From Lachnospiraceae bacterium (lineage in GTDB: Bacteria > Bacillota > Clostridia > Lachnospirales > Lachnospiraceae), in contig JAFVAL010000075.1 of assembly GCA_017480565.1 (NCBI GenBank), positions 1 to 60,308 of the forward strand: a stretch of 60,308 nucleotides of DNA, in the 5' to 3' direction. Below, piece after piece: positions 1 to 60,308 of this stretch (position 1 is its first letter; the number at the start of each line of letters is the position of its first letter). The notes beneath the pieces were generated by a model that ran no database searches, was not told the origin of the DNA, and was given only the letters and a program-made list of their open reading frames with translations. The position numbers and the translations under genes were made by a program.

Positions 1-1170
1 ATCGCCCATCAGATCGTCTTTGGTAAAGAGTGCGCGGTAATCTGCACATTTCTCACCGTCAACGGCCACACCGCCCTGTTCCACCGCACGGCGGCCCTCA
101 GAACGAGTCGTGACAAGACCGGACTTGACAAGGATCGAGACGATATCAATCTGACCGTCTTCGAAATCTTCCTCAGAAAACTCATAAGTAGGCATCTCTG
201 CCGCATTACCGCTTGAGAACAGTGCTCGCGCACCGGCCTGAGCCTTCTCTGCCTCTTCTTCTCCGTGCACCAGCTTCGTCAGCTCGTATGCCAGGATCTC
301 CTTCGCGGTATTTAACTGGCTGCCGTCCCAGGAATCCATCTTCTCGATCTCTTCGAGCGGCAGGAAAGTTAACATACGGATGCACTTTAAGACATCGGCG
401 TCCGCGATATTTCTCCAGTACTGGTAGAACTCAAACGGAGAAGTCTTCTTCGGATCCAGCCAAACCGCACCGGACATGGTCTTGCCCATCTTCTTGCCTT
501 CGGAGTTTAACAGAAGGTTGATGGTCATCGCATACGCATCCTTGCCCAGTTTTCTGCGGATCAGCTCGGTACCGGCAAGCATGTTGCTCCACTGGTCATC
601 ACCGCCAAATTGCATGTTGCAGTTGTACTTCTGGAACAACTCATAGAAATCATATGCCTGCATGATCATGTAGTTAAACTCTAAGAAGCTTAAGCCTCTC
701 TCCCAGCGCTGCTTGTAGCACTCAGCCGCGAGCATACGGTTGACCGTAAAATGTGCACCGACTTCTCTTAAGAGTTCTACATAGTTCAGGTTCAACAGCC
801 AGTCAGCGTTATTGACCATGAGCGCCTTCCCATCCGAGAAATCGATGAAACGGCTCATCTGCTGCTTAAAGCAATCAATGTTGTGCTGAATGGTCTCTTT
901 TGTCATCATCTGACGCATATCGGTACGTCCAGAAGGATCGCCGATCATGCCGGTGCCGCCGCCAAGCAGAGCGATCGGCTTATTGCCGGCCATCTGCAGT
1001 CTCTTCATCAGGCAAAGTGCCATAAAATGTCCGACATGCAGGCTGTCAGCAGTCGGATCAAAGCCAATGTAAAAGGTGGCTTTTCCTTGGTTGACCAATT
1101 CTTTAATCTCGTCTTCATCAGTTGTCTGTGCAATCAGACCACGAGCTTCTAACTCTTCCCAAAGTGTCAT
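1..1170 (-). CDS. tyrS: Tyrosyl-tRNA synthetase, C-terminus cut by window edge
   Basis: Class I aminoacyl-tRNA synthetase that charges tRNA-Tyr in the cytoplasm. The frame is open from ATG 1170 to the window edge (390 codons), so only the last few residues of the usual 405-420 are missing. The HIGH motif appears as HVGH near residue 45 and the KMSKS loop as KMGKT near residue 227. The C-terminal S4-like domain follows ([19 protein letters not shown]). It is the last gene of a minus-strand cluster, 86 bases after the P-loop kinase. That gap is too short for a full T-box leader and I see none. The product assignment is secure. Confidence 0.96.
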
Positions 1171-1256
1171 TGTTTTATCCCTTTCTTAGATTCCCTTTTC
1201 ATCTTTTCTTCAGAAAAATGACTCTGCTTCATTTTGCCCCTGACCGGGTAAAACTG

Positions 1257-2018
1257 TCAAGCCCTTTTCTCGTGAAATATACCATCGGTATCAAGTACGA
1301 GTGTCAGATCACCGCCCAAACTGCCAGCCAGTGTGCGCCTTACATTGACCCCGTCACCGGTCTGGTAAAATGCTTCCGCTTCCTCTCGTGACAAGCCACC
1401 CTTCATCTTTCGGTCGATTAATCTGCCTTTTAGCGAAGCTTCCTCCGCGGAAATAAAGACCGAATAATCCGCATAGTCGCGCACATTTGCCCAACGATCA
1501 TCGTCAAAAAGAAGCCAGTTACCCTCAATCAGAACGATCTCGCCGGTGACCGGAAGCTGATCCTCCACGACATCGTGAAGTTTTCTCGAATAAATCGGCC
1601 AAAGCGTGGTGTGATCTTTCTGCTGAATCTCCTTTAACTTGTCCACAAAATGCGTCACATCGTAGGTTTCGGGACTTCCCTTGACTTTTTTCATCGGCAG
1701 ATATGTGCCGTCGGGCTGCAGCGCTTCATGCGTTAAAATATAGTCCTGATGATAGTGAAATCCGTCGAGTCCCAGTGCCTGTACGGGCGTTAATTCTTCT
1801 CTCTGCGTCGACATCCAGGATAAGAAATTGACAAGTGTTGATTTGCCGGTGGCAGGCGGTGCTGCAAGAAAGACAATCAGACGGTCATTTTTCTCCTTCT
1901 GCATCGCAGTCAGTTTTGCAAGGAGCGGCAGAAAAATATCTTCGATATTCTCTTTCGTGTAACGCGCAGTGATGTCAAATCCATTGACGTCAAATTGATA
2001 TTCCATCCACTCAGCCAT
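1257..2018 (-). CDS. P-loop nucleoside/nucleotide kinase family protein
   Basis: 253 aa cytoplasmic kinase of the uridine kinase/phosphoribulokinase/pantothenate kinase superfamily. The Walker A loop PPATGKST is at residues 54-61, preceded by a hydrophobic strand (RLIVFLAA). A conserved GLDGFHYHQDY segment resembles the substrate-binding region of fructose-transport-system kinase/PanK-like proteins, and IVLIEGNWLLFDD resembles the family's 'EG..LL' block. Its start overlaps the end of the YqeY-like gene by 8 bases, which implies translational coupling. A good AGGAAGAG ribosome site precedes ATG 2018. The substrate cannot be told from sequence; a sugar or nucleoside hydroxyl is likely from the family. 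Confidence 0.8.
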   Translation of the reverse strand: MAEWMEYQFDVNGFDITARYTKENIEDIFLPLLAKLTAMQKEKNDRLIVFLAAPPATGKSTLVNFLSWMSTQREELTPVQALGLDGFHYHQDYILTHEALQPDGTYLPMKKVKGSPETYDVTHFVDKLKEIQQKDHTTLWPIYSRKLHDVVEDQLPVTGEIVLIEGNWLLFDDDRWANVRDYADYSVFISAEEASLKGRLIDRKMKGGLSREEAEAFYQTGDGVNVRRTLAGSLGGDLTLVLDTDGIFHEKRA

Positions 2019-2301
2019 GTTTCTCTTCCTCGATTCGCTTTAAGTATTCCTCAAGCAGAGCTACCTTAATGCGAAGCTGATCTTTGATATCTTCTCGCCC
2101 GGCAGGCGCAACCAAAAGACACTCTTTCGTCCGTTTGCATTCTGCCAGAATCAGGCGTTCGATCTGATCCGGCAAGGCGGTATGACCCTCGAAAGCGGCC
2201 TCTTTGGCCTTTTGGGTCAGCTCTGCAATGATCTCTTGTTTCTTTTTATCTCTCGCTTTGATGGCAGCAACCATCTCAAAACGAAGTGTGTCTATCGTCA
2301 T
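2011..2301 (-). CDS. Short GatB/YqeY-like protein
   Basis: 96 aa and almost entirely helical. It resembles the N-terminal half of YqeY proteins (usually about 148 aa): 'VAAIKARDKKKQEIIAEL', a variable stretch, then 'LILAECKRTKECLLVAPAGR' and 'LRIKVALLEEYLK'. The family is related to the tRNA-binding tail of GatB; its function in bacteria is unclear. The C-terminal half of YqeY is absent, so this is a short family variant or a truncated protein. It sits between rlmI and the kinase in the tyrS operon and overlaps the kinase start by 8 bases. The start at 2301 has only a weak ribosome site. Confidence 0.65.
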   Translation of the reverse strand: MTIDTLRFEMVAAIKARDKKKQEIIAELTQKAKEAAFEGHTALPDQIERLILAECKRTKECLLVAPAGREDIKDQLRIKVALLEEYLKRIEEEKHG

Positions 2302-2316
2302 AGTTTCAAGTCCCTT

Positions 2317-3534
2317 TTACTTTTCTTTAACCACCTGGAAAATGTAAAACTTCAGGTAATAAGAATTCTCTTCTTCATCATAGCGTCTGCTCCACAAGAT
2401 GGGATGATCCGGTGCCTGGGTGCGAAATTCGACCTGACGCAGTCTCACATGTGCGCTTGCCGCAGCCTGTGCAATCGTCTGTGAAAGCAGGGTCGGTGTC
2501 ATGAAATGGGAGCACGAACACGTTGCAAGATATCCTCCGTCTTTTAGAAGCTTCATGGCGCGTAGATTGATATCGCGATACCCTTTGATCGCATTTTTCA
2601 CGGAATTGCGCGTTTTTGCAAAGGCGGGAGGATCGAGGATGATCACGTCAAATTCTTCGCCCTTCTGCTCCAGTTCCGGCAGAAATTCCAACACATCATG
2701 GACCTCAAACTTCACCCTGTCTTCAAGATGATTGAGGATCGCATTTTCTTTTGCCTGCGCAATCGCAAGCTCCGATGCATCCACCCCCAGAACTTCTTTT
2801 GCCCCGGCAACGCCTGCATTTAACGCAAAGGAACCGGTGTGTGTAAAGCAGTCCAGTACTCTCGCATCTTTACAAAGCTTCTGGATCGCAAGACGGTTAT
2901 ACTTCTGATCCAGGAAAAAGCCGGTTTTCTGGCCGTCTTTGACATCCACGATATAAAGAACACCATTTTCCACGATCGGAACTTTCGTGTCAAAGGAATC
3001 TCCGATAAATCCTTTGACGCGGGAAAGTCCTTCCTGCTCACGCACTTTGGCATCGCTTCGTTCATAGATCCCACGAATCATAATGCCATCCTCGGTAAGC
3101 ACAGACTTGCACGCAGAGAGAATCTGGTCTTTCATCCGGTCGATCCCAAGCGCCAAGGATTCCACCACCAAGACATCAGAAAATTTATCCACCACAAGCC
3201 CTGGCAGAAAATCTGCCTCTCCAAAAATGAGTCGGCAGCTCGAGGTATCGACGGTCGCTTTGCGATAGTTCCAGGCATCTTTTACGCGCTGGAATAAAAA
3301 GGCATCATCGATCTCCTGGTCGATGTCTCTCGTCATCATCCGGATACGGATCTTAGAATGACGGTTGATAAAACCTCTTCCTAAGCCAAATCCGTCAAAA
3401 TCCCGCACAAGAACGATATCCCCGTCCTCATAAGATCCCATCACGGAATCAATCTCATTGTCATAGACCCAAAGAAAGCCGTTCTTTAAAAGACGGCCTT
3501 CTCCTTTTTTCAGTGTTGCAACAGCAAGGCTCAT
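2317..3534 (-). CDS. rlmI: RlmI-type 23S rRNA (cytosine-5) methyltransferase
   Basis: 405 aa class I SAM-dependent methyltransferase of the RlmI (YccW) family, which methylates a cytosine of 23S rRNA. An N-terminal PUA domain (about residues 1-75, starting LAVATLKKGEGRLLKNGFLW) precedes a Rossmann methyltransferase domain with motif I as LDCFTHTGSFAL and motif IV as ILDPPAFAK. The catalytic cysteine region reads ATCSCSHFM. Length matches the family (about 395-400 aa). Its ATG overlaps the stop of the upstream small gene (ATGA), and GGAGG lies 4 bases upstream. Family assignment is firm; the exact target base is inferred. Confidence 0.9.
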   Translation of the reverse strand: MSLAVATLKKGEGRLLKNGFLWVYDNEIDSVMGSYEDGDIVLVRDFDGFGLGRGFINRHSKIRIRMMTRDIDQEIDDAFLFQRVKDAWNYRKATVDTSSCRLIFGEADFLPGLVVDKFSDVLVVESLALGIDRMKDQILSACKSVLTEDGIMIRGIYERSDAKVREQEGLSRVKGFIGDSFDTKVPIVENGVLYIVDVKDGQKTGFFLDQKYNRLAIQKLCKDARVLDCFTHTGSFALNAGVAGAKEVLGVDASELAIAQAKENAILNHLEDRVKFEVHDVLEFLPELEQKGEEFDVIILDPPAFAKTRNSVKNAIKGYRDINLRAMKLLKDGGYLATCSCSHFMTPTLLSQTIAQAAASAHVRLRQVEFRTQAPDHPILWSRRYDEEENSYYLKFYIFQVVKEK

Positions 3535-3899
3535 ACGTCCTCCACCCCTCTAATATCAAGTGCATCCAAAAGACGCATTCCATACTCTGTTAAACCGATC
3601 GATCCCAACTGGTCACAATCCTCATAATTCTTGTAAGAAAAACCTTTAAGAGGCTCCTGCAAAGATACTGAAATCACACCCTTGTTCTCCAGGCTCTTCA
3701 CATACAAGGCTCCGTCGGAATCTTTAAGTTCACGAAAGACAAGCTGTGCTTTCTTTGCTCCAAGCGGCAGCCAGGGTGTCTGAGAAAGCTGCATCAGGAT
3801 CAATACTTCATCCGGCGCTAAGATAACTTCCGAATCTTCCACAGCACATCCGGTGCAGTTTTCACAAGACTTGGTACTTCTGCAGGAAAACGTACTCAT
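3531..3899 (-). CDS. Conserved hypothetical protein, cysteine-rich N-terminus
   Basis: 122 aa from ATG 3899. I chose this start over one 21 bases upstream because GGAAAGGAGC lies about 10 bases before it. The N-terminus carries three cysteines in CRSTKSCENCTGC, possibly a metal or Fe-S site. The rest looks like a small winged-helix fold (APDEVLILMQLSQTPW, then GVISVSLQEPLKGFSYKNYED, then IGLTEYGMRLLDAL). It overlaps the preceding acidic membrane-protein gene by 38 bases and rlmI by 4, so the three are probably translated together. I do not recognise a named family. A transcription-factor-like or metal-binding role is only a guess. Confidence 0.6.
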   Translation of the reverse strand: MSTFSCRSTKSCENCTGCAVEDSEVILAPDEVLILMQLSQTPWLPLGAKKAQLVFRELKDSDGALYVKSLENKGVISVSLQEPLKGFSYKNYEDCDQLGSIGLTEYGMRLLDALDIRGVEDV

Positions 3900-4725
3900 A
3901 GAACGCCTGCTCCTTTCCAAACATCGGATAAATGTGTGTGTTAAACCACTGATAACCCAAATCCGGCAGATCCGCGTTGATCAACAGATTCGAACGCACA
4001 AAGCCAAAGATAAACCATAAGAGCAAAACAACGAGGAGCGCTTCCACCACTTTTAAGATCACAATTCCAGCGTTATGTTTCGGGCGATCTTCCTTCACAG
4101 GCTCTTCTTCCGGGATGTTTTCCTCGAGGATTTCCTCATCAGAGATTTCCTCATCAGAGATGAATTCCTCAGGGATTTCCTCTTTTACGATCGTTTCTTC
4201 CGCGATGGTTTCTTTCACAATGGGCTCTTCTTCAGAGGTTTCCTCCACAGGAGTCTCTACTTTCGCCTCTTCTTCTTTCTCGAAATCATCAGTCTTCTTG
4301 AAATCATCATTCTTCTCGAAATCATCATCCTTCTCGAAATCATCGTCCGGCTCGCCAAGCAGTCTCCAATCCTCAGGGCTTGCAAACACCAGATTGCGGT
4401 TATCCGCGTCATAGATATCAAGCAGGTTGCCTGATGATAGCAGAATCTCTTGACGGATCAAAGTGCGTCTGCGATTGAGGATCTCAAGCGCATCCTCTCT
4501 TGCCAGCCAAAGAAGCCATGGCTCCAGCACGGTCGGATTGACGCCGTTGCCCAGAAGCTTGTAGGCATTGCGCAACGTCAGATCTGCAGAGAGCGCAGCC
4601 TCTTCGGGCTCTTTTAACACATCGGAGGCAACCGCTTTTACTTTTTCAAAATATTCCTTCTGAAACGATGTAAACATCGTCTTATCTGCCTGTTTTGCAT
4701 GCAGAATCAGTTCTGATAATTCCAT
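3862..4725 (-). CDS. Acidic-repeat single-pass membrane protein
   Basis: 287 aa. ATG 4725 is preferred over ATG 4731 because the ribosome site GGAGG lies 7 bases before it and only 1-2 bases before the other. The N-terminal 100 residues are helical and faintly resemble sigma-70 region 2 (SFQKEYFEKVKAVASDVL, ALSADLTLRNAYKLL). Next comes a highly acidic linker built of DDFEK-type and EE-type repeats. A transmembrane helix (VILKVVEALLVVLLLWFIFGFV) follows, then a short outer segment. It follows the DivIVA-like gene and overlaps the next gene. The layout suggests a cytoplasmic domain tethered to the membrane by a flexible acidic arm; function unknown. Confidence 0.6.
   Translation of the reverse strand: MELSELILHAKQADKTMFTSFQKEYFEKVKAVASDVLKEPEEAALSADLTLRNAYKLLGNGVNPTVLEPWLLWLAREDALEILNRRRTLIRQEILLSSGNLLDIYDADNRNLVFASPEDWRLLGEPDDDFEKDDDFEKNDDFKKTDDFEKEEEAKVETPVEETSEEEPIVKETIAEETIVKEEIPEEFISDEEISDEEILEENIPEEEPVKEDRPKHNAGIVILKVVEALLVVLLLWFIFGFVRSNLLINADLPDLGYQWFNTHIYPMFGKEQAFYEYVFLQKYQVL
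4276..4347 (-). repeat. 18-bp in-frame tandem repeat, about four units
   Basis: Four imperfect copies of an 18-bp unit (core TTCTCGAAATCATCAT on the plus strand) encode successive DDFEK[D/N/T] hexapeptides in the acidic membrane protein. A separate 15-bp direct repeat near 4136-4165 encodes the EEISDEEIL stretch. These are coding minisatellites that could vary in copy number between strains. Confidence 0.75.
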
Positions 4726-4727
4726 TC

Positions 4728-5447
4728 TCATTCCTCCCCACGAAGCACCTGAATGGCTTTTGCAAGACGTCCTAGTGTAGAAGTCGGCCCATCGGAAGGT
4801 GCCTTCTCTTCAACAGGATACGCATCCTTCCTGGTTTCCTTCCAGACCTTGGCGCGAAGTTCATCGGCTTCTTTGTTGGCTTCCCGGATGATCTCATCCG
4901 CCTCTTCTTTGGCTTGCGCTTTCATACGCTTTGCCTCCGCTTTGGCGGTTTCGATATGCTTCTCAGCCAGTTCTTTTCTGCGCGCGATCTCATCATTCGC
5001 CTTTTCAAGCATCTCGACTTCCTCTTCGATCTGCGCCTCTTTTTCCTTCTGTGCAGCGGTAATCTTTGAAAGCGCATCCTCTCGCTTTAAAAGATCTTCT
5101 TCCTTCTGAGACAATCTATCTTTTTCTTTTTGAAGATCTGCACGCAGCTGCTCCATCTGCTCCGACAAGCGTTTATTCTCGTCGTTTAGACTTGCGATGC
5201 GGTTTTGGGCAGCGGACCAGGTTCTGCTGTAGTTTTCTTCCAGAAACTGGTGTCTCTTTTCAATCTCGTATAAATATTGCTTTACATTCAGCAGTTCATC
5301 CGCCTGGATGGTCATCGTCTCTTCGCCCTTGGCGATGCGCTCTTCCTTCTCCGCGATCTCTGAACGCACTTTTTCCAGATAGTCGTTGACCGCCTGCTTA
5401 TGATAACCGCCAAACGCGGCATTCTTAAAAGTTACATTCGTATCCAT
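4728..5447 (-). CDS. DivIVA-domain coiled-coil protein
   Basis: 239 aa. The first 25 residues (FKNAAFGGYHKQAVNDYLEK) match the DivIVA/GpsB N-terminal lipid-binding domain, where an FxxxxxGYxxxxVDxFL pattern marks the membrane-curvature-sensing part. A continuous coiled coil of about 170 residues rich in Glu, Lys, Ala and Gln follows, then a short tail (LGRLAKAIQVLRG). Such proteins localise to division sites or cell poles and recruit cell-wall or chromosome machinery. It is the first gene of the operon leading to tyrS. A possible promoter has its -10 (TATAAT) at 5483-5488 and a weak -35 (TGGAAA) at 5506-5511. Confidence 0.75.
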   Translation of the reverse strand: MDTNVTFKNAAFGGYHKQAVNDYLEKVRSEIAEKEERIAKGEETMTIQADELLNVKQYLYEIEKRHQFLEENYSRTWSAAQNRIASLNDENKRLSEQMEQLRADLQKEKDRLSQKEEDLLKREDALSKITAAQKEKEAQIEEEVEMLEKANDEIARRKELAEKHIETAKAEAKRMKAQAKEEADEIIREANKEADELRAKVWKETRKDAYPVEEKAPSDGPTSTLGRLAKAIQVLRGEE

Positions 5448-5522
5448 CTCATTTTCTCCAAATGTTATCTGCCTACGAACTTATTATAAACGAATGTGCG
5501 AGAATTTTCCACCATAAAAGAA

Positions 5523-5541
5523 AAGCCCCAAACCGGGGCTT
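5523..5541 (-). terminator. Rho-independent terminator after iolC
   Basis: Stem AAGCCCC/GGGGCTT with a short loop. On the minus strand it is followed by TTTCTTTTA, just past the iolC stop at 5560. Confidence 0.85.
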
Positions 5542-5559
5542 AATCTCGTTGTAACCTCA

Positions 5560-6588
5560 TCAGATGTCAAATACCTGCTCACCGTACTTTTCAATCTCGG
5601 AAGACTCAAAGGCAATGAGTTCATCCCAGTGAGGCGCTGCATCTGCACAGGACTCCGATGCGACCTGCATCGCTGCACACGCAGAACCAAGGCTTAAGCA
5701 CTTCTTGAACGGATATCCCTTAAAGAGACCTGCAAAGAAAGCACTTGCATAGCCATCTCCGCCGCCGAATCCCTTTAACATCTTAACCGGGAAAGCGTGA
5801 ACTTCGTAGGACTCACCGTTGCAGATATAGCCGAAGGAACCCTTCTTACCATGCTTGATGATGACGATCTTTGCGCCCTGGCCAAACCAGTACTTGCAGC
5901 TGACCGCGTCGTCTTCATTTCCCGGAAGGACAAACTTCTCAGTCAAGGTAAACTCTTCTCTGGAACCGATGATGATATCCGCTTCCTTCGCCACGATCGA
6001 ATAATAAAGAGCGATCTCGGAATCATTTTTCCAAATGTGGTCTCTATAGTCGATATCAAAGATGACCACGGTATTCACACGCTTGGCAAGCTCCAATGCC
6101 TTTAAGGCAGCCTCACGGGAAGGACTCTGGCAAAGTGCGGTACCGGAGATCAGCAGGGCTTTTGCAGAAGCGATGTAATCTGCATCGATATCATCCACGG
6201 AAAGCTGCAGATCTGCAACTTCCTTGCGGTACATCATAATGCTGGACTCGGTCTCAGACAAAACCTCAGTGAAGGTTAAACCGGTGTTGTAACCCTTCGG
6301 CGCATGGGTCAGATGAGAAGTGTCGATGCCCTCACGCACAAAATAACGGCGAATATAATCACCAAACTGATCTCTTGAGATCTTGCCGATAAAGCCGGCC
6401 TTTAGTCCAAGACGTGCGGTACCGACTGCGATATTGCCGGGAGAACCACCAAGGTACTTGTTAAAATAGGTCTCATCTGCGGTAGAACGATAATACTCAT
6501 CTCTGCCCGGATTTAAGTCGATGGTGACACGTCCCAGCGGAATAATATCTAACGGTCTGCTTGCATCAAATTCAATTACATTACTCAT
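5560..6588 (-). CDS. iolC: 5-dehydro-2-deoxygluconokinase (IolC-type PfkB kinase)
   Basis: 342 aa PfkB-family sugar kinase. IolC phosphorylates 5-dehydro-2-deoxy-D-gluconate in myo-inositol breakdown. Family features are the N-terminal IIPLGRVTIDLNP, the substrate-binding KYLGGSPGNIAVGTARLG, and ALLISGTALCQSPSREAALK, all close to Bacillus IolC. The usual ATP/anion-hole motif FGAGDSYASAF reads FGGGDGYASAF here; the catalytic Asp is kept but the neighbouring Ala and Ser are both Gly. ATG 6588 is chosen because GGAGAA sits just upstream and would overlap an earlier ATG at 6600. No other iol gene is in the window, so a broader 2-keto-3-deoxy-sugar kinase role is possible. Confidence 0.85.
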   Translation of the reverse strand: MSNVIEFDASRPLDIIPLGRVTIDLNPGRDEYYRSTADETYFNKYLGGSPGNIAVGTARLGLKAGFIGKISRDQFGDYIRRYFVREGIDTSHLTHAPKGYNTGLTFTEVLSETESSIMMYRKEVADLQLSVDDIDADYIASAKALLISGTALCQSPSREAALKALELAKRVNTVVIFDIDYRDHIWKNDSEIALYYSIVAKEADIIIGSREEFTLTEKFVLPGNEDDAVSCKYWFGQGAKIVIIKHGKKGSFGYICNGESYEVHAFPVKMLKGFGGGDGYASAFFAGLFKGYPFKKCLSLGSACAAMQVASESCADAAPHWDELIAFESSEIEKYGEQVFDI

Positions 6589-6657
6589 AGTGTTCTCCAT
6601 TCTGATTTCTCAAAAATTAAATTGACTTAAATAGCGTATCCAAAACGCATCGCTTTT

Positions 6658-6686
6658 ATTATAGACAAGAACAGGGAAGAAATCAA
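6658..6686 (-). promoter_or_regulatory. Promoter of iolC
   Basis: TTGATT (-35) and a perfect TATAAT (-10) are separated by 17 bases on the minus strand, about 70 bases before the iolC start. The -35 overlaps the stop codon of the upstream DUF3783 gene. Confidence 0.75.
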
Positions 6687-7066
6687 GACTTCTCCCCCTT
6701 CCCACTGTGCATATATGCATGTTCTTTTACAATTTCTTGATATAGATCCCCAAGCTTCCAGCCCGCGTTCGTCGGTGTCAACATCGCTTTGTAAGGAATC
6801 GGCGGAATCTTATTCTTTCGTAAAACTGACAAAAACAGATCCAGATCTTTCCGGTCAAGCCCAGCCATCAGAAGGAATCGTTCTACAGAAACGTCCATCG
6901 GCTCAGGCACGTCACTCTCTTCGTTTAACCCTAAAATGGCACCAAGGGTTTTTCCGGTATCCTGATCTGTGGCTTCCAAAATCCGGTATCCCAGAGGAAG
7001 AATCGTACGCTTTAACGCCCTTTTCTCCTCCTCTGAAAATCCTACAAGTAAAATTGTTTTCTTCAT
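6683..7066 (-). CDS. DUF3783 domain protein
   Basis: 127 aa, cytoplasmic. It starts with a Rossmann-like strand (KKTILLVGFSEEEKRALKR) and ends with PYKAMLTPTNAGWKLGDLYQE, the hallmark segment of DUF3783, a small family common in Clostridia without a known role. It is the last gene of the CDF-MgtC-MgtC cluster, 27 bases after the second MgtC. The ribosome site before ATG 7066 is weak, so expression probably depends on the operon. The context with metal/Mg-related membrane proteins is the only functional hint. Confidence 0.65.
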   Translation of the reverse strand: MKKTILLVGFSEEEKRALKRTILPLGYRILEATDQDTGKTLGAILGLNEESDVPEPMDVSVERFLLMAGLDRKDLDLFLSVLRKNKIPPIPYKAMLTPTNAGWKLGDLYQEIVKEHAYMHSGKGEKS

Positions 7067-7093
7067 GTTTTTATTTACATTTCACAAATGAAC

Positions 7094-7777
7094 TTACTGC
7101 GTTTCCACGGTCACGATACCGGCAATGCCTCCCAGCCTTCGAAGCAGCTCGGAGCTCTTCATATTGCCGCGCACCTTGATGACCGACACATAATTGGCAT
7201 CGGGATCATTTTCAAGAGATTCGATCTGCAGATTCACGATCGACATCCGGTTATCCTTGCAATGACGCATCACTTCGTCAAGCGTATCCTTCTCATTGTA
7301 ATGCACCTCGATGATATATTCCGGGCTCTGCTGGATCAATCTTCCCAACTTTGCAAGATAAGTCTCGGTTAACAGCACCATCGCAGTACCGATGATACCG
7401 AGCTCATAATAGCCACTGCCGATCGCAAGACCGATGATACCCGTGGTCCAAAGACCCGCCGCGGTGGTCAGACCCTTGATCGTCCGCTTCTTCGTGATGA
7501 TGATCGTTCCCGCACCGATAAAACCTAAGCCAGAAATGACCTGCGCACTGATACGTGCGATATCGGTCGGAAGCTCCATGACGAGATAAATGTATAAGCC
7601 TGTCATCGCAGCCATCGCCGCGCCAAGACATACCAGGATGTGCGTACGGAAACCGGCGGGACGGTTCTTTGCAGAACGCTCCAGACCAATCAAGGTACCG
7701 CAAAAACAAGCGACAATGATACGCATCACACAACCCAGAAGGTCAACATTTCTAAGACCATTTAAAACACTTAACAT
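7094..7777 (-). CDS. MgtC/SapB family membrane protein (copy 2)
   Basis: 227 aa with four to five N-terminal transmembrane helices and a soluble C-terminal ACT-like domain (IIEVHYNEKDTLDEVMRH). MgtC-family signatures are GTLIGLERSAKNRPAGFRTHILVCLG and GLGFIGAGTIIITK. MgtC proteins act in adaptation to low magnesium and, in pathogens, inhibit the F-type ATPase. This copy lies 18 bases behind a paralogue with the same architecture. A strong GGGAGG ribosome site precedes ATG 7777. Paralogue pairs may differ in ligand, but nothing in the sequence tells how. Confidence 0.88.
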   Translation of the reverse strand: MLSVLNGLRNVDLLGCVMRIIVACFCGTLIGLERSAKNRPAGFRTHILVCLGAAMAAMTGLYIYLVMELPTDIARISAQVISGLGFIGAGTIIITKKRTIKGLTTAAGLWTTGIIGLAIGSGYYELGIIGTAMVLLTETYLAKLGRLIQQSPEYIIEVHYNEKDTLDEVMRHCKDNRMSIVNLQIESLENDPDANYVSVIKVRGNMKSSELLRRLGGIAGIVTVETQ

Positions 7778-7795
7778 ACGATTGACCCTCCCCTC

Positions 7796-8524
7796 TTACG
7801 AAATCAGCTCATGCACGGAATGTACACAAGAAAGCTCTGCGATCGACGACAACATCGCTGAGTGAGAACTGTTTTGTCTTGACAACTGCAGGATAAAAAT
7901 AGCAGAACAAAGCTTCTCACCTTTACTCTCACCGCGCTCAACATCAATATCATAGATCATCGCCTTTTGATCGGTGATGACTTCAGAAATCTGATTGATG
8001 TCTTCCACATTGTCAAATTCTACATTCAGCGTGATATTGCGCAGTCTGCGCTTAAATTCTGCCTCCAGCGGAGACATGACATTTAACACGAAAATGATGA
8101 CGATGAGGGCGGGAATCACGCACTCATAAAAACCGATTCCGGCTCCGAGACCAAGACTGACCGTAGTGAACAGGCCGGTCGCGGTGGTCAGTCCCTTGAC
8201 CTGCTGGTGTGCACCCTTGATGATGATGCCAGCGCCGAGGAAACCGATACCGGTGATCGTCTGCGCCGCCAGTCTGGACGCATCGAACTTCTCTCCGACT
8301 CTCGCAACAATCTCCGCCCACTGCGTCTGCAGCATTTCATTATGATAAAGCGTGATAATCACACTCATTGCTGCGCCAAGACAGATGAGCGTATAGGTGC
8401 GAAATCCGGCAGAACGTTCCTTCTGTGACCGTCCGTAACCGATTGCTGCCCCACAAACGAGCGCCAGAAACAGTCTGACGATGACAGAAACCAGATTAAA
8501 CTCTTTTAAATACTCCACAATCAT
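7796..8524 (-). CDS. MgtC/SapB family membrane protein (copy 1)
   Basis: 242 aa, the same fold as the downstream copy: hydrophobic N-terminal half with GAAIGYGRSQKERSAGFRTY and GIGFLGAGIIIKGAHQ, then a C-terminal ACT-like domain (LNVEFDNVEDINQISEVI). It has a longer loop after the third helix (QTQWAEIVARVGEKFDASRL) than its neighbour. It lies between a CDF cation transporter (20 bases upstream) and the second MgtC, so the three are likely cotranscribed. A role in magnesium or divalent-cation homeostasis is inferred from family and neighbours. Confidence 0.88.
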   Translation of the reverse strand: MIVEYLKEFNLVSVIVRLFLALVCGAAIGYGRSQKERSAGFRTYTLICLGAAMSVIITLYHNEMLQTQWAEIVARVGEKFDASRLAAQTITGIGFLGAGIIIKGAHQQVKGLTTATGLFTTVSLGLGAGIGFYECVIPALIVIIFVLNVMSPLEAEFKRRLRNITLNVEFDNVEDINQISEVITDQKAMIYDIDVERGESKGEKLCSAIFILQLSRQNSSHSAMLSSIAELSCVHSVHELIS

Positions 8525-8544
8525 ACATGAAACCCCATTTCACA

Positions 8545-9651
8545 TCAATCTGAGATATCCGAATCCAGATTGACATAAACTTTATAGTCATCAAACGCGG
8601 CTGTGACCTCTTTGACAACTTCCTCGTAGATCTTTTGACGTTCTTTGACATCAAAATCGATGATGATATCGAACTTGATGGTCTTCAGAGCCTCTTCCGC
8701 ATAGAATCCGTGCATCTGAATGACTTCCGGATACTTGGAAAGGATCTCTTCAATCCGTTTTTCCTGCACCATTGCAAGATCATTTTGCGTATTCACAGAA
8801 TACACGGAGATGCCGGAAAGAACCACGTCGTGTTCTTTGATGACCTTTGCGGTGATCGCATGCTCTAATACATCCAGTTCCTTCGCGGTCATCGTATCCG
8901 GCACCGCAATGTGCACCGAACCGATCAGGTTCTCTGGGCCATAGTTATGGATAATCAGGTCATACGCACCCTGCACGCCAGGCAGAGACAAGATCGTCTT
9001 TTTCACACCCTGTGCCAGGTCGGCATCGATACGCTCTCCCAGAAGCTCGCTCACCGTATCCCTGAGCTGCTCATAACCAGCTTTGATAATCACGAGAGAA
9101 ATGATGACGCCAAGGTACGCCTCAAGACTGATGTGAAAAATCAGGAAAATGATCGCAGCCACCAAGGTTGAGGCAGAGATGATCGAATCAAACATCGCAT
9201 CGGAGCCGGAAGCCACCAGGGAATCTGAATTGACTTCCTGGCCGACCTTCTTTACGTAGGTTCCCAGAAAAATCTTCACTAAGACAGCCACACCGACAAT
9301 GACAAGCGCTGCGACAGAATAGTCCGGCACTTCCGGCGAGATGATCTTCTTCACAGACTCGATCAAGGACGTAATACCGGCATATAAAATGATGACGGAG
9401 ATAATAATGGCACTTAAATATTCCACACGTCCATGACCGTAAGGGTGCTTTTTATCTGGCTGTTTTCCGGCAATCTTCGTGCCGATGATCGTGATGATCG
9501 ATGAGAGTGCATCACTTAAGTTGTTGACCGCATCCAGTACAATTGCAACCGAATTGCTTAAGAGTCCCACGACCGCCTTAAAACCGGCCAGGAGTACATT
9601 TGCAATAATACCAATGATACTGGTACGGATAATCTTCTTTTCTCGATTCAT
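8545..9651 (-). CDS. Cation diffusion facilitator (CDF) transporter
   Basis: 368 aa from ATG 9651, which follows GGAAAGG with good spacing; the frame also stays open 27 bases upstream. Six transmembrane helices are followed by a cytoplasmic metal-binding domain. CDF metal-site motifs are seen: DAVNNLSDALSS in helix 2 (Asp cluster, here with Asn), KKHPYGHGRVEYLSA after helix 2, and SDAMFDSIISAS in helix 5. The family exports Zn, Fe, Mn or other divalent cations in exchange for protons. The first-site pattern resembles Mn/Fe-type rather than typical zinc (HD-HD) members, but this is a weak inference. First gene of the MgtC operon, divergent from the acyltransferase gene. Confidence 0.87.
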   Translation of the reverse strand: MNREKKIIRTSIIGIIANVLLAGFKAVVGLLSNSVAIVLDAVNNLSDALSSIITIIGTKIAGKQPDKKHPYGHGRVEYLSAIIISVIILYAGITSLIESVKKIISPEVPDYSVAALVIVGVAVLVKIFLGTYVKKVGQEVNSDSLVASGSDAMFDSIISASTLVAAIIFLIFHISLEAYLGVIISLVIIKAGYEQLRDTVSELLGERIDADLAQGVKKTILSLPGVQGAYDLIIHNYGPENLIGSVHIAVPDTMTAKELDVLEHAITAKVIKEHDVVLSGISVYSVNTQNDLAMVQEKRIEEILSKYPEVIQMHGFYAEEALKTIKFDIIIDFDVKERQKIYEEVVKEVTAAFDDYKVYVNLDSDISD

Positions 9652-9745
9652 AGTAATCTTTCCTTTCCCCGCGGACAAAGCCGCAAGCTCTATTATAATG
9701 GATTGATTACGATTTGAAAAGAGAAACTCTTCTTTTAGAAAACGA

Positions 9746-9774
9746 TTGCATGCATATTACGTAAATGATATCAT
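9746..9774 (+). promoter_or_regulatory. Promoter for acyltransferase gene
   Basis: TTGCAT, 17-base spacer, TATCAT, ending about 24 bases before the ATG at 9798; GTAAGGAG follows as the ribosome site. Confidence 0.6.
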
Positions 9775-9797
9775 AATCCGTAAGGAGTAAGGGAACT

Positions 9798-10934
9798 ATG
9801 GACGAATATCAAAGACATCAAATCATTTGGCGCGCGCTCTACCCCGTGGTTCACGGGTTTTTGTGCCGAAAATTTCATTTCACACATGATCAGCTGGAAG
9901 TAAAAGGTCCTTGTCTGATCATATCCAACCACGTGACCAACTGGGATCCGCTTTTGGTGGCGATGAGTTTGAAACACATGCAGACGTACTTTGTCGCCAG
10001 TGAGCACATATTTCGCTGGGGGTGGCTCTCAAAGCTCCTTCACTGGCTGCTGGGACCGATCGCAAGAAAGAAAGCCTCTTCTGCCGCAGGAACGGTCATG
10101 GAGTGCATGAGACATCTAAAAGATGGCCATTCGATCGGTCTTTTTGCGGAAGGTGATTGCACCTGGAACGGAATCACGGGATCGGTCTTTCCTGCGACCG
10201 GGAAACTTGCGAAAAGTTCCGGCGCTTCCTTAGTGACATATCGTCTTGAAGGAGGGTATCTCACCTTCCCGCGCTGGACAACCAAGATGCGCAAAGGTCA
10301 GATGCATGGACATGTCGTGCACATCTACTCTCCTGAAGAATTAAAAAGCATGTCAGCCAAAGAAGTCACCGCTGCGATCAACCGTGATATCTATGAAAAT
10401 AGCTGGGAGAATCAGACCCTTCATCCGATCCCTTATTATGGAAAAGAACTTGCCTCCGGCATGGAGAGCGCGATCTCGCTCTGTCCTGCGTGCCACCGGT
10501 TTGGTGATCTGCAGTCCAGAGGTGATCTGTTCTACTGCGACTGCGGTTTTTCGGTACGTTATCTACCGACAGGCTTTTTCTCACCGGCTCAACCATTTCG
10601 TCACATCGCTGAGTGGGACGCCTGGCAGGCGGCTGAGATTGCAAAATTAGCTGGCAAGGAAAAGGAAATGTTCTTCCAGGATACCGATGTCACATTGATT
10701 CGCGTGGAAGATGGACACAAAGATACGGTGCTTGGTACCGGTTTGTTGGATCAGTTTATCGATCACATTTCCTGCGCTGGGCAGACATTTGCTTATCAAG
10801 ACATCTCTGACATGGCGATGGTACAAAACCACATGCTTTTATTTACCTGCAAGGATGTCTATTATCAGCTAAAAACGGCCAAAGGCAAGAATTTACGGAA
10901 GTATCTGTTATTCTGGCAACAACATAGATCATAA
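9798..10934 (+). CDS. PlsC-type acyltransferase with C-terminal zinc-ribbon extension
   Basis: 378 aa. Residues 1-210 form a lysophospholipid acyltransferase domain: the catalytic H(X)4D motif is NHVTNWDPL near residue 54 and the FAEGDCTWNG block is near residue 117. This family adds the second acyl chain to lysophosphatidic acid at the inner membrane face. Normal PlsC proteins end near 200-240 residues. Here a further 140 residues follow, starting with a zinc-ribbon-like knuckle (CPAC, then CDCGF about 20 residues later) and a mixed alpha/beta region. The extension is unusual and could sense or bind something. It is followed after 18 bases by the GltS-type transporter gene. Confidence 0.8.
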   Translation: MDEYQRHQIIWRALYPVVHGFLCRKFHFTHDQLEVKGPCLIISNHVTNWDPLLVAMSLKHMQTYFVASEHIFRWGWLSKLLHWLLGPIARKKASSAAGTVMECMRHLKDGHSIGLFAEGDCTWNGITGSVFPATGKLAKSSGASLVTYRLEGGYLTFPRWTTKMRKGQMHGHVVHIYSPEELKSMSAKEVTAAINRDIYENSWENQTLHPIPYYGKELASGMESAISLCPACHRFGDLQSRGDLFYCDCGFSVRYLPTGFFSPAQPFRHIAEWDAWQAAEIAKLAGKEKEMFFQDTDVTLIRVEDGHKDTVLGTGLLDQFIDHISCAGQTFAYQDISDMAMVQNHMLLFTCKDVYYQLKTAKGKNLRKYLLFWQQHRS

Positions 10935-10952
10935 CAAGAGGGGGAAATATTT

Positions 10953-12332
10953 ATGGATTATTCAGCAGCTAACACCAGTCTTTGGAGTATGATCATCCAG
11001 TTAGGCATCATCGCCTGCGCGGTACTGATCTCTCACCTGCTTCGCAGCAAGATTTCCTGGATCAGGAAAAGTATGATGCCGATCGCCGTGCTGGCAGGCT
11101 TTTTGCTTTTGATCTTAAAGTACCTGGGGATTGTTCCGATTCAGACCGAACTGATGGAGATTTTGGTCTATCACGGAATCGCACTTGGCTTTATCGCAAT
11201 GAGCCTTCGCGTCCCGGAGAAAAAAGAAGCCAAGGAAAAAGATTTCACGGGTCTGAAATCCGGTGCGATCATCGTAAGCTCTTACATGGTGCAGGGAACG
11301 GCTGGACTGATCATCACCATTTTGCTTGGCTTTACGGTCATGCCAAATCTTTTTAAAGCCGCCGGTCTTCTACTTCCGATGGGCTACGGTCAGGGACCCG
11401 GACAGGCGAACAACGTCGGATCCAGCTATGAAGCGTTAGGCTTTAGCGGGGGACGCAGTTTCGGCCTTGCCATCGCCGCCGCAGGTTATCTGGTTGCCTG
11501 CATCGTCGGCGTCATCATTTTAAATGTCCTCGCAAAGAAAAAGCTCATCAATACGACATCGCAGGCACAGCGTGAACTGCAGCCGACTGTAGAATTTTTC
11601 CAGGACAAAGAGGAATTCCCGGTCTCCGATTCGATCGACAAGCTCTCGATCCAGATCGCTCTGGTGATGATCGTCTATCTCTTAACGTATCTGGCTGCCT
11701 GGGGGCTGACAAGCGGTCTTGCGGCGATCTCTGCCGGACTTGCAGCGACATTAAATACGCTGATCTGGGGCTTTAACTTTATCATTGGTTCCGCCCTTGC
11801 GATTCTGGTCCGCGTCCTGCTTCAGGCCGGAAAAAAATCCGGCGTCTTCTTAAAGCAGTATCAGAACAATTATCTGCTTAACCGAATCTCCGGATTCTTC
11901 TTTGATATTATGATTGTTGCAGGCATTGCTTCCATCAATCTGGAAGACATTCACGGACTTTGGGTACCGTTTATCCTGCTGGTTGTCGTCGGTGCAGTAC
12001 TTACCTGGATTCATCTGGCATTTGTCTGCAAGATCGTTTATCCGACATATTATTACGAAGGCCTAATCTCGATGTACGGCATGTTGACCGGAACGATCAG
12101 CTCCGGCATCCTGCTTCTTCGTGAGATCGATCCGAACCTGCAGACCCCGGCCGCGAACAATCTGGTTGTCGGCAGCTCCTTCGGTATCATCCTCGGCGCA
12201 CCGGTCCTTGTGCTTGTCAGTCTCGCCGCAAGATCGGATCTCATGTGCATCGTCACGCTGGGGATCGCCGTCGCGTATTATCTCGTGTTACTGCTTTTCA
12301 TTTGCAAATGGAAGCGCAAGAAGGTCGGATAA
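10953..12332 (+). CDS. GltS-type sodium/glutamate symporter family protein
   Basis: 459 aa with about ten to twelve membrane helices. The first helices (WSMIIQLGIIACAVLISHLL, MPIAVLAGFLLLILKYLGI) and the glycine-rich loop GYGQGPGQANNVGS followed by GRSFGLAIAAAGYLVA match the GltS/ESS family, where this loop lines the substrate site. A second inverted half follows after a hydrophilic loop near residue 215. The substrate in E. coli GltS is glutamate with Na+; here it is unknown. A strong AGGGGG ribosome site precedes the ATG. Its last 45 bases overlap the 3' end of the convergent GH31 gene. Confidence 0.82.
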   Translation: MDYSAANTSLWSMIIQLGIIACAVLISHLLRSKISWIRKSMMPIAVLAGFLLLILKYLGIVPIQTELMEILVYHGIALGFIAMSLRVPEKKEAKEKDFTGLKSGAIIVSSYMVQGTAGLIITILLGFTVMPNLFKAAGLLLPMGYGQGPGQANNVGSSYEALGFSGGRSFGLAIAAAGYLVACIVGVIILNVLAKKKLINTTSQAQRELQPTVEFFQDKEEFPVSDSIDKLSIQIALVMIVYLLTYLAAWGLTSGLAAISAGLAATLNTLIWGFNFIIGSALAILVRVLLQAGKKSGVFLKQYQNNYLLNRISGFFFDIMIVAGIASINLEDIHGLWVPFILLVVVGAVLTWIHLAFVCKIVYPTYYYEGLISMYGMLTGTISSGILLLREIDPNLQTPAANNLVVGSSFGIILGAPVLVLVSLAARSDLMCIVTLGIAVAYYLVLLLFICKWKRKKVG

Positions 12333-14258
12333 CCAGGGACTGTCTTTTCTGACAAAGACCGGTGGTTTTCCGATCGGTGCAAATACTTTGTAAGTTCCGC
12401 CGGTATATTCGGTACCGGTAAATAAGTGAACCCAGGTATCTTCCGGCAGGCGAACGTCATGGTAGAGCTCTCCCTCTTTGATCACGGGAGACACCAGAAG
12501 ATCTCTTCCTAAAAGATACGCAAATCGCTCTTCGAAACAGAAGGCATCCTTGTAGTGGTAGAATAAAGGCCGCATCACAGGGGTGCCTTTTTCCTGCGCA
12601 AGTGCAATTGCCTCCGCCAAGTACGGCTTTAGATGAAGATGCATCTGAGAACAGCGAGCCATCTGTGCAAGAAGCTCCTCATCGTCGTCAAACTGCACAT
12701 TGTTCACCGGTTGATTTCCTTCATGAGTACGGAACATCGGGGAAAATGCATTCATCTCTTCCCAGCGCATTAAAAGCTCTTTGTTCCTCGTCATCTTAAG
12801 AATCGTTGTATAACCGCCAGCATCCGAATGCGCATAAGGATAGCCACTCATCGCCAAAGACAAGGTCGCAGGCATCACAGCCGCCAGCCCGTCATCAAGT
12901 GACCAATCGACATGCTGATCTCCCGTCCACATCATCATCGAGTCTTTGATTGTTCCAGTATACCCGGCACGTGTGAAAAAGAACACCTCTCCCACTTTGC
13001 CGGTTTCTTCGATCGTTTCTCGGTTTAATCTCGCCCACATCGCAGGCCAAATATTGTGAATTTTATACGGATCCTCTCCACTGTGAAGCACACAGTCTAC
13101 CGGGAGATATTCGCCAAAATCCGCCATCCAGCCGCCAAGGCCTAGGCCGATCATGTTCGTTTTGATGACATTTTTATACCACGCATAGGCATTCGGATTC
13201 GTCAGATCGATCATCGCGGCAGGGAAGGTTGTGATCTTCACCAGATAATCGTTGCCTTCCGTATCTTTGACACAATACCCTTCCGCAGAGGCTTCTTTAT
13301 AAAGAGCCCCCTCCAAGGCCATAAACGGATTGATGTATCCTAAGAAATGGATTCCTTTTTCCTTCCACGCCGGAATCTTCTCATCCAGTCCGGGATACAG
13401 CGCTTCGTCCCATTTCCAGTTCCACATCACCTGATAGCCAAAGCCGGTTCTGCGGCAGCCACACCAGTCCTGCGACCAGATCCCACAGAGTTTCACGCCG
13501 GCCTTCTCTGCACGACGAATCTTTTCTTCCACCCGATCCGTACTTTCCTGCACGGCAAGGATGACACCGTCATTGACCCAGCTGGGCAGATCTTTTGGCC
13601 TTCCAAGAAGATTCGAAAGCTTCTCAGAGACATCCTCAAAAGACTCTCCCCACTCAATGTAGATGGTAGGCGCCTCGTCGAACTGTAAGACGGTCTTCTG
13701 ATCCTTCGTAAAGTCAAACACACTGTAAGACGTCACATCCGCATGGACGTAATACAGATCATCTGATATAAATGTCGGCTGCGCATAGTACGATTCATAC
13801 TGATCCATCGGAAGAATATGATTCGGCTGCTTGCCGAAAATGCCTTCTCTAACGATCTTTCTGCTGATCCGATTCGTATTTTGATGCTCTGCAACCCAGA
13901 TTCGGACTTTCTCACCTTTGAGATTGAGTGTCGAATAAACTTCACCACAGCCGTAAAACTTCTCGCTGATATGCGAAGGAAGGGTGATTTGGAAACGATT
14001 TACGCTCTCTTCCGGATAATCGGAAACCGTAATCTTATAGCCATCGCCAAATGCAACGACGTCAAGCGTACAACGAATCCCAGACGACCCCTGATAGCTA
14101 TACCGGAAGCCACTGTCAATCTCTTCTTTTCCCGCAAAAGATAACGGATATTTTTTACTTTCCTTGCGACGGTAAGTAAAGCTTCCGCGGCTCATTGTGA
14201 AATGATTCTCGCCCCAGCCAAGTGTTACGCCGATCTGCTCCAACTCTGTGGGTTTCAT
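12288..14258 (-). CDS. GH31 alpha-glycosidase of the YihQ/sulfoquinovosidase type
   Basis: 656 aa without signal peptide, so intracellular. Family 31 retaining glycosidase. The nucleophile Asp is in GGWMADFGEYLP (near residue 380) and the acid/base Asp in TGDQHVDW (near 446). The order of motifs WSQDW, VMWNWKWD, GGWMADFGEYLP, HSDAGGYTT and APIGKPPVF follows E. coli YihQ closely, far more than ordinary alpha-glucosidases. From memory of YihQ, the sulfonate is held by Gln, Arg and Trp (Q288, R301, W304) and Tyr508. Here the matching residues look like Gln (WSQDW), Gln276, Trp279 and Tyr (GGYTT), so the key Arg is replaced by Gln. Substrate may therefore differ from sulfoquinovosides. Lies just downstream of pepC. 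Confidence 0.85.
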   Translation of the reverse strand: MKPTELEQIGVTLGWGENHFTMSRGSFTYRRKESKKYPLSFAGKEEIDSGFRYSYQGSSGIRCTLDVVAFGDGYKITVSDYPEESVNRFQITLPSHISEKFYGCGEVYSTLNLKGEKVRIWVAEHQNTNRISRKIVREGIFGKQPNHILPMDQYESYYAQPTFISDDLYYVHADVTSYSVFDFTKDQKTVLQFDEAPTIYIEWGESFEDVSEKLSNLLGRPKDLPSWVNDGVILAVQESTDRVEEKIRRAEKAGVKLCGIWSQDWCGCRRTGFGYQVMWNWKWDEALYPGLDEKIPAWKEKGIHFLGYINPFMALEGALYKEASAEGYCVKDTEGNDYLVKITTFPAAMIDLTNPNAYAWYKNVIKTNMIGLGLGGWMADFGEYLPVDCVLHSGEDPYKIHNIWPAMWARLNRETIEETGKVGEVFFFTRAGYTGTIKDSMMMWTGDQHVDWSLDDGLAAVMPATLSLAMSGYPYAHSDAGGYTTILKMTRNKELLMRWEEMNAFSPMFRTHEGNQPVNNVQFDDDEELLAQMARCSQMHLHLKPYLAEAIALAQEKGTPVMRPLFYHYKDAFCFEERFAYLLGRDLLVSPVIKEGELYHDVRLPEDTWVHLFTGTEYTGGTYKVFAPIGKPPVFVRKDSPWLSDLLALPFANEKQ

Positions 14259-14312
14259 CGTTTCTGCGTCTCCTTCCTTCTCTTTGCAAATGTGTTCGAA
14301 CCCTTGAATCTG

Positions 14313-15650
14313 TTATGCCAGGCTTCCCATCGGATCCCAAGGCTTAAGAACGATCGGATCCTGCGCAAATGCTTCCGCCTGCTCTTTGCTGAAATAGGAC
14401 TTATTTAACAAAATCTGGAATGCGAATTCACCAAACCAGGCGTCATCCATGACGAAATATCCATCAAATCCGACCTCATCGCCCCAGCTGTTCTCGACTT
14501 TCCAGCGGATCGGCTTGTCATTTTCATCAAGATCAACGCCCGTGATGACCATCGCATGCGTCATCATACTGTCGCAGAAGTCCAGACGCTCTGCCTTTGT
14601 CATCGGGAAATCCGTGTCAAAAAGCTGTCCAACCATCAGTGCATCCATGGTCAGCATACCAGCCTTGCGGTCTGAGAACTGCCCCACATCACTGCCAAAC
14701 CAGACCGCCTGATTGTCCTTTAACATACGAATCGTGATGTCTCTTAAATCATCCATCGGAAGATTTAAATACTTCACCGGATAAGCACCATCAGCCACAT
14801 TCCCAAGATACTGCACGGTATAAGTCTTGCCATAAGGCTTATCTGCGGTCGGTGCATTGATCACGGTCACATAGTCATCCAGATTCCAGCCAACGTACTC
14901 TTTAAAGAACTCCTGAGGTGTGATATTCGCGACTTTGACGAAGTTTTTATCTTTGTCTCTGGTCTCCCAGGTAAAACGCATCGGCGGCTCTCCAAGGCAA
15001 ATGCTAAGAATCCGGTAAACGGTCTTCATCATCTCATCTTTTGCCTGACGAAGCTCATCGATCGTGCTGCCATTCTGATACATTTTCCGAAGACGGACTG
15101 CATACCCACGCAGCTTTTTCGTCAGAAATCCATTCATCTCGCGCGTACCGGATGAAACGGCGGTCTCCGGCATCAGATCCTTCGGCACAACACCATACTT
15201 TTTCACAAGGCTGCGGAACATATCCCACTGGCCGCCATCACCGATCGGATCTCTGAGCAAATAAGTCACAACACGGCCTTCCACCGGCTCATCGATCGTA
15301 GCAATCATATTCTCAAGGAAATAATTGGACTTCTCCAGTTTATCCCAGAATAACGGATAATTCTGGCTCAGCTCAAAATGCTCCAGATTCAGTTTCTTCA
15401 TGACTTCCAAACGCATGACGTTATAAGCCGCAAACATCCAGCATCTTCCTGACTGCTTCTGATTGCAGACCTTATCCGCATCGACTTCGACCGAAAAGTG
15501 ATTCTGTTGATTGCGCTTTGCATATACATTCTTTGCAGAATTTACGACACCGTTCGATGTCACCGCATTCATCGCAATCTGATTGGCAGTGCTGCCCTCG
15601 AAGTCCTTGCTAAAACTTGCAATGTCCTGAAATGTGATCTCTTTTTTCAT
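14313..15650 (-). CDS. pepC: Aminopeptidase C (bleomycin hydrolase family, C1)
   Basis: 445 aa cytoplasmic cysteine aminopeptidase, the length usual for PepC. The catalytic triad is visible: Cys70 in QKQSGRCWMFAA, His in MMTHAMVITGV near residue 365 and Asn in KVENSWGDEVG near residue 388. It trims N-terminal residues of peptides as a homohexamer. The ribosome site is GAGGG before ATG 15650. A small hairpin (AACGAC/GTCGTT, 15669-15686) sits in the leader. A possible promoter (TGGACT, 17 bases, GATAAT) lies further upstream. The GH31 gene starts 54 bases after the stop. Confidence 0.95.
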   Translation of the reverse strand: MKKEITFQDIASFSKDFEGSTANQIAMNAVTSNGVVNSAKNVYAKRNQQNHFSVEVDADKVCNQKQSGRCWMFAAYNVMRLEVMKKLNLEHFELSQNYPLFWDKLEKSNYFLENMIATIDEPVEGRVVTYLLRDPIGDGGQWDMFRSLVKKYGVVPKDLMPETAVSSGTREMNGFLTKKLRGYAVRLRKMYQNGSTIDELRQAKDEMMKTVYRILSICLGEPPMRFTWETRDKDKNFVKVANITPQEFFKEYVGWNLDDYVTVINAPTADKPYGKTYTVQYLGNVADGAYPVKYLNLPMDDLRDITIRMLKDNQAVWFGSDVGQFSDRKAGMLTMDALMVGQLFDTDFPMTKAERLDFCDSMMTHAMVITGVDLDENDKPIRWKVENSWGDEVGFDGYFVMDDAWFGEFAFQILLNKSYFSKEQAEAFAQDPIVLKPWDPMGSLA

Positions 15651-15762
15651 ATTGTTCCCTCTTTTCTAAACGACATTCTTGTCGTTTTCTTTCGACCTCT
15701 CTATTATCGCCTAAATGTGCGTTTAAGTCCAGTCATTTCCGTTGAATCTTCTATGATCTTTC

Positions 15763-15791
15763 TTGACGCAGGTGCATTGTATGCATTATAC
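15763..15791 (+). promoter_or_regulatory. Promoter of glycerate kinase gene
   Basis: TTGACG, 17-base spacer, TTATAC; 39 bases before the ATG at 15831. Confidence 0.7.
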
Positions 15792-15830
15792 TTAAGTTAC
15801 TAAATTTGTTCGGAAAGGATCTGGGTTATT

Positions 15831-17069
15831 ATGTATCAAACTATGCGTGAAGACTGCGATAAAATCGTTCGTGCAGCCATTCAGAAGGTAAAACCGGATG
15901 AGGCTGTCAAGCGTGCACTCTCCGGCAAAGAATTCGCCGGAAAAGTCATTTTGGTTGCAATTGGAAAAGCTGGCTGGCAGATGGCAAAAGCAGCTGTTGA
16001 TGTGCTTGGAAGCCGCATTGATGACGGTATTGTCATCACAAAGTATGACCACGTACTGGCACCGATTCCTGGCATTGAGTGCTGCGAAGCCGGTCATCCG
16101 GTTCCCGATGAGAATTCCTTTGAGGCGACCGGAAAGGCGATGAAACTGGTCGACGATCTGAAGCCGGAAGACACCGTTCTCTTCCTAGTTTCCGGCGGCG
16201 GCAGTGCTTTGTTTGAGAAGCCGCTGATCCCTGGCGAAGAACTTCAGGACATTACCTCTCAGATGCTTGCCTGCGGCGCGAATATCGTGGAAATGAATAC
16301 GATTCGTAAGCGCCTCTCCAGCGTTAAAGGAGGCAGATTTGCACAGCTTGCAGCACCTGCACACGTGGAGGCAGTCATCTTATCCGATATCGTCGGCGAT
16401 CCGCTTGATATGATCGCTTCCGGCCCTGCTTGCCCTGACAGCGCGTCCAGAGCAGATGCACTTGCGATCATCCAGAAGTATGGTCTGAAACTCTCTGATC
16501 AGGCGATGGCTCTGATGGACATCGAGACGCCGAAGTCTCTCGACAATGTGACAACACAGATTACCGGCAGCGTCCGTGAGCTTTGCAGCGCGGCTGCGGA
16601 AGTCTGCGTGGAGCTTGGCTATGAGCCTGTTCTTCTCTCCGATCAGCTTGGCTGCGTGGCACGAGAAGCTGGATCTTTCATGGGCTCCATTCTTCGCACA
16701 CACTATGACTCGGGCAAGAACCTTGCCTTTATCGCTGGCGGTGAGACCATCGTAAACATCACCGGAAAAGGCCTTGGCGGGCGTAACCAGGAGCTTGCCT
16801 TTGCCGCTGCAGATCTGATTGACGGCTTAGAAGGCACCGCAGTCTTTAGTGTTGGCAGTGACGGCACCGACGGACCGACCGATGCGGCAGGCGGTTATGT
16901 TGACGGCTCGACAGCCGGAGAGCTTCGTGAGCTTGGCCTGAAGGTCTTCGATGTGCTCCAGGATAACGACTCCTACCATGCACTGCAAAAGACCGGAGGC
17001 CTGATCATGACCGGTCCGACCGGAACGAATGTCAATGACGTCGCAGTTGCATTATTAAAAGCAAAATAA
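15831..17069 (+). CDS. Glycerate 2-kinase (GckA/TtuD family)
   Basis: 412 aa. Type-2 glycerate kinase (MOFRL/DUF4147), which phosphorylates D-glycerate to 2-phosphoglycerate. Characteristic stretches: VAIGKAGWQMAKAA near residue 42, the glycine-rich LVSGGGSALFEKPLIPGE near 120, IASGPACPDSAS, and the C-terminal MOFRL segment with GGRNQELAFAAADLI and SVGSDGTDGPTDAAGG. Length matches the family. It has its own promoter and stands alone between pepC (divergent) and a convergent minus-strand gene. It would feed glycerate from serine, tartrate or sugar-acid breakdown into lower glycolysis. Confidence 0.9.
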   Translation: MYQTMREDCDKIVRAAIQKVKPDEAVKRALSGKEFAGKVILVAIGKAGWQMAKAAVDVLGSRIDDGIVITKYDHVLAPIPGIECCEAGHPVPDENSFEATGKAMKLVDDLKPEDTVLFLVSGGGSALFEKPLIPGEELQDITSQMLACGANIVEMNTIRKRLSSVKGGRFAQLAAPAHVEAVILSDIVGDPLDMIASGPACPDSASRADALAIIQKYGLKLSDQAMALMDIETPKSLDNVTTQITGSVRELCSAAAEVCVELGYEPVLLSDQLGCVAREAGSFMGSILRTHYDSGKNLAFIAGGETIVNITGKGLGGRNQELAFAAADLIDGLEGTAVFSVGSDGTDGPTDAAGGYVDGSTAGELRELGLKVFDVLQDNDSYHALQKTGGLIMTGPTGTNVNDVAVALLKAK

Positions 17070-17090
17070 AAGAATCCAAACAGTAAAACA

Positions 17091-17113
17091 GAGGGACTGC
17101 ACTGCAGTCCCTC
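17091..17113. terminator. Bidirectional terminator between convergent genes
   Basis: Perfect 10-bp stem (GAGGGACTGC/GCAGTCCCTC) with a 3-base loop, between the ends of the glycerate kinase gene and the DUF3267 gene. The T-run (CTGTTTTACTG) is on the minus-strand side. Confidence 0.85.
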
Positions 17114-17141
17114 AACGCATTTATATGATAATTATATAGCT

Positions 17142-17750
17142 TTATACGTTCTCTTCCTCTCCCGGCATATACCAGTAGGTATGCATCCCACTCATATAAC
17201 ACAGACTTCCCTTTGGCATCTGTGTCGCCGCATTAAATACATTGATATAATCTCCTGCACCTGCCGCGATATTCCCTGCAGCCCAGATTCCCAGCCACAA
17301 CTGTGACGGGAATAAGAAGAACAAAAGATAAGGGATGACACCCAGCACAAGATTCGGCAGCAAACTCATGAAGATGAATCTGCCCTTTGTCATCGACTCC
17401 GTACCAGTCACAAAGGCAAGACCTTTCCTTAAATACGTATAAAACTCTACCTCTTCTTTAAAAGCACTCGCATGAAGCACTTCGTGCACTGGAATCGTTA
17501 CAATCTCAAGCACCACGAGCAGGATCAGCTGCCATAATTCAACACGAAGACCGTCTCCACTCAAAAAATGAAATATCTTTAAAAGAACAGGCGCAAAAAA
17601 CAAGATCGCAAGCCCAATCGCAAGGAGATTTGCCACAAGGCTTAACTTTTCCATGCTCTCAAACTCTTTAAACTGTACCGCACCCGGTACTTCTCTCTGC
17701 GGCAATTTATTAAGGTCACCGTCAAATCCTTTTTTATACGTCAAATGCAT
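17142..17750 (-). CDS. DUF3267 putative membrane metalloprotease
   Basis: 202 aa. Hydrophobic helices at about residues 35-60, 75-95, 135-160 and 165-185. The zincin-like motif HEVLHASAF (HExxH) at the end of the second helix is the mark of DUF3267, related to site-2-protease-type membrane zincins. The residues near the C-terminus (AAGAGDYINV) could supply a third metal ligand (Asp). Substrate unknown. It is a single gene ahead of the sugar ABC operon; its stop faces a strong terminator. Confidence 0.75.
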   Translation of the reverse strand: MHLTYKKGFDGDLNKLPQREVPGAVQFKEFESMEKLSLVANLLAIGLAILFFAPVLLKIFHFLSGDGLRVELWQLILLVVLEIVTIPVHEVLHASAFKEEVEFYTYLRKGLAFVTGTESMTKGRFIFMSLLPNLVLGVIPYLLFFLFPSQLWLGIWAAGNIAAGAGDYINVFNAATQMPKGSLCYMSGMHTYWYMPGEEENV

Positions 17751-17796
17751 CTTACACTTCCACTCCTATCCTCTGCATCTACATTTCCCCGAAAAA

Positions 17797-17829
17797 CAAA
17801 CTCCAACAAGCGCATCTTGCTGGAGTTTG
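17797..17829 (-). terminator. Terminator of the sugar ABC operon
   Basis: Long hairpin (CAAACTCCA...TGGAGTTTG with an inner CAAG/CTTG stem). On the minus strand it is followed by TTTTTCGG, 10 bases after the permease stop. Confidence 0.9.
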
Positions 17830-17838
17830 TCATGGACG

Positions 17839-18675
17839 TTATTCTTTGATTGCACCGGATGACATGCCGGAAATGAAGTATTTCTGGAAGAACAGGAATA
17901 AGATCAAAATCGGCAGAGATCCAAGCACGGACATCGACATCATCATCGACCAGTCGTAGTTGTGCTCTGTGATCAGCAGGTTGATACCGATCGGGATGGT
18001 ACGCATATTCGTCGTCTGGGTCAATACCAGAGCGAACAGATACTCATTCCACGCGGTCATGAAGGTGTACAAACCAACCGAAACCAATGCAGGTGTCGAG
18101 ATCGGTACAAGCACGCCCCAGAGGGCACGGAATCTGGAACCACCATCGATACGAACCGAATCATCAAGCTCCTTTGATAAGGTGTTGAAGTAACCGGTCA
18201 TCATCAGGATACAATACGGCAGCGTCATCACCAGATAGGTCAAAATCAAAGCCCAGTAAGTGTTGAACAGCTTCATAGCTACGATGATACCCATGTAAGG
18301 GATCAAAAGAACGATCTGTGGAATCGCCTGTACACCAACGATCAAGCTGTTGATTGGCTTTTTAAACTTGAAGTTGTATCTGGAAAATGCATAAGCAGCC
18401 ATGATACCGATGATCAGGGTTAAGACAACGACGACACCGGAAACAATGTAGCTATTTAAGAAGAACCGCAGCTTCACAGGATCTGTCAATACCTTGATGT
18501 AGGTATTAAAGCTGAACGATTCATCAATGATCTTCGGAGGCCAATAGAAAATGTAGTCATTTTGCTTAAATGAACAAATCAGCATCCAAATGATCGGGAA
18601 AGCTGCATAGATTCCAAATAGAATCAGGACAATTGATAAAAGGACTTTTGATAGTTTGCTTTGTCTTCTAACCAT
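17839..18675 (-). CDS. Carbohydrate ABC permease, MalG type
   Basis: 278 aa from ATG 18675; AGGAGG lies 9 bases upstream and the previous gene stops 4 bases before. Six membrane helices. The EAA loop that contacts the ATPase reads DDSVRIDGGSRFRALWGVLVP. N-terminal SKVLLSIVLILFGIYAAFPIIWM and TAWNEYLFALVLT are typical of CUT1 MalG/UgpE permeases. It pairs with the MalF-type permease just upstream. It is the last gene of the operon, closed by a strong terminator. Confidence 0.93.
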   Translation of the reverse strand: MVRRQSKLSKVLLSIVLILFGIYAAFPIIWMLICSFKQNDYIFYWPPKIIDESFSFNTYIKVLTDPVKLRFFLNSYIVSGVVVVLTLIIGIMAAYAFSRYNFKFKKPINSLIVGVQAIPQIVLLIPYMGIIVAMKLFNTYWALILTYLVMTLPYCILMMTGYFNTLSKELDDSVRIDGGSRFRALWGVLVPISTPALVSVGLYTFMTAWNEYLFALVLTQTTNMRTIPIGINLLITEHNYDWSMMMSMSVLGSLPILILFLFFQKYFISGMSSGAIKE

Positions 18676-18679
18676 AACA

Positions 18680-19564
18680 TCAGTCCTCCTGGATCTTAAA
18701 CTGCTGACGTGTATAGAATACTGCAACAATCATACAAACGATCAGCAGGAATACCGCGGCCGCGGAAGCCAGTGAATAATGGTTCTCCATGAATGCGGTA
18801 CGGTAGATATACAAACTGATAATCTCCGTTGCATGCATCGGGCCACCGGCTGTCAATGTCCAAACAATGGCGAATGTCTTCAGCGTCCATACGAAATCCA
18901 GCATAACAAGGCTCAGAAGAATTGGCTTCAGCTGAGGAAGTGTGATATACAGGAAGGACTTAAAGGAAGTCGCTCCGTCTATCGCAGAACTCTCGTACAA
19001 ATCGGGAGATATTCCCTGAAGGCCTGCCAGAACGCTGATCATATAGAATGGATAACCGCTCCACAGATTAATATAGGTTACAACATACAAGGCGATATCT
19101 TTGTTGCTGAACCACTCCGTATTCTTCGTTGCCAGACCGATAAATCCGAGCAGATAGTTCATTACGCCCGCCGGCTGGAAAATCAGCTTCCACATGACAG
19201 AGATAACGGTTGCCGTAAAAATCCATGGAAGAATGTAAACGATACGTGCAAGCGTCTTTGTTCTCTGTTTGAACATCGTGGTGTTGAGCAGATGTGCAAA
19301 GATCAAAGCGATCAGGATATGCCCAACGATACTGACGATAACGAAGAATGTTGTCTCTCTCACCGACTGCCAGAAAACCGGATCTGCCAATACTTTCTGA
19401 TAGTTGAGCCAACCCACAGGGGAAGGATTCTTCTTAACGAAAGCATTATCGTAGAACGAATACCGGATCACGTTAAAAATCGGTAAGACAAGGAGCACCG
19501 CCATCAAGATGACGGTAGGCGCAATATAAAGATATGGCACTGCATTTCTTTTCAGCTTCTTCAT
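18680..19564 (-). CDS. Carbohydrate ABC permease, MalF type
   Basis: 294 aa. ATG 19564 is chosen over a TTG 6 bases upstream because AGAGGCG lies 8 bases before it. Six membrane helices starting with YLYIAPTVILMAVLLVLPIF. The EAA loop reads YESSAIDGATSFKSFLYITLP and the C-terminal family segment TAGGPMHATEIISLYIYR is present. CUT1 sugar transporters use one MalF- and one MalG-type subunit. It is separated from the binding-protein gene by an attenuator hairpin, so it is probably made in smaller amounts. Confidence 0.93.
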   Translation of the reverse strand: MKKLKRNAVPYLYIAPTVILMAVLLVLPIFNVIRYSFYDNAFVKKNPSPVGWLNYQKVLADPVFWQSVRETTFFVIVSIVGHILIALIFAHLLNTTMFKQRTKTLARIVYILPWIFTATVISVMWKLIFQPAGVMNYLLGFIGLATKNTEWFSNKDIALYVVTYINLWSGYPFYMISVLAGLQGISPDLYESSAIDGATSFKSFLYITLPQLKPILLSLVMLDFVWTLKTFAIVWTLTAGGPMHATEIISLYIYRTAFMENHYSLASAAAVFLLIVCMIVAVFYTRQQFKIQED

Positions 19565-19588
19565 CTTCAAAACGCCTCTTTCAAAAGG

Positions 19589-19619
19589 ATGAGACGGATT
19601 CTTACTGAATCCGTCTCAT
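19589..19619 (-). terminator. Intercistronic attenuator between binding protein and permeases
   Basis: Perfect 13-bp stem (ATGAGACGGATTC/GAATCCGTCTCAT) with a 5-base loop. On the minus strand it is followed by CCTTTTG. A weak T-run suggests partial termination or 3'-end protection, giving more binding protein than permease. Confidence 0.8.
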
Positions 19620-19686
19620 GGGTTAACTGGATTCAATCAAGCTTTATGAAATCAAACTAGACAAAACATCTAATTCATTTCACAGA

Positions 19687-20961
19687 TTAGTTGTAAACCT
19701 CGTCACAAACAGCCTGGCAGTTTGCAGCCATGGTGTCAACATCGATCTCGCCATTGACGAAAAGAAGGACATTCTCAAGGACACCGGTTCTAAGAGCAGA
19801 TGCTTCGATTGCAGCGTTCCACTCAGCACGAGGAGTAGCAGCTTTCCAGATGGTAAATGCCTTCTGGAAGTTCTCGCTGGTCTCAGAGTAATCAGGATCA
19901 GATACGGTGGAACCAGGGAAGCAGCCCTTGCCCTGTGCAAGTTTAGCATTTGCTTCTGCAGAGAACATGTACTCGATGAACTTCATCGCTTCAGCCTTAT
20001 GCTCGCAGTGATCGGAAATACCAACGCCCCAGCATGCATAGTCAGCATAAGTGGTTCCGGTATAGCCATCCTTTACAGGCATCGGGATAACGGTGAAATG
20101 TAAGTTCGGGCTGTCACTTGCCCAGATAGAAAGCATGGAGATGGACGGATTGCAGAATGCAAGGTCGCCAGAACCAAACTTACTGGTGATATCAGCCTCG
20201 ATTGCGGTCATGTAACCAGGAGCAATGTAACCGTTGTCAACTAACTCCTTGAAGTATACTGCGGTCTCCTTGAAGTCATCGTTGTCTGCGATGTGGAACA
20301 GACCAGCATCGTCACGAAGCTTGCCGCCGCTTGCCCAGAAGGAGTTAAGGAAGATGTGGTCAAGACCTGCAGGGTTGGAGGTGGTTGCATTCCAGCCATA
20401 TGCAAGATAACCAGCATCGGTAACAGCCTTACAAGCTGCTAAGAAATCGGAACGGGTCTTGATGGACTCAGGATCGATACCAACTTCAGCAAGGATGTCG
20501 GTGTTTACAGCCAGAGGATAACTGAAGGTAACCATCGGCATTGCATAGGTGCTTCCATTGTACTTCCACATATCGGAGAATACAGAAGTGTCAACATTGC
20601 CCTCTTTGAACAGATCATCAAGAGGAGTCAGAGCGCCGCCGTCAACCAGGTCGGATACCCACTTACCATCGGTACCGACGATATCAGCAATCGTTCCATT
20701 TGCTGCACCAGAAAGCAGGGTTGTCTTTGTCTCAGCGTTCGGAGCATTGTAAAGCTCAATCTTGATGCCAGTCTCTGCGGTGAAGCCATCGCAGATCTCC
20801 TGGAACAGGCCCTCAGGGCACTCATCAGCGAACCACTGCTGGAAGGTCAAGGTGATATCTTCGTTCTTCGCCTCTTCCTTCTTGCTGCCGCATGCTACAA
20901 CTCCCATAATAAGAGCCATGATCATAACAAGCGCCAACACACGTTTCATCGTTTTTTTCAT
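19687..20961 (-). CDS. Sugar ABC transporter substrate-binding lipoprotein
   Basis: 424 aa. Lipoprotein signal peptide: KR near the start, hydrophobic core, lipobox GVVAC with the lipidated Cys at residue 24. The mature part is a cluster-B, two-lobed binding protein of the CUT1 type (LTFQQWFADECPEGLFQEI, GTIADIVGTDGKWVSDLVDG, TYADYACWGVGISDHCEHKAEAMKFIEYM). It delivers a sugar to the permease pair. The ligand cannot be deduced. A strong AGGAGG precedes ATG 20961. Next to it are the ATPase (upstream) and the permeases (downstream after an attenuator). Confidence 0.92.
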   Translation of the reverse strand: MKKTMKRVLALVMIMALIMGVVACGSKKEEAKNEDITLTFQQWFADECPEGLFQEICDGFTAETGIKIELYNAPNAETKTTLLSGAANGTIADIVGTDGKWVSDLVDGGALTPLDDLFKEGNVDTSVFSDMWKYNGSTYAMPMVTFSYPLAVNTDILAEVGIDPESIKTRSDFLAACKAVTDAGYLAYGWNATTSNPAGLDHIFLNSFWASGGKLRDDAGLFHIADNDDFKETAVYFKELVDNGYIAPGYMTAIEADITSKFGSGDLAFCNPSISMLSIWASDSPNLHFTVIPMPVKDGYTGTTYADYACWGVGISDHCEHKAEAMKFIEYMFSAEANAKLAQGKGCFPGSTVSDPDYSETSENFQKAFTIWKAATPRAEWNAAIEASALRTGVLENVLLFVNGEIDVDTMAANCQAVCDEVYN

Positions 20962-21024
20962 GTTTCTTTCCTCCTAGAAAATTTATTTTTATGCATCACG
21001 TGCATGAAAATCATAAGAAATCGA

Positions 21025-22170
21025 TCAGAACTCCAGGTTCTTGCCCTCGGAATCGAATACATGACAAGCTTCGCCGGTGAAGCTGAACTTCACAACCTCA
21101 TCCTGACGCAGATACTTCTCATAGCTTGCATAAGATCCGATGACCGGAACGATGATGACGACATCATTGCCGGAAGACTTCACGTGAAGGTGTACTTCCG
21201 TACCCATCATCTCACTGACGTTAATCGTGCCTGTCAGCTCATTCTCTACGCCGGTATCAACATTGATGTGGCTCGGACGAACACCGACGGTGATATCCTG
21301 AGGCTGCACATCCTTTCCGGCAAGTCTAGCACACTTCTCTTCCGGAAGCTGTACGATGAGATCTTCCACCTGTACGCAATAAACATCGCCCTGACGAAGA
21401 AGCTTGCCTGGGAAGAAGTTCATGCTCGGTGCACCAATAAATCCTGCAACGAAGATATTCGCCGGATGATCGAATGCATCCTGCGGGGAAGCCGCCTGCT
21501 GAATGAAGCCATCCTTCATGATGACGATTCTGTCACCCAGCGTCATTGCCTCTGTCTGATCATGTGTGACATAGACAAATGTCGTATTGATCTTCGAACG
21601 CAGTGCGATAATCTCCGCTCTCATCTGATTACGCAGCTTCGCATCCAGGTTGGATAACGGCTCATCCATTAAAAGCACTTTCGGGTTACGAACGATTGCA
21701 CGTCCGATTGCGACACGCTGTCTCTGACCACCGGAAAGAGCTTTCGGTTTTCTCTTCAGATACTGCTCGATATCCAGGATTCTTGCAGCTTCCATAACGC
21801 GCTCCTGAATCTCAGCCTTCGGAACCTTGTGAAGCTTCAGCGGATATGCAATATTGTCATAGACGGTCATATGCGGATAGAGCGCATAGTTCTGGAATAC
21901 CATCGCGATATCACGGTCCTTCGGCTCAATGTCGTTGACCAGCACATCGTCGATATAAAGCTCGCCGCTCGAAATCTCCTCAAGGCCTGCAATCATTCGA
22001 AGCGTGGTAGACTTACCACAGCCGGAAGGACCGACCAAAACGACGAATTCTTTGTCTTTAATTTCAAGATTGAAATCACTGACTGCCAGAGTACGAGTAT
22101 TCTCCTCCGACTTCTTCTTCCCTGTACTTTCAAATACTTTGGAAATGTTTTTTAGAGTAATCGTTGCCAT
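21025..22170 (-). CDS. Sugar ABC transporter ATPase (MsmK/UgpC/MalK type)
   Basis: 381 aa. Walker [10 protein letters not shown] near residue 49, Q-loop [16 protein letters not shown], signature [15 protein letters not shown], Walker [13 protein letters not shown] and the switch His in [14 protein letters not shown]. The C-terminal 140 residues form the MalK regulatory OB domain ([17 protein letters not shown]). It drives the MalF/MalG-type permeases of the same operon. In many Firmicutes one MsmK serves several importers; here it is the first gene of a dedicated operon behind a consensus promoter. Confidence 0.95.
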
Positions 22171-22245
22171 AATGCATTTCCTTTCTATTCACTTGTTCAC
22201 GCATCCAAGGGTTAATAAAATAGCTTTACCAACCAACTTGATTGC

Positions 22246-22274
22246 ATTATACCGCTAACGGGGTGCCATGTCAA
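22246..22274 (-). promoter_or_regulatory. Consensus promoter of the sugar ABC operon
   Basis: Exact TTGACA and TATAAT with a 17-base spacer, about 75 bases before the ATPase start. Such a strong core promoter suggests control by a repressor or by catabolite repression, though I see no convincing cre site. Confidence 0.88.
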
Positions 22275-22354
22275 ACGGCAATCTCATTTTTTTCGTGAAA
22301 ATGAATGCAAAATCTTTGCATGTTTTTTCATCAAAATCGATCAAAAAAAATCGA

Positions 22355-23764
22355 TCAAACGTGCTCGTCTACCTTCAGGTTTGGCACATATTTGCAAAAC
22401 TCTCGGATTTCTTTGCGATAATCTCCTATCATCTCAACAAAATGATGGATATACGGCCCATCAATTAAACGGTCTTCCACTTTCTGAAGATTCTCAAATC
22501 TTCCCCAGAAGTAGTTACCGTGCGTCTGCGGACCATCTGCAGTATGGCAGATGAGCGGTAATATCTGATAATTGCCACTCTCCTGATCAATTCTGGCGAT
22601 TGTATACTCTCCGTCTTTTGCGCGAAACCATGGACGCTGATTGACTAAACGTGCCTGAGAACAAATCCCGCACTCTGCTTTCTGAGAAAGCGGGAACGGG
22701 CCGCAGTGCCAGATCAGCTCGACATTCTTATCCTCCGGATGACGCACTGTAAACTCGCCAAAGAGCGGCTTGCCTTCTCCCAATGTCGCACTCTTTAAAA
22801 GCACCATGGTAAGCAGTGCATGCACATCACTCTCACAGGAAATCAGGTAGTCCATGTCATTTAAGATACTGTAAGCTGCACAGACCTCAAACCCTTCATA
22901 CATCACACGAAGTGCGGACCAGCACTCGGCAGAGATCGCATCCAGATGATATTCTTCAAATAAATTCTTAAGCATCACCGTGTATGCCGCCATCTGTTTT
23001 AAGTGCGGCGGTGTGCGGTCATCCATCTGGTAATTTTTCTTTAAAAATGCTTCATATTCGGCTGCTTCCGGCGGATATTCCTCCAAAACAGCTTCAAACT
23101 TTTGCTTGATCACACCCATATTGAGTGGAATGAGCTTCACGCCAAACTTCTCAAGCAGCTCACCTTCGTTCCAGATCACGGAATAGAATGGTCCCGGACG
23201 CAGTCCGATCTGACCGATACGCAGTCCTTTAAAGTTCTTCACCATACAGGCTGTACGGATGAAACTGTCAAATCCAGCCGCAAACTCCTCGCTCTCGACC
23301 CTGCAGGAAGGCAGATGTGAAAATGGAATGTGCAGCCGCTGCATTTGTCTGGAAACACCGAAAATGCCACACTGCGAGTCTGTCGTGCGAAGACCGTCCT
23401 CGACATATTCATCGTCTAATGGTGCCCATAAAAGCACTGGAACGCCAAGTGCCCCGGCAATATCCGCAGCAGCCTCTTCATTTCCAAAATTACAGTTGAT
23501 GATGAAGACTGCATTAACTTTTTCAGCACGAAAACGCTCAATGATCGCAGCAGAAGAATCATCGTCAAAGATCATGTCGTTGATTCCGATGCCTTTTGAA
23601 TCCACAAAAGATACATGCTCGTCAGTAAAATGTTCTTCAATGTACTTTACAAAACGTGCACCGCGCTCTTCTGCAGAAGCCCAGTTCAAAAATGTCCCCG
23701 GTGGTCGATAATTCGTATTGCGTCTTAGAGGCACCAATCCGACCTTGACTTGATAATTTAACAT
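22355..23764 (-). CDS. L-fucose/L-arabinose isomerase family protein
   Basis: 469 aa from ATG 23764, preceded by AGGTG; a GTG 9 bases upstream lies within that ribosome site. The fold is that of the FucI/AraA ketol-isomerase superfamily: an N-terminal Rossmann-like part (NAVFIINCNFGNEEAAADIAGALGVPVLLWAP) and a C-terminal metal-site domain (SAECWSALRVMYEGFEVCAAYS, ISCESDVHALLTMVLL, ENVQ-like GNYFWGRFENLQ, HHFVEMIGDY). Family members isomerise aldoses and ketoses with Mn2+. It is too far from true FucI or AraA to name a substrate. It lies directly upstream of the ABC sugar operon, which suggests that it acts on the imported sugar. Confidence 0.75.
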   Translation of the reverse strand: MLNYQVKVGLVPLRRNTNYRPPGTFLNWASAEERGARFVKYIEEHFTDEHVSFVDSKGIGINDMIFDDDSSAAIIERFRAEKVNAVFIINCNFGNEEAAADIAGALGVPVLLWAPLDDEYVEDGLRTTDSQCGIFGVSRQMQRLHIPFSHLPSCRVESEEFAAGFDSFIRTACMVKNFKGLRIGQIGLRPGPFYSVIWNEGELLEKFGVKLIPLNMGVIKQKFEAVLEEYPPEAAEYEAFLKKNYQMDDRTPPHLKQMAAYTVMLKNLFEEYHLDAISAECWSALRVMYEGFEVCAAYSILNDMDYLISCESDVHALLTMVLLKSATLGEGKPLFGEFTVRHPEDKNVELIWHCGPFPLSQKAECGICSQARLVNQRPWFRAKDGEYTIARIDQESGNYQILPLICHTADGPQTHGNYFWGRFENLQKVEDRLIDGPYIHHFVEMIGDYRKEIREFCKYVPNLKVDEHV

Positions 23765-23787
23765 ATCTAACACCTGCTTTCTTTAAA

Positions 23788-23801
23788 TGTATAAATATAC
23801 A
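23788..23801. promoter_or_regulatory. 14-bp palindrome upstream of the isomerase gene
   Basis: Perfect TGTATA-AA-TATACA palindrome about 25 bases before the isomerase start, in an AT-rich stretch that would also hold its promoter. Candidate repressor operator. Confidence 0.45.
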
Positions 23802-23829
23802 CGATATATACATCGGGTTTCATTTTGAT

Positions 23830-25029
23830 TTATTTACACGGCTGATAGATTTTTGCGAGTCCGCCGTGAGCAGTTTCCCTATACTTTTCGTTCATATCTT
23901 TGCCAGTCTGATACATCGTCGCAACGACCGCATCAAACGAAATCTTTCTGGTCTCTGTAAGAAATCTCGATAAATTGACTGAGCTCTCAGCTCTCATGCA
24001 GGCGACTGCATTTCTCTCGATGCAAGGAATCTGTACAAGACCGCCGACCGGATCGCAGGTGAGTCCAAGATTGTGTTCCATCGCGATCTCCGCAGCATAT
24101 TCGATCTGGTCGATATTAAGCCCAACCAAAGAAGCAAGACCCGCAGCGGCCATCGAACAGGCACTGCCGATCTCCGCCTGACAGCCACACTCCGCGCCAG
24201 AGATGCTGGCATTTGTCTGGATGACATTTCCGATTAAAGCAGCGACCGCAAGTGCGTCTAAGATCTCATTTTCCGGAAATCCGCGATCCTTTTGCATGTA
24301 ATACATGAGTGCCGGCAAGACGCCGCAGCTGCCGCAAGTCGGTGCGGTAACGACGATGTTTTCATCTGCATTTTCCTCGCAGACTGCGTAAGCATACGCC
24401 GCAATCACCCGGTTCATCGTCACATCGGCACTTTCGTTATAACAACGCTTCTCATAAAGCAGCTTCGCCTTCCGGGAGATACCCAGGCCGCCAGGAAGAA
24501 TTCCCTCCGTATGAAGCCCTCTCTGAATGCAGTCCTGCATCGCATCCCAGATTTCTTTTAAATAGGTGCGAAGCTCTTCTCCTTCCCTCTGATAAATAAA
24601 CTCGGTCAGGGAAATCTCGTGCTCTTTACAATAGGAAATCATCTCTGTAAAGTTTTTCTCTGGGTACACATTCAGATTTTCAAAAACCGGATCATCCTCC
24701 ACGTAAATCGAACCGCCGCCAATACTTAAAATGCGGCTGCGCCCAATCTCTTTCCCATTCTGATGCGCGATAAAAAGCATCGTATTCGGATGCGGCAGAT
24801 CGTGCTGCGTCCGGTTAAATGATACAACCGCGTCCGGGATCGCTGAACGGATCGCTTTGCTGGTTCCGTGACCCTCGCCAGTGGCTGCCAGTGACCCGTA
24901 AAGCGTCACTTCAAACGCATCCGCCTGCGGATATCTCTTTTGAAATAATTTGGCAGCATTGTACGGACCTACCGTATGTGAACTAGACGGTCCATTACCA
25001 ATTTTGTAAATGTTTCTGATACTTCTCAT
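23830..25029 (-). CDS. sdaA: L-serine dehydratase, iron-sulfur dependent, single chain
   Basis: 399 aa enzyme that deaminates L-serine to pyruvate with a [4Fe-4S] cluster. N-terminal beta domain: IYKIGNGPSSSHTVGPYNAAK. C-terminal alpha domain: TAPTCGSCGVLPAL, SGAECGCQAEIGSACSMAAAG and MEHNLGLTCDPVGGLVQIPC, whose cysteines ligate the cluster. Single-chain form as in E. coli SdaA, somewhat shorter. GGGAG precedes ATG 25029. Last gene of the msrA-ansA cluster, 12 bases after ansA. With asparaginase next to it, the cluster points to amino-acid deamination. Confidence 0.95.
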   Translation of the reverse strand: MRSIRNIYKIGNGPSSSHTVGPYNAAKLFQKRYPQADAFEVTLYGSLAATGEGHGTSKAIRSAIPDAVVSFNRTQHDLPHPNTMLFIAHQNGKEIGRSRILSIGGGSIYVEDDPVFENLNVYPEKNFTEMISYCKEHEISLTEFIYQREGEELRTYLKEIWDAMQDCIQRGLHTEGILPGGLGISRKAKLLYEKRCYNESADVTMNRVIAAYAYAVCEENADENIVVTAPTCGSCGVLPALMYYMQKDRGFPENEILDALAVAALIGNVIQTNASISGAECGCQAEIGSACSMAAAGLASLVGLNIDQIEYAAEIAMEHNLGLTCDPVGGLVQIPCIERNAVACMRAESSVNLSRFLTETRKISFDAVVATMYQTGKDMNEKYRETAHGGLAKIYQPCK

Positions 25030-25041
25030 AAACTCCCACCG

Positions 25042-26040
25042 TTAATCCAACCGGTCATGATTGATCGGATGATAAAACAACTCTTTCACTTTCGCAGGAT
25101 CCTTAGTCTGCCCCAGAGCCCACATCAGCTTCGTCACCACGGCTTCTCTTGTCATATTCGAAGCCTCCAATACTGGATAATGCTTTAGAATCTGCTGACC
25201 AACCTGATAAATGGACAAATCACTGCCTTCAAAAGGGACCTGCGTCATGATCACAACCGTTTTTCCGGCCGCAATCCATTCACCGAGCATTGCAGAAAAC
25301 TCACCCTCATGACTGGTTGGCAGTCCTCCGGAACCAAAGGTCTGCAAAATCAGTCCGTCATAGCTGTCTTTGAGTGCTGCCAGCGCTTCGGTGCGCATGC
25401 CGGGAATCAACGTTAAAAGCAAAACCTTGGTATCTAACTTGTCATACCAGATCGTATCTGAAAAGCTGGTATCATCAGACAAGTACCGGATTAATTTGCG
25501 ATCACGGATCACTGCCGCACTCGGATAATCGACGCTCGTAAAGGCATTATAACTTTTCGTCCGCTCTTTTCTGGCACGTGTCCCTAAAATGACCTCACCA
25601 TTAAATACCACGTGAATCCCGTGAGAATAATCATTTGACACAAATAAAAAGCTATCGTAGAGATTTCTCCTGGCGTCAGTATCGGCAAGGGTGATCGATT
25701 TCTGGCCACCGGTTAACACAATCGGTTTTAAGGAATCCTGCACCAGATAAGACAACGCCGCCGCGGTATATGCCATCGTATCCGTACCGTGCGTAATCAC
25801 AAATCCGTCGTAAGACTCATAATTCTCCCTTAAACACTTGACGATCGAAAGCCAGTGCTCCGGGGTAATATTCGTACTATCCAGATTCATTAGCTGCACC
25901 GTGTCAATATCACACAAAGCCTGCACTTCAGGGATATAACGCAAAAGCTCCTCCGACGTAATCATCGGCGTTAAACCGTCCGGACTCTGCGCGGAAGCGA
26001 TCGTACCACCCGTCGCAATCAGTAAAATTCGTTTCATCAT
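25042..26040 (-). CDS. ansA: L-asparaginase (type I, cytoplasmic)
   Basis: 332 aa without signal peptide. Hydrolyses L-asparagine to aspartate and ammonia. Catalytic features: the first Thr in IATGGTIAS near residue 12, and the second triad in DGFVITHGTDTMAYTAAAL near residue 87, with a Lys further on (TGGQKSI). The length and the LTGGQ... ADTDARRNL segment fit cytoplasmic AnsA. Its ATG overlaps the stop of the bilin-reductase-like gene by 4 bases (ATGA), so the two are translationally coupled. sdaA follows after 12 bases. Confidence 0.94.
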   Translation of the reverse strand: MMKRILLIATGGTIASAQSPDGLTPMITSEELLRYIPEVQALCDIDTVQLMNLDSTNITPEHWLSIVKCLRENYESYDGFVITHGTDTMAYTAAALSYLVQDSLKPIVLTGGQKSITLADTDARRNLYDSFLFVSNDYSHGIHVVFNGEVILGTRARKERTKSYNAFTSVDYPSAAVIRDRKLIRYLSDDTSFSDTIWYDKLDTKVLLLTLIPGMRTEALAALKDSYDGLILQTFGSGGLPTSHEGEFSAMLGEWIAAGKTVVIMTQVPFEGSDLSIYQVGQQILKHYPVLEASNMTREAVVTKLMWALGQTKDPAKVKELFYHPINHDRLD

Positions 26041-26711
26041 TTTACACCATACATATGAGATAAAATGATACGCTCGGTCACTTTATCTCCGAAAAGTTTC
26101 TTCATTTGATTGACTGCAGGACCGCCTTGGAAGATCAGATTTTCCGCAAACACCTTAGTCTTCGCACTCTTTTCCTTCGGATCACAGATCTCTGCCGTTT
26201 TCATCTGTCGAATGTATTCAGCAGCATAAGCCTTGGCGGCACTTTGATAACGAGTCGTGCATCCTTTGCCAGTCTTTGCATAGGAGCAAGGATATAAAAG
26301 ATCATCATACCAATGCTCTCCAGATTCATAGTTGCTTAGATCTGCATCATTCTCTTTGATCTTTGCAAATGCTGCTAACTTTTCTTCCGGATACGGGGAC
26401 AGCTGATTGTTGTAGATCTCATTTAACTGCGTCTCATTGCCCATGGCCCCGATCCAGTCAAGGTTGATCATAGGAATATCTTTCTCCCGAGGTGCTAAAA
26501 CAACGGTCTCCATCTTCATCAGGCCCAACATCGCATTCATGTTAAGAATGCAGAAATGCCCAACTCCTTTCACTTCATACGATTCCAGAGTGAATTGCAT
26601 GCCATTTTTCGAAAGCTTCGCATCGCTTCCAACTTCGCAGCGCTGCGCATGATAGCCATTTTCCACCAATAATCTCTTTACGATCGTTCCTACTTGTTCT
26701 CTCTTCGCCAT
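26037..26711 (-). CDS. Hypothetical protein resembling ferredoxin-dependent bilin reductases
   Basis: 224 aa, cytoplasmic, not clearly named. Two stretches recall the PcyA/HY2 bilin-reductase fold as I remember it. One is MKMETVVLAPREKDIPMINL followed by DWIGAMGN, like the family's 'hc.vm.Pe.rydlPmfg.Dlvg..G' strand pair. The other is the C-terminus, a long helix with an Asn/Gln-rich turn and then 'LFGDKVTERIILSHMYG', like 'aFG...Aenym...LFd'. Bilin reductases reduce linear tetrapyrroles. The match is by eye and could be wrong. AGGAG precedes ATG 26711. The gene lies between msrA and ansA and overlaps the latter. Confidence 0.4.
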   Translation of the reverse strand: MAKREQVGTIVKRLLVENGYHAQRCEVGSDAKLSKNGMQFTLESYEVKGVGHFCILNMNAMLGLMKMETVVLAPREKDIPMINLDWIGAMGNETQLNEIYNNQLSPYPEEKLAAFAKIKENDADLSNYESGEHWYDDLLYPCSYAKTGKGCTTRYQSAAKAYAAEYIRQMKTAEICDPKEKSAKTKVFAENLIFQGGPAVNQMKKLFGDKVTERIILSHMYGVK

Positions 26712-26729
26712 ACTTTTTTCTCCTCATCG

Positions 26730-27224
26730 TTATCGTGAAGTTAAATGCATCAGCGCAAGCGGAATATGACAATATCCGCCAGGATTCTTCACAAGATAAT
26801 CCTGGTGATACTCTTCAGCGTCATAAAAGTTTTCCAGAGGCTTTACCTCAACGGCTAGCTTTTGTCCTGCTTTTACTTCCTCTTCGGCAATTACTTTCTC
26901 AATGGCAGGAAGCAGTGAAGCATCCTCATAATAGATTCCAGTCCGGTACTGTGTTCCAACATCACCACCCTGGCGATTCACCGAAATCGGATCAATCGTC
27001 ATAAAGTAATATCGCAAGAGCTCCTCTGTGGACATTGCCTCTTCATCGTACACTACCTTCACAGTTTCAGCATGCCCTGTGCCATTGTGACACACTTCCT
27101 GATACGTTGGATGTTCCGTCGTTCCATTTGCAAAGCCAACCGTCGTCTCTTTTACCGCATCAAATTGTTTCAAGAAATGTTCTGTCCCCCAGAAGCAGCC
27201 CCCTGCCAAATAAATTGTCTTCAT
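26730..27224 (-). CDS. msrA: Peptide-methionine (S)-S-oxide reductase
   Basis: 164 aa from ATG 27224, which follows CGGAGG. MsrA reduces methionine-S-sulfoxide in proteins. The catalytic Cys is in GGCFWGTEH near residue 10. Family blocks GTGHAETVKVVYD, MTIDPISVNRQGGDVGTQYR and YHQDYL follow. No second resolving-cysteine domain and no MsrB fusion are present. First gene of a four-gene cluster (msrA, bilin-reductase-like, ansA, sdaA) read away from uxuA. A TATAAT -10 lies upstream near 27258-27263. Confidence 0.95.
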   Translation of the reverse strand: MKTIYLAGGCFWGTEHFLKQFDAVKETTVGFANGTTEHPTYQEVCHNGTGHAETVKVVYDEEAMSTEELLRYYFMTIDPISVNRQGGDVGTQYRTGIYYEDASLLPAIEKVIAEEEVKAGQKLAVEVKPLENFYDAEEYHQDYLVKNPGGYCHIPLALMHLTSR

Positions 27225-27395
27225 AAAATTTTCCTCCGAACTTATTCTGCAAATCATTATACCGCAAATGTCCTTCTGTGGGAAATGGTTTTCATATTTT
27301 TTCGACGAATGAAAAATACTTCTATCATTTTATAAGCACGATTTGCTATAATACGACTAGAAATAGAAATCTCATTGCAAAAGGAGGAACGAATC

Positions 27396-28484
27396 ATGCC
27401 GATGCAAATGAGCTTCCGCTGGTACGGCGAAGGTGACAGTATCAAGCTCTCCGACATCAGGCAGATCCCTGGTGTTTCTACGATTGTCTGGGCGCTTCAC
27501 GATAAGATGCCTGGAGAGATCTGGCAGCCGGAAGAGATCGCTGAAGTGGTTGGACAGATCAAAGCTGCGGGCTTTCGCGCAGACGTTGTCGAGTCGGTCA
27601 ATGTCCACGATGACATCAAAATTGGTCTTCCGTCTCGTGACCAGTATATTGAAAACTACAAACAAACCATCCGCAATCTGGCACCGTTCGGCGTGAAGGT
27701 CATCTGTTATAATTTCATGCCGGTTTTTGACTGGACACGCACAGATCTCTTCCACCCCCTCGGTGACGGTTCCACTGCTATGTTTTATCAGAAGGATATG
27801 ATCCGTGACAATCCGAAAGATATGGCCGATTATGTGATGTCGTTCTCTGAAAAATATCACATGAATTTCCCTGGCTGGGAACCCGAGCGTATCGCAAAAC
27901 TTGACGAACTCTTTGAAGCCTACAAAGATGTTTCCAAAGAAAAGCTCTGGGAGAATCTTCGTTACTTCCTCGAGAAACTGATGCCGGTCTGCCACGAATG
28001 CGACATCAAGATGGCCGTTCATATGGACGACCCGCCGTGGGATATCTTCGGTCTCCCAAGGCTTTTAGTGGACGCAGAAAGTATCGACCGCTTCCTTCAG
28101 ATGGTGGATGATCCCTACAACTGCCTGACACTTTGCTCCGGCTCGCTTGGCGCAAATCCTAAAAACCATGTGGCAGACATCGTACGCGCTCACTGCGACC
28201 GCATCGCGTTTGCGCATATTCGCAATATCAAACACTTTGAAAATGGTGATTTCTCTGAAGCAAGCCACCGCGACTGTGACGGTGATACCGGAATCATTGA
28301 TATCCTCCGCGCTTACCATGACGGTGGTTTTGAAGGATATATCCGCCCGGATCACGGACGTCATATCTGGGGTGAGAAACCAGGCAATGTCCGTCCGGGC
28401 TACGGTCTCTACGACCGCGCCATGGGGATCATGTACATGTTAGGCGCCTGGGACCTGATGGATCAGATAGATGCGAATAAGTAA
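27396..28484 (+). CDS. uxuA: Mannonate dehydratase
   Basis: 362 aa; ATG 27396 follows AAAGGAGG, whereas the frame also has a TTG 21 bases upstream inside the leader. UxuA dehydrates D-mannonate to 2-keto-3-deoxygluconate in glucuronate breakdown. Family hallmarks: MSFRWYGEGDSIKLSDIRQ, ICYNFMPVFDWTRTDL, MAVHMDDPPWDIFGLPR, and FAHIRNIKH and the C-terminal RPDHGRHIWGE, which carry the metal-binding Cys/His residues. It is a single gene with a TATAAT -10 at 27347-27352 and its own terminator. uxaC and uxuB are not in the window. Confidence 0.95.
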   Translation: MPMQMSFRWYGEGDSIKLSDIRQIPGVSTIVWALHDKMPGEIWQPEEIAEVVGQIKAAGFRADVVESVNVHDDIKIGLPSRDQYIENYKQTIRNLAPFGVKVICYNFMPVFDWTRTDLFHPLGDGSTAMFYQKDMIRDNPKDMADYVMSFSEKYHMNFPGWEPERIAKLDELFEAYKDVSKEKLWENLRYFLEKLMPVCHECDIKMAVHMDDPPWDIFGLPRLLVDAESIDRFLQMVDDPYNCLTLCSGSLGANPKNHVADIVRAHCDRIAFAHIRNIKHFENGDFSEASHRDCDGDTGIIDILRAYHDGGFEGYIRPDHGRHIWGEKPGNVRPGYGLYDRAMGIMYMLGAWDLMDQIDANK

Positions 28485-28497
28485 AGATTAACGTAAG

Positions 28498-28522
28498 AAT
28501 GGCCGGATCATCTCCGGCCATT
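28498..28522 (+). terminator. Terminator of uxuA
   Basis: 10-bp stem (AATGGCCGGA/TCCGGCCATT), 5-base loop, followed by TCTCATTCTG. It also lies at the end of the convergent minus-strand gene. Confidence 0.82.
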
Positions 28523-28524
28523 TC

Positions 28525-29151
28525 TCATTCTGTCTTATGATTTGAAGGATTGATTAACACAACCCCGCCCTTGCGCTTTCTGTCGGTCCGCCACAGATGT
28601 CTGAGATTCATCCAGACAGGCTTCCCGTAAGAGACGACCTTAACCAGAAAGGTCTCTCCTTTTTCTTCATATCCATTGAGCAAAAACCAATGCCACATAT
28701 AGTCGTCAAGCTTCTTATCCCGGTGCAACAACATCAGATAAGGCACCGGATATCCACGCTCAATCTGATCCTTGATCAGACTCACCGCGGTCTCGACATC
28801 CTCTTCCCCACTGATTCCCTGCAAATGTACCGGCCACGTCCCAAGGCTTGACAGATACGCATAGAAACCATCGATGTAAATGTCAGTCCTATCAATTCCA
28901 GAGGCGCGTGGACTAAGAAATGGCTTCATCTGCATGCCGAAATCAAGATACTCTTCCATCGTCACATTGTTAGCATCAAAGGGATACAGCTCTTTCATGC
29001 CATGATATTTTGCCAAAAAGATGCATAAGTCGCAGGCGGTCACCGCACCGCAGCCACCGACCTTCATCCATGCATCAGCAAACCACTCCTGGTCTCCTCC
29101 GTAGCTCTCGCCAATATAAAAATGCCCTAACTCTCTTTTCATTTCATACAT
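28525..29151 (-). CDS. C39-like cysteine peptidase family protein (hypothetical)
   Basis: 208 aa, no signal peptide. The N-terminal motif VGGCGAVTACDLCIFLAKYHG resembles the Cys active-site helix of peptidase C39-like proteins (GGCGPTA...). The later WHWFLLNGYEEKGETFLVKVV resembles their catalytic His block, followed by an Asn/Asp-type position. An oxidase-like papain fold is therefore likely; substrate and activity are unknown. ATG 29151 is close to AGGGA and a second ATG 9 bases on is possible. It is followed by a terminator shared with uxuA and preceded by the PstS-like gene. Confidence 0.55.
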   Translation of the reverse strand: MYEMKRELGHFYIGESYGGDQEWFADAWMKVGGCGAVTACDLCIFLAKYHGMKELYPFDANNVTMEEYLDFGMQMKPFLSPRASGIDRTDIYIDGFYAYLSSLGTWPVHLQGISGEEDVETAVSLIKDQIERGYPVPYLMLLHRDKKLDDYMWHWFLLNGYEEKGETFLVKVVSYGKPVWMNLRHLWRTDRKRKGGVVLINPSNHKTE

Positions 29152-29168
29152 ATTCCCTAATTATAGAT

Positions 29169-30659
29169 TCATTTGGCAACACCGGCATAACCGGTCTCGC
29201 GGATCAATGTCTGGCCATCGTCAGAAAGCAAGAAATCCATCACCTTCTGCACATTAGGATTGGAATCTTTTACCTTTGCGACCGCACAAAGATCTACCAC
29301 CAAAGGATAACTCCCATTTTCAATATTTTCAAGTGTGGGTGCGACACCGTCGATTTTTAGAACCTTGACATCGCCTTCCTGATGAAGCCCTTCCAGGAAA
29401 TATCGGAATGAGTAGCCCATCGCACCTTTCTCACTGGTATATTGTGCAACGTGTTCCACAACACCAACCATGGAATCAACCGTTTCATAGGTCTTTGGCT
29501 CTTTCAACGTCGTTTTCCCCATGAAGTATTCCATCATGGTCTGGGAACCGGAATTCTTTGGTCGCTGAAACGCAATGATCGTCTCATCTTTTCCACCGAC
29601 TTCTTTCCAGTTTGTAATATCTCCGTGGTAAATGGCCTTGACCTGATCAGAAGTCAGTCCATCGATCGGATTATCCGGCTCCACAAAGAAGACAAATGCT
29701 TCCCTGCCGATCGGCCGGATATCGAGCTCAATGTTTTGATCCGTTGCTTGCCAGATCTGATCTTTCGAAGGTCTTGCACCGAAGAAGATTTCGACATGAT
29801 CCATGTCTTCCTTTTTATCATAAATTAGGCGGTCATACGCATGGATCGTGTTGGTAAATACAACAATCTTTCCGTTCTTCCAATCCACATCGCTACCGAG
29901 TGCATTTTTCTCTATGGTATCGATATCCTGATAAATTGCTTTTGCCACCGCCGCATAGACCGGATAACAAGCTTCCGCACCATCAAGCACAGGCATCTCA
30001 CTCTCTTCGGTGATATTTAAGGACGCTTCGTGATCCAGTGTCGCAAGCTTTGAATTCTGCGCATAAACCGTATAATCCGTCAAATCCGTGCTGGAATATC
30101 CATGCATGTAAGCGAATCCATGACCGGCATACTTTATCTCAGGACGATTCTGATACAGGTGATAGTTAAGACCAAACAAACAGATCAGAGCAAGCAAAGC
30201 CAAAACTGCAGGAAGAACCTTCACCTTTTCTTTGCCCAAGATCGTACAAAAGACTGCGCCGATCAAGTAGCTTAAAAAGACCGTTAAGAAAAACAAGCCA
30301 AGTTTCCCCATCAAATTCATCCACACGTAAAGGGGAAGGAAAGGAAACAAAAACACGCCAAATGTGGTCATCACCTTGCCTTCCAGGGTACCGGATGCGA
30401 TGAACATCAAGATCGTAAAAACAACAGAAAAGATGACAAGCGCATACCAGTTGATCTTCGCTGCATATAGCAATGAAAATTTTTTCCTGGAAATGAAATA
30501 TAAAAACACCAAAACCAAGAGCAAGAAGACCGCACTCACCCATTCGGGCGGTAACTTCCCACTCACAAAGATTGTGATCGCTGCAAGAAAACTCGCAACC
30601 AGCGGGAACACAATCAAAATCAACAGTGCCTGCAACAAGAAACTCTTTTTCTCCTTCAT
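29169..30659 (-). CDS. Membrane-anchored PstS-like binding protein
   Basis: 496 aa from ATG 30659, which follows GGGGGAG. Residues 1-185 contain five or six membrane helices. Residues about 190-496 form a periplasmic-binding-protein domain of the PstS-like kind: DGLTSDQVKAIYHGDITNWKEVGG, AFQRPKNSGSQTMMEYFMG and GAMGYSFRYFL are the classic PBP-like-2 phosphate-site segments. Normal PstS is a free lipoprotein with a signal Cys; here the sensor is fused to a multi-helix anchor and no pst permease is nearby. It directly follows the membrane MerR regulator gene, which suggests a sensing function. Confidence 0.72.
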   Translation of the reverse strand: MKEKKSFLLQALLILIVFPLVASFLAAITIFVSGKLPPEWVSAVFLLLVLVFLYFISRKKFSLLYAAKINWYALVIFSVVFTILMFIASGTLEGKVMTTFGVFLFPFLPLYVWMNLMGKLGLFFLTVFLSYLIGAVFCTILGKEKVKVLPAVLALLALICLFGLNYHLYQNRPEIKYAGHGFAYMHGYSSTDLTDYTVYAQNSKLATLDHEASLNITEESEMPVLDGAEACYPVYAAVAKAIYQDIDTIEKNALGSDVDWKNGKIVVFTNTIHAYDRLIYDKKEDMDHVEIFFGARPSKDQIWQATDQNIELDIRPIGREAFVFFVEPDNPIDGLTSDQVKAIYHGDITNWKEVGGKDETIIAFQRPKNSGSQTMMEYFMGKTTLKEPKTYETVDSMVGVVEHVAQYTSEKGAMGYSFRYFLEGLHQEGDVKVLKIDGVAPTLENIENGSYPLVVDLCAVAKVKDSNPNVQKVMDFLLSDDGQTLIRETGYAGVAK

Positions 30660-30681
30660 TTCCACTCCCCCAAAATAAGTT

Positions 30682-31407
30682 TTATCCTTCGTCGCCTCCC
30701 CAGACTTCCACACAGAAGCCTTTATGGCCACAAGCTGTGCATGTCAGCCTACGAGTGTTCGGCGTATGATTTGCCCAAAAGGCTTCTTTAAAACTTGGTT
30801 TAAAAACCTCATGACATTCTGGGCAAATGTATTTGACATGCGAAAAGTAATATCTGCTGATCCATATTCCCCAAACAGTGCCCACCACTGCCCAGATCAC
30901 AAACAGCCACCAGATGTCCTTGACGATCCAGAATATGATGGAAAACCACTGCAGTGCTGTCACCGGGATTCCTGTCAGAATCATCATCCAGCGCATTTTT
31001 TTGAGTTTTTTCTTTCCTTCCATAATTACGGCTATGTCACCGATGGATTCGAGAGAAAATGTCGACTGATTCTTTAGGCCGTTTTTCAACTCCCGCAGCT
31101 TTTCAAGCTTCTCCTCCTTGTCAGAGATCTCATCCGAAAGAACTCTTTCCTGCTGTTCAATCAATAACGAAATCACATTTTCCGGATGATCATCCTCCAA
31201 GATCTGAGAGATCGCGTCGATCGGAAGATCCAAGTCTCGCAGGAAGCAGATAATCTTCATACGCTTGACATCGTCTTCTGAGTAGAGTCGTCTTCCACCT
31301 TCGGAAAGCTCGCTGGGAATCAAAATACCTCTGGTATCATAGTACTGAACCGTCCGAACCGTAACACCGCAAAGCTTTGCAAGTTCTCCCGTTGTGTATT
31401 TTGACAT
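30682..31407 (-). CDS. MerR-family regulator with membrane helices and zinc ribbon
   Basis: 241 aa from ATG 31407; the site AAGGAGGTGAAAG is ideal. Residues 3-70 are a MerR winged helix (YTTGELAKLCGVTVRTVQYYDTRG, GGRRLYSEDDVKRMKII). A dimerisation coiled coil follows (residues 85-115). Then come two membrane helices (MMILTGIPVTALQWFSIIFWI, WWLFVIWAVVGTVWGIW) and a C-terminal zinc ribbon (CPEC...CTAC). The layout, DNA binding plus membrane sensor, is uncommon for MerR proteins. Its promoter has the 19-base spacer typical of MerR targets, suggesting autoregulation. The PstS-like gene follows after 22 bases. Confidence 0.8.
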   Translation of the reverse strand: MSKYTTGELAKLCGVTVRTVQYYDTRGILIPSELSEGGRRLYSEDDVKRMKIICFLRDLDLPIDAISQILEDDHPENVISLLIEQQERVLSDEISDKEEKLEKLRELKNGLKNQSTFSLESIGDIAVIMEGKKKLKKMRWMMILTGIPVTALQWFSIIFWIVKDIWWLFVIWAVVGTVWGIWISRYYFSHVKYICPECHEVFKPSFKEAFWANHTPNTRRLTCTACGHKGFCVEVWGGDEG

Positions 31408-31431
31408 AGCTTTCACCTCCTTGTGAAACGG

Positions 31432-31462
31432 ATTCTACAATATGACGCTGCGTAACAAACAA
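31432..31462 (-). promoter_or_regulatory. MerR-type promoter with 19-base spacer
   Basis: TTGTTT and TAGAAT on the minus strand are 19 bases apart, the long spacing that MerR proteins correct by DNA distortion. The spacer holds a small dyad, ACGC-A-GCGT. It ends about 25 bases before the merR-like start. Confidence 0.6.
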
Positions 31463-31478
31463 CCCCTCACGTAAGGGG
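31463..31478. terminator. Hairpin with flanking A/T runs after the Nudix gene
   Basis: CCCCT-CACGTA-AGGGG with ATTTTTT on the plus side and TTGTTTGTT on the minus side. It fits a terminator for the Nudix gene, but it also abuts the merR-like promoter and could be an extra operator. Confidence 0.6.
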
Positions 31479-31490
31479 ATTTTTTAGAAA

Positions 31491-31967
31491 TTACTCATAA
31501 TCCGACCTCAGTGTCAAATGTTCCGGCAGATTGAAGATCTCTGTTTTCATAAAGATCGGATAGAAATATTCCTTCTGTAAACGCTCAAATTCCAGCCATT
31601 CAAAGTCATGTGTATGCTGCCCCTCGTGAAGCGTAAAGCGTTCACCTCTCTCCAACAAATTCGTATCAGAAATATCCATCAGAAAGTAAAGACAGATCTC
31701 ATGATACTGAAGCTTATCCACATCTTCTGTGAAGAATCCTTGATTCAGCCATAACGGACGAACGATCTTTGCTTTGATATTCAGTTCCTCTTCCACTTCC
31801 CTGACAACGGCATGTTCAGCAGTTTCACCCATCTGAACCCGGCCGCCAGGCAAATAATAATACGGAGATCGCTCATCATGCATGGCTAAGATTTTGTCGT
31901 CTGAGATGATGACTGCGCAGACTCTATAATTAAACTTTTGATTTTCTGAAATAAATGATATGTCCAT
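31491..31967 (-). CDS. Nudix hydrolase
   Basis: 158 aa. Nudix box GRVQMGETAEHAVVREVEEELNI (residues 42-64; G-x5-E-x7-REVxEE), with Asn in place of the last canonical Gly. The protein hydrolyses a nucleoside-diphosphate-linked compound; the substrate is unknown, though the LPGGRV lead-in and the short C-terminal helix resemble general house-cleaning Nudix proteins. An extended -10 (TGGTATAAT, 32152-32157) lies about 185 bases upstream, and the leader in between carries a broken RhuM-like fragment. This is therefore the first intact gene inside the disturbed region. Confidence 0.88.
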   Translation of the reverse strand: MDISFISENQKFNYRVCAVIISDDKILAMHDERSPYYYLPGGRVQMGETAEHAVVREVEEELNIKAKIVRPLWLNQGFFTEDVDKLQYHEICLYFLMDISDTNLLERGERFTLHEGQHTHDFEWLEFERLQKEYFYPIFMKTEIFNLPEHLTLRSDYE

Positions 31968-31984
31968 AGGCTTTCTCCGATGAT

Positions 31985-32110
31985 TTAATTACTTCTTTTG
32001 AAATTTTCGACAGAAGCATCACTCTGTAGTTTACCCTCTTTAAATATCTTTCCAATGTGATAAGCCATGGATGATCTGGCCGTATCAAACAGCTCACTCT
32101 GTTGCCGTGT
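31985..32110 (-). pseudogene. Remnant of a RhuM-type (virulence-locus) DNA-binding protein
   Basis: A 41-codon open stretch between two stops. Its translation contains SELFDTARSSMAYHIGKIFK, then EGKLQSDASVENF. This matches the N-terminal pattern of RhuM/COG3943 proteins ('AELF.t.r..I..HI.nIfkeGEL...sv...f'). The rest of the gene (normally about 330 aa) is gone, and no start or ribosome site is seen. It lies in the leader of the Nudix gene. Family recognition is by eye. A different frame over the same bases is also open (about 65-100 codons) but looks meaningless. Confidence 0.5.
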
Positions 32111-32188
32111 CTAATTTGATACAACATAACGGAGCGGAAGTACCGACCGTTATTATACCACAAACTTATAAACATTCTACCCCATAGC

Positions 32189-32222
32189 AAAAAAGACACG
32201 CGACCGTAGTCGAGAGTCTTTT
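32189..32222. terminator. Imperfect hairpin with T-runs on both sides
   Basis: AAAAAAGAC...CGAC-CGTA-GTCG...GTCTTTTC. It lies just downstream of the acetyltransferase remnant and would stop transcription coming from the sirtuin side. Confidence 0.65.
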
Positions 32223-32249
32223 CGTCTTTCATTATTATTGCAATATATT

Positions 32250-32372
32250 TTACTCAATATCGTTATCAATATCTTTTATTTTTCTTGCTGGAACACCGCC
32301 GTACAGTGCGTTATCAGCCAAATCTTTTGTTACGACTGCCCCTGCAGCGACCACGACATTATTTCCAATATG
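32250..32372 (-). pseudogene. C-terminal remnant of a hexapeptide acetyltransferase
   Basis: The minus strand reads [18 protein letters not shown], then [11 protein letters not shown], and ends at TAA 32250. This is the last two coils of a left-handed beta-helix (LbH) O-acetyltransferase of the CysE/LacA/NeuD type. An in-frame TAA about 15 codons further upstream and the lack of any N-terminal part show that the gene is truncated. It sits immediately downstream of the sirtuin gene stop (32441). The rest of the gene was probably lost by a deletion or insertion. Confidence 0.72.
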
Positions 32373-32440
32373 CCTGTATCCCCAAAGGGAAAACAAATAA
32401 ACGTCTTACTGCGTATTTGTTATTCAGTTGTTTTCAGTGC

Positions 32441-33382
32441 TTACAGCTTCATCAGGATCTCACGGATGTCTCCGTTGATACAGATGGATCTGTCTATGAT
32501 TTCATCCGGTGCATATGCTTCGCCGTAATTCAGGCAGGCATATGTCGCATCCGGCCACTGGTTTACGATCTTCCAAAACTGGAACTTAATAATACCTGGC
32601 GTATTCATGCCGACTGCCGCTTCCAGGAACAGGATCTTCACATTCTTATGCCTGCGAAGGAATTCTGAATACCTCTCTGCAGCCTGATGCCAGCCTTCAT
32701 CCTCCACGAACTTGTCGTCCGATCTGAGATTCATGGTCATCGGCTCCCCGTCATCCGGGCAGTATGGAATCAGCTCCGTCGGGATCGTCATGGATATCTC
32801 CCTGCCTTCCGGAATGATCAGCTCATTGTTCTCACCGATCTCAAATCCCTGGGCCAGGATCATCTTCCGCATGATCTCTTCGTTCTCATAAGTCTTATGA
32901 GCGGATGCGCCACGCGGATTGGAGCTTTGCAGCAGTCCGTAGTCGCCCTGCGTATAGAAGAGACGCTTCTTGTCAAAGCCGGACCGCTGGAAGCAGTGGT
33001 CCACGTTGGTGGTGATCACGAAGTAGTCCTTGTCCTTCACCAGGTCATAGAGCCGGTCGTAGGTGTCATTTGGGATCGGCATATAGCGGTTAACCCAGAT
33101 GTATCTGCTCCAGTATGCCCACATCTCCTCCGGAGGACTCTCCAGAACGTAGAAACCGCCGGAATACATATCGCTGAAATGATACTTCGCCGCGAAGTCG
33201 AAGAAATACTTCTCGAACCGTTCTCCTGTATAAATGAATCCGGCGGAGGTTGAAAGCCCTGCACCGGCTCCGATCACGATAGCATCCGCTGTATCAATCT
33301 CTTCCTTAAGTCTTTTGATCTGTTCAGCCTTGCTGGCTTTACCGCGGCTTATATTTCTACTGAAATACCTCACAGCACTCAT
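32441..33382 (-). CDS. SirTM-type sirtuin (macrodomain-linked, predicted protein ADP-ribosyltransferase)
   Basis: 313 aa from ATG 33382. NAD-binding motif GAGAGLSTSAGF at residues 38-49 and TTNVDHCFQ at 124-132. Where normal deacetylase sirtuins carry the catalytic His this protein has YTQGDYG (Gln145), the mark of class-M sirtuins (SirTM), which ADP-ribosylate proteins rather than deacetylate. The canonical four zinc Cys are reduced (CPDDGEP only). A Zn-macrodomain gene, the usual eraser partner, lies 0.9 kb upstream. The ribosome site abuts the ATG, and a GTG nine bases later is a possible start. The frame is open upstream, fusing it to an alcohol-dehydrogenase-like remnant. Confidence 0.82.
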   Translation of the reverse strand: MSAVRYFSRNISRGKASKAEQIKRLKEEIDTADAIVIGAGAGLSTSAGFIYTGERFEKYFFDFAAKYHFSDMYSGGFYVLESPPEEMWAYWSRYIWVNRYMPIPNDTYDRLYDLVKDKDYFVITTNVDHCFQRSGFDKKRLFYTQGDYGLLQSSNPRGASAHKTYENEEIMRKMILAQGFEIGENNELIIPEGREISMTIPTELIPYCPDDGEPMTMNLRSDDKFVEDEGWHQAAERYSEFLRRHKNVKILFLEAAVGMNTPGIIKFQFWKIVNQWPDATYACLNYGEAYAPDEIIDRSICINGDIREILMKL

Positions 33383-33445
33383 CCCTTTCTCGATTGTTTT
33401 GCTATAACCGTTGGGCTGCTTGTTTCCGGTGTCCTTCCCTTTCCG

Positions 33446-33679
33446 ATTTAAGATCTTCCCGTTCACTTTCCCTTCATCAAGGGCGATACAGGCCTCGCGG
33501 ATATTCTCAAAATCGTAAACCGCCCCTGTCAGCGGCTTCAGCTGATGTTCATCCATAAAGCTGAAGATATCCTGCATCATCTTTACGGTCGGATAGTTGC
33601 TATAAAACCCGGTCAGGCACACGCCGTTCGGGATATCCTTGATGGGATCGAAATGATTCCATTCCTCGTCAGGCTTGTT
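33446..33679 (-). pseudogene. C-terminal piece of a zinc-type alcohol dehydrogenase/quinone reductase, in frame with the sirtuin
   Basis: About 78 codons whose translation (FDPIKDIPNGVCLTGFYSNY, then FSFMDEHQLKPLTGAVYDFE, then ACIALDEGKVNGKIL) matches the last quarter of MDR-family NAD(P)H:quinone reductases. The nucleotide-binding domain and the N-terminus are absent. There is no stop between this piece and the sirtuin, so a 441-codon frame results. No good ribosome site precedes an internal Met of this piece. I take it as a truncated gene brought in front of the sirtuin, but a translated fusion cannot be ruled out. Confidence 0.6.
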
Positions 33680-33699
33680 GAATCGACATCTTATCCGGC

Positions 33700-33717
33700 G
33701 TGCAATTACGATTGCAC
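33700..33717. promoter_or_regulatory. Inverted repeat just after the predicted transcription start
   Basis: GTGCAAT-TACG-ATTGCAC, 7-bp arms, 20 bases downstream of the -10 of the sirtuin promoter. Operator or leader hairpin. An ATG at 33719 could start a 16-codon leader peptide, but AGAGG is directly adjacent to it, so translation is doubtful. Confidence 0.45.
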
Positions 33718-33737
33718 ATCCTCTGATGAACTTGTTT

Positions 33738-33766
33738 ATTATACTCAAAGTTCCTTGATTTTTCAA
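33738..33766 (-). promoter_or_regulatory. Promoter upstream of the MDR-remnant/sirtuin frame
   Basis: TTGAAA, 17 bases, TATAAT on the minus strand. The -35 lies inside an 8-bp-arm inverted repeat (TTCCTTGA/TCAAGGAA, 33751-33770), which may also terminate the remnant frame upstream. Confidence 0.7.
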
Positions 33767-33772
33767 GGAAAA

Positions 33773-33949
33773 TCAGAACCTGTCCATATTATCCTGAGAT
33801 GCGATCTGGGCATGAGGCTCCTCATTATAACTGATATCCTCCAACAGTTCTAACGAAAAAGAATCCAGCGCAGAAGCCTCCGGATCTTCCGCTTTTCTGT
33901 ATCGAATCTTTTCTGCAAAAAGTACCAGCTCCTTATCAAGGAATTCCTT
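33773..33949 (-). pseudogene. Unrecognised C-terminal gene remnant
   Basis: 58 codons open between a stop and TGA 33773, with no ATG near the front and acidic composition (e.g. AEKIRYRKAEDPEASALDSF, then LELLEDISYNEEPHAQIASQ). It looks like real protein sequence but I do not recognise the family. A hairpin directly follows its stop. It is the only content of the 270-base gap between the sirtuin promoter and the ribbon-helix-helix gene apart from promoter elements. Confidence 0.4.
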
Positions 33950-34039
33950 TTATTGTCATTATTTCTGGATATAGTCGCATGTCCGAAAATGAGCTATACT
34001 CTATTTGTGTGAAAACATGACCGTAAAGGAGATGCTGAA

Positions 34040-34261
34040 ATGGCTGATAAAAAGGATTCCCGCCACGGAACCCTCACAGAGGCTCGCAAGGCGGCCAATA
34101 AACGTTATATTGATAAGTTCGTAGAGGTGAAGGTCAGAATGACTCCTGAGCGCCGCACAGAGGTTCAGCAGAATGCTCAGGATATGAATGAAAGCACCAC
34201 TGCCTTCATCAACAGAACGATCGATGAAACGATGAAGCGCGACAGCAAGAAAAGTAAATAA
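34040..34261 (+). CDS. Small ribbon-helix-helix/Arc-like protein
   Basis: 73 aa, basic. The central part (KFVEVKVRMTPERRTEVQQN, then ESTTAFINRTIDETMKR) has the strand-helix-helix pattern of Arc/MetJ-type DNA-binding proteins, often antitoxins or plasmid regulators. AAAGGAG lies 8 bases before the ATG, and TATACT around 34000 is a likely -10. It lies on the opposite strand between the Zn-macrodomain and sirtuin genes and has its own terminator. Whether it regulates them is unknown. No toxin-sized partner lies next to it. Confidence 0.7.
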   Translation: MADKKDSRHGTLTEARKAANKRYIDKFVEVKVRMTPERRTEVQQNAQDMNESTTAFINRTIDETMKRDSKKSK

Positions 34262-34262
34262 G

Positions 34263-34301
34263 AAAAACGGCAGATCAGGTTCATCCCTCTCAGCCGTTTT
34301 T
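34263..34301. terminator. Bidirectional terminator between the RHH gene and the macrodomain gene
   Basis: AAAAACGGC ... GCCGTTTTT with an inner AGG/CCT stem, between two convergent stops (34261 and 34311). Confidence 0.88.
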
Positions 34302-34310
34302 ACGTTTTGT

Positions 34311-35048
34311 TTATTTCAGAAGATTTTTGTAAAACAGATAATCGATATCTTTGAACACATTGAAGATCACCTTAATCCTGCTTCCAGTCGAATCCAGATA
34401 ATCCTTAACTGTCTTGACGGCGATCTCAGCTGCCCTCTCATTCGGGAACATAAATACACCTGTAGAGATACAACAGAATGCAACACTTGACAGTTCATTC
34501 TCTTCAGCCAACTTAAGAATTGACCGATAACATGATGCCAGATCTTCTTCGTTCTGTTTCGTCAGTCTGTGCTGCACGATAGGGCCGACGGTATGGATGA
34601 TATGCTTTGCAGGAAGGTTAAATGCCGGTGTGATCTTTGCCTGTCCTGTCGGTTCCGGAAAGCCCTGCTTCTCGATAATGTCATTACAGCAGAGTCTGAG
34701 CTCGATACCGGCCTTTGAACCTAAAATGTTATCCAAACACGAATGCAGCCATTGATAGCAGCCAGTGAATCCCGAATTTGCAGGATTAACCACCGCATCC
34801 ACCGCAAGTCTGGACATATCACCTTGCCAAAGATAAATTCTTTCATCTGATTCGATTGGCATAATATCTTCTATCCTTACGATGCCCTCAGCTTCGTTCT
34901 CTGCCGTCAGATATTCATCCTGGATCTTCAGGAATTCGTCGCTGATAGGTTCGGGCATACGGATATTCATAAGTCCTCGGAGCAGATCCTTCTGTTCCTT
35001 TTCATCGGAAGGAATCTTTATGTCGGATGCATCTGACCTTTCTGCCAA
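34311..35048 (-). CDS. Zn-macrodomain protein-ADP-ribose hydrolase
   Basis: 245 aa counted from a TTG at 35048. The family lead-in DLLRGLMNIRMPEPISDEFL precedes a macrodomain: VVNPANSG at 87-93 and CCISTGVFMFP near 190 bind ADP-ribose. The zinc ligands of Zn-macro enzymes are visible as GCYQWLHSC (Cys97, His102, Cys104). These enzymes remove ADP-ribose from proteins and are encoded beside SirTM sirtuins in Streptococcus, Staphylococcus and others. The start is unclear: an ATG with a plausible ribosome site (35070-35060) reads out of frame and stops after five codons, so a frameshift near 35060 or a non-ATG start must be assumed. Confidence 0.85.
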   Translation of the reverse strand: MAERSDASDIKIPSDEKEQKDLLRGLMNIRMPEPISDEFLKIQDEYLTAENEAEGIVRIEDIMPIESDERIYLWQGDMSRLAVDAVVNPANSGFTGCYQWLHSCLDNILGSKAGIELRLCCNDIIEKQGFPEPTGQAKITPAFNLPAKHIIHTVGPIVQHRLTKQNEEDLASCYRSILKLAEENELSSVAFCCISTGVFMFPNERAAEIAVKTVKDYLDSTGSRIKVIFNVFKDIDYLFYKNLLK

Positions 35049-35079
35049 TAACTGTTCAATCAGCCATATTCATTGCTCT

Positions 35080-35310
35080 TCATGTGTCATTTATATCAAT
35101 TCCCTTCTGTCCGGCTAATTCTTTCAGCCGTACATACTTTTCCCGATTCGGATGATGATTATTGATCCCCGCTTCCCATATGGATACAGTGCTTCGGCTC
35201 GATCCAACCAACTCTGCAAATTTCACCTGACTCAGTTCATATGCATTTCTGATTAAGCAGATCCTTTTGCCATACCCCGGCTTGCAGAACCTTGTGTATT
35301 CATCCAGCAA
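35080..35310 (-). CDS. XRE-family helix-turn-helix regulator
   Basis: About 76 aa or slightly more. HTH of the Xre/Cro type: ICLIRNAYELSQVKFAELVG, then SSRSTVSIWEAG. The given start is a TTG only two bases after GGAGG. Sensible coding (NEILEIDPEELLDEY) continues upstream of it to a TAA with no ATG, GTG or TTG at a good distance from the ribosome site GAAAGGA; the codon there is ATA. The start codon may be mutated or unusual. It precedes the Zn-macrodomain gene by about 30 bases on the same strand and is the likely local regulator. Confidence 0.7.
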   Translation of the reverse strand: MLDEYTRFCKPGYGKRICLIRNAYELSQVKFAELVGSSRSTVSIWEAGINNHHPNREKYVRLKELAGQKGIDINDT

Positions 35311-35376
35311 TTCCTCCGGATCAATCTCCAGTATCTCATTTGAGCAAGTGCAATTCTCATGTATGCGTTCCTTTCT

Positions 35377-36573
35377 TTACAAGCCGACCGCCTTAAGTGC
35401 CTGATCAAGATCCGCTATTATATCCTCCGGATCCTCTAATCCTACGCTAAACCGGATAAAGCCCTTCCGGAACTTTTCCGGATATAAATTGATCCGCTCA
35501 TCGTAGCTGGGCTGTGGAAAGATCAGACTTTCATCGTGTCCCAGCGAGACCGCAAAGGTCACGACTTTTAGCGCTGCGCAGAATCTTTCAACGGTCTTAT
35601 CGTCCGTATCCACGCCAAAAGAGATCACGCCGCCGTATCCGTTTTTCATTTGCCGTTTTGCCAGCTCATGTCCGGGATTGCTCGGTAGTCCGGGATATGA
35701 AACAAATGTTACATTCTCCCGCTCTTCCAGCCATTCAGCAATCCTCTGGGAAGATTCATTGATACGCTGCATGCGAAGTGGATAGGTTACAGATCCTCGG
35801 AATATCTGCCATGCATTAAACGGACTGATGACAGAGCCCACATTCACCTGAGCCTCATAACGGATGCGATCCATTGTTTCCAGATCATTTGAAATGATCG
35901 CACCTCCCTGTGCGTCACCGTGCCCGTTAATAAACTTGGTTAGTGCCTCTACAACGAAATCCGCACCAAGCTCTAATGGTTTCTGATTAATGGGCGATGC
36001 AAATGTATTATCCACAGAAACAACCGCGCCATTTTCATGGGCGATTTTTACAATCGCTTCTATATCTGTTACTCCGTTTGTGGGATTATCCGGCGTTTCA
36101 ATATGCACAAGCCTTGTCCCCGGCGTGATCGCTTTCTTCACAGCTTCCAAATCTGTCATATCCACCATGACCGTTTCTACACCGAACTTGCGGTTAAACA
36201 GTTCATGGAACATGCGATATACCGCCATATAGCTGACATTGGGGTAGATCACACGGTCACCCGTCTTAAGAAGCGTCCAGAACAATGCATGGAGTGCTCC
36301 TACTCCGCTCGCGAGCACAATGGCATCATCAGCATCATGCAGCGCAGCAATTTTCTCCTCCAGCCAATGCTGGTTAGGATTACCGTTTCTGGAATACATA
36401 AGGAGATCTGTTGAGGAATAGTTCACCCCGGAAAGATCATCGGGCAGCTTGTAGCTGTTTGCCATATGAAGTGGTCTTCTAACTGCACCGGTTCCCTCGT
36501 CATAATCTGTCCCGGTATGGATAGCCTGTGTTGTGATATCGTATCCCTTATATTTGTTTTCTTTCTTTGCCAT
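35377..36573 (-). CDS. Transsulfuration-type PLP enzyme (cystathionine/methionine gamma-lyase-like)
   Basis: 398 aa, Cys/Met-metabolism PLP-dependent family. PLP-binding Lys in VEALTKFINGHGDAQGG near residue 213; other blocks are DITTQAIHTGT at the start, YSRNGNPNQHWLEEKIAALH, ASGVGALHALFW, ETPDNPTNGV and the C-terminal FIRFSVGLEDPEDIIADL. The family includes cystathionine gamma-synthase, beta/gamma-lyases and methionine gamma-lyase; sequence alone does not separate them. AGGAGAGG precedes ATG 36573. It lies directly downstream of an RlmD-like tail and 28-bp repeats, as does the tfoX fragment at the next repeat copy, so it is probably a cassette cargo gene. Confidence 0.88.
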   Translation of the reverse strand: MAKKENKYKGYDITTQAIHTGTDYDEGTGAVRRPLHMANSYKLPDDLSGVNYSSTDLLMYSRNGNPNQHWLEEKIAALHDADDAIVLASGVGALHALFWTLLKTGDRVIYPNVSYMAVYRMFHELFNRKFGVETVMVDMTDLEAVKKAITPGTRLVHIETPDNPTNGVTDIEAIVKIAHENGAVVSVDNTFASPINQKPLELGADFVVEALTKFINGHGDAQGGAIISNDLETMDRIRYEAQVNVGSVISPFNAWQIFRGSVTYPLRMQRINESSQRIAEWLEERENVTFVSYPGLPSNPGHELAKRQMKNGYGGVISFGVDTDDKTVERFCAALKVVTFAVSLGHDESLIFPQPSYDERINLYPEKFRKGFIRFSVGLEDPEDIIADLDQALKAVGL

Positions 36574-36597
36574 GATTCAACCTCTCCTTATTTTTTT

Positions 36598-36678
36598 CTG
36601 ACATCTATCTCACAGCCACAACTCTCCGACATCTAACTTGGCAACTCAACATAGTGACATCTAACGTGGCAACTCAAC
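36598..36678. repeat. 28-bp tandem repeats, about three units (copy A)
   Basis: Two near-identical 28-bp units (36651-36678 and 36623-36650; minus-strand core GTTGAGTTGCC-A-CGTTAGATGTC) and a degenerate third. A diverged set of the same units lies at 38770-38858. Both sets sit between an RlmD-like tail and the ribosome site of the next minus-strand gene. No spacers, so not CRISPR. Confidence 0.75.
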
Positions 36679-36793
36679 TCTCACACTTTTTGAGCCTTTT
36701 TGCCTTTTGATAAGTTACCGAGAAGCGTTTGTACTGCTCGATGCTAAATTTGCCCGATTGCCCGAAAACCGCAGTATTACTGGGCTTTCGCGG

Positions 36794-36943
36794 CTATTTT
36801 CCTTCGACCCTTGACATCAAACAGACCGTCTCGACGTGCCCCGAGACAGCAGTATGGATGTCACCCGTATGAGGGAACATATCCAAAATTCCGTCCGTAT
36901 GCGGAAACATATCTATAGATATGCCTGTTGTCGGGAACATATC
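36794..36943 (-). repeat. RlmD/RumA-like C-terminal tail, copy A
   Basis: 49 codons ending in TAG. Two 30-bp units encode DMFPTTGISI and DMFPHTDGIL; a third, extended unit runs DMFPHTGDIHTAVSGHVETV, then CLMSRVEGK. 'DMFP.T.HVETV.L..R' is the C-terminal signature of 23S rRNA uracil-5 methyltransferases (compare DMFPGSEHVETVCCL in the intact gene at 41777-43018). About 110 bp are nearly identical to copy B at 38973-39119. The region 36574-37137 holds this tail, the 28-bp repeats and a PIN-like remnant; I see no intact gene in it. Confidence 0.8.
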
Positions 36944-37065
36944 AATCCATCTAATACGGGCAGTAAGGGCAAAACAATTGTGCCGACTCTTTGAGCAACC
37001 TCAAAAGAGGGTCCTTTCATATGAAAACTAGAGCAGATAACGTTACTATCTATAAATATCAGCAC
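36913..37065 (-). pseudogene. Possible PIN-domain protein remnant
   Basis: 50-codon frame from a GTG at 37065 (AAGGAG lies 6 bases upstream) to TAG 36913. The first residues VLIFIDSNVICSSF resemble the start of PIN-domain toxins ('xxIFIDTNVIxSAL', with the catalytic Asp in place). After about 25 codons the frame runs into the RlmD-like tail (copy A) in another reading phase and is no longer protein-like. It lies directly behind a copy of the fic operator array. The recognition rests on few residues. Confidence 0.35.
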
Positions 37066-37084
37066 GTTTTTCTCCTTACATCTT

Positions 37085-37136
37085 TTTCATCCAACCACAA
37101 TCTATTTCATCCAAATCAGCCCGTTTTTGGACGAAA
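37085..37136. promoter_or_regulatory. Operator array, 3' side of fic (three sites)
   Basis: TTTCATCCAA at 37085 and 37105 and the inverted TTGGACGAAA at 37127: start-to-start distances 20 and 22 bases. Same motif and spacing as the array in the fic promoter (38209-38280). It ends two bases before the fic stop codon and directly precedes the PIN-like remnant. Confidence 0.7.
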
Positions 37137-37137
37137 T

Positions 37138-38199
37138 TCATTGACTGTCAGCCCTGACATAGAAGGTGCTCCTTCCTGAACCCTGCCGGAATATTTTTCC
37201 TTCTTCTGTCAGTTTTTTTAATGCTGCCAGCGCTGATGACCTTCCTATACTCGGGCAATGAGCAACAACATCAGCACCAGTAAACTTTCCGATTTTTTCT
37301 TCTGTATATCTCTTTACAATGTCATATGCTGTACTGCCCGATCCGCTTTCAGACATTAATCCAACACGCTCCTCAAACTCCGTATAGCAGGCCAGAATTG
37401 CCTGCAGCATATATCTTATAAATGGAGTCGGATCGTTTTCTTCCTCATGCCATCCTGCATCTGATTCCTCAAGCGTATCGTAGTATCGATCCTTTGTTTT
37501 CTCTATCTGCTTTTCGATACTGATATATTTTCCAACGCTATAACCGTTTTTATACAATAAGAGCAATGTCAGCAGTCTGCTCATTCTCCCGTTGCCATCA
37601 TTGAACGGATGGATGCAAAGAAAATCGCAGATAAATGTCGGAATCAATATCAAAGAATCTATTTTCTCATTTGCTATAGCCTGTTCATAAGCGTTGCATA
37701 AATTCTCCACAGCTTCCGGTGTGTCATAAGGCGAGATAGGTGTGAATCTGGTAACTACCGATCCATCAGGCTTTGTTTCGTTGATATAGTTCTGAACATT
37801 CTTAAAATGTCCACCATAAGAAAAGCCGGCCCTCTTTAAAAGATCGCGATGAAGCTGCAATATGTAAGAAGGACGAATTGGAATATATTCATTGCTCTCA
37901 TGAATTGTATTCAGCACATCCCTGTAGCCCATGATTTCATCCTCATCACGGTTTCTGGGCGTTGTCTTTTCTTCAAACAACTGTTTCATGCGAGTACTTG
38001 TCGTAACGATCCCCTCGATTTTGTTGGAAGCTTCTGTACTCTGTATCTTTGCTATCTCGACTAAACGATCAAGTTCTACCGGCTTCTGCCGGATGAACAA
38101 ATCCTGTCTTCCTTTGCATTCATGAATCTTTGCAACAAGATTTAGTATATCAGTGTCCCAGGCCTTTTCTACAAGCCTGCTATAGTCAAACGATCTCAT
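37138..38199 (-). CDS. Fic-domain protein with inhibitory motif and C-terminal winged helix
   Basis: 353 aa. Fic motif HPFNDGNGRMSR at residues 197-208, the complete active site for AMP (or other nucleotide) transfer. The inhibitory helix motif (S/T)xxxE(G/N) is present before it as SNKIEG at 58-63, so this is a class II Fic protein whose Glu62 blocks the ATP site. The C-terminal 80 residues form a winged-helix domain (IGKFTGADVVAHCPSIGRSS, then KKLTEEGKIFRQ) that could bind DNA. GGAGC precedes ATG 38199. The gene is flanked on both sides by copies of one operator array, pointing to autoregulation. The target protein is unknown. Confidence 0.9.
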   Translation of the reverse strand: MRSFDYSRLVEKAWDTDILNLVAKIHECKGRQDLFIRQKPVELDRLVEIAKIQSTEASNKIEGIVTTSTRMKQLFEEKTTPRNRDEDEIMGYRDVLNTIHESNEYIPIRPSYILQLHRDLLKRAGFSYGGHFKNVQNYINETKPDGSVVTRFTPISPYDTPEAVENLCNAYEQAIANEKIDSLILIPTFICDFLCIHPFNDGNGRMSRLLTLLLLYKNGYSVGKYISIEKQIEKTKDRYYDTLEESDAGWHEEENDPTPFIRYMLQAILACYTEFEERVGLMSESGSGSTAYDIVKRYTEEKIGKFTGADVVAHCPSIGRSSALAALKKLTEEGKIFRQGSGRSTFYVRADSQ

Positions 38200-38208
38200 G
38201 ATAGCTCC

Positions 38209-38280
38209 TTTCGTCCAGTGTCATTTCTTTTCATCCAATAATACTTCATTTTGGACGAAAAATCAATATATTGGACAAAA
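38209..38280 (-). promoter_or_regulatory. fic promoter with four operator sites
   Basis: Promoter TTGATT (38261-38266), 17 bases, TATTAT (38238-38243) on the minus strand. Four sites of one 10-mer lie across it: TTTCGTCCAG 38209, TTTCATCCAA 38229, TTGGACGAAA 38251, TTGGACAAAA 38271. Spacing is 20, 22 and 20 bases, so all face the same side of the helix; the outer pairs point towards each other. Confidence 0.75.
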
Positions 38281-38329
38281 AACATCCGCAGCTCTCAAAA
38301 TATAAGCCACGGGTATACGCGTTATTCGT

Positions 38330-38521
38330 TTAAGCCTCAACCTCGTCAGTCAGCCCTGACTTGAACTCGACCACCAACTTCTCATCATAGACCGTGATCT
38401 TCTCAATAAGCCTTCGCGCTAAAGCTTCGCTGTATTCTGCAACCGCCTCAGTCTGCTCGTCCAGGAAAGAAATCAGGTCTTCCATCCGCTCCTGAAGACT
38501 TCGACTAAAATCAAATTTCAA
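38330..38521 (-). pseudogene. C-terminal remnant of a serine recombinase (DUF4368 type)
   Basis: 63 codons. The end (YSEALARRLIEKITVYDEKL, then VVEFKSGLTDEVEA) is the typical C-terminus of large serine recombinases of conjugative transposons ('...aLvrqLIEkvTVyddkl.veFKSG'). The catalytic and zinc-ribbon parts are missing and no ribosome site precedes the first Met. It shows that a mobile element once occupied this place. It lies 130 bases upstream of fic on the same strand. Confidence 0.75.
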
Positions 38522-38654
38522 ATTTCGGATTTACTCAAGAAGGATCCCGGAAATACAGGCTTTCCAGGATCCTCGTTGACTTCATACCCATTTTCTTTGA
38601 CTAAATCCTTGACTAAAAACCGACTTCCTTGACTAAATCTACTCTGTTGACATA

Positions 38655-38756
38655 CTAATAGATGATGTATTCTCCCATCATCGCTCGATATGACACGTCA
38701 TCCAATTCTGACAACTGCTCCAGAATAAAATCCAAGTATTCTTTGCTTGATGCCAT
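38655..38756 (-). pseudogene. tfoX N-terminal fragment
   Basis: ATG 38756 follows GGAGG with 9 bases spacing. The 33-codon frame encodes MASSKEYLDFILEQLS, then YRAMMGEYIIY, and a stop. This is the exact beginning of TfoX/Sxy N-terminal-domain proteins (about 105 aa), which continue after GEYI.Y. The stop and unrelated bases follow, so the gene is cut. The gap 38522-39131 contains this fragment, 28-bp-like repeats and RlmD-like tail copy B and no intact gene. Confidence 0.75.
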
Positions 38757-38769
38757 AAATCAATTCCTC

Positions 38770-38858
38770 CGACATCTAAATCACAGCTTCAACCTTATCA
38801 TAAAAACATCTAAACCACTAACTCAACCCTATGACATCTAAATGGCCTACTCAACCCT
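38770..38858. repeat. 28-bp tandem repeats, diverged (copy B)
   Basis: Three imperfect units with the minus-strand core GGTTGAG...TTTAGATGTC, period 28-34 bases, ending at the tfoX ribosome site. Same position relative to the tail and the next gene as copy A. Confidence 0.65.
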
Positions 38859-38972
38859 CCAAGCGAAGCGATTGATATGTTCTGACAGGAGCGATTTTTA
38901 TGGTCAAATCAGCTCACTACCGCTGACGGTCAGATGCCCGAAAAGCCCATAAATCAAGCACTTTTCCGCGCA

Positions 38973-39119
38973 TTACTTCTGAACCCGTGACATCAATACT
39001 ACCGTCTCCACATGCCCCGAGACAGCAGTGTGGATGTCACCCGTATGAGGGAACATATCCAAAATTCCGTCCGTATGCGGAAACATATCTACAGATATGC
39101 CTGTTGTCGGGAACATATC
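38973..39119 (-). repeat. RlmD/RumA-like C-terminal tail, copy B
   Basis: 48 codons: DMFPTTGISV, DMFPHTDGIL, then DMFPHTGDIHTAVSGHVETV and VLMSRVQK, stop TAA. It lies in the same reading frame as the DUF1016 gene, separated from it only by that gene's TGA (39132) and four codons. Nearly identical to copy A over about 110 bp. Confidence 0.8.
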
Positions 39120-39131
39120 TACAGCCTTGAA

Positions 39132-40340
39132 TCACGAATCTTCTTGGGTTTCTTTCTTCTGCAGCGTGAGCTTGTACTCTTCTTCGGCAATCTCTACCTG
39201 CTGCTGGATCTGCTCCGCTGTAGGCAGGTATTCCTGTATCTCCTTTATTTTCACATTATCATATGTCGCCACGCCCATCGGAGTCGTGATTCCCTGAAAC
39301 GCTAATTGAACCTCGGTGCGATCCATATCTTTGCAAATCAGAAGTCCGATCGTCGGATTGTCGCTATCCCTTCGGATGAATTCATTGACGGCATTTACAT
39401 AGAAATTCAGCTTCCCAGCGAACTCCGGGTCAAAAGGCTTAACCTTTAATTCCAACACAACATAGCACCGCAAATAAATATGGTAGAACAGCAAATCAAG
39501 CTTTCTGGTTTTCCCGGATACGACGATCTCCTTCTGCCTTCCGACAAAAGCCCAGCCTTCGCCAAGTTCGAGCAGGAATCTGGTCATTCTCTGCTCAATG
39601 GCAGTTTCCAGTGCTTCCTCATCGTATTCTTCTGGAAGAGATACAAAGCCGAGATCATAATTCCCCTTTAACAGTTCTTGCGCAAGTTTCCCTTGTGGAA
39701 CCGGAAGCTGCTGATCAAAATTTGTAATTGCAGTACCCACCGAATGGTACATGTCAGCACGGATGATGTTATCAAGAGCATTTCGACTCAAACCATCTTC
39801 AACTGTCTTTTTAATATAAAACAACGCTTCTTCGATTGTTTCACATTTTTGAACGATAAGAACATGGTGCATCCAAGGAACAAACGCAAAAACTGAAGGA
39901 AAGAGCAATTCTGAATCAAGCTGCTTCAGTTTTGGCTCTTGAATTACTGAAGCAACTTGCTTCAGTTTTAAGCTGCTTGTATCGATTTGATTTTCCAAAT
40001 CCGAAATTAGATGGGCTGTTTCGCCTGCTGAAGCGTAAAATATATACCACTGCTTCATGAACCATAAATTGCGAGCGGAGAATCCTTTTGCTTTCGGAAA
40101 TTCGGCTTGAAGATCAAGACTAACCTGCTCGACGATTCCGCTGCCCCATTTTTCCTCTATTTTACGAGTGGCAAGGTCTCTACCAAGCTGCCAATTGAAA
40201 AGAAGTTGTTCGGAATTCACTTTTACCGCAGCTTTTATTTGGGCATTGCGAAAACGCTGCTTAATATCGTGTATCCACTGCGCATATTCCTTGTCAAGCG
40301 TAATATCGTGAGAGCTGACTGCTCTTGGTTTTTCACTCAT
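39132..40340 (-). CDS. DUF1016/YhcG-type PD-(D/E)XK nuclease domain protein
   Basis: 402 aa. The N-terminal DUF1016 helical domain (residues 15-190: LLFNWQLGRDLATRKIEEKW, FSARNLWFMKQWYIFY, WMHHVLIVQK) precedes a PD-(D/E)XK nuclease domain with KLDLLFYHIYLRCYVVLELK near 285-305 (D...ExK). YhcG-type proteins are found in defence islands and near restriction systems; their role is not established. Strong AGGAGG before ATG 40340. A truncated XRE regulator lies directly upstream and RlmD-like tails lie on both sides, so the pair behaves like one cassette. One in-frame TGA separates it from the DMFP tail downstream. Confidence 0.88.
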   Translation of the reverse strand: MSEKPRAVSSHDITLDKEYAQWIHDIKQRFRNAQIKAAVKVNSEQLLFNWQLGRDLATRKIEEKWGSGIVEQVSLDLQAEFPKAKGFSARNLWFMKQWYIFYASAGETAHLISDLENQIDTSSLKLKQVASVIQEPKLKQLDSELLFPSVFAFVPWMHHVLIVQKCETIEEALFYIKKTVEDGLSRNALDNIIRADMYHSVGTAITNFDQQLPVPQGKLAQELLKGNYDLGFVSLPEEYDEEALETAIEQRMTRFLLELGEGWAFVGRQKEIVVSGKTRKLDLLFYHIYLRCYVVLELKVKPFDPEFAGKLNFYVNAVNEFIRRDSDNPTIGLLICKDMDRTEVQLAFQGITTPMGVATYDNVKIKEIQEYLPTAEQIQQQVEIAEEEYKLTLQKKETQEDS

Positions 40341-40364
40341 ATATTTTATCCCTCCTGTGGTAAC

Positions 40365-40532
40365 TCAATTCTCAATCTTCAGCTGCGTGCCATCCGGCAG
40401 CGTGAAAGATTGCTCAAACGTCACATCAAGAGCATCAGCAATCGCCTTCAGCTCTTCTATCGTCAAAGTATCTCTCTTCAGCTGCTTCGAGAAATTCCTT
40501 GATTTCAAGCCTTTTATGGCTTCCCTGCTATT
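40365..40532 (-). pseudogene. N-terminally truncated XRE regulator
   Basis: 55 codons ending at TGA 40365. SREAIKGLKSRNFSKQLKRD, then TLTIEELKAIADALDVTFEQ, then FTLPDGTQLKIEN is the second half of an Xre-type HTH protein (compare '...LkkIADALdc.feqsF.LPDG'). There is no start codon; the front is replaced by RlmD-like tail copy C, which overlaps it by a few bases. It would have preceded the DUF1016 gene as its regulator. Confidence 0.7.
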
Positions 40533-40560
40533 TCACTTTTGACATCAAGACCACTGTCTC
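40528..40560 (-). repeat. RlmD/RumA-like C-terminal tail, copy C (short)
   Basis: ETVVLMSKVK and TAG on the minus strand, matching the end of copies A and B (ETV-V/C-LMSRV). Only the last 11 codons are left. It directly abuts the truncated XRE gene. Confidence 0.6.
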
Positions 40561-40600
40561 AGTGAATTACTTATTTCGGAACAAATCGAAAAATGGGTAT

Positions 40601-41308
40601 TTATCGGTCAAATCTAAATAAATCAGGTATGGCATCCCGTCCGAATGTCAGTATACCCATCCTGTACATCGCTTTGGCGTGGATCCTGTCATGCCAGATA
40701 AAGCGTCTTAAAACCTTTCGCACCGACCATTGCTCATCGTAACTGCCTGCTATAGGCTCAAGGGATAAGTAACCAGTAATGGATTCAAGTGATTCAAAGC
40801 CTTTTGCCCTGCAGGAAACGATTGTTCCTTCATTGTCGGCCTCCGCACCGACTTCGGAGAAATAGTACTCGTTGACATTCTTCGTGTGCTGATACATTTC
40901 CTCCGCGGTACGAGGCACTGAACCGTAAAATGTCTTGCGATAAGGAAGAACGCTTTTGTGCTTATCGGGAAATGAAAGGTAAAGCGCATAAAAATCCTCT
41001 GCGGATTTCATAGCCAGAGATTTGAGATATTTGTATTCTTCGGCTGTCAAAGGCCTTTCTTCTGTAGTAAACAAGACATCACTATCCGCATCGCTGATCT
41101 GCAGAACGGATTTCTTTTCCTGTATGATTTCAACAGAATAATTGTCAAGCGGCGTTTCACCCAGCCATAATTGATACCGCCGTATTTCTTGCGGCATCTT
41201 TAGTATTGCTTCTTCTTTCGAGGCACCTCTTGCAAAGGCTCCAACAAAGCTGTTGGCATACAGAATACTATCGTTGCCATTATGTTCCCATACGCAATCT
41301 ATTAACAT
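40601..41308 (-). CDS. DinB-like/HicB-like hypothetical protein
   Basis: 235 aa; GGAGG precedes ATG 41308. The N-terminus (CVWEHNGNDSILYANSFVGA, then FARGASKEEAILKMPQEIRR) looks like a small HicB/UPF0150-type fold. The C-terminus (EQWSVRKVLRRFIWHDRIHA, then KAMYRMGILTF) resembles a DinB-superfamily helix bundle with possible metal His residues. I do not recognise a named protein with both parts. It is the last intact gene before the rlmD-side core region, and the RlmD-like tails begin 40 bases after its stop. Confidence 0.5.
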   Translation of the reverse strand: MLIDCVWEHNGNDSILYANSFVGAFARGASKEEAILKMPQEIRRYQLWLGETPLDNYSVEIIQEKKSVLQISDADSDVLFTTEERPLTAEEYKYLKSLAMKSAEDFYALYLSFPDKHKSVLPYRKTFYGSVPRTAEEMYQHTKNVNEYYFSEVGAEADNEGTIVSCRAKGFESLESITGYLSLEPIAGSYDEQWSVRKVLRRFIWHDRIHAKAMYRMGILTFGRDAIPDLFRFDR

Positions 41309-41330
41309 TTTTACCTCCGCAAATGGGAAT

Positions 41331-41780
41331 CTATAAATCTAATTGAAGAACTATTTCTTCACCGTTCATCTCCCCTGTGTCACGAAAACCTGCTTGGCGA
41401 TACACAGATAGTGCATGAGTATTGGCTTCTTTGGTTGATAAACGGATATTGTTTGCGTTATGATCTTTAAAATACTGGATGATTACCTGCAGTGCCGCTG
41501 TTCCGTACCCCTTTCCCTGAAAGCTTTCATCAATCATAAATCTCCATAACCAATATCTGTCATTCGGATCCTCATAGTCCTCATCAAAAGCGAACATGGT
41601 AAAGCCAATCATTTTACCATCACATGTAATAGCAAACGGACGAGCTACCTTTTCATTTTCTTTTGCAGCTTTCCAGGAATTTTCATTTGAAGCGATATAT
41701 TGCACTTGATTGCTTGCGACTTTCAGCTTAAAGCATTGTTTCATGTTATCATCTGAAAGATTGATTAGTTCGATTTTCAT
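41331..41780 (-). CDS. GNAT-family N-acetyltransferase
   Basis: 149 aa. The acetyl-CoA loop RFMIDESFQGKGYGTAALQ (R/Q-x-x-G-x-G/A) is near residue 85, followed by RLSTKEANTHALSVYRQAGFRDTG, as in PaiA/Bltd-type polyamine acetyltransferases. Its ATG overlaps the rlmD stop (ATGA), so it is coupled to rlmD. Substrate not known; spermidine-like amines are a family-based guess. Confidence 0.85.
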   Translation of the reverse strand: MKIELINLSDDNMKQCFKLKVASNQVQYIASNENSWKAAKENEKVARPFAITCDGKMIGFTMFAFDEDYEDPNDRYWLWRFMIDESFQGKGYGTAALQVIIQYFKDHNANNIRLSTKEANTHALSVYRQAGFRDTGEMNGEEIVLQLDL

Positions 41781-43018
41781 TTTTGATTGCTCTCTGTTCT
41801 ATATTCTCTCAGATACTCCGCATCTTTCGGCTCATAGGGCACTAAAATGAAGTCCTTCTTTTGGTGGTACAAGCAGCATACCGTCTCCACATGTTCGCTT
41901 CCAGGGAACATATCACAGGGCTGAATTTTCTCAACTTTATATCCGCCCTTTGTCAGTACACGCAGATCTCTCGCCTGTGTCTCCGGATTACACGAAATAT
42001 AAACCACACGCTTCGGTGCAAGCTTCAGCACCGACTGTAAGAATGGCGCATCACTGCCGGCTCTCGGCGGGTCAAGGAAGACCACATCGATCTTCTCCTT
42101 CTTCTCTGCCAGATCCACCAAAAAAGCGCCTGCGTCATTTCCGTAGATCTCTACATTGCTGGCTTGGTTCGCCTTGATGTTTTTCCTTGCATCTCTTACC
42201 GCGTCTGGATTTGACTCCACACCGATGACGCGTTTGCAATGATCGGACGCGATGATCCCGATGGTTCCAATCCCGCAATATGCATCCACGACCGTCTCTT
42301 TTCCGGTCAATTTGGCAAATGAAATCGCAGTCTGATATAAAACCTCTGTCTGCACCGGATTCACCTGGTAAAAGGCTTTTGGCGAAATCACAAAGCTCTT
42401 GCCACAGAGCACATCCGTAATCTGGCCTTTTCCGTAGATGACTTGCTCCTTCTCTCCCAGGATCATGCTCGTCTTCTTATCATTCACATTGATCACAACG
42501 GTCGAGATCTCCGGATGCACCTTCCGGAGGGCTTTGACGAAATTGTTCTTGCTTGGCAAAATCGGGGAGGATAACACCAGGACGACCATCACTTCTCCGG
42601 TCTGATAGCCGGTACGAATCAAAACATGACGAAGTAGTCCATAACCAGTATCCTCATCATATGTTTTGATTTTAAACGATTTTAACAGGTCAAAAATGGT
42701 ATGCACAATTGCCTGAGCGGTTTCATTTTCCAGGTAACAATGCTCCACCGGGACGATTCGATGTGATTTTGCCTCATAGATTCCGCAAACAGGCCTCTTT
42801 TTCTGATCAATTCCAAACGAGGCATGAACCTTATTCCGATAGTAATAAGGATCTTTCATGCCCAGAATAGGGGACACCTTGCCATAAGAGCTAAGTTCCT
42901 TTCGAACCCAGGCTTCTTTTTTCTTTAACTGCTCTTCATACTTAAGTCCCTGCAGCTGACATCCGCCGCATTGGCGTGCAACCGGACATAAGAACTTCTC
43001 TTGATCTACTTTACTCAT
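41777..43018 (-). CDS. rlmD: 23S rRNA (uracil-5) methyltransferase, RlmD/RumA family
   Basis: 413 aa. The N-terminal [4Fe-4S] cysteines are at CPVARQCGGC (residues 11-20), with the fourth expected later. The SAM domain has DAYCGIGTIGI, FLDPPRAGSD and the catalytic Cys in VYISCNPETQARDL. The C-terminal signature CDMFPGSEHVETVCCL is followed by an extra 30 residues that most relatives lack. RlmD methylates U1939 or U747 of 23S rRNA; which one is not clear here. The start overlaps the WYL regulator's stop by 8 bases. Its C-terminal signature recurs as three short copies downstream. Confidence 0.92.
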   Translation of the reverse strand: MSKVDQEKFLCPVARQCGGCQLQGLKYEEQLKKKEAWVRKELSSYGKVSPILGMKDPYYYRNKVHASFGIDQKKRPVCGIYEAKSHRIVPVEHCYLENETAQAIVHTIFDLLKSFKIKTYDEDTGYGLLRHVLIRTGYQTGEVMVVLVLSSPILPSKNNFVKALRKVHPEISTVVINVNDKKTSMILGEKEQVIYGKGQITDVLCGKSFVISPKAFYQVNPVQTEVLYQTAISFAKLTGKETVVDAYCGIGTIGIIASDHCKRVIGVESNPDAVRDARKNIKANQASNVEIYGNDAGAFLVDLAEKKEKIDVVFLDPPRAGSDAPFLQSVLKLAPKRVVYISCNPETQARDLRVLTKGGYKVEKIQPCDMFPGSEHVETVCCLYHQKKDFILVPYEPKDAEYLREYRTESNQK

Positions 43019-43997
43019 AGTGCTGTAAAATATCCCTCAGATAATCTTTGTATTTTCTGGCCTCGCTTTCGGGAGAAATGAGCCGAACACCGACTCCGAG
43101 CCCCGCAAGCCATCCATAGAATGGATCGCTCGGGATGATCTCCGTACGAATACTGAAATGATCCTCGTCTTCCTTGCGAATCGTGATGTCTTTGCCAAAA
43201 CGATCGATCACAACCCCTGCATATTGATTTTCAAACAGGAGGGTCATCATCACTGCAGTGCCGCCAAACATTCCAAACGTCTTCTTGGTATAATCTGCGA
43301 GAGAAAAATGTGCGAACACATCTTTTCCTTCGCGGGCTTCCTCTTCTTCTTCAATTCCGACGAGCTTATCCACACGGTAATGGCGAATCATGTTGGTGCG
43401 GTCATCGTATCCGATCAGATAATAATTTTCCTCCACCCAGCACAATGCCCAGGGCGAGATTCGGTATCTTCCACCATCTCTGCGAAGCTCCAGCTCCTTC
43501 TCCACATTCCAGCGGGAGTACTGAAAGCTGATCTTGCGATTATCCATGATCGCCTTATGCAGCTGATCCACGATGTAATAGATGCTCTCATTCATCGTCT
43601 TGACCTGCCCCGCAACCGTTACTTGTCTGGCCAATTGTCTTGCTTCGTAGACGCTCGTCAAGCTCTCGATTTTGGAAATGAGTTCATTCGATTTCTTTTC
43701 TGACAAAAACCGCGACGCCTGCACTGCATCCGCTAAAAGCTTTAATTCCGGGAGTTCAAATTCACGGCTCGCTAGATAATACCCGCGTGGCTTATCTTTG
43801 CGGATCTCAATGTCACAGCCAAAATACCTGAGTGCCTCCACATCATCATAGATGCTTTTGCGCTCCGCTTTGATCCCATATCCGTCCAGATAGTCAATGA
43901 TCTCCTGCATTGAAACAACATGCTCATTGTCGGTTTTCGTCCGAAGAAGCTGATATAAATATAAGATTTTCAGTTTCTGGTTATATGATTTCGCCAT
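43011..43997 (-). CDS. WYL-domain transcriptional regulator
   Basis: 328 aa from ATG 43997, with GGAG 7 bases upstream (the frame is open further). An N-terminal winged helix (residues 5-60; VSMQEIIDYLDGYGIKAERK, then SIYDDVEALRYFGCDI) precedes a WYL domain (RISPWALCWVEENYYLIGYD) and a C-terminal WCX extension. WYL regulators sense ligands, often nucleic acids, and control defence or DNA-damage genes as well as metabolism. It is coupled to rlmD by an 8-base overlap. Promoter TTGAGT, 16 bases, TATAAT (44023-44050) overlaps the upstream terminator. Confidence 0.88.
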   Translation of the reverse strand: MAKSYNQKLKILYLYQLLRTKTDNEHVVSMQEIIDYLDGYGIKAERKSIYDDVEALRYFGCDIEIRKDKPRGYYLASREFELPELKLLADAVQASRFLSEKKSNELISKIESLTSVYEARQLARQVTVAGQVKTMNESIYYIVDQLHKAIMDNRKISFQYSRWNVEKELELRRDGGRYRISPWALCWVEENYYLIGYDDRTNMIRHYRVDKLVGIEEEEEAREGKDVFAHFSLADYTKKTFGMFGGTAVMMTLLFENQYAGVVIDRFGKDITIRKEDEDHFSIRTEIIPSDPFYGWLAGLGVGVRLISPESEARKYKDYLRDILQHYE

Positions 43998-44037
43998 ACA
44001 AGTACTCCAATCCTCAAAGCTGATTATATTGTACAAT

Positions 44038-44070
44038 AAAACGGACTCAAGTTCAACTTAAAGTCCGTTT
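44038..44070. terminator. Terminator of the histidine-phosphatase gene
   Basis: AAACGGACT...AGTCCGTTT with an inner AAGTT/AACTT stem. It overlaps the -35 of the WYL gene promoter. Confidence 0.8.
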
Positions 44071-44084
44071 CTCTCTCATCTTTC

Positions 44085-44723
44085 TCATTTGTCTTTTAAG
44101 GTTGCATTCGCGTGAAATCCCTCATGCAGAAATGTCCAGGAATCCTCACCGTCTTCCCTGCGATCTCCCAAATGTACTTCCAGGATCGCACAATTTCCCA
44201 CATGAATATCCCAGAACTTCGTGATTGCTTCCTGATCGATATAATTGATCAGTGCGTGAATCGCGGCGCCGTGAGACACAACAAGAATCGTCTCTCCGTG
44301 ATCTTCCCGCGCTCTCATCGTCTCGATAAAGCTTCCGACACGAGCGATCAGTTCATAGAACGTCTCCCCACCTTCCGGTGCGTGGTAAATGTCTGTGCGA
44401 TGATGAAACTCTTCATAAAACTCTGGTGTCATATGATCCGTTCTTAACATCTCAAGGACACCAAACCCCATCTCAATGATCCTTGGATCGACTTCAAAAG
44501 ATGATCTCTCTTTCCCGGTTGCATATTCCGCTGTCTCTTTCACACGCGTCAGTGGACTCACAATAATCACATCCGGCACAATCTTTGTCTCTGCAAGAAA
44601 TGTCCCCGCAAGCTTTGCCTGTGAGATACCGACCTCATTTAGATGCGTATCGGTCTGACCTTGCAGCCTGTGTTCTGTATTCGCAACAGTCTGACCGTGT
44701 CGCAGCACATAAAACTTCTTCAT
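44085..44723 (-). CDS. Histidine phosphatase family protein (phosphoglycerate-mutase-like)
   Basis: 212 aa from ATG 44723; the frame is open 69 bases upstream but that part is not protein-like and runs into the tRNA terminator. Catalytic RHG motif VLRHGQTVANTEHRLQG at residues 5-21, second His in VVSHGAAIHALI, and SPLTRVKETAEYA. Members are phosphoglycerate mutases or broad phosphatases such as CobC/PhoE; the substrate is not predictable. It lies alone between the tRNA-Thr gene and the WYL regulator. Confidence 0.88.
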   Translation of the reverse strand: MKKFYVLRHGQTVANTEHRLQGQTDTHLNEVGISQAKLAGTFLAETKIVPDVIIVSPLTRVKETAEYATGKERSSFEVDPRIIEMGFGVLEMLRTDHMTPEFYEEFHHRTDIYHAPEGGETFYELIARVGSFIETMRAREDHGETILVVSHGAAIHALINYIDQEAITKFWDIHVGNCAILEVHLGDRREDGEDSWTFLHEGFHANATLKDK

Positions 44724-44760
44724 ATATGACACCCTTTCCCCATGGATCAAAGCCTTAAGA

Positions 44761-44789
44761 AAAAGGACCGAAACTACTTCGGTCCTTTT
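44761..44789 (-). terminator. Terminator of tRNA-Thr
   Basis: AAAAGGACCGA/TCGGTCCTTTT with a 7-base loop, five bases past the tRNA 3' end. Confidence 0.9.
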
Positions 44790-44793
44790 CACG

Positions 44794-44866
44794 AGCTTGG
44801 GATGGGACTCGAACCCACGATCTATTGATTACGAATCAATTGCTCTACCGACTGAGCCACCCAAGC
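44794..44866 (-). tRNA. tRNA-Thr (CGT)
   Basis: 73 nt cloverleaf: acceptor GCTTGGG/CCCAAGC with T discriminator, D arm TGGCTCAGTCGGTAGAGCA, anticodon loop TTCGTAA (CGT), T arm GTGGGTTCGAGTCCCAT. CCA is not encoded. Reads ACG codons. Confidence 0.96.
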
Positions 44867-44894
44867 AAGCGTTCAATTCATTGAACACTAAAAG

Positions 44895-44923
44895 ATACTA
44901 CCACAACAGCGGAAAATAATCAA
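44895..44923 (-). promoter_or_regulatory. Promoter of tRNA-Thr
   Basis: TTGATT, 17 bases, TAGTAT. The -35 and spacer lie inside the fhs terminator hairpin. Confidence 0.6.
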
Positions 44924-44940
44924 GCTTATTTTCCGCTGTT
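44905..44940. terminator. Terminator of fhs
   Basis: Perfect 15-bp stem (AACAGCGGAAAATAA/TTATTTTCCGCTGTT), 6-base loop, 14 bases after the fhs stop. Confidence 0.85.
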
Positions 44941-44953
44941 TCTTTCTTAACGT

Positions 44954-46621
44954 TTAGAACAATCCGACAATCTTTCCTTCGTCGTTGACATCAATATCGA
45001 GTGCTGCGGGATGTTTGGAAAGTCCAGGCATCGTCATGACGGTACCCGTAATCGCGACGACAAAGCCTGCACCTGCGCTGACATAGACTTCGCGGATATG
45101 CAAGGTATACCCTTCCGGACGTCCCAGCTTCTTCGGGTCATCGGACAAGGAATATTGATTCTTTGCCATGCAAACCGGTGTCTGACCGTAGCCGATTTCC
45201 TCGATCTTTGCAATCGCTTTTTCTGCGGCCGGATCGTAAGAAACGTCTGCAGCTCCGTAGATCTCGGTTGCGATCGTGCGAATCTTTTCTTTGATCGAGA
45301 GCTTTTCATCATAGAGATAATGGAAATGATTCTCTTTTTGTGTTGCAAGAATCACCTTCTTCGCAAGCTCGATTCCGCCTTCGCCACCTTTCTCCCAAAC
45401 CTCAGAAAGTGCAAATTCGCAGCCTCTCTCTTCACAGAAATCTTTGACATAGGCAAGCTCTGCTTCGGTATCGGAAGAAAACTTATTGAGGGTCACAACC
45501 ACCGGCACGCCGTACTTGTGCAGGTTCTCGATGTGTTTTTCAAGGTTACAGATACCCTTCTTTAAAGCATCAAGATTCTCTGCTCCGAGATCCGCTTTCG
45601 CCACACCACCGTTATACTTTAAAGCTCTTACAGTCGCTACAAGAACGATGGCAGAAGGCGTTAATCCGGTCATTCTGCACTTGATGTCCATGAACTTCTC
45701 TGCACCAAGATCTGCGCCGAATCCAGCCTCAGTAATCAGATAATCTGCCAGTTTTAATGCGGTCTTCGTCGCACGCACGCTGTTGCAGCCATGTGCAATA
45801 TTCGCAAATGGTCCGCCATGGACAAACGCAGGCGTATTCTCCAGTGTCTGGATCAGATTCGGACGAATCGCATCCTTTAACAGTGCAGCCATCGAACCGA
45901 CTGCCCCGATCTCTCCTGCCGTCACCGGCTTTCCATCGTAGGTATAAGCGACAATAATGCGGGACAGACGCTTCTTTAAATCCTGCATATTCTCAGCAAG
46001 GCAAAGGATCGCCATGATCTCAGATGCCACAGTGATGATAAAATGATCTTCTCTTACCACACCGTCTGCCGGACGCCCCAGGCCTACGACAATATTCCTC
46101 AGAACGCGGTCATTCATATCCACGCAGCGCTTCCACACGATCTGGTTCGGATCGATGTGAAGCTCATTTCCCTGCTGGAGATGATTGTCAAGCATCGCAG
46201 CTAAAAGGTTGTTTGCAGAAGTGATCGCATGGAAATCTCCGGTAAAATGAAGATTCAGCTCATCCATCGGAACGACCTGCGCATAACCACCGCCGGCAGC
46301 ACCGCCCTTGATGCCAAAACAAGGTCCCAAGGAAGGCTCGCGTAGCGCGATCACAGCCTTTTCGCCCAGCTTATCAAATGCCTGTCCAAGGCCAACCGTC
46401 GTCGTGGTCTTTCCTTCTCCCGCAGGGGTCGGATTGATCGCGGTGACCAGAATCAACTTACCGTCCGGGCGATCCTTGATCTTCTCCCAGAGCTCATCGG
46501 TGAGTTTCGCCTTATATTTCCCATAGTAGTCCAGATAGTCTTCTTCAATGTCAAGCTTCTTCGCGACCTCGCGAATGTGAACCATCTTCGCTTCCTGTGC
46601 AATCTCAATATCAGTCTTCAT
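44954..46621 (-). CDS. fhs: Formate-tetrahydrofolate ligase
   Basis: 555 aa from ATG 46621, with GGAG 7 bases upstream. Makes 10-formyl-THF from formate, ATP and THF, a C1 and Wood-Ljungdahl step. P-loop [18 protein letters not shown] near residue 65; family signatures [23 protein letters not shown] and the C-terminal [21 protein letters not shown]. Length is typical. It follows the second ATP-grasp gene by 29 bases and may be cotranscribed with the ftsK cluster. Confidence 0.97.
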
Positions 46622-46650
46622 GCCCTTCTCCTTCGCAGTATCTAGCTGCA

Positions 46651-47505
46651 TCACCTTTGTTTCATGGTTGCTTCTACATAATCCATGAAAATGTGTACAA
46701 TGTCAAGATCTGAAACTGCATATAACATCCTGGAACCGACAATATCCTCAATTTCATTGAAAATGAGCTCGCCGTAATCACCAATGATGAAGTCAATTCC
46801 GACAAAATCAAACCACCCGAGAGACAAGATCTGTTCAACTATCTTTTTCTCATCCTCGGAAAGTGAATACAATGAAACTTTCCCGCCCTGCGAATAGTTG
46901 GCCCGAAACCCCTCGGTCGATTCACGCATCACGGCCGCAATGATCTGATTGCCTACCACATAGACGCGCAGATCCTTCCCACAGCCGCATCTTGGCTGCC
47001 AGACCGCGTTATTTGCCCGAAAACGGCTCAAAACATCTTCCCCAGGGAAATTCTTAAGCAAGAACACCTCGGCCCCTCCGTGGCCATTTACGGTCTTTAA
47101 AACGCCTGGATAATCAGTGTTCTTTAAGAATTCAGGGATATACTCACGCTTTAAGAATCTGCTCTCCACAATTGGAACATGCGCCGATGCAACCATCTGA
47201 TACGTAGCGGATTTATCGTTACAGATTTTGGCAACCTCAGAACGGTTAAAGACGCGAACGCCCATAAGTTCCAGATGTTTCGATAAAAGCGGATAGATGG
47301 CTCTGCAAAACGCAAAGTCCGGCGCAGCAACATCCTCGCCCTGATACCTTAGATACAAAGCACCGTTCTTCACGCCAAAGTCAAGCTCTTCGGTCAGAAT
47401 CAGCCGTAACTGGATACCGCGCACTCTGCACTCTTCCTCATAAAAGGAAATATAGCGGCGGTTATAAGCCGCCGCTTCTCGTTCATAAATGATCCAACCA
47501 TTCAT
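46651..47505 (-). CDS. RimK-like ATP-grasp ligase (second of pair)
   Basis: 284 aa from ATG 47505, which overlaps the stop of the upstream ATP-grasp gene by 4 bases. ATP-grasp blocks: [38 protein letters not shown] (phosphate loop), [20 protein letters not shown] and [20 protein letters not shown] (Mg-binding Glu/Asn-type). Such enzymes form amide bonds, for example adding glutamate, lysine or other amino acids to a peptide or small molecule. It shares its layout with the upstream gene but is clearly diverged, so the two probably perform different additions. Confidence 0.82.
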
Positions 47506-48377
47506 TGTTTTTCCAAGATCCAATCGATGATCGCCTCTGCGACATTGACGCCAGTGCAATCATAAATGTTGCGAAAATGTGCATTCGAATTGACTTCACA
47601 GACCAACGGCCCATCCGATCCAAAGAGCAGATCTACGCCAGCAAAATCAGCACCGACCGCCTTTACCGCAGCAGTTGCAAGCAAGACTTCTTCCTTTGTT
47701 GGCACATAAGGCTTCATAGAACCACCGCTGGATAAATTTGCACGAAAGTCCCCGTTCGTCGAATACCGCTCCATCGAAGCGACAACTTTATCTCCGACGA
47801 CCTGCAGTCTCACATCACGCCCGTGGCTTGTCTTCACATATCGCTGCATCAAGAACGGTTTCGCACCGATCTTTCTTACGATGTCTTCAAGATCCCTTAA
47901 ATCATTTGACAGATAGACCTGCCAGCCAAAAGAACCGTAGCACTCCTTGACTACCATCGGGAACCCCAACGCATCGACTGCATTTGCAAGAAAACCAAGA
48001 TCCGTATAGCCGATGTTGCCAAATGTCATCGGTGCAACGATGGTATCCGGCTCAGGTAAACCCACTTTGGCAAGCGCAAGATGCGTCTGCGACTTATCAT
48101 CGCAGACCGCAATCGCTTTCGCACTGTTATAAACCGGAATGTAGAGGCTCTCCAAATAACGAGCCAGTCTCACATCTTTATCCCAGAATAAGACCCATGC
48201 AGGTACCTCTTCGAGCTTTCTTCCCGGCATCAAAAGAATATCGGAATTCTTCTTCGGAACCAGATGGATCCCACGCGCGGAAGCTGCCGTGATAAGCCAA
48301 TCAACGTGTTCTGAGAACTTCTGCGAGTTTAGAAATCCGTTATAGATGATCCAGGGGTCAGACTTATTTATCGTCAT
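47502..48377 (-). CDS. RimK-like ATP-grasp ligase (first of pair)
   Basis: 291 aa. AVCDDKSQTHLALAKVGLPE, PMVVKECYGSFGWQVYLSND, GRDVRLQVVGDKVVASMERY and GVDLLFGSDGPLVCEVNSNA are the successive ATP-grasp elements; EVNSNAHFRNI carries the Mg ligands. N-terminal VLFWDKDVRLARYLESLYIP is typical of RimK/LysX-type proteins. AAAGGA precedes ATG 48377, nine bases after ftsK ends. The acceptor substrate is unknown. No carrier protein of the LysW type is in the window. Confidence 0.84.
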   Translation of the reverse strand: MTINKSDPWIIYNGFLNSQKFSEHVDWLITAASARGIHLVPKKNSDILLMPGRKLEEVPAWVLFWDKDVRLARYLESLYIPVYNSAKAIAVCDDKSQTHLALAKVGLPEPDTIVAPMTFGNIGYTDLGFLANAVDALGFPMVVKECYGSFGWQVYLSNDLRDLEDIVRKIGAKPFLMQRYVKTSHGRDVRLQVVGDKVVASMERYSTNGDFRANLSSGGSMKPYVPTKEEVLLATAAVKAVGADFAGVDLLFGSDGPLVCEVNSNAHFRNIYDCTGVNVAEAIIDWILEKQ

Positions 48378-48386
48378 AGTTATCCT

Positions 48387-51257
48387 TTAGGCATCCCCGT
48401 TTAAGAATGCTTCAAACTCTTCCTTCGTCATCAGGACCTTTCTCGGCTTCGTCCCTTCTTCCGGTCCTACCACGCCGGCATCTGCCAGCTGATCCATGAT
48501 TCTCGCGGCGCGGTTAAATCCGATGCGGTAGACTCGCTGCAGGTTTCCGATTGAAGCTTTCTGCTTTTCAATGATAAAACGTCCGGCTTCTGCAAAGTAT
48601 TCATCTCTGCCATCCCCAGGCTCACCGCCCTTGGCAGCCTCTGCTGCAGCTTCTGCAACAGAAGGAACACCCTTTTCAATCTGAGCTGCAATATCCTTGT
48701 TGTAAACGTTCTGTCCAGCCTGACCGGAGACGTAAGCCACGACATCCGCGACTTCTTCATCCGAAACAAAGGCACCCTGCACACGGATCGGCTTCGGATA
48801 GCCACTCGGGAAGTAAAGCATATCGCCCTTTCCAAGCAGTTTTTCTGCACCGGCACCATCCAGAATCGTTCTGGAATCGATCGCGGAAGCAACCGCAAAT
48901 GCAATTCTTGACGGGACATTTGCTTTAATCAGTCCGGTAATGACATTCACGGAAGGACGCTGTGTTGCGAGAATCAGATGCATACCTGCGGCACGTGCCA
49001 TCTGTGCCAGACGGCAGATTGCATCTTCCACTTCGCCAGGTGCCACCATCATCAGGTCAGCAAGCTCATCGACGATGATAACGATCTGCGGCATGTGCTT
49101 GTGTTCGCCGCGCTCTTCCTTCGTCATGCTATCCCATTTCTTGTTATAGCCCTTGAAATCTCTGACGCCAAACTCTGCAAATGCCTGATAACGCTTGGTC
49201 ATCTCCATGACCGCCCAGTTTAAGGCCGCCGAGGCTTTCTTCGGATCTGTCACAACAGGGATGAGAAGGTGCGGAATTCCATTATATACACTCAGTTCTA
49301 CCATCTTCGGATCAATCATGATAAACTTCACATCTTCAGGCTCCGCCTTGTAGAGGATACTCATGATGATCGTGTTAATGCAGACTGACTTACCGGAACC
49401 GGTCTGGCCAGCGACCAGAAGGTGTGGCATCTTCGCGATATCACCGATAATCACCTGACCGCCGATATCCTGACCAACACCGAAGGAGACATTTGACTTC
49501 GCGTTCTGGAAGGCTTCACTCTCTAACAATGTCCGCAGCATGACGGTTGTCGTCACCTTGTTCGGCACTTCAATACCAACCGCTGCTTTTCCAGGAATCG
49601 GCGCCTCAATACGGATATCGGTCGCCTGCAGATTCATCTTGATATCGTTAGCTAACGCGGTGATACGGCTGATCTTAACACCCAATTCCGGCTGCAGCTC
49701 GTAGCGCGTCACGGAAGGCCCACAGCTGACATTGGTTACGGTGACTTTTACGCCGAAACTGTCAAGCGTCGCCTGCAGTTTCAGTGCAGTCTCTTCCAGT
49801 TCCTGATTCGTAATGCCGCCGACATTCCCTTTCGGACGTGCCAGCAAGTTCATGTTCGGGAACTTATATTCAATCTTCGGCTGCTCTTCAATCGTCTCCT
49901 CGATCGACTTGGTCAGATCCAGGATCTCGTCTTTCTTGCTTTCTCTGTGCTCTTTCGGGATCTCCACGCTCTCCTTAAGAACCTCTCTTGGACCGTCCTG
50001 CGGAAGCTTCTGTTCATATGCAGGACCGCTTGTAGAAGGCCCGACCGGAATCACAGGATGATTGGAAGATGCACCTTGCTTGTTTTGCAAATCTTTTCGC
50101 GCGCGGTCTAAGAAGCTTGCGGCTTCTTTCGGATCCGGGCGCTTTCCTCTTTCCTTCTCTTTTTGTGAGAAATCCGCTTCTTTCTCCTCGGTGACAAAGA
50201 GATTGCCCTTCTCCTTAGTATCCTCTTTGTTCTCTCCCTTTTCTTCGTCTTTTTCTTCTACCTGATTGACGTTCTGGATGCGAATCTCCGGATTGTCTCT
50301 CCTGGTATCTTCCGGCTCCTTCTCGGTATCGTCATCATCGTCATCATCGTCTAGGTAAGAAAGCATACCGGAAGGCAAAATGCCGGAAAGACCTTTCTTC
50401 TTACGCTTCGGATACTCTTCCTGTGCCTTTTCGGTCTTTTTCTTCTCTTCGTCTTCTTCCGGTCCATCTACCGGATAGGTGTAAAGACGATTCCTGCGTT
50501 CTTCAATCTCACGCTCTGTCTGTTCACGCTGTGCTTTTCTGCGCTGCTTTCTGCGCACTTCACGCTCTTCCTGCGCGATCTCGCGCTTTGCTTTCTGCGC
50601 CTCGGACAAATCCTGCACCGTCTCTGCACTTCTCTCGCGGATAAAGCTTAACAAGCGCTTTCCGGTCAGCAGGGTAAATACAATCAAAAGCAGGGCAAAT
50701 AAAATCAGATACGCGCCGACTTTTCCTACAAGATTTTGCAGGGAAACACCGATCAATGCGCCAAGCAATCCGCCGCCTCTGTGAGTCTCTGCGGAAAGAG
50801 TATAGTACTCCGTAATCTTTTCTGCGGAAAGCTTAGAAATCAAACTGCAGATACCACATATGATGAGCATGGCACACACGATGTAAATGCAACGAAGCGT
50901 CATCTTCTTATTGCCGCGGTTAGCGATTCCAAGCGCTACCAGCAAAAAGAACAGATAGGGAAATACATAGGCGATCACACCCATCATACCAAATAAAAAG
51001 CTTCCCAGCAGCGCGCCAAGCTTTCCAGCCAAACCGAAATTGCTTAAAATCATCAGCACGGTAAATGCCAAAGCAACGATCAGCCAGATCTCATCGCGCA
51101 CTGGATTCGCTTGCGCTTCTTCTTTGACGTCCTTTTCCGTAGTCTCTCTGCTCCTTGTTCTTGGTGTCGTCGATGTTCTCATCGAACCACGGCTTCCCGT
51201 ACTTTGACGAGAACCACTTCCAGAACTCTTCTTCGTTGTCGTTTTCTTCTCAGCCAC
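48387..51257 (-). CDS. ftsK: DNA translocase FtsK/SpoIIIE
   Basis: 956 aa with a GTG start (GGGGG 8 bases upstream). A basic Ser/Thr/Arg-rich N-terminus is followed by four membrane helices (residues 55-195). A long charged linker follows, with an uninterrupted run of seven Asp encoded by a GAT/GAC repeat near 50333-50353. The RecA-like motor carries Walker A VAGQTGSGKSVC and Walker B IVIIVDELADLMM. The C-terminal gamma winged helix (SIGNLQRVYRIGFNRAARIM) reads KOPS/SRS-type DNA signals. It pumps DNA through the closing septum. The ATP-grasp pair follows; the UppP-like gene precedes. Confidence 0.95.
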   Translation of the reverse strand: MAEKKTTTKKSSGSGSRQSTGSRGSMRTSTTPRTRSRETTEKDVKEEAQANPVRDEIWLIVALAFTVLMILSNFGLAGKLGALLGSFLFGMMGVIAYVFPYLFFLLVALGIANRGNKKMTLRCIYIVCAMLIICGICSLISKLSAEKITEYYTLSAETHRGGGLLGALIGVSLQNLVGKVGAYLILFALLLIVFTLLTGKRLLSFIRERSAETVQDLSEAQKAKREIAQEEREVRRKQRRKAQREQTEREIEERRNRLYTYPVDGPEEDEEKKKTEKAQEEYPKRKKKGLSGILPSGMLSYLDDDDDDDDTEKEPEDTRRDNPEIRIQNVNQVEEKDEEKGENKEDTKEKGNLFVTEEKEADFSQKEKERGKRPDPKEAASFLDRARKDLQNKQGASSNHPVIPVGPSTSGPAYEQKLPQDGPREVLKESVEIPKEHRESKKDEILDLTKSIEETIEEQPKIEYKFPNMNLLARPKGNVGGITNQELEETALKLQATLDSFGVKVTVTNVSCGPSVTRYELQPELGVKISRITALANDIKMNLQATDIRIEAPIPGKAAVGIEVPNKVTTTVMLRTLLESEAFQNAKSNVSFGVGQDIGGQVIIGDIAKMPHLLVAGQTGSGKSVCINTIIMSILYKAEPEDVKFIMIDPKMVELSVYNGIPHLLIPVVTDPKKASAALNWAVMEMTKRYQAFAEFGVRDFKGYNKKWDSMTKEERGEHKHMPQIVIIVDELADLMMVAPGEVEDAICRLAQMARAAGMHLILATQRPSVNVITGLIKANVPSRIAFAVASAIDSRTILDGAGAEKLLGKGDMLYFPSGYPKPIRVQGAFVSDEEVADVVAYVSGQAGQNVYNKDIAAQIEKGVPSVAEAAAEAAKGGEPGDGRDEYFAEAGRFIIEKQKASIGNLQRVYRIGFNRAARIMDQLADAGVVGPEEGTKPRKVLMTKEEFEAFLNGDA

Positions 51258-51275
51258 AGTCTAGTCCCCCTTACG

Positions 51276-52166
51276 TTATCGTTTTACAACAAAAGACAAA
51301 ATCACCAACAATACTCCAAGTGCCAGGTTATAATAGGAGAACCACTTCACCGGATGCTTTAACACCCACCTGAGCACGGTTCTGATCAGTAAAATGGATA
51401 CGACAAAGCTCACCACAAAGCCAATGCCGCACATCGTCGCTTCCTGCGAGGTCACGACTCCATTTCCATAGCGAATCAGTTCAAGCAACAACGCCCCGAT
51501 CGAGGCAGAACACATCGATAAAAACGAATACTTGATGGCAAATCCACGCTCCAGGCCACACTTTAGTCCCAGATAAAAGGTAAGTGCAAATCTGGACACG
51601 CCCGGCAAAACTGCGATTCCCTGCGCTGTTCCGATCACTGCCGCATCCGAATCCTCCGCTTCTCCGATTCGCTTCATTCCATAATTCAAATCATCACAAA
51701 AATAAAGCACAACCGCAGAAACCACACAGCCAATCCCAATCATCAGCCAGGAAGAAATCACCGCATTTGTAAATTCAAATAAGATTAATCCGACGAGTGA
51801 CGTCATCATCCCGGAGATCATCAGCAAAAGCCAAAACTTTCTTCCGCTCGTAAAAATCACCCTGTGATACCTGCGCTTCGCATCCTTTTCCCGGAAGAGA
51901 TTCGCAATCAACGTGACCAGATTGAAAATGCAGTCGAAAACAATACCAAATCCATCGATCAACAGGCGTAAAGAATCTCTATAAAAAGCCGCAATCACCG
52001 CCAGTGTGACACCAAAATGCAGCACAATATCCAAATATAAAGGATTGGAAAAATCAAATCCCAGCAAACTGCGAAGGACTTCCAGATGTCCCGAACCGCT
52101 TACCGGAAGAAACGCTGTCAATCCTGATAAAATTGCCATCAAGATGACTTTCCAAATCTGTGTCAT
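51276..52166 (-). CDS. UppP-family membrane protein with altered catalytic motif
   Basis: 296 aa, about eight membrane helices. The overall match is to undecaprenyl-diphosphate phosphatase (UppP/BacA): FLPVSGSGHLEVL in the first loop and LPGVSRFALTFYLGL in the second. The first catalytic motif (E/Q)xxxE, which in E. coli comprises Glu17 and Glu21 (EGLTEFLP), reads SGLTAFLP here (Ser14, Ala18), so both acidic residues are missing. His27 and the loop-two Arg are kept, while the second Ser of the first loop is Gly. It may be a paralogue with another substrate or a non-enzymatic carrier flippase; a second, normal UppP would be expected elsewhere. AAAGGA precedes ATG 52166. Confidence 0.78.
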   Translation of the reverse strand: MTQIWKVILMAILSGLTAFLPVSGSGHLEVLRSLLGFDFSNPLYLDIVLHFGVTLAVIAAFYRDSLRLLIDGFGIVFDCIFNLVTLIANLFREKDAKRRYHRVIFTSGRKFWLLLMISGMMTSLVGLILFEFTNAVISSWLMIGIGCVVSAVVLYFCDDLNYGMKRIGEAEDSDAAVIGTAQGIAVLPGVSRFALTFYLGLKCGLERGFAIKYSFLSMCSASIGALLLELIRYGNGVVTSQEATMCGIGFVVSFVVSILLIRTVLRWVLKHPVKWFSYYNLALGVLLVILSFVVKR

Positions 52167-52260
52167 GTAAATCCTTTCTTCTCAAATCATTCTGATACAG
52201 ATTACAGTATATCAAAAACAGATGTTCGAATCAAGAGAAAGTGCTTTCAAAACCTCTGAC

Positions 52261-52289
52261 TTGACAGCAACCGTCTCCAAGAGTAAAAT
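52261..52289 (+). promoter_or_regulatory. Promoter of tRNA-Leu
   Basis: TTGACA, 17 bases, TAAAAT, 11 bases before the tRNA 5' end. Confidence 0.85.
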
Positions 52290-52300
52290 ATGGGATGTTC

Positions 52301-52382
52301 GCGGATATGGCGGAATTGGCAGACGCGCCAGATTTAGGTTCTGGTGGGGAGACCCGTGCAGGTTCAAGTCCTGTTATCCGCA
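52301..52382 (+). tRNA. tRNA-Leu (TAG)
   Basis: 82 nt class II tRNA with a variable stem (TGGGGAGACCCG). Acceptor GCGGATA/TATCCGC, anticodon loop TTTAGGT (TAG). Reads CUA/CUG codons. Confidence 0.95.
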
Positions 52383-52389
52383 AAGAGAA

Positions 52390-52418
52390 GAGGCTTTAAG
52401 TTTTTTGCTTAAAGCCTC
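52390..52418 (+). terminator. Terminator of tRNA-Leu
   Basis: 11-bp stem GAGGCTTTAAG/CTTAAAGCCTC with a T-rich loop, followed by TTTAACATTT. Confidence 0.85.
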
Positions 52419-52455
52419 TTTAACATTTCGAATCATTGCTTTGCAAAATAAAAAA

Positions 52456-52472
52456 CGGACTATAATAGTCCG
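52456..52472 (-). terminator. Terminator of the minus-strand tRNA cluster
   Basis: CGGACTA-TTA-TAGTCCG followed on the minus strand by TTTTTTATTTT. Confidence 0.9.
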
Positions 52473-52490
52473 CTTTCCTTTGATTCCTGA

Positions 52491-52563
52491 CTGGGCTAGC
52501 TGGATTCGAACCAGCGTAATGCAGGAGTCAAAGTCCTGTGCCTTACCACTTGGCGATAGCCCA
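52491..52563 (-). tRNA. tRNA-Gln (TTG)
   Basis: 73 nt: acceptor TGGGCTA/TAGCCCA, D arm TCGCCAAGTGGTAAGGCA, anticodon loop CTTTGAC (TTG), T arm GCTGGTTCGAATCCAGC. Confidence 0.95.
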
Positions 52564-52585
52564 AGGGTTACACCGTTAGGTGAAA

Positions 52586-52660
52586 GGTGGATACAGGGAC
52601 TCGAACCCTGGACCTTCAGAGCCACAATCTGACGCGCTAACCAACTGTGCTATACCCACC
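52586..52660 (-). tRNA. tRNA-His (GTG)
   Basis: 75 nt with the extra 5' G typical of tRNA-His (GGTGGGTA/TATCCACC). Anticodon loop TTGTGGC (GTG), T arm CAGGGTTCGAGTCCCTG. Confidence 0.94.
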
Positions 52661-52686
52661 ATTATGAAATTATGCCTTGCGGCAAA

Positions 52687-52760
52687 CGTGCCAGAAGGGA
52701 TTCGAACCCCCGACACACGGCTTAGAAGGCCGTTGCTCTATCCAACTGAGCTACTAGCAC
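52687..52760 (-). tRNA. tRNA-Arg (TCT)
   Basis: 74 nt: acceptor GTGCTAG/CTGGCAC, anticodon stem-loop ACGGC-CTTCTAA-GCCGT (TCT), T arm GGGGGTTCGAATCCCTT with one weak pair. Confidence 0.93.
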
Positions 52761-52781
52761 TTACCCTTAAACAGAAAGGGA

Positions 52782-52852
52782 AGCAGGTGATGGGAATCGA
52801 ACCCACATATCTAGCTTGGAAGGCTAGTGTTCTACCACTGAACTACACCTGC
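52782..52852 (-). tRNA. tRNA-Gly (TCC)
   Basis: 71 nt: acceptor GCAGGTG/CACCTGC, anticodon stem-loop CTAGC-CTTCCAA-GCTAG (TCC), T arm GTGGGTTCGATTCCCAT. Confidence 0.95.
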
Positions 52853-52860
52853 AAATGAAC

Positions 52861-52935
52861 TCGGGGTGACAGGACTTGAACCTGCGACCTCTTGATCCCA
52901 AATCAAGCACTCTAGCCAAACTGAGCCACACCCCG
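52861..52935 (-). tRNA. tRNA-Pro (TGG)
   Basis: 75 nt: acceptor CGGGGTG/CACCCCG, anticodon stem-loop CTTGA-TTTGGGA-TCAAG (TGG), T arm GCAGGTTCAAGTCCTGT. First tRNA of the five-tRNA minus-strand cluster (Pro, Gly, Arg, His, Gln). Confidence 0.95.
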
Positions 52936-52986
52936 AACACCGCTACGTCTCAGACGGCTTGCATCTCCTTTTGGAACGCAACAGTT

Positions 52987-53015
52987 ATTATATTTCACCG
53001 CCTTAGATTTGTCAA
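52987..53015 (-). promoter_or_regulatory. Consensus promoter of the five-tRNA cluster
   Basis: Exact TTGACA and TATAAT, 17-base spacer, about 50 bases before tRNA-Pro. Confidence 0.9.
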
Positions 53016-53071
53016 CAACATTTTTCTATAACAACGTTATAAAACGCAGTTCATATAAATTGTTACGATGG

Positions 53072-53572
53072 TCAAAATGTCTTCATCTGACACAGAGTCG
53101 CGACTGGCTTCCCGTTCTGATCAATATCTAGCAAGGCATACGCAGGTCGATGTCCGTCCTGTCGCGGTTTTGAAAGGCTTCCTGGATTGAGCAGCATAAT
53201 GCCATTTTCATAAGACAGATGAGGCATGTGCGTATGTCCGAACATTGCAATATCGGCTCCTTCGCTTCTCGCCTCTCTGAGCAAGGTATCATAGGTGTAT
53301 CCTACACCCTGGATATGTCCATGCGTCATATAAATCTTGTGTCCGCCAAACTCTACGGTTCGCTTTGCAGGTTCTCTGCTAAAGGTATCCATGTTGCCGC
53401 GCACAAACTTCACATCACAGTGAAAGGTATTGTAAACCAAGGCCAGAATATAGTCTTCATCATCTTCGACATCCCCGAGGTGCAGCACCAGATCCAGGGT
53501 CTGAAACTTCTTTAAAAGCCTCTCAAGATTTTTGCATCTCCCATGCGTATCACTGATCACAAGTGCCTGCAT
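53072..53572 (-). CDS. YfcE/MJ0936-type metallophosphoesterase
   Basis: 166 aa from ATG 53572, with GGAGG 6 bases upstream; a longer open frame upstream overlaps rdgB and is not protein-like there. Metal-binding motifs of calcineurin-like phosphoesterases: SDTHGR near residue 7, HLGDVED near 36, VRGNMD near 62, THGH near 85 and GHTHMP near 113. The family has phosphodiesterase activity of unknown physiological target. It overlaps the end of rdgB by 23 bases, a pairing seen in many Firmicutes. Confidence 0.9.
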   Translation of the reverse strand: MQALVISDTHGRCKNLERLLKKFQTLDLVLHLGDVEDDEDYILALVYNTFHCDVKFVRGNMDTFSREPAKRTVEFGGHKIYMTHGHIQGVGYTYDTLLREARSEGADIAMFGHTHMPHLSYENGIMLLNPGSLSKPRQDGHRPAYALLDIDQNGKPVATLCQMKTF

Positions 53573-54176
53573 CGATGGCCTCCATTCGTTCTTTGATGAT
53601 TGGTTTGATCGCTCTAAGCCCCCGTCCGCGGTGACTGATCGCATTCTTCTCTTCCAAAGGTAGTTCCGCCGTCGTCTTTCCATATTCCGGCAAAAAGAAA
53701 ATGGGATCGTAGCCAAATCCATTTTCCCCTTTAGGCTCAAATGCAATCTGCCCTTCAATGACGCCGCGCACAGTAACCGTCGGATATCCCTTCTCCGCGC
53801 ACGCGATCGCCGCAATGAATCTCGCACTGCGCTCCGCTCCGACCTTTCCTGCACACTGATCGATGATATATTGATTCTTGATCACATAAGATGTATCTTC
53901 TCCGAGAAAACGCGCGGAATAGACGCCTGGCTGTTTGTCCATGCAGTCGACCTCAAGTCCGGAATCATCCGCCAGCACGATCGCATCGGTCACAGCCGCA
54001 ATTGCCTCCGCCTTGATGATTGCATTTTCCTCAAATGTCGTTCCATCTTCCACGATATCCAGGTTGATGCCAGCTTCCTTCATCGATAAAATCTCGCATC
54101 CAAGATCCCCCAAAACCATGCGGATCTCCCGCATCTTTCCTTCATTCCCTGTCGCAAAAATGATTCTTTTTCGCAT
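53550..54176 (-). CDS. rdgB: XTP/dITP pyrophosphatase (RdgB/HAM1)
   Basis: 208 aa from ATG 54176; a GTG at 54185 is another possible start because GAAGAGG abuts the ATG. Removes deaminated purine nucleotides (dITP, XTP) from the pool. Signatures: FATGNEGKMREIRMVL at the N-terminus, EDGTTFEENAIIKAEAIAA, LADDSGLEVDCM, PGVYSARF, GENGFGYDPIFFLPE and AISHRGRGL. Length is normal. It is followed, with overlap, by the YfcE-type gene. Confidence 0.95.
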   Translation of the reverse strand: MRKRIIFATGNEGKMREIRMVLGDLGCEILSMKEAGINLDIVEDGTTFEENAIIKAEAIAAVTDAIVLADDSGLEVDCMDKQPGVYSARFLGEDTSYVIKNQYIIDQCAGKVGAERSARFIAAIACAEKGYPTVTVRGVIEGQIAFEPKGENGFGYDPIFFLPEYGKTTAELPLEEKNAISHRGRGLRAIKPIIKERMEAIDAGTCDQ

Positions 54177-54225
54177 CCTCTTCACCAAAAGAAAAATCGT
54201 GCTTTTTCTTCTCCTTTTTCTGTGG

Positions 54226-54231
54226 TATACT
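54226..54231 (+). promoter_or_regulatory. Extended -10 element of the hydrolase gene
   Basis: TGGTATACT (TGn-extended -10, TATACT at 54226), no clear -35, 63 bases before the ATG at 54294. Confidence 0.55.
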
Positions 54232-54293
54232 ACATACTATACCGAATGGAACGTAAAATTTCAATCTTAGATCTTTTAAAGGAGTTTTGTAGT

Positions 54294-55202
54294 ATGAGCG
54301 AGAATTATGTAGAGATTACCCAAAAAGACGGACATGTATCCATTTTGCACTGCTATCTGTGCGAGAATCCCACTGCATCCATGCTGATGCTTCACGGTAT
54401 GGCGGAGCATGAAGAGCGTTACCGCGAATTTGCCGGATATATGAATGAACACGGGTATGATTTTTATATCTATAATCACCGTGGACATGGTCCGGAGGCA
54501 GAGGTACAGGGGCATATTGCGGACAAGAACGGCCAGAATATCATCGTAGAAGACGTGATTACCGTCGCCAATTACGTGCAGAAGCACAATCGCGCTGGCA
54601 AGTTCGTCTTGATGGGCCACAGTTTTGGTTCCATTGTTGCGAGAAATGTGATTCAGCACAAGGATGATTTTGACGCTGCAATCATCTGCGGCACCGCGAA
54701 TATGGACGCGGGGATGGCCTATGCAAGCATCGGAATGACGAAAGCGATCGCAGCGGTCAAGGGCCCTCGTTACGTATCGGATATGATCAATAAGATGACG
54801 TTTAGCAGTAAGGATTATCAGACCGTCTGCACCGAGACTGCATTTGACTGGATCTCCGTGAACAAGGAAAACCTCGCAAAGTATTTGGAAGATCCTTACG
54901 CTGGATTCCCTTGCACGGTCGCGTTCTTCCATGATATGGCCTCTCTGGTGCTCTTCGGCGGACAGGATGAGAAGATTGCCCGTACCAGACGGACGCTTCC
55001 GATATTCTTTATCTCCGGCGCGATGGATCCGGTCGGCGGCCTTGGAAAGCAGGTCACGGCTCTCTACGAGAAGTTTGAAAAGCTCGGCTTCCAGAATGTA
55101 TCTCTCAAATTATATGAGAATGACCGCCACGAGATCCTCAATGAAGACGATCGTTTGACGGTCATGAATGACATCACAGATTGGCTTGCCAAAGTGCTTT
55201 AA
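54294..55202 (+). CDS. Alpha/beta hydrolase, monoacylglycerol-lipase/lysophospholipase type
   Basis: 302 aa; ATG 54294 follows AAAGGAG, so the longer open frame upstream is dismissed. Serine-hydrolase motif GHSFGS near residue 109, oxyanion strand MLHGMAEHEERY near 38, NHRGHG near 65, a later Asp in SGAMDPVGG and the catalytic His in NDRHEIL. Cytoplasmic. It probably hydrolyses acylglycerols or lysophospholipids. Its stop overlaps the stop of the convergent methyltransferase gene by four bases. Confidence 0.85.
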   Translation: MSENYVEITQKDGHVSILHCYLCENPTASMLMLHGMAEHEERYREFAGYMNEHGYDFYIYNHRGHGPEAEVQGHIADKNGQNIIVEDVITVANYVQKHNRAGKFVLMGHSFGSIVARNVIQHKDDFDAAIICGTANMDAGMAYASIGMTKAIAAVKGPRYVSDMINKMTFSSKDYQTVCTETAFDWISVNKENLAKYLEDPYAGFPCTVAFFHDMASLVLFGGQDEKIARTRRTLPIFFISGAMDPVGGLGKQVTALYEKFEKLGFQNVSLKLYENDRHEILNEDDRLTVMNDITDWLAKVL

Positions 55203-56350
55203 TCTTCTTTCTTCGGTTTTGGCGGCTTCGGCCCCATAAACTGGTACAGATATGTCTTTAGCATACCATTATAGATTATTCGGTTTTTATCAGCCTTTCG
55301 GGCCCGATACATCTCGGCTTCCTCATATCCGGTCAGGATAAAGAAGGACCAGGTATCCATCTGCCGGAAGGCTGTTCCCATCTCCCGGTACAGAGCAGGC
55401 ATCGCTTCTTTTTCTTCCAAGCGCTCCCCGTAAGGCGGATTGGTGATCACAAAGCCATATTTCTTTTGCGTGTGCAGATCTTTGACTTCTCTTTGCTGCA
55501 AATGAATCAGGTGATCTACCCCGGCAAGCTTTGCGTTCTCCCTGGCTGCTTCCACCATCTGGGGATCGATATCATAGCCTTGAATCTGCAGACTAACACT
55601 TGGATCTGCCTTCGTATCAGCTTCGCTTCTGGCTGCACTCCAAAGCTCCTTCGGGATCATTGGCCAAGACTCCGAGATGAAACTGCGATTGCGTCCTGGC
55701 GCCAGATTTGCCCCGATCATCGCTGCCTCAATCGGAAATGTACCACTCCCACAAAACGGATCGATCAGGATGCGGTCTTTCTTCCAGGGTGAGAGCAACA
55801 GGATGGCCGCCGCAAGCGTCTCCGTCACCGGTGCCTTGCTTGTCACCTTGCGATATCCACGCTTGTGAAGTGATTCTCCGGATGTATCGATCCCTATCGT
55901 TACCACATCTTTGATGATCGTCACGCGTAGCGCATAGGAAGGCCCATCTTCTGGAAAATGATTCCTATGATAGACGCTCTTCATCCGTTCGACCATGGCT
56001 TTTTTCATGATCGACTGGATATCGGAAGGACTAAAAAGCTTACTCTTAATCGAATTCGCCTTCGCAACCCAGAACTTTGCATGTTCCGGTAAATACGCTT
56101 CCCAGGGAACCGCCTTTGTCCCCTGGAACAGTTCTTCAAATGTCTCCGCCTGAAACTGGGCAACCTTTAAGAGCACACGCTCCGTGGTGCGTAAGAATAC
56201 ATTTGCTCGGCAGATCGCTGAAAGATCTCCGCGAAACGTCACTTTCCCGTCTTCCACACATGTGATCTCATACCCCAGATCGGAAATCTCACGCTTTAAC
56301 ACTGACTCCATACCAAAATGGCAGGGGGCAATCAATTCCACTGTCTGCAT
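55199..56350 (-). CDS. THUMP-domain RNA guanine-N2 methyltransferase (RlmL/YpsC type)
   Basis: 383 aa. An N-terminal ferredoxin-like/THUMP part (residues 1-160; LIAPCHFGMESVLKREISDL) precedes a Rossmann methyltransferase with DPFCGSGTFPIEAA and the catalytic NPPYGERL. It corresponds to the N-terminal (RlmL) half of E. coli RlmKL and to Bacillus YpsC, which methylates a guanine in 23S rRNA. The last residues are Lys/Pro-rich. The exact target is not provable from sequence. Confidence 0.9.
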   Translation of the reverse strand: MQTVELIAPCHFGMESVLKREISDLGYEITCVEDGKVTFRGDLSAICRANVFLRTTERVLLKVAQFQAETFEELFQGTKAVPWEAYLPEHAKFWVAKANSIKSKLFSPSDIQSIMKKAMVERMKSVYHRNHFPEDGPSYALRVTIIKDVVTIGIDTSGESLHKRGYRKVTSKAPVTETLAAAILLLSPWKKDRILIDPFCGSGTFPIEAAMIGANLAPGRNRSFISESWPMIPKELWSAARSEADTKADPSVSLQIQGYDIDPQMVEAARENAKLAGVDHLIHLQQREVKDLHTQKKYGFVITNPPYGERLEEKEAMPALYREMGTAFRQMDTWSFFILTGYEEAEMYRARKADKNRIIYNGMLKTYLYQFMGPKPPKPKKED

Positions 56351-56379
56351 GTTCTAACCTCACTCATTAACGTTTTAAA

Positions 56380-56407
56380 AAGCGGCCAACCTCTCGGCTG
56401 ACCGCTT
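56380..56407 (-). terminator. Terminator of upp
   Basis: AAGCGG...CCGCTT with a continuous inner stem and a GAGA loop; TTTTT follows on the minus strand. Confidence 0.9.
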
Positions 56408-56419
56408 CAAGCCATCTTC

Positions 56420-57052
56420 TTATTTTGTTCCGTAGATACGATCGCCTGCATCGCCAAGGCCTGGCAGAATGTAAGCGTTCTCGTTGAGCTGACGATCCAG
56501 GGCACCAATCCAGACGTCCACATCCGGATGCGCTTCGGTAAGCAGCTTCACGCCCTCCGGCGCAGCGATCAGGCAAAGGAAATGAATCTTCTCGATGCCT
56601 CTCTTCTTCAGCTGATTGATCGCAGCAATCGCAGAACCACCGGTAGCAAGCATCGGATCGACCACGAAGACATCACGCTCAGCGACATCCTTCGGTAGCT
56701 TGCAGAAATACTCGACAGGCTCATGTGTCTCTTCGTTGCGGTACATACCGATGTGGCCAACCTTTGCACTCGGGATCAGGTTCGCAACAATACCGTCAGC
56801 CATCTGAAGTCCTGCACGCAGAATTGGAACGACACACAGCTTCTTGCCAGCGATTTCCTTCGCAATGCACTTCTCCATCGGAGTTTCAATCTCGATATCC
56901 TGAAGCGGCAGCTCTCTCGTTGCCTCATAGCAAATCAACATTGCGATCTCAGAAACCAGCTCTCTGAAATCCTTCGTCGGTGTGTCAATTCTTCTCAAAA
57001 TACCGATCTTGTGCTGAATCAACGGATGATCCATGACCACTACTCTACTCAT
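56420..57052 (-). CDS. upp: Uracil phosphoribosyltransferase
   Basis: 210 aa. Converts uracil and PRPP to UMP (pyrimidine salvage). PRPP loop [15 protein letters not shown] near residue 131; N-terminal [33 protein letters not shown] and the uracil-binding C-terminus [16 protein letters not shown]. Length is exact for the family. Single gene with its own terminator; TGTGGTACACT near 57102-57112 is a possible promoter. Confidence 0.97.
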
Positions 57053-57138
57053 AGAATAAACCCTCCATATTCCGGCTGACGCCTTAACATTCTTCGACTA
57101 AGTGTACCACAAAGTATGGTGAAATAAAAGATGAACTT

Positions 57139-57867
57139 TTAGGCAAATGGTTCTTTTCCAGGACGGTGGATGCTGATTTCATCCACAACACCGTTCGTGT
57201 TTCTATGCTCTAAGAAATAGACCACGAGATCCGCGATATCTTCCGGCACCATTAAGCCCGATGCATCCAGATCCGGGCGTGTCTCTTTGACCATCTCGGT
57301 GTAGACACCGCCGGGACAGATCACATGCACGCGCACATTTTCCTTGTAGAGTTCATTTGCAATGACTTTCGAAAAGCCGTAAAGCGCATGTTTGCTGGCC
57401 GCATAGGCTGCCTGGTAAGGATAGCCTTTATGCGCAACGACCGAGCAGATGTTTACGATCGTTCCAACCCCGGAATTCTTCAGATACGGAAGCGCATTTT
57501 TACAGAGCAAAAACGGTGCACGCACATTGGTCGCCATGATCCGGTCCCAGACTTCCGTCTCAATCTCATCGAAGGGATCGCTCTGCGCAAGTCCAGCATT
57601 ATTGATCAGAAAATCGATGCCGCCAAGCTCAAAAACAGCCGTGCTTACAAGCTCTTCAATCTCTTCTTCCTTGGTCAGATCCGTGACCACAGGAATGACC
57701 TGCGCATCTCCGTGACACATCTCTTTTGTCGCTTCCAGAAACTCCTCTCTGCGCCCACAGATGACAAGATCAACGCCCAGCGCATTGAGTGTAATGGCAA
57801 TTCTTCTGCCGATCCCACTTCCGGCACCGGTCACGATTGCACGTTTTTCTCGTAAATCCATCTTCAT
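57139..57867 (-). CDS. SDR-family NAD(P)-dependent oxidoreductase
   Basis: 242 aa; ATG 57867 (or 57861) is preferred because AAAGGA lies upstream and the frame before it is not protein-like. Rossmann TGAGSGIGRRIA near residue 10, NNAGLAQ near 86 and the catalytic YAASK near 152, with Ser in ICSVVAHKG. Arg in GRREEFLEA after strand 2 suggests NADPH. Classical short-chain dehydrogenase, substrate unknown (3-oxoacyl or sugar alcohol type). Next to galM on the same strand. Confidence 0.88.
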   Translation of the reverse strand: MKMDLREKRAIVTGAGSGIGRRIAITLNALGVDLVICGRREEFLEATKEMCHGDAQVIPVVTDLTKEEEIEELVSTAVFELGGIDFLINNAGLAQSDPFDEIETEVWDRIMATNVRAPFLLCKNALPYLKNSGVGTIVNICSVVAHKGYPYQAAYAASKHALYGFSKVIANELYKENVRVHVICPGGVYTEMVKETRPDLDASGLMVPEDIADLVVYFLEHRNTNGVVDEISIHRPGKEPFA

Positions 57868-57919
57868 CGATCTGCCCGTCCTTTCTGTCATGCAAATTCA
57901 CTGCACTTAACGAAATGTA

Positions 57920-58981
57920 TTATTCAACACTGAATTTATAAATGGTTGCGCAGTCATACTCTTCGCCGGCCTTTAAGGTATAGCCTTCGAAAGAGTCGAT
58001 ATTGCAGGCATTCGGATAATACTGGGTCTCGAAGCACACACCATCGTTCTTTCCGTAGGTCGCGCCCTCTTTGCAGTTCTCAGTCTCGTTGATACCGTTG
58101 CCACTGTAGAACTGAAGGCCTGGCAGCTGAGAGAAAACTTCCATCTTGCGGCCGCTTGCCGGATCATAAAGCTCTGCAACCAAGGTCAGAACATCGGTCT
58201 TGGAAGACCCGACACAGAAGTTCTGGTCGTAGCCGCCACCCTGCTTTAACGCCTCATAATCTGCATGAATGTCCTTGCCAATCGGCTTTCTGACGCGAAG
58301 ATCAAGAGGCGTTCCTTCAACCGCGGTAAGTTCACCCGTCGGAATCAGATCGTCGGTCGTTGCGGTGTAATAATCCGCATCCACGCGCACTTCCTGTGCC
58401 AAGGCATTGCCGGAATTATGTCCAGCCAGGTTAAAGTAAGAATGATTGGTCAGATTGCACAGCGTATCCTGATCACTCGTTGCAAAGTATTCAATCATCA
58501 GCTCGTTATCATCTGTTAATGAATACGAACAAGTCACATCAAGATTGCCGGGGAATCCCTGCTCGCCATCCGGGCTGAGCCTTGAGAATTCCACCGTGCA
58601 TACACCATCTTCCTCAAAATACTCGGTATCATAAAAGAGCTTCTCATAGCCGACAAACCCGCCGTGCAGGTTGTTCTTGCCATTGTTCTGCTCAAGCACA
58701 TACTCCTTGCCGTTCAGCGTAAACTTCGCATCGCCGATCCGGTTGCCGACACGTCCGATGAAGCCGCCGAAATGCGGTTTGTTCTTTTCATATCCTTCGA
58801 CGTTGTCGTAGCCAAGAACCACATCTGCCATCTTGCCATCGCGATCAGGCACAAGAATACTCGTGATGCATGCGCCAAGATCAATGACACTCACTTCCAT
58901 GCCATGCACATTTTTCATTGTGTACATAGTGACTTCCTTGCCATCCTTCGTCTTGCCAAAATTTGTGACTTTAATACTCAT
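57920..58981 (-). CDS. galM: Aldose 1-epimerase (galactose mutarotase)
   Basis: 353 aa from ATG 58981, with AAGGAG 7 bases upstream. Interconverts the alpha and beta anomers of galactose and glucose. Catalytic His in NLTNHSYFNLAGH near residue 178 and Glu in VCFETQYYPNACN near 318; substrate residues NRIGDAKF, LEQNNGKNNLHGG and DQNFCV are present. It follows aspS by 22 bases. No other Leloir-pathway gene is in the window. Confidence 0.95.
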   Translation of the reverse strand: MSIKVTNFGKTKDGKEVTMYTMKNVHGMEVSVIDLGACITSILVPDRDGKMADVVLGYDNVEGYEKNKPHFGGFIGRVGNRIGDAKFTLNGKEYVLEQNNGKNNLHGGFVGYEKLFYDTEYFEEDGVCTVEFSRLSPDGEQGFPGNLDVTCSYSLTDDNELMIEYFATSDQDTLCNLTNHSYFNLAGHNSGNALAQEVRVDADYYTATTDDLIPTGELTAVEGTPLDLRVRKPIGKDIHADYEALKQGGGYDQNFCVGSSKTDVLTLVAELYDPASGRKMEVFSQLPGLQFYSGNGINETENCKEGATYGKNDGVCFETQYYPNACNIDSFEGYTLKAGEEYDCATIYKFSVE

Positions 58982-59003
58982 GATCATTCTCCTTGCTTCT
59001 AAA

Positions 59004-60308
59004 TCACTCGTTTTCAGGTACAACCACTGCAATTCCAAGCTCTTCTAACTGCTTCGGATCTACGACATCCGGTGCGTTGCTCATCAGATCCGAAGCATCC
59101 TTCACCTTCGGGAAAGCAATGACGTTGCGGATATTGTCTTCCTTTGCCATGAGCATGATCAGACGATCAAGACCATAAGCAAGTCCAGCGTGCGGCGGAA
59201 CTCCGTACTTGAAGGCATCTAACAGGAAGCCAAAGCGGTCATGCGCCTGCTCCTTGGTAAATCCAAGCACCTCAAACATCTTCTCCTGCACATCGTTCTG
59301 GAAGATACGGACCGAACCACCACCGATCTCGTTACCATTTAACACGATATCATAGGCTTTTGCTCTGACGCGTCCCGGATCGGAATCGATGTACGCTAAA
59401 TCCTCTTCCATCGGCATGGTAAATGGATGATGCATCGCGGTAAAGCGGTTCTCTTCATCGCTCCACTCAAGCAGCGGGAACTCCGTGATCCAAACGAAAC
59501 GATACTCATCTTTATCATACAGATCCAGTCTTGCACCAAGCTCCACACGCAGTGCGCCAAGCACCGTGCAGACCACTTTCACCTTGTCTGCCGCGAACAA
59601 AAGCAGATCGCCAGGTTCCGCCTGCATTGCAGTAAGCAGTGACTGCATCTCTTCTTCGGTCATAAACTTGGAGAATGTGGATTTATACGTGCCATCTTCG
59701 TGCACCTGCACGTAGGCAAGTCCCTTTGCCCCGTAGGTCTTTGCAAATTCCACCAGCCCGTCGATCTTCTTGCGAGGCATCGAAGCCTGTCCCTTGACAT
59801 TCAGGCCGCGAACCGCACCTCCTGCCTCCAGGGCACCGGTGAAGACGGAGAAGCCGCAGTTCTTCACAACATCAGACACATCCGTGATCTCCATGCCAAA
59901 ACGAAGATCCGGCTTATCGGAACCGTACTTATCCATCGCAACCTGCCACGTCATGCGCTCGATCGGAAGCTTCACATCGACACCGATCTCTTTGAAAATG
60001 TGCTGAAGCAGGCGCTCATTGACGTCTAAGACATCCTCGACATCCACAAAGGAAAGCTCCATATCGATCTGCGTAAATTCAGGTTGTCTGTCCGCACGAA
60101 GGTCCTCATCGCGGAAACATTTTGCAAGCTGGAAATACCGATCATAGCCACTGCACATCAAAAGCTGCTTAAAGATTTGTGGAGACTGCGGCAGTGCATA
60201 AAAGCTTCCCTGATGGATACGACTGGGAACCAGATAGTCTCTCGCGCCTTCTGGGGTACTCTTCATCAAAACCGGGGTCTCGATCTCTAAGAAGCCTTCA
60301 TTTGACAA
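59004..60308 (-). CDS. aspS: Aspartyl-tRNA synthetase, N-terminus cut by window edge
   Basis: 434 codons of a protein usually near 590 aa, open to the right edge of the window; the OB-fold anticodon domain is missing. Class II synthetase: motif 2 [20 protein letters not shown], the bacterial GAD insertion domain ([20 protein letters not shown]) and motif 3 [14 protein letters not shown]. The C-terminus [19 protein letters not shown] is typical of bacterial AspRS. Whether it is discriminating or non-discriminating cannot be decided here. Confidence 0.97.

What the first reader, a model, noticed from the sequence alone, without database searches (positions are those of the whole stretch)
32441..35310. 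Reduced SirTM/Zn-macrodomain module with XRE and ribbon-helix-helix regulators but no lipoylation partners
A sirtuin with Gln instead of the catalytic His (YTQGDYG) and a Zn-macrodomain protein (GCYQWLHSC) lie 0.9 kb apart on the same strand. In known SirTM loci the pair is encoded with GcvH-L and LplA2 and modifies lipoylated GcvH-L. Neither is in this 60-kb window. Instead the pair comes with an XRE regulator, a small RHH protein on the opposite strand and a remnant of an MDR quinone reductase. This suggests a module acting on another target, or serving as a toxin/defence switch inside an accessory island.
Basis: partly seen in the sequence, partly recalled or inferred. Interest (0 to 1): 0.82.

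Follow-up and report, generated by a model that had tools for sequence, protein, structure and literature searches.

The report
Rearranged sirtuin–macrodomain ADP-ribosylation pair
This bacterium carries a scrambled copy of a known enzyme pair that adds and removes ADP-ribose, and intact relatives of the pair often sit beside genes that make a small cysteine-rich modified peptide, which offers a first candidate for what such pairs act on.

Summary
In detail: the window encodes a true class M sirtuin (SirTM; nearest structure 5a3a, Gln at the catalytic position) and a true zinc macrodomain, with no GcvH-L or LplA2. Lone SirTM/Zn-Macro pairs have been in print since 2015, Lachnospiraceae included, so that alone is not new. 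The XRE and RHH genes are not partners: 234 related loci gave one weak XRE hit and no RHH hit. The window copy is rearranged: the SirTM frame is fused to the 3' end of an oxidoreductase (MDR) gene, its N-terminus and core match two different SirTM lineages, and the macrodomain frame has an early in-frame stop. The MDR piece points to the new result. Its nearest match (94% in protein) lies in an 'ACGX' cluster: HxlR regulator, Cys-repeat peptide, radical SAM/SPASM enzyme, flavin oxidoreductases. Such clusters carry a SirTM within 4.3 kb at 33 of 55 places in the family and at 12 of 16 above-cut-off places elsewhere in the class. My paper searches listed nothing on this link. Best reading: a relic of a redox operon in which the pair probably acts on the radical-SAM-modified peptide or its redox partners (inferred). 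No ACGX radical SAM gene was found in this genome.

The parts
32441..33382 (-). SirTM from the internal ATG (313 aa); Asn126, Asp128 and Gln145 of the active site present; three of four zinc cysteines absent
   Evidence: AlphaFold2 model pLDDT 87.3, best PDB match 5a3a; dN/dS 0.07-0.12 over residues 157-441 of P0001 against L216-L221
32373..33299 (-). stretch 88-94% identical in DNA to the last SirTM gene (SirTM-B) of named relatives L216-L221, plus 68 bp behind the stop
33300..33451 (-). N-terminal SirTM stretch of the other lineage (SirTM-A type, PNGY...)
   Evidence: read by eye against relatives' N-termini
33452..33664 (-). 3' fragment of an MDR (zinc-type dehydrogenase/quinone reductase) gene of the kind found mostly in ACGX clusters, fused in frame to the SirTM
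34311..35048 (-). Zn-Macro open frame (TTG start); the start used by relatives would be ATG 35090, with an in-frame TGA at 35072-35070
34040..34261 (+). small RHH-like protein lying between the pair; not conserved there, probably an insertion
   Evidence: sub-threshold; 4 of 97 other genomes
35080..35310 (-). XRE/HTH_3 protein; overlaps the macrodomain start 35090 by 11 nt; not conserved beside SirTM
   Evidence: (0 of 97 other genomes)

Best explanation
SHOWN: the window holds a class M sirtuin and a zinc macrodomain, by homology a writer and an eraser of ADP-ribose, in a locus that looks rebuilt by recombination. The SirTM joins an N-terminus of one lineage to a core of another, behind the end of an MDR gene of the kind found mostly in ACGX clusters. 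In many intact relatives the pair lies in an operon-like array: divergent HxlR regulator (the one tested resembles redox regulator RrpB, below cut-off), ACGX Cys-repeat peptide, radical SAM/SPASM enzyme (TIGR04340), then MDR, nitroreductase and/or a PNPOx-ferredoxin protein, then Zn-Macro, then SirTM. A second redox context has an Rrf2 regulator instead. INFERRED: the regulator opens the operon under redox or electrophile stress. The radical SAM enzyme modifies the cysteine repeats, and the flavin/ferredoxin proteins exchange electrons with them. SirTM ADP-ribosylates the modified peptide (on its Asp/Glu beside the Cys, or on Cys) or a redox partner, and Zn-Macro removes it. This parallels lipoyl-GcvH-L, where the target also carries a sulfur redox group. 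In this genome no ACGX radical SAM gene was found, so the window pair is most simply a relic whose cis target was lost; if still active it works on something else. My odds: anatomy and relic origin about 0.75; peptide or partner as target about 0.35.
For: Family. MDR fragment: 20 matches in other genomes at E 1e-12, 15 of them beside an rSAM_ACGX gene (searches compared), the nearest (94%) among these; all 8 MDR-bearing loci among 100 SirTM loci have rSAM_ACGX. Link: 33 of 55 rSAM_ACGX places in 397 family genomes have a SirTM within 4.3 kb, 31 of 33 on the same strand; 12 of 16 above-cut-off places in 391 class genomes, each with Zn-Macro, and 0 of 3 sub-cut-off places, which also lack an ACGX peptide. 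Of 53 ACGX genomes 48 have a SirTM match, against 149 of 344 without ACGX (p 2e-11, counts read by me). The ACGX label changes at least 29 times on the SirTM tree. ACGX peptide found in 61 of 68 rSAM loci. Rearrangement. Own genome has no rSAM_ACGX at E 1e-20.
Against: Most SirTM-matching genomes (149 of 197) have no ACGX cluster, so the peptide cannot be the only target. 22 of 55 family ACGX places have no SirTM nearby (5 of them cut by a contig end within 2 kb), and 4 of 16 in the class (one near a contig end). Five of the 20 MDR matches lie away from rSAM_ACGX (G135 at 87%, G315, G057, G132, G258) and were not studied. The nearest relatives of the window SirTM also occur with Rrf2 (L218, L219); only L217, at a contig start, has ACGX-type genes. 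The window macrodomain is not especially close to ACGX ones: its best identities (65%) are L056 and L058, both with Rrf2. The SirTM core is under purifying selection, which fits a working gene as well as a recent relic. No biochemistry was done.
Confidence: 0.6

Rival explanations
1. Co-regulation only: the pair shares a redox-responsive operon with the ACGX genes but acts on another protein, for example a flavin oxidoreductase of the operon or a housekeeping enzyme.
For: The pair also occurs with Rrf2, PNPOx-Fer4, NmrA and DUF1848 without ACGX; 25 of 100 SirTM loci have only the macrodomain nearby among the genes tested.
Against: ACGX genomes nearly all keep a SirTM match (48 of 53) and the order peptide-rSAM-oxidoreductase-Macro-SirTM recurs in several families.
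Confidence: 0.3
2. A working lone module with its own XRE and RHH regulators, acting on an unknown host target.
For: Purifying selection on the SirTM core; the XRE frame overlaps the macrodomain start by 11 nt, as in a co-transcribed gene.
Against: Early stop in the macrodomain frame; XRE and RHH not found beside SirTM elsewhere except one weak XRE hit; MDR fusion.
Confidence: 0.15
3. Decayed GcvH-L/LplA2 extended operon.
For: Homology of the pair to that operon's SirTM and Zn-Macro.
Against: GcvH 0 of 234 and LplA 0 of 234 related loci, with the own copies found as positive controls; own GcvH and LplA lie together on C50, away from the window.
Confidence: 0.03
4. Toxin-antitoxin or anti-phage switch.
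For: A Fic protein and a YhcG-type nuclease lie 2-5 kb away; one relative has an AbiEii-type gene between macrodomain and SirTM.
Against: No PADLOC match for SirTM or macrodomain; recurrent neighbours are redox genes.
Confidence: 0.05

Closest known systems
Lone SirTM/Zn-Macro operons (Rack et al. 2015, PMC4518038; Ariza et al. 2024, PMC11490716; passages and outlines read)
   Same: Sirtuin with QG in place of HG, linked zinc macrodomain, no GcvH-L or LplA2; Lachnospiraceae named as carriers
   Different: Window copy is chimeric, zinc-cysteine-poor, MDR-fused and has an early stop in the macrodomain frame; the passages I read do not mention ACGX clusters
Extended SirTM operon of S. aureus/S. 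pyogenes (GcvH-L, LplA2, OYE, LLM)
   Same: SirTM plus Zn-Macro beside a sulfur-bearing small carrier and flavin oxidoreductases
   Different: Carrier in ACGX operons would be a radical-SAM-modified Cys-repeat peptide (inferred), not lipoyl-GcvH-L; regulators HxlR or Rrf2
ACGX system of NCBIfam (TIGR04340 radical SAM/SPASM, TIGR04341 ACGX-repeat peptide)
   Same: MDR fragment of the window is of the kind found mostly in this cluster
   Different: No ACGX peptide or radical SAM gene in the window; no radical SAM match in the genome

Membership tests
Class M sirtuin (SirTM) | QG in place of the catalytic HG | tested here: met
   YTQGDYG; Gln in 198 of 199 aligned frames, window included
Class M sirtuin (SirTM) | Closer to SirTM than to deacylases | tested here: met
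   5a3a E 1.3e-52 by sequence; by fold 5a3a E 1e-26 first, best non-SirTM sirtuin E 1.2e-9; deacylase models far below cut-off
Class M sirtuin (SirTM) | Genetic linkage to a macrodomain of the zinc subclass | tested here: met
   same strand, 0.54 kb frame to frame; macrodomain near SirTM in 74 of 100 relatives
Class M sirtuin (SirTM) | NAD-dependent ADP-ribosyltransferase activity | not testable with these tools
   needs biochemistry
Zinc-cysteine branch of SirTM (as in SpySirTM) | four zinc-ligand cysteines (positions taken by me from the SpySirTM sequence motifs, not from the structure) | tested here: not met
   window S,S,C,D; CCCC in 151 of 199 frames; the lacking ones form one clade
Zn-Macro | GCx4HxC zinc loop and family score | tested here: met
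   NF003163 329.2 of 272 bits; pattern found in 134 of 139 macrodomain frames, GCHC in each of the 134
Zn-Macro | intact reading frame from the start used by relatives | tested here: not met
   in-frame TGA at codon 7; start at TTG 35048 remains possible
GcvH-L/LplA2 extended operon | adjacent GcvH-L and LplA2 | tested here: not met
ACGX cluster | rSAM_ACGX and ACGX-repeat peptide | tested here: not met
   own genome no rSAM_ACGX at 1e-20; window no peptide with three ACG motifs, only an MDR relic
Toxin-antitoxin/defence system | match to known defence models | tested here: not met
   SirTM, macrodomain and RHH no PADLOC match; XRE matches there are low-scoring helix-turn-helix stretches

The most novel reading that the evidence does not exclude
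SirTM/Zn-Macro pairs of Clostridia write and erase ADP-ribose on a radical-SAM-modified, cysteine-repeat (ACGX) peptide that serves as a redox carrier: a reversible ADP-ribosyl switch on a ribosomal peptide product, the counterpart of lipoyl-GcvH-L. Several SirTM lineages, including a branch without the zinc cysteines, were recruited to it.
Probability: 0.3. Interest if true: 0.87.

Novelty: new variant of a known kind. Interest (0 to 1): 0.62.

Why it matters
PMC11490716 states that the targets of SirTM/Zn-Macro systems outside the extended operon remain elusive. The recurrent ACGX linkage names a concrete, small, testable candidate and suggests a common theme: ADP-ribosylation of carriers that hold sulfur redox groups. 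It also offers a possible role for the ACGX peptides, on which my searches listed no paper.

Tried and rejected
GcvH-L/LplA2 relic: rejected by neighbourhood search (the first LplA query picked the dihydrolipoyl dehydrogenase frame by mistake, giving two irrelevant hits, and was replaced). XRE/RHH as module members: rejected; the one weak XRE hit (L253, 37% over 57 residues, just upstream of its macrodomain) was looked at and no XRE gene of 70 aa or more was listed there. A mobile SirTM cassette: L216-L219 share stretches of 2-12 kb around and behind SirTM-B, so they look like one chromosomal locus in related genomes rather than a mobile unit. ACGX peptides of SirTM-linked and unlinked clusters: listed, no difference seen by eye, not tested. 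Correction: the SirTM search used the MDR-fused frame, so I judged two genomes (G065, G209) to be counted through MDR alone because their E-values equal those; one search's first Fisher test (50 of 53) is replaced (48 of 53; 47 of 53 at E 1e-39; genome counts read by me from the tables). Weak matches may include other Sir2 proteins. Of the first 105 non-own places listed I fetched 100, best first; the five left out (G091, G171, G367, G036, G162) are frames with internal stops, so decayed and weak SirTMs are under-represented. The SirTM tree is a FastTree with 81 of 191 inner branches under 80 support, and its columns included the zinc-cysteine positions. Paper searches: SirTM+macrodomain; ACGX (41: none; 58: 14 papers hold the word, the 10 listed concern other things, 4 not seen; 59: none); sirtuin with RiPP or radical SAM (42: 12 listed, none relevant; 76: 193 papers hold three of four terms, 15 listed, the top ones lacking radical SAM); a reference on radical SAM target peptides (77, listing only, not opened); SirTM+Lachnospir (98).
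Full report
1. What is there. The frame 32441-33766 (-) is 441 aa. Its residues from about 149 match S. pyogenes SirTM (5a3a, E 1.3e-52) and the fungal macrodomain-SirTM fusion 8rsn. Deacylase models score far below their cut-offs. AlphaFold2 on the 313 aa from the internal ATG gives mean pLDDT 87.3, pTM 0.84, and the best solved structure is 5a3a (TM 0.79/0.86), then 8rsn, then ordinary sirtuins. The Asn, Asp and Gln of the active site are kept. The macrodomain frame 34311-35048 (-) is above the cut-off of the protein-ADP-ribose hydrolase model NF003163 and closest to Zn-Macro structures.

2. What the genome lacks. One GcvH match and one LplA-family match lie on contig C50, the GcvH between gcvT- and gcvP-like genes. 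Besides the window SirTM, the search found an internally deleted SirTM remnant on C42 and a faint match of ordinary kind on C54 (E 0.08). Three further macrodomains over the cut-off exist elsewhere in the genome. There is no rSAM_ACGX at E 1e-20. The genome is listed as 98.76% complete in 76 contigs, so absence is not absolute.

3. The copy is rearranged. Window 33452-33664 is the end of an MDR gene, 86-89% identical in DNA to MDRs of L250, L259 and L090 and 94% in protein to one of G325, reading in frame into the SirTM. Window 33299-32373 is 88-94% identical to the last SirTM (SirTM-B) of L216-L221, which in L216-L219 follows another SirTM in tandem. The 50 residues before it resemble the first SirTM type (SirTM-A, PNGY). 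I read this as recombination between tandem copies; L033 shows another A/B mixture by eye. These relatives are metagenome assemblies, so misassembly is possible in single cases. The macrodomain frame has a TGA at codon 7 counted from the start that relatives use. A start at TTG 35048 would still cover the macro domain; a sequencing error cannot be excluded. Residues 157-441 of the SirTM frame show dN/dS 0.07-0.12 against six relatives (L216-L221) and 0.17 against the more distant L222.

4. Neighbourhood survey. 100 SirTM loci were fetched from the 397 same-family genomes searched. Within 6 kb (tblastn at least 60 bits): macrodomain 74, HxlR 38, PNPOx-Fer4 33, radical SAM 23, Rrf2 20, nitroreductase 13, NmrA 9, MDR 8; at least one of the redox-type genes in 68; only the macrodomain in 25; none of these genes in 7. 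A peptide with three or more ACG motifs lay within 7 kb of 16. Radical SAM and Rrf2 never occurred together in these 100, though they do in L178. In 80 further loci of named records: macrodomain 59, HxlR 25, radical SAM 13, nitroreductase 13, PNPOx-Fer4 10, MDR 6, Rrf2 5; any redox-type gene 37. GcvH 0, LplA 0, RHH 0 and XRE one weak hit in 234 loci.

5. The ACGX link. The radical SAM enzyme (one tested, L126) is TIGR04340 'rSAM_ACGX' (583.5 bits, cut-off 400) and the small peptide (one tested, from L112) is TIGR04341 'target_ACGX' (71.3 bits, cut-off 28). The HxlR protein tested is nearest to redox regulator RrpB, and the Rrf2 protein tested has HypR second after the Rrf2 superfamily model, all below cut-off. 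Order in intact loci: HxlR divergent, peptide, radical SAM, MDR/nitroreductase/PNPOx-Fer4, Zn-Macro, SirTM, for example L126, L281, L276 and L298. The peptide was found in 61 of 68 radical SAM loci. Starting from the radical SAM gene, 53 of 397 family genomes have it, at 55 places; 33 of the 55 have a SirTM within 4.3 kb, 31 of these on the same strand; 22 do not, 5 of them cut by a contig end within 2 kb. By my rough arithmetic chance would give about one in a hundred. In 391 genomes of the class, 18 have a match at 19 places, all outside the window's family: 12 of the 16 above cut-off have SirTM and Zn-Macro within 4 kb, 4 do not (one at a contig end), and the 3 below cut-off have neither SirTM nor an ACGX peptide. 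At genome level 48 of 53 ACGX genomes have a SirTM match against 149 of 344 others (odds ratio 12.6, p 2e-11; strict threshold 47 of 53 against 129 of 344, p 8e-13). Genomes are related, so these p-values overstate independence. On a tree of 194 SirTM rows the ACGX label changes at least 29 times (47 labelled of 192; mean of 50 shuffles 42, lowest 37), so the link was gained or lost many times while keeping some inheritance. That favours a functional tie over one inherited accident.

6. The window's own tie to ACGX clusters is the MDR fragment: of its 20 matches in other genomes, 15 lie beside an rSAM_ACGX gene and 5 do not (searches compared). The window macrodomain gives no such hint; its nearest relatives among the 100 loci (65%) are in Rrf2 loci.

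7. A zinc-poor SirTM branch. The four cysteines that I take as zinc ligands are complete in 151 of 199 SirTM frames; the window has Ser, Ser, Cys, Asp. The lacking ones form one clade (one change on the tree).

8. Literature. PMC4518038 (passages and outline read) describes independent SirTM/macrodomain operons and names Lachnospiraceae. PMC11490716 (passages and outline read) says that targets of such pairs remain elusive and that Zn-Macros of lone pairs do not demodify GcvH-L. Searches for ACGX and for sirtuins with RiPPs or radical SAM listed nothing on this link; only open-licence PMC papers are held, so subscription papers could hold it.

9. Mechanism. Shown: homology, order, recurrence. 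Inferred: the regulator senses redox stress; the radical SAM enzyme modifies the Cys repeats; SirTM marks the modified peptide or a redox partner; Zn-Macro erases. PMC11490716 also mentions an observed ability of Zn-Macros to cleave ADP-ribose from cysteine, which would suit a Cys-rich target. In the window the pair has lost these neighbours and is most simply a relic.

Noticed in passing
L216 7283-9500, L217 1933-3845, L218 9992-11907, L219 9950-11862: Tandem SirTM genes; five SirTM frames that precede a SirTM-B (two of them in L216, one of these much shortened) end in the same unusual C-terminal tail (VFYVLNPIRP...), which replaces the normal C-terminus.
   Followed up: partly
L205 (own genome C42) 930-1110: Remnant of a second SirTM with most of its middle deleted.
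   Followed up: partly
L056 8005-9506: An AbiEii-type nucleotidyltransferase gene and a partner without Pfam match lie between Zn-Macro and SirTM, so insertions between the pair are not unique to the window.
   Followed up: partly
25 loci, e.g. L253 9939-10868: A DUF1848 relative (CxxxCxxC-like motif by eye) within 4 kb of SirTM in 25 of 215 loci.
   Followed up: partly
window 32250-32369 (-): C-terminal remnant that looks like a hexapeptide acetyltransferase (weak Hexapep match) right behind the SirTM; another sign of a patchwork region.
   Followed up: partly
window 37138-38199 and 39132-40340 (-): Fic protein and YhcG-type PDDEXK nuclease near the pair.
   Followed up: no
P0001 and L033 6869-7801: Pfam-A gave no sirtuin match for these two SirTMs, so Pfam-based surveys may miss them.
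   Followed up: no
L185 4549-11371: Three SirTM-like frames, one Zn-Macro, ACGX peptide and radical SAM in one locus.
   Followed up: no
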